From a virus, in the IMG/VR virus record IMGVR_UViG_3300027852_000176, positions 1-22,904 of that record: a stretch of 22,904 nucleotides of DNA. One strand, 5' to 3'. The stretch's first letter is position 1. Each line of letters begins with the position of its first letter. The notes under the pieces were generated by a model. That model made no database searches. It had not been told where the DNA came from and worked only from the letters and a program-made list of their open reading frames with translations. Positions 1-22,904 of the stretch are shown in pieces. Made by a program: the position numbers and the translations under genes.

Positions 1-171
1 CCTCAAGTGACCTCGGAACGGATGAATATTGCTCGGTATGCGGATTTACAGAACTTATATAACTACTTTAGACGCAAGATGATGGATAGATTGAAGCTAA
101 CTACTGTACAGGAGTGGAAAGAATGGCAAAAAGATCAACAATGTAGGGCTAATCTTCCCTCAGACCCCTAA
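1..171 (+). CDS. 3' end of an unrecognised protein
   Basis: An open frame enters from the left edge and ends at TAA 169-171, giving the last 56 residues of a plus-strand gene whose start lies outside the window. The visible part is charged and aromatic, with many Tyr, Arg, Lys, Trp and Gln residues (for example YNYFRRKMMD and EWKEWQKDQQ), and looks helical and soluble. I do not recognise the family. It converges on the ligase gene and overlaps its stop by 4 bases, so there is no room for a separate terminator between the two transcription units. The frame is open with plausible composition, but a 56-residue tail is weak evidence alone. Confidence 0.5.
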   Translation, partial: PQVTSERMNIARYADLQNLYNYFRRKMMDRLKLTTVQEWKEWQKDQQCRANLPSDP

Positions 172-1082
172 ACACTAGTCTCGTCTGGCGCTGAAGGACC
201 TTTTTCCTCTATCAGACGCCTAAACACTGGTTCCCTCCTGGCGCCTCCGGTATTTCGCATGTATTCGATTTCACATGTCAACGCCCGACGTAACCAGCGG
301 ATGCCTTTGGACGTCTCACGTATGCCCTGACGTTGTAGTTGTGAAAATACATATGCAAGAATCTCATCGGTAAATCCAGTGCCTACTCGTCCACAGAGGT
401 GTCCTTCGAGGTCTTCGAGAATAAGAGCACCGAAGAAGCCGCTTCGTTTACCTGTTCCGTCAGTGTAGCCAACGACGAGAACGTCTTCGTGGAATTTAAT
501 CTTAACCTTTGTCCAAGCAGCTCGTCGCTTGCCTTCGTAGTAGGGTGAGCTGTTGAGCTTGGCCATAATTCCTTCGCGACCTTCCGCTCTAGCTCGTCGA
601 AGGAGCGCCTCACCGTCGTCGTACCTTTTAGACATCTCCCAGTATAGGCTTCTACCTCTAATCGCATCAGCCAGGTATTCGCGGCGAGTGGAGTAAGCCT
701 CAAAAAGAAGTTTTTGATCATCCAGTTCAAGAATGTCGAAGATGTAGGCGGTAGCTGGATTAGTCCTAGAGGCCTCTTTGTGATGACTGCCCAGATGCAG
801 GCGGCTAGTGACAAGTGGGAAAGAAGGAATGTGTTCTTCATTGTGGCAGCAGATCTCGGCATCATAGACCCCATTGGCGAGTATTCGTGGAGCGGTACGT
901 ACAAGCTCTGGGAATTGACGAGAAATGTCCCGTCCACTCCTGGAAAAGATCGTAAGTATTTGATCCCTGAGTACGAAAATCGCTCGGATTCCGTCCCATT
1001 TAAGTTCGTATGAATAGTCGCCATCGGGTATTGCCCCTGTTTTGGATTTTTTGGCAAGCATTGGTTTATATGGGCAATTCAT
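168..1082 (-). CDS. ATP-dependent DNA ligase, LigD ligase-domain type
   Basis: This enzyme seals nicks in duplex DNA through a covalent lysyl-AMP intermediate. The nucleotidyltransferase motifs are visible in order: KWDG at residues 28-31 (K28 the adenylated lysine), SRSGRD near 48, YDAEI at 73-77, IFDILELDD at 114-122, EGIMAK at 170-175 and TKVK at 191-194. An OB-fold follows, with GRVGTGFTDE at 231-240 and REPVFRRL near 283-290, the pattern of the ligase domain of bacterial LigD. At 304 residues it has the ligase domain alone, without polymerase or phosphoesterase domains. The ATG overlaps the upstream gene's stop as ATGA, so translation is probably coupled. It likely repairs or joins phage DNA during replication. 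The reaction is secure; the specific role is inferred. Confidence 0.93.
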   Translation of the reverse strand: MNCPYKPMLAKKSKTGAIPDGDYSYELKWDGIRAIFVLRDQILTIFSRSGRDISRQFPELVRTAPRILANGVYDAEICCHNEEHIPSFPLVTSRLHLGSHHKEASRTNPATAYIFDILELDDQKLLFEAYSTRREYLADAIRGRSLYWEMSKRYDDGEALLRRARAEGREGIMAKLNSSPYYEGKRRAAWTKVKIKFHEDVLVVGYTDGTGKRSGFFGALILEDLEGHLCGRVGTGFTDEILAYVFSQLQRQGIRETSKGIRWLRRALTCEIEYMRNTGGARREPVFRRLIEEKGPSAPDETSV

Positions 1083-1732
1083 GGCTTTCTCGCTTTTGAA
1101 AAGTCGATGCTGAGAACTTTGCGAGTGTTATTAGCTACCATTGCCTTAATTTGATTAGCTTCTGATCGTGTTTGCCAGGCCCATCCCTTCGATGGCTTCG
1201 AAATACCAAGACGCCTGAGTCGACTACGAAACTCCTTCGGACCAATGTCTAGCTCCTGGGCAAGAGTCTTAATCAGAATCATACCTCTACGACTATTCCG
1301 TCGGCGCTTGTCCTCCTGTGGAGCTTCAACGTGTACTACATGACTACGCATATAGCTGGCTCGCTTATGGTAGTCTTGGCTTAAGTCAAAGAACTCTCTT
1401 TCAGATCTAGCCATCTCAAATTCAGCAATTTGCTTCAAATGGTCACTCTTAATGGTAACCCCACACTCAATCTCTAAGTGGGTATCATCAATCCAAAATT
1501 GCTCATCATCTTGAACAATGAGATCAAAGTAGTGTTTAGCTGCAAATGGGGCATTGAATACACAGACGTCAATTTTGCCAGTGCGGCTAGATGTAAAGCC
1601 ATAGCGTGGACCTTTGAGATCACCAACAAAGGCTTCATCCATCAAGGTTCTTCTAAGTTGTTGTTCTCCTGTGAGTTTGCGTGAGCTGGTGCGACGGCTA
1701 CGACGGAATGGGTCTTTACGTCTTCGGGCCAT
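1079..1732 (-). CDS. Basic protein of unknown function, possible nucleic-acid binding
   Basis: This 217-residue protein is the first gene of the minus-strand operon, directly ahead of the ligase. It has a very basic N-terminus (residues 1-30, starting MARRRKDPFRRSRR), a mixed central part, a second basic patch (141-150) and a C-terminal helical segment (about 151-199, including LAQELDIGPKEFRSRLR) that resembles a small helix-turn-helix or SAP-like DNA-binding module. The start fits an AAGGAG (complement of 1745-1750), although the 12-base spacing is long, and lies about 28 bases below a near-consensus promoter. I do not recognise a named family. Its charge and coupling to a ligase suggest a DNA-binding partner in repair or replication, but that is inference only. 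It does not look like Ku. Confidence 0.75.
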   Translation of the reverse strand: MARRRKDPFRRSRRTSSRKLTGEQQLRRTLMDEAFVGDLKGPRYGFTSSRTGKIDVCVFNAPFAAKHYFDLIVQDDEQFWIDDTHLEIECGVTIKSDHLKQIAEFEMARSEREFFDLSQDYHKRASYMRSHVVHVEAPQEDKRRRNSRRGMILIKTLAQELDIGPKEFRSRLRRLGISKPSKGWAWQTRSEANQIKAMVANNTRKVLSIDFSKARKP

Positions 1733-1766
1733 AACGTATCTGATCTCCTTCTGTTGCGTTCACTAC

Positions 1767-1795
1767 ATAATATCAAAGATGGAACCAAATGTCAA
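1767..1795 (-). promoter_or_regulatory. Sigma70-type promoter for the ligase operon
   Basis: Read on the minus strand, TTGACA (complement of 1790-1795) is a perfect -35 box. It is followed after exactly 17 bases by TATTAT (complement of 1767-1772), which matches the -10 consensus at five of six positions. The predicted start is an A at about 1759-1760, leaving a leader of about 28 bases that holds the AAGGAG of the 217-residue gene. The position directly upstream of the first minus-strand gene supports it. Confidence 0.82.
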
Positions 1796-1812
1796 AGAAA
1801 ATTATTATTAGG
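1796..1812. promoter_or_regulatory. AT-rich spacer between back-to-back promoters
   Basis: Only 17 bases separate the -35 boxes of the two divergent promoters, and 13 or so of them are A or T (core AAAATTATTATTA). This is the position of an UP element for either promoter, or of an operator that could control both. The flanking TGTCAA and TTGACA form an inverted repeat simply because they are opposed -35 boxes. No known repressor site is recognised. Confidence 0.4.
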
Positions 1813-1841
1813 TTGACAAGTAGAATGATCTGGGTTATGTT
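1813..1841 (+). promoter_or_regulatory. Sigma70-type promoter for the late operon
   Basis: TTGACA (1813-1818) is followed after exactly 17 bases by TATGTT (1836-1841), a four-of-six match to the -10 consensus. Seven to eight bases on lies G1848/A1849, so the predicted transcript begins at or one base before the ATG of the terminase small subunit. Its placement in the only divergent gap, before a long run of same-strand genes, supports a role in driving the structural genes. The -10 box is weaker than those of the other two promoters in the window. Confidence 0.68.
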
Positions 1842-1848
1842 ATATCTG

Positions 1849-2250
1849 ATGGCTAAACAAGAGATTGAAATACGCTTAAGCGAGTTAACAAAATTAGCTC
1901 GTCTTCAATGTACCAACCGGGAAGCTGCGGCTTTTTTCGGTATTCGACTTAGTACCTTCAATGCTTTGCTTCGTAACAATGAAAAGGCCAGGAATACATG
2001 GGAAGATGGTAAAGAGAAAGGCCTGATTAGTTTACGTAGAAAGCAGTGGCGATTAGCTGATGATAGTCCGCCGATGGCTATCTTCCTTGGCAAGCAATAT
2101 TTGAGCCAACGGGAAATCGTAGTAAGTGAGGTATCTGGTCGTGATGGTGGACCTGTGGAATTTGACGCCTCCCAGCTAAGTCAGAGCGAGAGGGATGCAC
2201 TACGAACTCTGATTCAGAATGGAAGGAAGCCTGAAACAGCTGAGGAGTAA
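1849..2250 (+). CDS. Terminase small subunit (TerS)
   Basis: This is the DNA-recognition subunit of the packaging motor, inferred from an N-terminal helix-turn-helix (TNREAAAFFGIRLSTF, about residues 22-37), a charged middle segment and the pattern SPPMAIFLGKQYLSQRE (about 73-89) typical of phage small terminases. Its length (133 residues) and position as first gene of the late operon also fit. I place the start at ATG 1849. The longer frame from ATG 1789 would begin inside the opposing promoter and upstream of the promoter for this gene. No Shine-Dalgarno sequence precedes 1849, and the predicted transcript begins there. Uniquely for this set, terS is separated from terL by about 5.3 kb of fibre genes. 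Confidence 0.75.
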   Translation: MAKQEIEIRLSELTKLARLQCTNREAAAFFGIRLSTFNALLRNNEKARNTWEDGKEKGLISLRRKQWRLADDSPPMAIFLGKQYLSQREIVVSEVSGRDGGPVEFDASQLSQSERDALRTLIQNGRKPETAEE

Positions 2251-2252
2251 GT

Positions 2253-2624
2253 ATGCAACGGTCCCTCTTCAAGTTCGATACCGTAATTACTCAAGGTGAT
2301 GACCACCCAATTTCTTTCCAATTCAAGGATGATGCTGGCGATCCCATCGATATTGATACTTGGGATTTTTTCTACACTGCTAAAACTAATATTGCTGATC
2401 TTGATGCTAATGCCATTATTAAGATAGAGCCAGTGGCTGTCGTAAAAACAGCCAGCGGCTCGACGACTGATACAGCTACTTTTAACCTATTAGCTGCAGA
2501 TACTGGAGCCGCTGATGCGGGTGAGTATTACCAGGACATTCAGACTAAAGTTGGTGGCCTAATCTCCACTATCGGGCGAGGAACCCTGGTTATTGAAGAC
2601 CAGGTAACCATAAGGACCTCGTAA
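2253..2624 (+). CDS. Ig-like virion protein resembling BppU N-terminal domains
   Basis: This 123-residue protein is predicted to be all beta. It begins with QGDDHPISFQFKDDAG, continues with DIDTWDFFYTAKT, and ends with a GEYYQDIQTK strand pair. Together these resemble the Ig-like domain at the N-terminus of phage baseplate upper (BppU-type) proteins and of small proteins that precede fibre genes. A GAGGAG lies 6-7 bases before the ATG. The gene starts 2 bases after terS ends and stops 1 base before the fibre, so the three are probably translated in sequence. Its likely job is as adaptor or accessory of the following fibre; this rests on fold resemblance and context, not on a diagnostic motif. 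Confidence 0.6.
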   Translation: MQRSLFKFDTVITQGDDHPISFQFKDDAGDPIDIDTWDFFYTAKTNIADLDANAIIKIEPVAVVKTASGSTTDTATFNLLAADTGAADAGEYYQDIQTKVGGLISTIGRGTLVIEDQVTIRTS

Positions 2625-2625
2625 A

Positions 2626-5600
2626 ATGTCCGATATTACAGTTAATTCGTACAATTATATAGTAACTGTAACGGATGACGCTTACGAAGTAACTGTTACT
2701 TCTGAAGTACAGTTTGTGGTAGAGGCGACTGTGGCGACAGCTGGGCCTGGGGTTGATAGTACTGCAATCCATGATAATGTAGCTGGTGAGATCGATGCTA
2801 TTGATGAGAAGGTTGCTCCTGCTGATGCAGATGTGCTGATTATTGAGGATAGTGCTGATAGCGATAACAAAAAGAAGGTTCAGGTCGGAAATCTCCCAGG
2901 AGGCGCTGGCGGTGACCCAGACCAGAACCTCTATGAGACATTCGATGGCGATACTGGATCGACTACAGCTGATACTACTACCGATACTATGGTAGTTGAA
3001 GGCGGCGCTGGGATCGATACCACAGTTACCGATGATAAGATATCTATTGCACTATCTGATGAGATTTATACTACTGCTGACCATGATAAGTTAGATGGCA
3101 TTGCAGCTGGTGCTGAGGTTAATGTAGTAGATAGTGTGTTTGGGCGCACTGGGGACGTAGTTGCAACTAATGGAGATTATGATACAGATGAAGTGACCGA
3201 GGCAACCAATCTGTACTTTACTGAAGCTAGAGCTAATGCTGCGTCTGATGTAGTATCTAATACCGCACACCGGAATACTGTCACAGGAAATCCACATAGT
3301 CTGGACACAGACGATGTGTCTGAAGGTTCCTCCAACTTATATTATACGGAAGTACGAGTTAGTGCTAACACAGACGTGGCAGCTAATACTACTCACCGTG
3401 GCTTGACAAATAACCCCCATAGTGTCGATGAAACCGATATTTTACCGAGTCAGGCTACACACAATGGCAAGTTCCTAACAACTAATGGTACTGTAACTTC
3501 ATGGGATACGGTTACAAGTGGTGAAGTTAATACTGCCAGTAGTGCAGGCTCTGGTGTAAGTCTCTACTATCAAAAGTCCGCATATGATCTTCAATTCAAT
3601 GCTATCAAGAGCGAGAATGATCGACTTTCTATCTCGCTAGACGACGGAACCCATGATATTGAACTAACTGTGGTCGAAGGTAATATTGATCACGATGCCC
3701 TAGCTAATTTTGTAGCAGAGGAGCACGTTGACTGGGCAGGCGCCGCTGCCGGAACGATCCATACAGACAACTACATCGAAGGTGGCGCGGGCACTGATAC
3801 GACCGCGATCCATGATAACGAAGCGAGTGAGATTTCAGTCCTAAGTAATAAAGCTGTCCCGCATAGTAACGACTACCTGGTTATCGAAGACTCTGAAGCG
3901 GCCAACGTCAAGAAACATGTGTTAATAGGTAACTTGCCAACTGGTGGCGGAGGTGAAATTAACACGGCAAGCAGTGCTGGTACAGGCGTAAGTCTGTATT
4001 ATACAAAAGCTACGTATGATCTGCAATTCAATGCTATAAAGAGTGAAAACTCTATGATCGAGATAGCTCTTGATGGTGGTACTCATGATATAGAGTTAAC
4101 ACTACGTGATGATCTGATTACTCATCTGAACTCGTCTCTATCTACTGGCTTAGTTAAGATAACCACAGGTACTGGTCTTCTATCAACAGCTGTTGCTGGT
4201 ACGGACTACATAGTTAGTGAAGTTAATGATCTGAGTGGTGATGGTGTCGATAATATTGCAGATGACCAACTGGTAGTTGGTACAGGGGCTAATACAGCTG
4301 CCTATAAGACACTTGGTACCGGTGCTTTGAAATATGATACCTCTACCAATGAATTTACACAGGCCGCCGCTGCTGACTTATCTGACTTTGATACCGAGGT
4401 TAGTAATAATGCTACTGTGGACTTCCATAATGATGCCCTGAACTATGCGGCCAGTGCTCAGATTGTTACTGGAGGTGAGATTTCAGAAGGAACTAATGCT
4501 GGTACGATTAAGGTCGGAGCTGGCACAGCTTTACTAAGAGTAACCTCTGGTGAAACTGATCAGTTAGAGGAGGTTTCATTCTCTCTTACTGATAATATCA
4601 CCATCTCCGCTGCTGAGACTCTTCACTATATTGTTCTTACCTATACATCAACCTTATCTACAGAAACCACGAAGCCAAATGGCTACAATGCCATTGCACT
4701 TGGGCAGTGTATGAAGACAGCTAGTAACGATGTCCACTACCTACAAGGTGGCTATCGCTTACAGGATGGTGTTGCTAAGTCCCATCAGCACGCCAGAGCT
4801 TTGCATGGTATTGAAATTACCAGTGGTGGAGCAATCACAGATGAAGGATCTTTAGAGTTTAGCATAGCTGAAGTAATTGCGTGGGGTGGGCTCAACAGGA
4901 TGGTTGTGTTCTCCACACCTTTTGAAAGCAACCCAGACACCTTCACTTATTGTTACACGGTCAGCGGTACGTGGACCTACAACACTGCCCAAACTGCGCT
5001 GGACGATAACTCATACGATAACAACACTGCTGGTCCTGGTGGCACTATTGCATCTCAGCAGTACGGTGTGCATTGGATTTATATCCACCCTGGCGATGGC
5101 CATGTTTACGTTGTCTATGGTACAGACTCTTACACAGTAACTGAAGCAGAAGCTGTTCAACCACGAACTGATCTACCCTTGTTACTTCGTAGCTTCGGTG
5201 TTCTGCTGGCCAAGGTGATTATCAAAACTGGTGGAACTAGCTTCTACGCTATCCAGTATGTGACTGACACTGTGTTCAGTGGAACCAGCATACCAATTCA
5301 CGGCGATCTAAGTGGCTTAGACGCAGATGACCACACCCAGTACTTACTAGCTAATGGTACACGTGGCCTATCTGCCGATTGGGATGTTGGCGCACACAAG
5401 ATAACGGCTGAACAGTTTGAATCAGACATAGTCACTGGTACTGCGCCTTTCATTGTTGCGTCTACGACTGTGGTAGCTAACCTGAACGCTTCCACGCTGG
5501 AAGGCAACGCTGCTGCCGCCTTTGCGCCAGCGGCTGAGGGTGTAACCAACGGAAACACGCATGACCATGATGGCGGAGACGGTGGAACTGTAGACCACAC

Positions 5601-6687
5601 AAAGCTGAACAGCATTGGCACCAATACCCACGCTGAAATTGACACCCATATTGGTCTAGTCAATTCGCACTTGGATTGGTCCACGCCTAGTGTTGGCACT
5701 ATCCACACTACTAACTATATTGAAGGCGGCGCAGGCACAGATACTACAGCTATCCATGACAATGTGGATGCTGAGATTAGTGCTATTGCCGCAGAAACAA
5801 GTCCACAGTCCGGCGATGTATTGATTGTAGAGAGCGCTGGCGATTCATACTCCAAAAGACATGTGCAGATAGGAAATCTCCCAGCGGGTACTCCCGGTGT
5901 GGATTCAATTACGAATAGCCACTTGGCTAATATGGACGAGTCAAGGATTAAAGGTAGGGCTGCTGCTGCAGGTACTGAAGATCCGCAGGACTTGACTCCG
6001 GCCCAGGTGATGACGATACTTAGTCTGGACACTGACTTGACTACGTTGTCACTACCAGCCAGTACTACGATCAGCACATTTGGTGCATCGCTAATTGATG
6101 ATGCCACTGCTGGCGACGGTCGCACTACCTTGGGAGCAGCAGCTAGCGGAGCGAACAGCGACATTACTAGCTTGACCGGACTTACTACTCCACTATCAGT
6201 TGCCCAAGGTGGTTCGGGGCTGGCGTCATTTACTGCTGGCGACCTGCTCTATGCTACTGGAGCTACTACCCTTGCTAAACTGGCAAAAGGTACTAAATAT
6301 CAAGATCTTCGGATGAATAGCGGAGCAACTGCCCCTGAATGGTCAACTCGTGAGTATCGATTTGCTCATATTACGGTAGAGGACCCTGGGTCATCTGAAA
6401 AGATTGATATGGGCTATGTGAAAAATGCCATAACGATCACAGAAGTAAGGGCAGTGATTCAAGGAAGTACTAGTGTTACATGTGAGATTAAATATGGGTC
6501 TGATCTTTCTGCAGCTGGTAGTACACTAGCTGCTAGTACTGTGATTGATGACACTGGTGATGGCGAGGTTATGTCTATCTCAACTGCGGACATTTCGGCG
6601 GGGAATCGAATTTGGTTAGTGACATCGGCACTTAGCGGTACTCCAGATGAAGTCGGGATTACCATCTATGCAAAAGACAATGTCTAA
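2626..6687 (+). CDS. Large modular fibre protein (tail or head fibre)
   Basis: This 1353-residue Ser/Thr/Asp/Gly-rich protein is built from repeated beta modules. Three copies of a module end in NLPxG (residues 41-93, 369-440, 1017-1088). Two copies of a NTASSAGxGVSLYY module lie at 299-349 and 443-493, and two NLYFTEAR-type motifs near 193-202 and 237-244. Around 894-915 is a DLSGLDADDHTQY segment, and around 1187-1210 a TPLSVAQGGSGL segment, both widespread in phage fibres. A region rich in HxH and paired histidines (about 977-1008) recalls metal-binding trimeric fibres. Residues 618-890 form a non-repeated block. The C-terminal 110 residues are distinct and may bind the receptor. It has no signal peptide or membrane segment. 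Whether it sits on head or tail is open. Confidence 0.85.
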   Translation: MSDITVNSYNYIVTVTDDAYEVTVTSEVQFVVEATVATAGPGVDSTAIHDNVAGEIDAIDEKVAPADADVLIIEDSADSDNKKKVQVGNLPGGAGGDPDQNLYETFDGDTGSTTADTTTDTMVVEGGAGIDTTVTDDKISIALSDEIYTTADHDKLDGIAAGAEVNVVDSVFGRTGDVVATNGDYDTDEVTEATNLYFTEARANAASDVVSNTAHRNTVTGNPHSLDTDDVSEGSSNLYYTEVRVSANTDVAANTTHRGLTNNPHSVDETDILPSQATHNGKFLTTNGTVTSWDTVTSGEVNTASSAGSGVSLYYQKSAYDLQFNAIKSENDRLSISLDDGTHDIELTVVEGNIDHDALANFVAEEHVDWAGAAAGTIHTDNYIEGGAGTDTTAIHDNEASEISVLSNKAVPHSNDYLVIEDSEAANVKKHVLIGNLPTGGGGEINTASSAGTGVSLYYTKATYDLQFNAIKSENSMIEIALDGGTHDIELTLRDDLITHLNSSLSTGLVKITTGTGLLSTAVAGTDYIVSEVNDLSGDGVDNIADDQLVVGTGANTAAYKTLGTGALKYDTSTNEFTQAAAADLSDFDTEVSNNATVDFHNDALNYAASAQIVTGGEISEGTNAGTIKVGAGTALLRVTSGETDQLEEVSFSLTDNITISAAETLHYIVLTYTSTLSTETTKPNGYNAIALGQCMKTASNDVHYLQGGYRLQDGVAKSHQHARALHGIEITSGGAITDEGSLEFSIAEVIAWGGLNRMVVFSTPFESNPDTFTYCYTVSGTWTYNTAQTALDDNSYDNNTAGPGGTIASQQYGVHWIYIHPGDGHVYVVYGTDSYTVTEAEAVQPRTDLPLLLRSFGVLLAKVIIKTGGTSFYAIQYVTDTVFSGTSIPIHGDLSGLDADDHTQYLLANGTRGLSADWDVGAHKITAEQFESDIVTGTAPFIVASTTVVANLNASTLEGNAAAAFAPAAEGVTNGNTHDHDGGDGGTVDHTKLNSIGTNTHAEIDTHIGLVNSHLDWSTPSVGTIHTTNYIEGGAGTDTTAIHDNVDAEISAIAAETSPQSGDVLIVESAGDSYSKRHVQIGNLPAGTPGVDSITNSHLANMDESRIKGRAAAAGTEDPQDLTPAQVMTILSLDTDLTTLSLPASTTISTFGASLIDDATAGDGRTTLGAAASGANSDITSLTGLTTPLSVAQGGSGLASFTAGDLLYATGATTLAKLAKGTKYQDLRMNSGATAPEWSTREYRFAHITVEDPGSSEKIDMGYVKNAITITEVRAVIQGSTSVTCEIKYGSDLSAAGSTLAASTVIDDTGDGEVMSISTADISAGNRIWLVTSALSGTPDEVGITIYAKDNV
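2746..2904 (+). repeat. Fibre module A, copy 1
   Basis: This codes for residues 41-93 of the fibre. It opens with DSTAIHDN, has an acidic LIIEDSADSD core and ends VQVGNLPGG. The upstream GTIHT arm found in the other copies is absent. Similarity is clear at protein level and drifted at DNA level. Confidence 0.85.
3181..3378 (+). repeat. Tandem TEAR-type motifs in the fibre
   Basis: Two adjacent units, DTDEVTEATNLYFTEAR (3181-3231) and DTDDVSEGSSNLYYTEVR (3304-3357), are each followed by a short NxPHS spacer. The unit is a common trimeric phage-fibre motif. The copies differ by several substitutions and a one-residue insertion. Confidence 0.75.
3520..3672 (+). repeat. Fibre module B, copy 1
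   Basis: This codes for residues 299-349, from GEVNTASSAGSGVSLYY to THDIELTV. It is nearly collinear with copy 2 at 3952-4104 and of the same length (51 residues). Confidence 0.88.
3730..3945 (+). repeat. Fibre module A, copy 2
   Basis: This codes for residues 369-440, with GTIHTDNYIEGGAGTDTTAI near its start and IGNLPTG at its end. It shares a 30-residue N-terminal arm with copy 3 that copy 1 lacks. It directly precedes module B copy 2, so an A-B unit may have duplicated. Confidence 0.88.
3952..4104 (+). repeat. Fibre module B, copy 2
   Basis: This codes for residues 443-493, from GEINTASSAGTGVSLYY to THDIELTL. The central YDLQFNAIKSEN is identical to copy 1 at protein level, while the DNA differs at many third positions, so the duplication is not recent. 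Confidence 0.88.
5674..5889 (+). repeat. Fibre module A, copy 3
   Basis: This codes for residues 1017-1088. GTIHTTNYIEGGAGTDTTAI differs from copy 2 by a single residue. The acidic core reads LIVESAGD and the module ends QIGNLPAG. It lies about 580 residues beyond copy 2, separated by the non-repeated block. Confidence 0.88.
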
Positions 6688-6702
6688 CACTAGGAGTTAA
6701 CT

Positions 6703-7002
6703 ATGGCGCAACTTGTAAACTTAACTTTCGGCGGTGAAGTGGCTGCGTCTTGGGCCACGATTGAAGAGGTTGCTCTGGCATACAAAACTCTAGCCGACAA
6801 CCATGATCTCATCAAACGCAGGTATGGTTTCTCACTTTTGTGGGACGATGCTGGGGAACTGGTAGGCGCTGAGTTCTGGTATGAGAAGCATGATCTGCTG
6901 GAAGCGAATCTGCAGGTGTTTCTTGATACGTGGCAAGCGTTGGCTCTGGCGAACGGTATCATTCGCTACCCGACGACGGTCCAGTACTTTGAAAGTGAGT
7001 AG
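6703..7002 (+). CDS. Unknown 99-residue protein of the fibre cassette
   Basis: This small soluble protein is acidic and rich in Leu and Ala. It has a short beta start (LVNLTFGGE), a helical stretch rich in Ala and Leu (about residues 16-36), an aromatic motif GAEFWYEKHDLLEAN (about 55-69) and a second helix with DTWQALALANG. It has no signal peptide or membrane segment. AGGAG (6692-6696) sits 6 bases before the ATG, and the gene lies 15 bases after the fibre. I recognise no family. Its size and place directly after a large fibre would suit a small fibre chaperone or an accessory virion protein, but nothing in the sequence proves either. Confidence 0.65.
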   Translation: MAQLVNLTFGGEVAASWATIEEVALAYKTLADNHDLIKRRYGFSLLWDDAGELVGAEFWYEKHDLLEANLQVFLDTWQALALANGIIRYPTTVQYFESE

Positions 7003-7005
7003 CTA

Positions 7006-7566
7006 GTGGCTGTTGTTCAGTTTGGTCCGACGGTAGCCCTAACGGGGTACATCCGTAAGACTGGTACATCCACATATGATGTGTACACATCTGCTAATCC
7101 ACAAACTGGAAAAGTGGTTGCACCCACATACCCAACTTCAGAAGCTCGAGGGTTTTTAAGCTACGACACAAGCAGCTTGCCAGACACAGCCACAGTTTCA
7201 GCAGTTCGCCTGTATGTTGATGTCTACGCTAATTCTGCTGGTGGATCTAATCCAGATGATTGGGTCAATGGGTTTTATATGGGAACCTGGGTTAGTGGAA
7301 CACTGGACTCTTCAGACTGGGCCGGGGGATCCTACGCTGGAGTTATAGACTGGAGCACTAACCCAGCCGATGCTTGGGTTGCAATGGCGTCTTCTGCCAA
7401 TAGTCTGATCAATCTAACTGGTGTGACAGATGTCAAGGTGGTGGATTTTTCAAACTTTACTGCTGGTAATGGGGATTGGTACACTGCGTGGAATAAAACC
7501 AAGACTAAGCTGGAAGTGACTTACACGATACCAGCAGCTACACGCAGAATCTTTGTAATAAGTTAG
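7006..7566 (+). CDS. DNRLRE-like beta-sandwich surface protein
   Basis: This 186-residue, predicted all-beta protein contains RGFLSYDTSSLPDTATVSAV (about residues 48-67), close to the signature of DNRLRE-type carbohydrate-binding beta-sandwich domains (aromatic strand, then a D-x-S-x-LP-x-x-A turn). It is rich in Trp, Tyr, Asp, Gly and Ser with several WxxG and DW pairs (about 84-125), as in sugar-binding surfaces. The start is GTG at 7006, 3 bases after the previous stop, with only a weak ribosome site, so translation is probably coupled. It may decorate the fibre or capsid and bind host surface glycans; the fold assignment is moderately supported and the ligand is inferred. Confidence 0.6.
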   Translation: MAVVQFGPTVALTGYIRKTGTSTYDVYTSANPQTGKVVAPTYPTSEARGFLSYDTSSLPDTATVSAVRLYVDVYANSAGGSNPDDWVNGFYMGTWVSGTLDSSDWAGGSYAGVIDWSTNPADAWVAMASSANSLINLTGVTDVKVVDFSNFTAGNGDWYTAWNKTKTKLEVTYTIPAATRRIFVIS

Positions 7567-7574
7567 GGGGTGAT

Positions 7575-9065
7575 ATGTTAGCCAAAGCTGAAACTGATTA
7601 TCGTGATTTTAATCCAAACCAAGTACTAGATGCTTTAGATAAGGCCGATGCTGAACATAGTCTTCGTCACTTTATCAAACTCATTTGGAAGATCCTAGAG
7701 CCTAACCGTGAGTTTGTTGATGGCTGGCACATAGGCGCAGTATGCGAACATCTTCAAGCTGTGTCTGATGGACAAATCTTACGTCTACTTATCAATATAC
7801 CACCAGGCTGTATGAAATCACTAACTACAGAGGTGTTCTGGCCTGCATGGGAGTGGGGTCCTAACAATCGTCCTGATCTACGATATGTAAGTTCATCTTA
7901 TTCTGACCTACTGACTATCCGTGATAATCGGCGCTGTAGAAATCTGATCCGTGCGCCCATCTATCAACGTCTGTGGGGTAAGAGGTTTCAGATTGTTGAA
8001 GAACAGGATGCCAAGAAAAGGTTTGATACAGACCATCATGGCTTTAAGATTGCAACCTCTGTGGGCGGCCTTGGTACTGGTGAGCGTGGCGACCGATTTA
8101 TTATTGATGATCCACACAACATTAAGGATGGTGAGTCTGAGGCTAAGAGACTGGCCACTATGCTGTGGTTTACTGAAGTTGTACCAACTCGAGTAAATGA
8201 CCCAGAGGAATCAGCTATTGTAGTAATTATGCAGAGGGTACATGAGAAGGATGTATCTGGTGTTGCTTTAGCTAATGATCTCGGCTATGATCACTTGATG
8301 TTGCCCATGGAGTTTGATCCTTCTCGCAAATGCTATACTCGGATTGGGTTTGAGGACCCTCGAACTATAGACCGAGAACTCCTGTGGCCTGAGCGAATGA
8401 CTGCAAAAGTGGTAGCTCGTGATAAAGCTGCAATGGGTTCCTATGCATCTGCTGCACAGTTTGATCAGCTACCAGCACCACGTGGTGGCGGTATGTTTAA
8501 GCGTGATTGGTTTAAGATGGTTGACTACCCTCCAGAGAATGTTGATAAACGAGTTAGGGGCTGGGACCTAGCAGCCAGTGTACGAAAGCAATCTGCTTTT
8601 ACTGCTGGAATTAAGATTAGTCGGATGTCTGTTGGGACTGGGTACCGCTATTATATCGAGCATGCTACCAGGTTTAAGGGTGGCCCAGGTGAGGTAGAAA
8701 CTGAACTTAAAGCTACAGCGAAAATCGATGGATATAGTACACTAGTTGATCTACCACAGGATCCTGGACAGTCTGGTAAAGCACAAGTCCAACATCTTAT
8801 CAGTGTACTTTCTGGATTCATAGTTCGATCATCTCTAGAGTCTGGAAATAAAGAGACTAGAGCTGAACCTCTGGCAGCACAGGCAGAAGCTGGAAATGTG
8901 TATCTGGTACGAGGATTATGGAATGACGTCTTTCTTGATGAAGCATGTAAATTTCCCAACAGTGAGTTCAAGGATCAGATTGATGGTGCATCACGAGCCT
9001 TCCATAGGCTAATCCCACGATCAGATGACCTTGTAGCTATAGGACCAACGGTGGTGACGCAGTGA
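7575..9065 (+). CDS. Terminase large subunit (TerL), packaging ATPase and nuclease
   Basis: This 496-residue motor protein uses ATP to pump DNA into the prohead and cuts genome units from the concatemer. Visible motifs are the Walker A variant IPPGCMKS (75-82), Walker B FIIDDPHN (175-182) and a coupling motif IVVIMQRVHEKDVSG (215-229). The C-terminal RNase H-like nuclease shows RGWDLAAS (D331), a DPGQSGK segment (396-402) and acidic KDQIDGAS (D467, D470). Length and motif order fit a complete, active enzyme. GGGGGTGAT precedes the ATG. The last 4 bases overlap the portal start (GTGA), the usual terL-portal coupling. Motif spacing does not let me decide between cos and headful packaging. Confidence 0.96.
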   Translation: MLAKAETDYRDFNPNQVLDALDKADAEHSLRHFIKLIWKILEPNREFVDGWHIGAVCEHLQAVSDGQILRLLINIPPGCMKSLTTEVFWPAWEWGPNNRPDLRYVSSSYSDLLTIRDNRRCRNLIRAPIYQRLWGKRFQIVEEQDAKKRFDTDHHGFKIATSVGGLGTGERGDRFIIDDPHNIKDGESEAKRLATMLWFTEVVPTRVNDPEESAIVVIMQRVHEKDVSGVALANDLGYDHLMLPMEFDPSRKCYTRIGFEDPRTIDRELLWPERMTAKVVARDKAAMGSYASAAQFDQLPAPRGGGMFKRDWFKMVDYPPENVDKRVRGWDLAASVRKQSAFTAGIKISRMSVGTGYRYYIEHATRFKGGPGEVETELKATAKIDGYSTLVDLPQDPGQSGKAQVQHLISVLSGFIVRSSLESGNKETRAEPLAAQAEAGNVYLVRGLWNDVFLDEACKFPNSEFKDQIDGASRAFHRLIPRSDDLVAIGPTVVTQ

Positions 9066-10507
9066 CCAATCAGTTTAGTGAAGCATTAGATATGCTACAA
9101 AAGAGGGTTGATAACAAAGTACCCAATCAGTCAGGAACCATTGGAGTTACCAGTGTTCCTACCTATGGTGGATATATTACAAGTGCTGAGAAGAATGCTG
9201 ATCTGTCGGGTAGTCAGAAATATGTTACCTACTCAGAGATTCTAGCCAATGTTGGCATTATTGCAGCTGGAGTGAGGTATTTCCTCAACCTGGTAGCTAA
9301 AGCAAAATGGTCAGCCTCACCTGTGGATGACACTGAAGAGGCGCAAGAGGCTGCGGATTTTGTTCAAGATGTGATGGGAAACATGGATACTCCATGGCCT
9401 AGGGTTGTTCGACGCGCTGCAATGTATCGCTTCTATGGTTATAGTATCCAAGAATGGACCGCTAAGACTCGAGAAGATGGTAAAATTGGAATGCTTGACA
9501 TTGAACCTCGTGCTCAGTCCACAATCTCGAGGTGGGATGTTAATCAGCATGGTGATATTAAGACTATTTACCAGCAATCACCCCATGACTATCGGGAGAT
9601 TGCACTTCCCCGTGAGAAACTCATTTATGTAGTTGATGATAGTCTTAGTGATAGTCCAGAGGGGCTCGGATTATTCAGGCATATCACACCACATGCCAAG
9701 CGAGTGATGCGATATGAGCAACTCGAGGGTATTGGCTATGAGACTGATCTCCGAGGTGTTCCAATTGGTCGTGCACCGAAGGCCTTACTTCAAGCTGAAG
9801 TAGATAAGAATACTATGACGAAGGATGATATGGATGCGGCCCTACTTTCACTTGAAACCTTCATCCAAAATCACATTCGATCCGCTGATACGGGGTTAGT
9901 ACTTGATTCGTTAACTTATGCATCCCAAGATGAGCGTGGAATACCGAGTCCCGTGAAGCAGTGGGATCTTGAGTTAGTTAAGTCATCTTCCAGTTCATTG
10001 AAGGAACTTGGCAGTGCTATCGATAGACTTACTCACACCATTGCTATGATTATGGGAGTGGAGCAACTACTACTTGGTCGTGACTCACGGGGTTCCCATG
10101 CTTTGTCTGTGGATAAGACCCACAATTTCTACCTAGTGGTAGATTCAACTCTCACGGAGTTAACTGAGGCTTACCAAAAGGACTTTGTCGAGACCCTGTG
10201 GCAATTAAATGGGTTTGACGACAAGTTAAAGCCAACGCTAACACCAGAGACGATTAGATTCCAGAATATCACGGAGATTACGTCAGCACTTGCTGATCTG
10301 TCAAAGGCTGGTGCAAAACTCTCACCTGCTGATCCTGTGATTAATGAGATTCGTGAACTACTTGGGTTAGTGAGAGTGCCAGAGGAACTTATTAACCAAA
10401 TGATAACTGATATAACTGAACCACCAAACGTACAACCTGACACTGACGAAAACTCCGAAGATAACGACGAGGAGGAGTCCGATGTCACTGACAGTCGGGA
10501 CGAATAG
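9062..10507 (+). CDS. Portal protein, possibly DUF935/Mu gp29-like
   Basis: This 481-residue protein forms the dodecameric ring at the capsid vertex through which DNA enters and leaves. Support is its position immediately after terL, its length, and family-like segments: ILANVGIIAAGVRYFLNLV (about 60-78), RRAAMYRFYGYSIQEWT (about 117-133), a KLIYVVDDSLSDSPEGLG crown-side strand (about 185-202), and MGVEQLLLGRDSRGSHALS (about 330-348), which resembles the clip-to-stem end of DUF935/Mu gp29-type portals. The C-terminal 25 residues are highly acidic. The start is GTG at 9062, overlapping the terminase stop. The portal call is strong; the exact subfamily is less sure. Confidence 0.9.
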   Translation: MTNQFSEALDMLQKRVDNKVPNQSGTIGVTSVPTYGGYITSAEKNADLSGSQKYVTYSEILANVGIIAAGVRYFLNLVAKAKWSASPVDDTEEAQEAADFVQDVMGNMDTPWPRVVRRAAMYRFYGYSIQEWTAKTREDGKIGMLDIEPRAQSTISRWDVNQHGDIKTIYQQSPHDYREIALPREKLIYVVDDSLSDSPEGLGLFRHITPHAKRVMRYEQLEGIGYETDLRGVPIGRAPKALLQAEVDKNTMTKDDMDAALLSLETFIQNHIRSADTGLVLDSLTYASQDERGIPSPVKQWDLELVKSSSSSLKELGSAIDRLTHTIAMIMGVEQLLLGRDSRGSHALSVDKTHNFYLVVDSTLTELTEAYQKDFVETLWQLNGFDDKLKPTLTPETIRFQNITEITSALADLSKAGAKLSPADPVINEIRELLGLVRVPEELINQMITDITEPPNVQPDTDENSEDNDEEESDVTDSRDE

Positions 10508-11012
10508 CTACATTGATGTAGCCAATGCTGATATTTACTTTGCCCATGCTATCCATGCCGATAAATGGGATGAGTCGACTAGTGCCACTAAGACAGATGC
10601 TTTAGTAACTGCGACCAGAACACTTGATCGAAAACAATGGGTTGGTACTAAGTATGGAGATCCCCAGACCCTGGATTGGCCTCGTAGTGGAGTTACTGAC
10701 CGAGAAGGTGGAGCTGTTGCTGCTGATTCGGTTCCACAGTTTGTTGTAGATGCCACTTGTGAATTAGCCCTCGCTTTAATCCAGGATGTATCTGTCCAAG
10801 CGCCTGATGGTTCAAAGATTGGTAGGATTAAAACTGGAACTGTGGAGGTTGAACTGGTCAAGTCCGGTGACTCAATTTCAGGGTTTCCTGCCATTGTCCA
10901 AGATATCATTGGCTACTATCTGGCTGGTGCTGCCGATTATCAAGGGCCATATGTCAGTGGAACTGATAATGAATCTGAACTTGACACTTACGAACTAAAT
11001 CGAGGATACTGA
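10482..11012 (+). CDS. Head-tail adaptor, DnaT-like (pfam DnaT_2) family
   Basis: This 176-residue protein begins SLTVGTNSYIDVANADIYF, the hallmark start of a phage family named 'putative DnaT-like ssDNA binding protein' in databases. Members almost always sit beside portal or capsid genes and probably act as head-tail adaptors bound under the portal, so the DnaT label is likely misleading. Helical segments (about 34-50 and 80-98) and a C-terminal helix plus tail match adaptor proteins. GAGGAGGAG lies 4 bases before the ATG, inside the end of the portal gene, which it overlaps by 26 bases. An unusual point is that it lies before the capsid protein rather than after it. Confidence 0.75.
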   Translation: MSLTVGTNSYIDVANADIYFAHAIHADKWDESTSATKTDALVTATRTLDRKQWVGTKYGDPQTLDWPRSGVTDREGGAVAADSVPQFVVDATCELALALIQDVSVQAPDGSKIGRIKTGTVEVELVKSGDSISGFPAIVQDIIGYYLAGAADYQGPYVSGTDNESELDTYELNRGY

Positions 11013-11371
11013 TGTCCTTCCTTAATCTGGATCTTGCAAATAAATTAAACCAGGTGCTGGGATCATTAGTATTTGATATTACACTTACCTCTGTGGATCA
11101 TGGGATCACAAATGCCAATCCCACAGAAGGCGCATCACAAGAAGTCTTTGAGTATACGGTTAAGGGCTTTGTTGATATGTATGAGGCTAGGCGCATTGAT
11201 GACCATGTTATTCAGCAAAGTGATCGACTTCTTACTATACTTGGTGGCTCATTACCAGCTGGGATCCTTCCTAAACTTGAGGACTTTACAACCATTGATG
11301 GTGAAAAGAAACGGATCATCAACATCCAAGTAGATGCAGCGAAAGCGACTTACTTATGCCAGCTCAGATAG
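11012..11371 (+). CDS. Probable neck or connector protein
   Basis: This 119-residue protein starts within the upstream stop (TGATG), so it is translationally coupled to the adaptor. Predicted features are an N-terminal helix (LANKLNQVLGSL), a beta-rich middle with VFEYTVKGFVDMYEARRID, an HVIQQSDRLLTILGG segment and a closing strand pair. The layout (short N-terminal strand, YTVKGF, D-I-Q-QSD-L-I) resembles small head-closure or stopper proteins that cap the portal-adaptor complex. I do not see a diagnostic motif, so the role is drawn mainly from size, order and coupling. A strong GGAGG directly follows its stop but leads only to an ATG-TGA pair. Confidence 0.6.
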   Translation: MSFLNLDLANKLNQVLGSLVFDITLTSVDHGITNANPTEGASQEVFEYTVKGFVDMYEARRIDDHVIQQSDRLLTILGGSLPAGILPKLEDFTTIDGEKKRIINIQVDAAKATYLCQLR

Positions 11372-11386
11372 GAGGAGCACAGTAAA

Positions 11387-11392
11387 ATGTGA
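11387..11392 (+). other. Start-stop pair after a strong ribosome site
   Basis: AGGAGG (11370-11375) is followed after 11 bases by ATG immediately joined to TGA. An overlapping GTG frame gives only five codons before TAA. This could be a minimal start-stop element or the relic of a small gene lost by mutation; neither is established. Confidence 0.3.
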
Positions 11393-11397
11393 TTTTT

Positions 11398-11445
11398 TGG
11401 TGCTAAATAGCCTGATAATCATAACTATTTGACGTCTCAGCACCA
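11398..11445 (+). repeat. Bulged inverted repeat in the leader
   Basis: TGGTGCTAAATAG (11398-11410) can pair with CTATTT (11425-11430) and AGCACCA (11439-11445). That gives a 6-base-pair upper stem and a 7-base-pair lower stem, with an 8-base one-sided bulge and a 14-base loop. No T-run follows it on either strand, so it is not a standard terminator. It lies just upstream of a strong promoter and could be an operator or an RNA processing site. Confidence 0.4.
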
Positions 11446-11453
11446 GAATACCA

Positions 11454-11482
11454 TTGACAACGGAATAAATCAATCATATAGT
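11454..11482 (+). promoter_or_regulatory. Internal sigma70-type promoter before the capsid module
   Basis: TTGACA (11454-11459) is followed after 17 bases by TATAGT (11477-11482), five of six matches to the -10 consensus. Predicted initiation is at A11488 or G11489, giving a leader of about 35 bases that ends in AAGGAG (11511-11516), 7 bases before the ATG at 11524. The box quality, exact spacing, and place in the only sizeable gap of the late operon all support it. It would raise transcription of decoration, scaffold and capsid genes over the upstream packaging genes. Confidence 0.78.
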
Positions 11483-11523
11483 GAACTAGTGAGCCATAGG
11501 CGCACGAAACAAGGAGAAGAGAA

Positions 11524-12105
11524 ATGCCGCATAAAAGGAAAGGTCTGAACTACCTGCACGACAGCGATCTCATTCTGCCAAAGATCGATGGTTTGCAGCT
11601 AGCATCTGGCCCCGCCGTTACTGCAGCTGTTGGTACCGCGAAGAACGGTACACTTGGGTATTTTGAATACTCAGTGCAGGATACCGACTTTACAGTAGTT
11701 GATTCGGGAGCCAATGGTGGAGCTCTTGCAGTTACGCTATTTACGTGGCCAGCTGCGATGATCTGGGTTGTTGGTAGTCTGCTAGAAGTAAGCGTTAGTG
11801 CAGCTGCTGCAGGTATTGGAGCTACAGGTAACATCAATATAGGTGTTGGTAGTGTAGCTTACGTTGCTGATGGTAGTGATCCTGCAACTACTGAGATTGA
11901 TTTCCTAGCTTCGCTTATGGACTTTACGCTAGTTGGTGGAATCAAGGCCGATCAGCGTAAAGAAGGCGCAGCTGCTGGGTATCGTGATGCTACCGCTGGA
12001 ACTGTGAAGGCCTATCTGAATTTCTATGTTCCCGCTGCTGATATCTCTGCTGATGCTGCACTTACAGCTGATGTCGATTTTAGGTGCTGGTACTTCACAT
12101 TGTAG
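11524..12105 (+). CDS. Unknown Ala/Gly-rich beta protein, probable virion component
   Basis: This 193-residue protein has a short basic N-terminus (MPHKRKG) followed by an Ala-, Gly-, Thr- and Val-rich beta sequence. Segments are GYFEYSVQDTDFTVVDSGAN (about 45-64), TGNINIGVGSVAYVADGSD (about 100-118) and a YLNFYVPAADISADAAL stretch (about 164-180) that ends WYFTL. There is no signal peptide. Composition, the strong promoter and ribosome site, and position beside capsid genes suggest an abundant structural protein, perhaps a head decoration or fibre protein. I recognise no named family. It is not obviously related to the two DUF2190-like proteins further on, although it shares their small-residue richness. 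Confidence 0.7.
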   Translation: MPHKRKGLNYLHDSDLILPKIDGLQLASGPAVTAAVGTAKNGTLGYFEYSVQDTDFTVVDSGANGGALAVTLFTWPAAMIWVVGSLLEVSVSAAAAGIGATGNINIGVGSVAYVADGSDPATTEIDFLASLMDFTLVGGIKADQRKEGAAAGYRDATAGTVKAYLNFYVPAADISADAALTADVDFRCWYFTL

Positions 12106-12118
12106 GCTGGAGGTCCTA

Positions 12119-13273
12119 ATGTCTGAGCGTACATTTAGGCCACCGAAGCTAGTACGAAAGGCAGCACAGGCTGGATTGGTGCTTGGTAGTCGTCATCAAT
12201 TGGATGATAATTCAGCTGTTGCTCAGGCTGAGACCTTGTTGTCTACAACCCCCCTTTCACTACTGGAGATCAGGGCGCTACATACATCACTTACAAGACT
12301 ACATGCCGACTATGACCCACATCTCTCAAAGCATGATCGACCCACAGATGGAACAATCAAGTGGCTATTATGTGGTGGAGATGAAGGTTTGATATGGACC
12401 CGCAGAGTCTTACGTCAAGAGAAGGTCTTAAAGACCAATTCTGGGAAGATACAAATTCCGGAGATTATTGACTTAAGATTTGGACCACATATCATGGTAG
12501 CACATGTAAGTGATACGGATGTGGTAGCTAAGCTTCAGACTCTTGAAATACCAGCCGGAGTAAGCCAAACTCATGATGGCTCATTTATCTTCTTCACACC
12601 TACAGTATCTGTGATTCCTGTGGAGAAGGTAGTAAGTAAGCGAGGTACATATGCACTTGGGCAGCCAGCTCAACTACCGGCGATTGATTGTGAGAGTTTG
12701 ACCTTTGTAGATGAGAGTCGATCACGAGTTCAGGTACTTCTTAAGGGTCTACAGAATCCCACAGACGTCTCTGGGTTTGATTGTTTTGAATTTGATCGTG
12801 CTCATTATGCCGGTCTAACTGGCAAAACTCTTCTAGAAGGGCTTACCGTTAACAAACTCTTCTGCTTGATTAGCACAGAGTCTCCGAGATACAGAGCTGA
12901 ATTCCTCAAAGTTGATGAAGAGCTTGGGCTTGTCATGGGATGGGCCATTATTAGTCTTGCTAATGGTGAGCCTTACTTTGATAAGCAGGGTGACTATATT
13001 CCAGAGAACTCAATGCTTGAGGCTGCAACTGAGTTTATGCTGAATAGTCGCATTGCAGGTGATATGCATGATGGTGATAGTCATGGTAGGATTGTTTTTG
13101 CCTGGCCTATGACCACTGAGATTGCCAAGGCTTTTGAGTTCGATGTCTCAACAACTGGCTTAATGATTGCTATGAAGCCAGACAATGAAGAGATGCTTGA
13201 GAAATTTAGGGATGGCACCTATACCGGGTTTTCTATTGGTGGTACCCGCATTGAGGATGAGGAGGTTGATTGA
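12119..13273 (+). CDS. Prohead maturation protease, XkdF-like, with N-terminal extension
   Basis: The C-terminal third (about 255-378 of 384) carries the XkdF-type phage serine protease pattern. A DKQGD motif (288-292) is followed by a helix, then GDMHDG with probable catalytic His317, a GRIVFAW strand (323-329) and TGFSIGG with probable nucleophile Ser372. The protease cleaves scaffold and capsid arms during head maturation. The first 240 or so residues are an extension of unknown function with TIKWLLCGGDEGLIWTRRVL (79-98), unlike usual compact proteases. I chose ATG 12119 because GGAGG precedes it; the longer frame from 12026 overlaps the previous gene and gives a non-protein-like start. 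The TGATG junction couples it to the scaffold gene. Confidence 0.82.
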   Translation: MSERTFRPPKLVRKAAQAGLVLGSRHQLDDNSAVAQAETLLSTTPLSLLEIRALHTSLTRLHADYDPHLSKHDRPTDGTIKWLLCGGDEGLIWTRRVLRQEKVLKTNSGKIQIPEIIDLRFGPHIMVAHVSDTDVVAKLQTLEIPAGVSQTHDGSFIFFTPTVSVIPVEKVVSKRGTYALGQPAQLPAIDCESLTFVDESRSRVQVLLKGLQNPTDVSGFDCFEFDRAHYAGLTGKTLLEGLTVNKLFCLISTESPRYRAEFLKVDEELGLVMGWAIISLANGEPYFDKQGDYIPENSMLEAATEFMLNSRIAGDMHDGDSHGRIVFAWPMTTEIAKAFEFDVSTTGLMIAMKPDNEEMLEKFRDGTYTGFSIGGTRIEDEEVD

Positions 13274-14340
13274 TGTCAAAAAAGAAGATCATGCGCCGAT
13301 TCCGAATTAGGGAGATTAGTGGCGTAGACACTCCCGCTCAGGAAGGTGCTGAGAAAGTCATTATGAAGCGAGATAATCCTGAGTATGCTAAGACCCTGTT
13401 TAATGAGGCACTCGAGGATCTCCAGCTTGAGGCAAAGGTAAATGATGCTTTGATGGATATGTGGCAACTAGACTCTGCTCTAAGCCGCAGTATTCGAGAG
13501 ATCATTGAAGATGATGAGGAATACCCAGACACAATGGCCGCTATTAAAGAATCACTCCAGCAATTTGCAGCTGCGGTGTCTACAACAGTCGCCGGTGTTT
13601 TGGACGGTGTTAAAGACAACCAGGACCCTGATAATAAGGAGACTACTATGACTGAGGAAGAAAAGAAGGCTGCCCTTGAAAAGGAAGCCCTCGAAAAGGC
13701 AGCTGCCGATGAAAAGAAGGTGCTGGAAGCCCGTGTGGCTAAGGCCGAATCGATCAACGCGCTGGCTGCTGATGACAAAGCCCACTATGATACACTCGCT
13801 GAGGCCGGCCAAGATGAATGGCTCGCAAAGAGTGCCGATGATCGTACCGCGTTTCTGAAGAATCTTGCAGATGAAAACGCCATCATCTACACCGCTGAAG
13901 ATGGTAGCGAGTACCGCAAGAGTGATGATCCGCGCTTGGTAGCCATGGCAAAGAAAGCCGATGAGGAGACCAAGGCCGCTAATGTCGACCGTGCAGCTCG
14001 TGAGGACACTGAGTTTGCTAAGCGTGCTGATGCAGAACTCAAGCATCTGCCTGGTGAGCAAGATGTGAAGGTAGCGATTCTGAAGGCGCTTGAGACCATC
14101 AGTGACGAGACCACTCGCAAGGCTGCGACTGAAATGATCCATGCCAGCAATGCTGATATGTCCAAGGCTATGGATCGCATCGGAACCACCGGCGAAGATA
14201 CCAGCGGTCCTAAGGGCAAGCTGAATGCGCTGGCGAAGAAGCATCAGGAGGCCAATGAGGGCATGTCCTTCGAGAAGGCCTATACTGAAGTGATTACAAC
14301 CGACGAGGGTAAGGCTCTGTACAACCAGACCCAAGCTTAA
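13273..14340 (+). CDS. Scaffold/prohead core protein, long form
   Basis: This 355-residue, highly charged and mostly helical protein opens with MRRFRIREISGVDTPAQEGA, a pattern common in phage proteins next to XkdF-type proteases. A helical acidic part follows, then a Lys/Glu/Ala-rich coiled segment (about 126-160) and a charged C-terminal half. Scaffold proteins template capsid assembly and are then removed. The ATG overlaps the protease stop (TGATG) behind GAGGAGG. A TTG three bases earlier is a less likely start. An internal ribosome site and ATG at 13648 would make a shorter scaffold from the same frame. The N-terminal 125 residues may tether the core to portal, protease or shell. Confidence 0.8.
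   Translation: MSKKKIMRRFRIREISGVDTPAQEGAEKVIMKRDNPEYAKTLFNEALEDLQLEAKVNDALMDMWQLDSALSRSIREIIEDDEEYPDTMAAIKESLQQFAAAVSTTVAGVLDGVKDNQDPDNKETTMTEEEKKAALEKEALEKAAADEKKVLEARVAKAESINALAADDKAHYDTLAEAGQDEWLAKSADDRTAFLKNLADENAIIYTAEDGSEYRKSDDPRLVAMAKKADEETKAANVDRAAREDTEFAKRADAELKHLPGEQDVKVAILKALETISDETTRKAATEMIHASNADMSKAMDRIGTTGEDTSGPKGKLNALAKKHQEANEGMSFEKAYTEVITTDEGKALYNQTQA
13636..13641 (+). promoter_or_regulatory. Internal ribosome binding site for the short scaffold
   Basis: A perfect AAGGAG lies 6 bases before the in-frame ATG 13648-13650, inside the scaffold gene. It matches the sites used by the neighbouring capsid genes in strength and spacing, and falls exactly at the boundary between the N-terminal domain and the coiled scaffold region. 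Confidence 0.72.
13648..14340 (+). CDS. Nested scaffolding protein, short form
   Basis: Translation from ATG 13648 gives 230 residues in the same frame as the long protein. The product begins with a Lys/Glu/Ala-rich, coiled-coil-like segment (MTEEEKKAALEKEALEKAAA) and continues with charged helical regions typical of scaffolds. Codon choice also shifts here: the nested part uses more GCC, AAG, CTG and ATC, like the decoration and capsid genes that follow, while the upstream part resembles the protease gene. A protease or core protein sharing its C-terminus with a nested scaffold is established in phage lambda (C/Nu3). The case here is inferred from sequence signals. Confidence 0.68.
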   Translation: MTEEEKKAALEKEALEKAAADEKKVLEARVAKAESINALAADDKAHYDTLAEAGQDEWLAKSADDRTAFLKNLADENAIIYTAEDGSEYRKSDDPRLVAMAKKADEETKAANVDRAAREDTEFAKRADAELKHLPGEQDVKVAILKALETISDETTRKAATEMIHASNADMSKAMDRIGTTGEDTSGPKGKLNALAKKHQEANEGMSFEKAYTEVITTDEGKALYNQTQA

Positions 14341-14366
14341 GTTCGTTAGATCTTAAATAACTAACC

Positions 14367-14381
14367 GGGAAGGAGATTCCC
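14367..14381 (+). promoter_or_regulatory. Hairpin presenting a ribosome binding site in its loop
   Basis: GGGAA (14367-14371) pairs with TTCCC (14377-14381) across a GGAGA loop, so the Shine-Dalgarno core of the first decoration gene lies in or beside the loop, 7-8 bases before the ATG at 14384. It could affect translation or message stability. The stem is only 5 base pairs. Confidence 0.4.
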
Positions 14382-14383
14382 AA

Positions 14384-14755
14384 ATGTCTGTGGAACAAGC
14401 TCTGACAAATGTGACTTTTCCGTCTAATGCGGATTTGTCAGCTGGTCAGTACAAGTTCGTAACCATCAATTCTAGCCACAAGATCGCTCTCGTAGCTGCT
14501 GCTGGTGGTGCTGGGATTGGTGTGTTGCAGAATGACCCAGCAGCTGCTGACCGTGAGGCGGTAGTTGCTGTCTACGGGGTGAGTCGTGTGCTTGCTGGTG
14601 GTACAGTAGCAACTGGTAATACTGTTCAGTCAGACGCAAATGGCGATGCCATTGTTGCCGCTTCTGGTGATGCAGTGTTTGGCACTTGTGTTCGTGGCGG
14701 CGTAGATGGTGATTACATCTTGGTGCTACTCAACAGCCAGTTCGTACTGCCGTAA
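14384..14755 (+). CDS. Capsid decoration protein, DUF2190-like, copy 1
   Basis: This 123-residue, Ala/Gly/Val-rich protein has the order seen in DUF2190-type capsid cement proteins: an early strand pair with NADLSAGQYKFVTI, a GAGIGVLQNDPAAADREAVVAV segment split by short turns (about 42-63), YGVSRVLAGGTVATGNTVQS (about 64-83), and a closing FGTCVRGGVDGDYILVLL region. Such proteins bind the outer shell after expansion and stabilise it. A strong AAGGAG precedes it. It is followed 15 bases on by a clear paralogue. It sits between scaffold and capsid genes, where decoration genes are common. Confidence 0.83.
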   Translation: MSVEQALTNVTFPSNADLSAGQYKFVTINSSHKIALVAAAGGAGIGVLQNDPAAADREAVVAVYGVSRVLAGGTVATGNTVQSDANGDAIVAASGDAVFGTCVRGGVDGDYILVLLNSQFVLP

Positions 14756-14770
14756 CCGAAGGAGATACTC

Positions 14771-15151
14771 ATGTCTGCTGTGGAAAGAGGTCTTAGGACC
14801 GTAACAATTCCGTCAGGCTCGGATCTCTCCGCAATTCAGTACCACTTTGTCGATGTCGATAGTGGTGGGCAGATCATCATTCCAACTGCAGCGGGAGCCA
14901 AAGCAATTGGCGTATTACAGAATACACCCGCTGCTGCCGATGCCGATGCTATCATCGGTATCTCTGGTATTTCCAGTGTTGTTGCTGGCGGTACTATTGC
15001 AGCCGGGGCATTAGTGCAGGCTGGAGCTGATGGAACTGCTCTTGCAGTTGCTAGTGGTGATTATGCCCTAGGGACTGCTGTTACTGGTGGTGCTATTGGA
15101 GATATTCTTGAGGTTCTTCTTCTTGGTGGTGCTGGAAACATCACTGCATAG
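14771..15151 (+). CDS. Capsid decoration protein, DUF2190-like, copy 2
   Basis: This 126-residue paralogue of the preceding gene is collinear throughout. The two share the S-x-LSAxQYxFV start, the GVLQNxPAAAD core, GxSxVxAGGTxAxGxxVQ and the closing GTxVxGGxxGDxxxVLL. AAGGAG lies 6 bases before the ATG, in the same layout as copy 1. The C-terminus is slightly longer and Gly-rich. Protein similarity is strong but DNA identity looks modest, so the duplication is old and both copies appear maintained. The two may form mixed trimers or occupy different sites on the shell. Confidence 0.83.
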   Translation: MSAVERGLRTVTIPSGSDLSAIQYHFVDVDSGGQIIIPTAAGAKAIGVLQNTPAAADADAIIGISGISSVVAGGTIAAGALVQAGADGTALAVASGDYALGTAVTGGAIGDILEVLLLGGAGNITA

Positions 15152-15169
15152 CTGCAAAGGAGCAAAATT

Positions 15170-16156
15170 ATGCAACCGACTCCAGGAGATGTTCATGTTA
15201 ACACTCCTCTTTCAAATATCTCGGTAGCCGAGATCCAGAGCATGGATGCCTTTGTCGCAGATAAGGTGTTTCCCAACATCTCTAGCGGCAAACAGGGCGA
15301 CAGGTACTGGACCTTTGACCGGGGATACTTTAACCGGGACGAAATGCAGGTCCGTGGTCCTTCCACAGAGAGCGCCGGCGGCGACTACACTGTGGATAAT
15401 ACACCGACGTTCTTCTGTCCCGTCCAGGCCTTCCACCATGATATCGATGACCAGCGTCGGGCGAATGAGGACACTCCTCTGAATGCTGACAAAGAGGCCA
15501 CGATCTTGTGTACTCATAAGGCCATGATCCGTAGAGAGCTTTCGTGGGCATCAAAGTACTTCGCAGCTAGTTTGTGGACTACGGAGTTTGATGGTGTTGC
15601 TTCCTCACCTAGCTCGTCAGAATTCCTTCAGTGGAATGACTCTGGATCGGATCCTATTGAGGTGATCCGTGCTCAGAAGACTGCGATGCTTAAGCTGACG
15701 GGAGTCAAGCCCAATACTCTTGTGATTGGGCCTGAGGTCTATGATTCGCTCATTGACCACCCGGATATCATTGATCGAGTGAAGTATGGCCAGACGGCGC
15801 CCGGTATTGCTACCTTAGATACGTCTGACCTTGCTGCCGTTTTGAAGATTCCTCGGGTCTTTGTGATGGAAGCTGTATACAACTCCGCCGCCCAAGGTGC
15901 TACGAATGTAGGTGCCTTTATCGGCGGCAAGTCTGCACTTCTGTGTCATGCTGCCCCGAGTCCTGGCTTGATGACTCCGACTGCTGGCTATACCTTCTCA
16001 TGGAATGGGTACCTCGGTGCCAGTGCTATGGGTGGACGTATCAGCAAGTTCCGTATGGAACAGTTGAAGTCGGATCGTGTTGAAATTGAAATGGCCTTTG
16101 ATCAGAAGCTTGTTGCTGCTGACATGGGTTGTTTCTTCGCAACCGCAGTCGCGTAG
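15170..16156 (+). CDS. Major capsid protein, HK97-like fold expected
   Basis: This 328-residue shell protein follows decoration and scaffold genes. Family-like segments are GDVHVNTPLSNISVAEIQ (about 6-23), FVADKVFPNISSGKQGDRYW (about 28-47), RANEDTPLNAD (about 97-107), RRELSWASKYFA (about 120-131), and the late GYTFSWNGYLGAS with a VEIEMAFDQKLVAADMG ending. This is a capsid type common in siphoviruses and marine phages. There is no long N-terminal delta arm, which agrees with a separate scaffold. AAAGGAG precedes the ATG. Codons are GC-richer and more uniform than in tail genes, as expected for the most abundant protein. The HK97 fold is expected from the family, not shown by the sequence. 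Confidence 0.92.
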   Translation: MQPTPGDVHVNTPLSNISVAEIQSMDAFVADKVFPNISSGKQGDRYWTFDRGYFNRDEMQVRGPSTESAGGDYTVDNTPTFFCPVQAFHHDIDDQRRANEDTPLNADKEATILCTHKAMIRRELSWASKYFAASLWTTEFDGVASSPSSSEFLQWNDSGSDPIEVIRAQKTAMLKLTGVKPNTLVIGPEVYDSLIDHPDIIDRVKYGQTAPGIATLDTSDLAAVLKIPRVFVMEAVYNSAAQGATNVGAFIGGKSALLCHAAPSPGLMTPTAGYTFSWNGYLGASAMGGRISKFRMEQLKSDRVEIEMAFDQKLVAADMGCFFATAVA

Positions 16157-16179
16157 ACTGCATAACTGGAGGCTGTCCT

Positions 16180-16650
16180 ATGCCTAAAGAAGATCGACAG
16201 TCCTTCACATCCTCGGGTGGGTATGTTGCTCGGAAGGGGTTCCGGTTCATGGGCCGGGACTTCCTTCCTGGCGACTCCTTTCCGTGGAAACAACTTGGCT
16301 GCAGTACTCGGAGACTGCGTCAGTTGTATGAAGGGCGAGTAATTGATCCAGCCGGTGACATGGTTCTTGAAGAACTGAGTCCCGAGACCCCGGTGGATGA
16401 GGCAACCGCTGGGGCAGCTGATGACACTGTGAAGGATCCAATTGACACTGAGGATGACGATGAACCTTTCATCTTCAATCCTGATGTCCACAGTGTTGAG
16501 AATCCAAAGAAGGGTAAGTGGATTATTTCTCACGATGGCCAATTTATCGTGGAGATCTACCGTAAGCTTGGCTTGCTGCTGAGAAATGCCACAGAGCCCG
16601 TAATTCTTCGTCCTGATGACGAAGGTGATCTGGAAGTGGTAGAGGAATGA
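16180..16650 (+). CDS. Neck-region protein of unknown function
   Basis: This 156-residue protein directly follows the capsid gene. I chose ATG 16180, preceded by CTGGAGG at 7 bases; the longer frame from 16129 overlaps the capsid gene and has no ribosome site. The first 50 residues (YVARKGFRFMGRDFLPGD, then STRRLRQLYEGRVI) look like a compact domain often found in short proteins after capsid genes. An acidic linker (about 64-95) and a C-terminal part with GKWIISHDGQFIVE follow. It is probably involved in head completion or connector assembly, by context. It overlaps the next gene by 4 bases (ATGA). Confidence 0.7.
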   Translation: MPKEDRQSFTSSGGYVARKGFRFMGRDFLPGDSFPWKQLGCSTRRLRQLYEGRVIDPAGDMVLEELSPETPVDEATAGAADDTVKDPIDTEDDDEPFIFNPDVHSVENPKKGKWIISHDGQFIVEIYRKLGLLLRNATEPVILRPDDEGDLEVVEE

Positions 16651-17030
16651 GTGAAACCATCCGGGTAGTTGGCTTAATTGGGGATTCAGTGGAACATACA
16701 GTGCGTGAAGTGACACTGCGGGTTCTCGATAACCTAAAAGCAGCTACTCCTGTGGCTACTGGCTGGGCTCGATCCAACTGGATTCCCAGTATTGGTCAAC
16801 CAGTTAGCTCCCCGGATGGTACTCGTTTTAACCATGATGGCTCAGCTCAAGCACAAGGTAGGGCGATGGTTGCATTTGGCTATAAGCTAGAATACGGCCC
16901 TATCTTTCTCTCAAACCAGGTTCCCTATATTGATAAGCTTAATGCTGGATCATCACCTAAAGCGCCGGCTGGATTTGTTCAGAGGGCTATGGATGATGCA
17001 GTTGGGTCGATCAAAAGTGGGTCCCGATGA
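16647..17030 (+). CDS. HK97 gp10-like neck protein
   Basis: This 127-residue protein matches the HK97 gp10 / lambda gpZ-like group. It has a long N-terminal helix ending LDNLKAATPVATGWARSNW (about 27-45), a mixed loop (SSPDGTRFNHDG), then YGPIFLSNQVPYIDKLNAGS (about 83-102) and the terminal helix PAGFVQRAMDDAV, all family hallmarks. Members sit at the head-tail interface and help join the tail to the filled head. The start overlaps the previous stop (ATGA), so it is translationally coupled. Its 3' end overlaps a possible small gene in the +1 frame. Confidence 0.85.
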   Translation: MSETIRVVGLIGDSVEHTVREVTLRVLDNLKAATPVATGWARSNWIPSIGQPVSSPDGTRFNHDGSAQAQGRAMVAFGYKLEYGPIFLSNQVPYIDKLNAGSSPKAPAGFVQRAMDDAVGSIKSGSR

Positions 17031-17133
17031 GAAGTATTCTTTACCGGGGGCTGAGTTTATCAAGATGGTACTGCCGACCGAATCGGGTCTCTTTCGGATG
17101 GACAGCTTGGCAAATGAGGCTCCCGGTACTTAA
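17017..17133 (+). CDS. Possible small protein in the +1 frame
   Basis: A GTG at 17017 opens a 38-residue frame ending at TAA 17131-17133, covering the gap between the gp10-like gene and the tail terminator. Its product (VGPDEKYSLPGAEF, then KMVLPTESGLFRMDSLAN) has normal protein composition, while the competing frame from ATG 17027 is rich in Arg, Trp and Cys like a shadow. The ribosome site is weak. It could be a small gene, or an extension of the gp10-like protein reached by a +1 shift just before its stop, or an old frameshift. No function is recognised. Confidence 0.35.
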   Translation: MGPDEKYSLPGAEFIKMVLPTESGLFRMDSLANEAPGT

Positions 17134-17141
17134 GGAGGATG

Positions 17142-17567
17142 ATGACTCTTAATGAAGCCAGAGTGATCGTCTATGATGCCTTTGCAGCTGCCTGGCTTTT
17201 AGGTGAAGAGCGTCTGGTCCCATACTTCTTCGATAATATGCACTATGACTCCAATGAGGTCAATGAGTTTGTAGAGCTTAATATGATTCATGCCCCAGGC
17301 GAGCATTACACTCTCGGGAGTACTGGGAATAGGATCTTTAGGCGAGAGGGGATAGTCCGAACAATTATCCACACACAACCAGATGGTGGTCTTAAACGAA
17401 GTGATGACTTAGGTGAGGAGATCTTACGGATCTTAGAAGGTAAGTCATTAGTTGCAGATGGTAATACGGTCCGACTAACCAATGGCTACGTTGGAGAGCT
17501 TGGGGTAATCGGCTCATATTACAAGGCTGAGGCGGTAGTCCAGTTTAACTACCAGGATCAGAAATAG
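17142..17567 (+). CDS. Tail terminator (tail completion) protein
   Basis: This 141-residue protein is expected to form the ring that caps the tail tube and joins it to the head. Support is its position between the gp10-like protein and the tail tube, its length, the N-terminal helix with NEARVIVYDAFAAAWL, mid-strand REGIVRTIIHTQPDGG, the EEILRILEGK helix, and the last strand AVVQFNYQDQ, which is typical of the family. Two adjacent ATGs (17139, 17142) follow AAGGAGG (17132-17138). The second has the less cramped spacing and is preferred. The family call is good on context and moderate on sequence. Confidence 0.75.
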   Translation: MTLNEARVIVYDAFAAAWLLGEERLVPYFFDNMHYDSNEVNEFVELNMIHAPGEHYTLGSTGNRIFRREGIVRTIIHTQPDGGLKRSDDLGEEILRILEGKSLVADGNTVRLTNGYVGELGVIGSYYKAEAVVQFNYQDQK

Positions 17568-17576
17568 GAGGAGATG

Positions 17577-19055
17577 ATGAGTAGAGTATCCACAAATACT
17601 ATCTCAATTGCTTATGCGATTGAAGCTAGTTTAGCCACTCTGCCTGGCACGCCTCAGTGGAAACTGATTGAGCCGAATGAGATCAATACGTTCGGACCGA
17701 CAATCAGTACTGTGGCTCGTAACCCGATTGCCAAAGATCGACAACGAAAGAAAGGTACTATCACCGATCTCGATAGTGCTGTGGAATTCAATGCCGACTT
17801 AACTGGCGATCATATCACAGACTTCTTTAACGGCTTCATGTTTGCTGAATGGACTGGTGGAGGAGTATGGGGCGAATATGAGACTGAGGATGTCACTGCT
17901 GTCACTGCTACTGGATACACTGTTACAGATGATGGTGACTTAGCAGCTGATGAATTGATCTATGCTAGGGGCTTTACCAACTCAGCTAATAATGGGCTGA
18001 AGGTTGTTGGGGCCGCTAGTACCACCACAGAAATCAAAGTCAGTGGCCTTGTGGTAGAGGCTGCACCGCCCGATGAGGCGCGGATTGAGATTGCTGGTGT
18101 TCAAGGTGCAACTGGTGACCTGGAGATTGATGCTAGTGGCGATTTGATCAGCACGGTGCTTGATCTATCAGCACTTGGTCTGACGGTTGGACAAGTAATC
18201 TGGGTTGGCGGTTCAACTACAGTTACTCAGTTTGCTGTCGCTGCTAATACAGGCTTTGCTAGGATTACTGCCATTGCAGCAGCTAAGCTTACACTTGATA
18301 AGACTGCTGCTACATTTACAATTGACAATGGTGCTACTAAGACCATCCAAATCTTGTTTGGTAGGTTCTTAAGGAATGTACCTGTGGATGATGGGGACTT
18401 CCTCGAACAGAGTTATCAGTTTGAAGCTACGTACCCAGACCTTGACTCTGTCGGGGTTGATGAGTATGAGTATGCTAAGGGTAACTACTGTAATCAGCTT
18501 GTCTTGAACTTACCCCTCTCAGACAAGGCAACATGTGACTTTGGGTTCACTGGTACTGATACTGAGCCGCCGTCAACTAACAGAGATGCTGAGAGTGCCA
18601 ATGCAATTGACCCGATTCAGACTGAGGCGTTTAATACCTCAGCTGACATTGCTCGACTCAGGATTACACAGACCGATGAGACTGAGTTAACCAGCTACTT
18701 CAAAACTCTAACTCTGACTGTCAATAACAATGTGACTCCAGAGAAGGTACTTGCAAATCTGGGCGCTGTCTTTATGAACATCGGTAACTTCGATATCACT
18801 ATCGAAGCTCAGGTACTCTTTACTGATTCTGGTATTCCGACTGCCATTCGGAATAACACCACATTGACTATGGACTTTAGCTTGGAGAACAGTGACGGGG
18901 GTCTGTTCTTCGACTTCCCTGCTATCACTATTGGTGGCGGAGACAAAGAATACCCCGAGAACGAGACGGTGTTGATGAATACTCCAGCGTCGGCCTTTGA
19001 AGATCCGACACTTGGCTATTCGCTCAGCATCTCTCACTTCCCATACCTGCCTTAG
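17577..19055 (+). CDS. Major tail tube protein
   Basis: This protein of 492 residues polymerises into the tail tube. The N-terminal part (SIAYAIEASLATLPGTPQW, then NTFGPTISTVARNPIAKDRQ, about 10-55) and DLDSAVEFNADLTGDHITDF (about 62-81) follow the pattern of long siphophage tube proteins. A Gly/Ala/Thr-rich inserted region (about 95-260), with strands such as FARITAIAAAKLTLDK, probably forms an extra Ig-like surface domain. The tube core resumes with YQFEATYPDLDSVGVDEYEY and YFKTLTLTVNNNVTPEK. It is longer than minimal tube proteins (often 150-250 residues). ATGs at 17574 and 17577 both follow AGGAGGAG; the second is better spaced. No sheath gene accompanies it. Confidence 0.86.
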   Translation: MSRVSTNTISIAYAIEASLATLPGTPQWKLIEPNEINTFGPTISTVARNPIAKDRQRKKGTITDLDSAVEFNADLTGDHITDFFNGFMFAEWTGGGVWGEYETEDVTAVTATGYTVTDDGDLAADELIYARGFTNSANNGLKVVGAASTTTEIKVSGLVVEAAPPDEARIEIAGVQGATGDLEIDASGDLISTVLDLSALGLTVGQVIWVGGSTTVTQFAVAANTGFARITAIAAAKLTLDKTAATFTIDNGATKTIQILFGRFLRNVPVDDGDFLEQSYQFEATYPDLDSVGVDEYEYAKGNYCNQLVLNLPLSDKATCDFGFTGTDTEPPSTNRDAESANAIDPIQTEAFNTSADIARLRITQTDETELTSYFKTLTLTVNNNVTPEKVLANLGAVFMNIGNFDITIEAQVLFTDSGIPTAIRNNTTLTMDFSLENSDGGLFFDFPAITIGGGDKEYPENETVLMNTPASAFEDPTLGYSLSISHFPYLP

Positions 19056-19076
19056 GTAGGATAAGGAGACCCACAG

Positions 19077-19511
19077 ATGAGTAAGTTTCGCATCGACATT
19101 CAAATGGCGAAGGTGGTAGACTTTACACTCTTTGCTTTAGAGGGTGAACCAGTTCTCCAACTTGCCCAGGCTACTGAGGCCAATAAGCCATACTTCAATG
19201 GTATACTTCGTCGTAGCCGCAGAAACATGCCACAAGTTAAAGCTGGTAATATCAACGTAGACTTGGTTATAAGTAATCGAGCTAATGATCGAGAGCTCTA
19301 TGCCAAGTACGTTCTTCAAGGCTGGCAGAATGTGGTTGACATGAATGGTAAAGCTGTACCATTCTCTGAAGCCGAAGCTCTTGAATTTCTTCAGGCGATT
19401 CCCAGTTTCATCTTTGATGAGATTAGAGAATTCGCTGCCGAACCACGGAACTTCATTCTCGAAGAACTGCCTGAGGCCGAGGAAATAGCAAAAAACTTGC
19501 AGAGCGACTAA
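19077..19511 (+). CDS. Tail assembly chaperone, short form (G-like)
   Basis: This 144-residue product is the unshifted form of the chaperone that coats the tape measure during tail assembly. Position (between tube and tape measure), a short N-terminal strand, a central helical segment with ANDRELYAKYVLQGWQNVVD (about 63-82), and SEAEALEFLQAIPSFIFDEI (about 98-117) fit G-like chaperones. AAGGAG is 8 bases before the ATG. The last codons contain the slippery heptamer A AAA AAC in the correct phase, so a minority of ribosomes would extend it to the GT form. Termination is at TAA 19509-19511. Confidence 0.85.
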   Translation: MSKFRIDIQMAKVVDFTLFALEGEPVLQLAQATEANKPYFNGILRRSRRNMPQVKAGNINVDLVISNRANDRELYAKYVLQGWQNVVDMNGKAVPFSEAEALEFLQAIPSFIFDEIREFAAEPRNFILEELPEAEEIAKNLQSD

Positions 19512-19825
19512 GGTGGGAGCTGGAGTGGAATGAAAAAGGGTTTGTTGCATCAGCTGCAATTGCACGGGGACAATCCATCCCTACATGGCTTGATGCAGAA
19601 CCCATTCTTGCTCCAGGCGAAGACTTCTATCTTAGCGCTTTTTGGGAGCTTAGTACATGCCGAGCTATGGGTATGTCAATTGGCCCAATTCCGTGGCAGC
19701 ACATTATTGCTTACGCGGAGTGGGCGGAACTGGACTATGACTTGCGTGGAATCTTCGTGTTAGTCATGCGAGCTATGGACAGTACCTATCTTGAGTGGCT
19801 GAATCGAAAGGCAAAAAATGGCTGA
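19077..19825 (+). CDS. Tail assembly chaperone, frameshifted long form (GT-like)
   Basis: After a -1 slip at 19490-19496, translation would continue from 19496 in the -1 frame to TGA 19823-19825, giving a product of about 249 residues (140 from the first frame, then 109). The second part has no start codon of its own near its beginning, so it is easily missed. Its sequence (SIPTWLDAEPILAPGEDFYL, then IGPIPWQHIIAYAEWAELDY and MRAMDSTYLEW) looks like a true T domain, which links the tape measure to the tube protein. It overlaps the tape measure start by 8 bases. Conserved G/GT frameshifting is known in lambda and most siphophages. Confidence 0.87.
19490..19496 (+). other. Programmed -1 frameshift site
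   Basis: The heptamer A AAA AAC has the zero-frame split of an X XXY YYZ slippery site (codons GCA AAA AAC). It sits 15 bases before the zero-frame stop codon, in the G/GT position. A GAGGA (about 19479-19483) lies about 6-7 bases upstream and might act as a Shine-Dalgarno-like stimulator. I see no convincing downstream pseudoknot by eye. Confidence 0.87.
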
Positions 19826-22142
19826 CTTTCGTATTCGAGTCTTAGTTGATCCACGACAAGGACAACGTGGAATCAAGTCAATGAAGAGATCCCTCGGCGG
19901 ATTGGAGCGTCAGGGTAAAAGTGTTGGTAGGGCCTTTAAGGGAATGATGGTCTTTGCAGGACTGGGTGCTGGTCTTCGTGCTATCACTCAACTTGCTGAC
20001 CGATTTACCCACCTGCAAAATCGTCTTAAGACAGTGACAGCCTCAGAAGATGAATTAACGGCTGTAACTAATAGACTATTTGAAGTGGCGAATAAAACTC
20101 GTGCGCCATTCAAAGCTACAGCAGAGATCTATACTCGTGTAGCTTTGGCGAGTAGAGAGTTGCAGACCTCTCAAGAACAATTAGTCCAATTTACAGAATC
20201 ATTGAACAAGGCAGTGATTCTTTCTGGTGCAACCGCTCAAGAGGCTGAGGCTGGTATGCTTCAGCTATCACAGGGCCTTGCTTCTGGCTCTCTTCGTGGC
20301 GAAGAGCTCAGGTCTGTACTTGAGCAGATCCCTGTGGTAGCTGATGTAATTGCTAACTCGATTGGGACCACTCGTGGTGAACTTCGTAAGATGGGTGAGC
20401 GAGGTGAAATTAGTGCGAAGATGGTTCTACAAGCTTTCAAAGAAGCTCGAGTAGAATTGGATGAGAGATTTGGGGAAACCATCCCAACCATTGACCAGGC
20501 ATTCACAATCTTACGAAATAGTATTACCAAAGCTGTAGGTGAATTTAATAAGGGATCAGGAGCTGCTAATAACTTTGCTGATTTCATTATTAAACTAAGT
20601 AGCTATACTGACGAACTAACTGAGGGGCTTTATATTGTTGGTGACGTAGTTAAAGCTACTTTTGAGGCCTTTAAGACCCTATTAGAGCCCATGACTAAAC
20701 AACTTGACGACTGGGGAGTTGACTGGGGTGATGTTTTTACAGCTGCAGGACTAGCAGTATTAGTGCTATTACAGATTATTGCACAGGTCTTTGATAAGAT
20801 CATTGGTTTAGTAACTGCGTTAGTTTCAATTATAACTGTTAATTTCAAACAGATTCCCAGAGTTATGGGTGATGCTCTAGTCACGGCTTTTAATCACATG
20901 ATTACTATGACTGAGACTTCGGTTAATCGGGTTATCAAATTGATTAACTTTCTTAATAGTCAACTACCCAAGAACCTGCGAAAAGAACCTCTAGCAGAGG
21001 TTAGTATGTTGAGACTAGACAATAAGTTTGAGGGGGAGGCGAAAAAAACCGGGGCAATGATTGCAGAACTTCTCAAAGCTGGGATGGAGCAAAGTGCCCT
21101 CGAAGATGCAATTGTTGGAATTATTGAATCCGTAATGGATAGCGCTGCTGAACGAAAGGGTCAGCGATCAGATCCTGATATAGATTTAAGTAAGGGAGTT
21201 GCTGGAGGAACTGGGGTTATACCAGGTGAAACTCTTTTTGAAAAATTTATGGCTGACTTAGCTCTTCAAGCTAAGCTACTGGGGATGACTGCTAAAGCCG
21301 CTGAAATATATGAGACTAAGCTAAAGGCTGTCAAAGAGATTGGTCGTGAGCTTACTGATGTTGAAGCTGATCGGGTCACTGTAGCTGTACAACTTATTCA
21401 ATCCATGAGGGATCAAGCCAGAGTACTAGATGAGATTATAGGTCCATATAATGAGATCACTGATAAGCAAGCTGCCTTAAATGAACTACTGTGGATGGGG
21501 CGGATTAACACCGAACAATACACTGAAGCTATGAGAAAGCTTCATCTTGAAATGCTTGAGCTAGCTACAGACCTTGATACAGGCTATGCTCGTGGTATAG
21601 CTAGAGTTCATGAGCAACTTCTCGATCTTGCAACACTCTCAGAGTCTGTGGTAGTTGATGCATTCAATGGAGCTGAGCAGGCTATTGTCGACTTCGTTAC
21701 CACTGGTACAGCAAATCTGAAACAATTTGTGGATCAGGTCCTAGCTGACCTAACTCGAATCTTGGTACGGAAAGCTATGATGAGTTTGATTGGCGCATTT
21801 GCTGGAAACCCAGTCCCAGGTGACCCTGGTTTTATAGGGCCAGTTGGAGGAGGACACGGGTATCAAACCGGGGGATCTTTCAATGTTGGCGGATCAGGAG
21901 GTCCTGACAGTCAACTGGTTGCGTTTAAGGCAACTCCGGGCGAACGAGTTGACGTATCACGACCGGGACAAAACCCAGCAGCAATGAGTCAAGCACCACA
22001 GCAACCAGCTCAGGTAAAGATTATTAACTCAATGGATCCAGGAATGGCTCTTGATGCAATGAATACAGCTGAGGGTGAGCGATTGATTATGAATGTAATC
22101 CAACGTAACCCTAATAGTGTTCGTCGGATGATGGGAGGATAG
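19818..22142 (+). CDS. Tape measure protein
   Basis: This 774-residue protein sets tail length, fills the tail tube before ejection and helps DNA delivery. The N-terminal tape-measure domain (about 45-230) includes ITQLADRFTHLQNRLKTVTA, LSQGLASGSLRGEELRSVLE and IGTTRGELRKMGERGEISAK. A hydrophobic stretch at about 304-340 (LAVLVLLQIIAQVFDKII and following) is a likely membrane-active segment. The part from about 585 to 658 (with DAFNGAEQAIVDFVTTGTA) matches the lambda-type tape measure C-terminal domain. A Gly/Pro-rich tail with GERVDVS follows. At roughly 0.15 nm per residue the tail would be near 115 nm. The start overlaps the chaperone's shifted frame. Confidence 0.94.
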   Translation: MADFRIRVLVDPRQGQRGIKSMKRSLGGLERQGKSVGRAFKGMMVFAGLGAGLRAITQLADRFTHLQNRLKTVTASEDELTAVTNRLFEVANKTRAPFKATAEIYTRVALASRELQTSQEQLVQFTESLNKAVILSGATAQEAEAGMLQLSQGLASGSLRGEELRSVLEQIPVVADVIANSIGTTRGELRKMGERGEISAKMVLQAFKEARVELDERFGETIPTIDQAFTILRNSITKAVGEFNKGSGAANNFADFIIKLSSYTDELTEGLYIVGDVVKATFEAFKTLLEPMTKQLDDWGVDWGDVFTAAGLAVLVLLQIIAQVFDKIIGLVTALVSIITVNFKQIPRVMGDALVTAFNHMITMTETSVNRVIKLINFLNSQLPKNLRKEPLAEVSMLRLDNKFEGEAKKTGAMIAELLKAGMEQSALEDAIVGIIESVMDSAAERKGQRSDPDIDLSKGVAGGTGVIPGETLFEKFMADLALQAKLLGMTAKAAEIYETKLKAVKEIGRELTDVEADRVTVAVQLIQSMRDQARVLDEIIGPYNEITDKQAALNELLWMGRINTEQYTEAMRKLHLEMLELATDLDTGYARGIARVHEQLLDLATLSESVVVDAFNGAEQAIVDFVTTGTANLKQFVDQVLADLTRILVRKAMMSLIGAFAGNPVPGDPGFIGPVGGGHGYQTGGSFNVGGSGGPDSQLVAFKATPGERVDVSRPGQNPAAMSQAPQQPAQVKIINSMDPGMALDAMNTAEGERLIMNVIQRNPNSVRRMMGG

Positions 22143-22143
22143 A

Positions 22144-22904
22144 ATGGCCTTTACAACTGGTACATCAACTGACTACGCTGACCTTCTAGCAGATGTTCGT
22201 ACTTGGCTAATCGGAACTGCAGGCTGGTCCTCTCTTGCATACACTGCTGTTACTCAAGAAGCGAAGGTTGTGGCTATCAATGTCGCTGGTACAGGCTATG
22301 CAGAAGATGATACCATTACTCTAACTGGCGGTACCTTTGCCACTGCAACTGTACTAACCGTGACTTCAATCGGTGGTAGTGGTGAGATTACAGGAATCAG
22401 TATTACAACGGCCGGTGACTACTCTGTGGTTCCATCTAACCCGGTCGCTCAAGGATCCACAAGTGGTAGTGGTGTAAATGCCACCTTTACGATGACCTAC
22501 AACGACTCCACTGGTAGCTTAGCGCTTCAAGCCCCTGGTAACGGCACAGGTAAAGAGGTCTTCATCAATATAGAGACAGATTATGATGATGGGGGCAATA
22601 CCTATGCCTGGAAAATCTTCGGTGCAACTGGCTGGGTTACTGGCCTTGCTCATGGCTCACAGCAAGGAGCTGGTGGGCCGGTCTTCTTCAATCTGTGGGA
22701 TAATACTATAGATTACTGGATCTTTGCAAATGACCGGAGATTCATTCTGATTGCTCAGGTGGGAACTAATTATATGAGCATGTATGCTGGCTTCTTCTTG
22801 CCATTCGCACTTGGAACTGAATATCCATTCCCGCTTGCTATTATTGCAAGCTATCCTGAGATGGCTCTTCCTAGTGTAGCTAATGCTCGTAATGCCTTTA
22901 TCGC
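22144..22904 (+). CDS. Distal tail or virion protein, 5' part
   Basis: The frame is open from ATG 22144 to the right edge, giving the first 253 residues, with no stop in the window. GGGAGGA lies 4-5 bases before the ATG, which follows the tape measure stop by a single base. Residues 1-35 (TSTDYADLLADVRTWLIGTA) resemble the start of structural proteins often found in aquatic phages. A Gly/Thr-rich beta segment (about 39-120, with NVAGTGYAEDDTITLTGGT and ITGISITTAGDYSVVPS) looks like an inserted repeat of a type common in fibres. The rest has aromatic strands such as YWIFANDRRFILIAQVG. Its place after the tape measure suggests a tail-tip component; no definite family is recognised. Confidence 0.8.
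   Translation, partial: MAFTTGTSTDYADLLADVRTWLIGTAGWSSLAYTAVTQEAKVVAINVAGTGYAEDDTITLTGGTFATATVLTVTSIGGSGEITGISITTAGDYSVVPSNPVAQGSTSGSGVNATFTMTYNDSTGSLALQAPGNGTGKEVFINIETDYDDGGNTYAWKIFGATGWVTGLAHGSQQGAGGPVFFNLWDNTIDYWIFANDRRFILIAQVGTNYMSMYAGFFLPFALGTEYPFPLAIIASYPEMALPSVANARNAFI

Follow-up and report, generated by a model that had tools for sequence, protein, structure and literature searches.

A lambda-type tail chaperone frameshift site with a putative long-range stem whose far strand differs in place between phage lineages

The DNA analysed here, referred to as the window (22,904 nt), is a complete IMG/VR virus record. Two tail assembly chaperone frames, G and T, lie in it between the tail tube gene and the ATG of the tape measure gene at 19818 (Table 1), and both are assigned to known chaperone families (PHROG 313, 3817, and 8233, the last also matched by T; PF23812). 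G is 45% identical to its homologue in RDJL Phi 2 over the full length. Its stop codon, TAA at 19509-19511, stands 12 nt after a slippery heptamer, and the G frame reads GCA AAA AAC TTG CAG AGC GAC TAA at this place, with A AAA AAC in phase for a -1 slip, just as the first-pass annotation of this DNA had stated.

From 19475 on, the -1 frame contains no stop codon before its TGA at 19823-19825, and it overlaps the tape measure ATG. The same annotation had described 109 open codons leading to the tape measure start, which was confirmed, and the encoded protein belongs to tail chaperone families. The predicted GT fusion is 249 aa long. A CTG in GAGCTGGAG, directly past the G stop, was considered as a start for T and rejected, the same codon being CTT in locus L005 and CTC in locus L004. 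In the 0 frame, an ORF at 19530-19763 (77 aa) has no PHROG match, and the openness of this frame past the G stop is inconsistent among relatives.

Table 1. Features of the chaperone locus and its neighbours in the window; distances with a plus sign are counted in nucleotides after the heptamer.
Feature	Position	Strand	Evidence
Tail tube protein gene, adjoins G on its upstream side	17574..19055	+	PF18906 Phage_tube_2, E 6e-35
G-like tail assembly chaperone gene, 0 frame, 144 aa	19077..19511	+	PHROG 313, E 2.6e-13
SD-like GAGGA, 6 nt upstream of the heptamer	19479..19483	+	Anti-SD energy peak
Slippery heptamer A AAA AAC, in phase for -1	19490..19496	+	Direct reading; conserved in relatives
T extension, -1 frame, 109 codons and TGA	19496..19825	+	PHROG 3817 (tail chaperonin), E 1.6e-25; PF23812 Phage_TAC_18, E 1.3e-14
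Putative stem, 5' strand, +5 to +22, includes the G stop codon	19501..19518	+	MFE fold
Loop of the stem, 106 nt, predicted to fold internally	19519..19624	+	MFE folds
Putative stem, 3' strand, +129 to +145	19625..19641	+	Pair probabilities; synonymous-recoding test
Tape measure protein gene, start overlaps the T end	19818..22142	+	PHROG 3336, E 8.3e-128; PF20155 TMP_3

Heptamers of the form X XXY YYZ, counted with AAA or TTT as YYY, occupy 5 of the 6538 in-phase positions in the 21 genes of the window, and only the one at 19490-19496 lies near a gene end. Two further slippery heptamers elsewhere in the window were recorded, namely an in-phase AAAAAAG at 13278-13284, 8 nt into a frame with a TTG start at 13270, and an in-phase GGGAAAC at 9376-9382 within the portal gene.

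Relatives were collected by homologue searches with two alignments (A2 and A3); a third (A1) was too diverse for searching, and the window T used as a single query against viral contigs gave no matches. The named relatives include the Roseobacter phages RDJL Phi 1, 2, and 6, the Pseudomonas phages RSP and KPP23, and the Shewanella phage S0112, to which Septimatrevirus and others are added for T. Both G and T were detected at 83 non-identical loci, one of which is that of the window; T lies in the -1 frame at every one of them, and 80 of the 83 have an in-phase heptamer near the G stop. Near-identical loci were only partly removed, and effective sample numbers are for this reason below the counts stated here and below. 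Whether relatives keep the heptamer had been set beforehand as a check on the frameshift, and they do so in one of two main forms: at 79 sites (duplicates removed, two loci added to the earlier set), A AAA AAC occurs 37 times, G GGA AAC 39 times, and G GGA AA(A/G/T) 3 times. Exchanging A AAA AAC for G GGA AAC, or the reverse, swaps Lys-Asn and Gly-Asn: one amino acid differs, and the site stays slippery. A second search yielded 38 additional loci, for which presence of a heptamer was the selection criterion; about ten other T homologues had no heptamer under the pattern used. In three close relatives (L050, L093, and L104), T is in the -1 frame but the G end, which in L093 reads CTG GGG GAA GCC TAG, lacks the standard heptamer; these may possibly have another slip site or a sequence error.

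The expectation that a standard gene caller would miss the second half of the pair is matched by GenBank records of relatives. T has no gene call in RDJL Phi 1, RDJL Phi 2, R6L, and ZS04, and is covered by a truncated gene in RSP and S0112. A joined-gene annotation is found in the Rhodobacter phages RcMotherGoose, RcSimone-Hastad, and RcRudolph, as well as in KL1.

The GAGGA that had been pointed out just upstream of the heptamer is present. Over 75 loci, the anti-SD energy has its maximum at this position and exceeds that of synonymous controls (z -3.9); among 38 more distant loci, the signal is not significant (z -1.0 against synonymous controls). GAGGA is regarded here as a probable SD-like stimulator in the window's subfamily.

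The heptamer, the open and homologous T frame, and the missing T start are plain features of the DNA, and the reading of the locus as a tail chaperone G/GT pair expressed through a -1 slip at A AAA AAC is strongly supported. This kind of site is already known, being the classic lambda-type G/GT -1 ribosomal frameshift. What appears to be new is a conserved long-range stem past the slip site, whose far strand stands at a lineage-dependent distance.

The first-pass annotation had seen no clear structure downstream of the heptamer, a statement that holds for local folds and fails at longer range; the structure was missed because the stem is long-range. Folds of the window that extend up to 130 nt past the heptamer give no signal (z -1.0 to +1.4), whereas a 150-nt fold, a length arrived at after several had been tried, reaches -58.4 kcal/mol (z -3.1 against synonymous recoding) and contains a long basal stem. 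This stem has 17 pairs and a single bulged A at 19507. In five sequence contexts, most of its pairs have a probability of 0.8-1.0, with the outermost pairs weaker, and it reaches P = 0.005 against synonymous permutation with the partner limited to +124..+151.

The paired strands are conserved in the window clade, which consists of the window and eight relatives and has a summed energy 8.6 sd below the null (0/1000). Seven of these nine loci individually reach P < 0.01, the other two being L108 (P 0.10) and L004 (P 0.49). The latter (2878-3034), a near relative with G GGA AAC, has no stem at the far-strand place usual in the clade (z 0.0). When near strands and far strands of the clade are combined in a matrix, each strand's own partner is the best or almost the best, L004 excepted. 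A count over alignment columns found 4 pairs with both sides changed, a covariation equalled in 5 of 500 shuffles, and all slid versions scored lower. Covariation in this clade is modest, partly because the bulge position and the register vary by 1-3 nt.

In relatives, folding past the heptamer is unexpected under both dinucleotide-shuffle and synonymous-codon nulls. In an anchored scan, the pairing of each 14-nt strand with the next 150 nt was compared with synonymous permutations, which preserve the protein and the codon content. Over 73 loci, the scan gave a single narrow maximum, with a mean z of -2.09 +/- 0.16 for the strand +7 to +20. Through overlapping strands z declines to about -0.6, and beyond about +30 it is mostly between 0 and -0.4. 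Repeated on the 38 loci found later, the scan gave -2.02 +/- 0.23 with an unchanged peak position. Keeping the near strand and permuting the rest, or vice versa, gave z -1.3 +/- 0.1 each. The spacing that is kept among relatives is that of the near strand, which starts +5 to +8 after the slip site.

The far strand, by contrast, ends at different places. Its end lies at about +60 in one group, at +84 in the RDJL group, at +98 to +112 in other loci, at +117 to +119 in Septimatrevirus-like phages and KL1, and at +145 to +148 in the window relatives L108, L061, L063, L005, L033, and L067, as well as in L009. In KL1 and Pseudomonas phage 73, +5..19 can pair with +104..119, and in L152 (z -3.5) and L136 (z -2.4) the far strand perhaps lies as far out as about +190 nt. 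On a tree of T proteins, which is poorly resolved, the far-strand positions cluster: they require 26 changes, compared with 38.7 after shuffling, and none of 200 shuffles was as low. Repeated moves are needed all the same. Two sets of loci with a far strand at about +60 have 95% and 92% of their cells paired and both-side changes in 4 of 7 and 5 of 8 pairs, with a covariation score reached by 0/500 shuffles; these sets were chosen for a common register, and their P values are those of selected stretches. The anchored scan, its repeat, and the arm-swap test are independent of the selection of length and register. Because the far strand differs between lineages, no single stem register was found across the whole family. 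Where the first outer stem lies in MFE folds was uninformative, and Rfam gave no gathering-score match in 8 loci, the window region (L001) among them.

Tail chaperone -1 slipping is textbook knowledge, and the G/GT frameshift of lambda was reportedly described in work by Levin in 1993 and Xu in 2004. The lambda system has also been reviewed (PMC5009743). In tail chaperone pairs of this type, GT is expected at a few percent of the amount of G. The window shares with lambda the order tail tube, G, T, tape measure, the in-phase heptamer near the G end, and a start-less T in the -1 frame. The lambda heptamer, however, is G GGA AAG, and the stem belongs to the window family with its A AAA AAC or G GGA AAC: lambda, tested as a positive control for long-range pairing, was negative (z -0.4), and such a stem is therefore not generally required for G/GT-type slipping. 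A related chaperone pair is found in KL1 and Septimatrevirus. For gp18/gp19 of Burkholderia phage KL1, G GGA AAC was predicted as a -1 site and 35 nt downstream were folded (PMC3483164), whereas the far strand of the pairing described above for KL1 lies beyond that span. Predicted hairpins have been reported for some phage clusters (PMC4066793), and slipping was measured at 6-7% in a HK97-like cluster (PMC3711429). In the openly accessible literature, no earlier account of a long-range or relocating stem at tail chaperone slip sites was found.

Outside tail genes, E. coli dnaX offers a likeness in its A-rich heptamer and its stem a few nucleotides downstream, and probably in its SD, which in dnaX-type sites lies about 10 nt upstream; the stem start at about 5-8 nt past the heptamer, characteristic of dnaX-type sites, was also found here. 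The two differ in the heptamer (A AAA AAG in dnaX), in the stem, which is a compact hairpin in dnaX and encloses a 106-nt loop in the window, and in the product of the slip, which is a shorter protein in dnaX and a longer one in the window. The branched stems of IS911 and the IS3 family likewise have a basal stem, beginning a few nucleotides past the heptamer, around additional folded RNA, but they are stimulators in transposase genes of mobile elements, and their likeness to the window is one of layout only. To our knowledge, IS911/IS3-family stimulators are not known to have a closing strand that moves between relatives.

Several accounts compete with ribosomal slipping at a three-part site, and those that dispense with it altogether fare worst. 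It is hardly conceivable that T has a start of its own as a separate gene, or that a sequencing error caused the frame break: some GenBank records do show a separate downstream gene, but the -1 frame has no ATG, GTG, or TTG before 19667, which already lies in the TAC_18 domain, an early start is likewise missing in many relatives, and the frame break is common to about 100 different contigs and phage records. It is highly improbable that GT arises from RNA polymerase slippage on an A6 run and not on ribosomes. The window does have a run of six A, yet in about half of the relatives the site is GGGAAAC, a canonical tandem-slip sequence with no such run.

The remaining accounts concern the stem. 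An ordinary lambda-type slip driven by the heptamer alone, or together with the SD-like sequence, would leave no part for long-range pairing; lambda itself slips without such a stem, L004 is without it, and almost half of the loci individually have no clear stem (one with z below -1.5 is seen in 60 of 113). Against this stands the anchoring of the pairing at one heptamer-relative place over 111 loci, together with its persistence under the protein-aware null, the arm-swap test, and the covariation counts, and we consider a slip without participation of the stem unlikely. The stem could also be real and serve another role, either masking internal T starts or coupling translation of G/GT to the tape measure gene. 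In the window its near strand spans the G stop codon, and its far strand shifts between lineages, both of which would suit such a role. The conserved spacing, however, is to the slip site (+5 to +8) and comes near that usual for 3' frameshift stimulators (6-9 nt past the slip site; PMC5009743), whereas the distance to the stop codon ranges from 0 to 39 nt. A different function of the stem is on these grounds quite unlikely. The preferred reading, a lambda-type recoding site made of a heptamer, a long-range stem that sets a pause, and an SD-like helper, is very probably correct.

At such a three-part site, the majority of ribosomes would complete G, and a minority, pausing with A AAA AAC in the P and A sites, would shift back by one base and produce GT; we infer from the sequence both that this slip occurs and that it is confined to a minority. 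The long-range mRNA stem would set the pause, its near strand 5-8 nt past the heptamer being placed at the mRNA entry of the ribosome and its far strand lying within T, about 130 nt downstream in the window phage, and the upstream GAGGA would probably assist slipping. By analogy with lambda, G would coat the tape measure protein, and the T domain of GT would recruit tail tube subunits (PMC5009743). For the family as a whole, we think it likely that the stimulator has its near strand fixed 5-8 nt past the slip site and a far strand that has been relocated repeatedly, between about +40 and +150, within T. If this is true, standard searches, which span 35-80 nt, overlook a relocating long-range stimulator.

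Few recoding events are as widespread as tail chaperone frameshifts, and for many of these no downstream stimulator is known. Should the stem act as proposed, many such sites have a stimulator that is invisible to local folding, and recoding sites should be searched for differently. The family also forms a natural series in which the near strand and its spacing are constant and the loop goes from short to more than 100 nt, so that the feature of a stimulator sensed by the ribosome can be probed directly.

Some further features of the window lie upstream of the tail genes. An open frame of 1353 aa at 2626-6687, between a small-terminase-like gene upstream and the large terminase downstream, has neither a PHROG nor a Pfam match. 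The open frames at 11524-12105 and 12026-13273 overlap by 80 nt in different frames, and the second carries a Peptidase_S78_2-like domain at its end. Finally, the adjoining genes at 14384-14755 and 14771-15151 both match PHROG 673 (head scaffolding) and are probably a tandem duplication.
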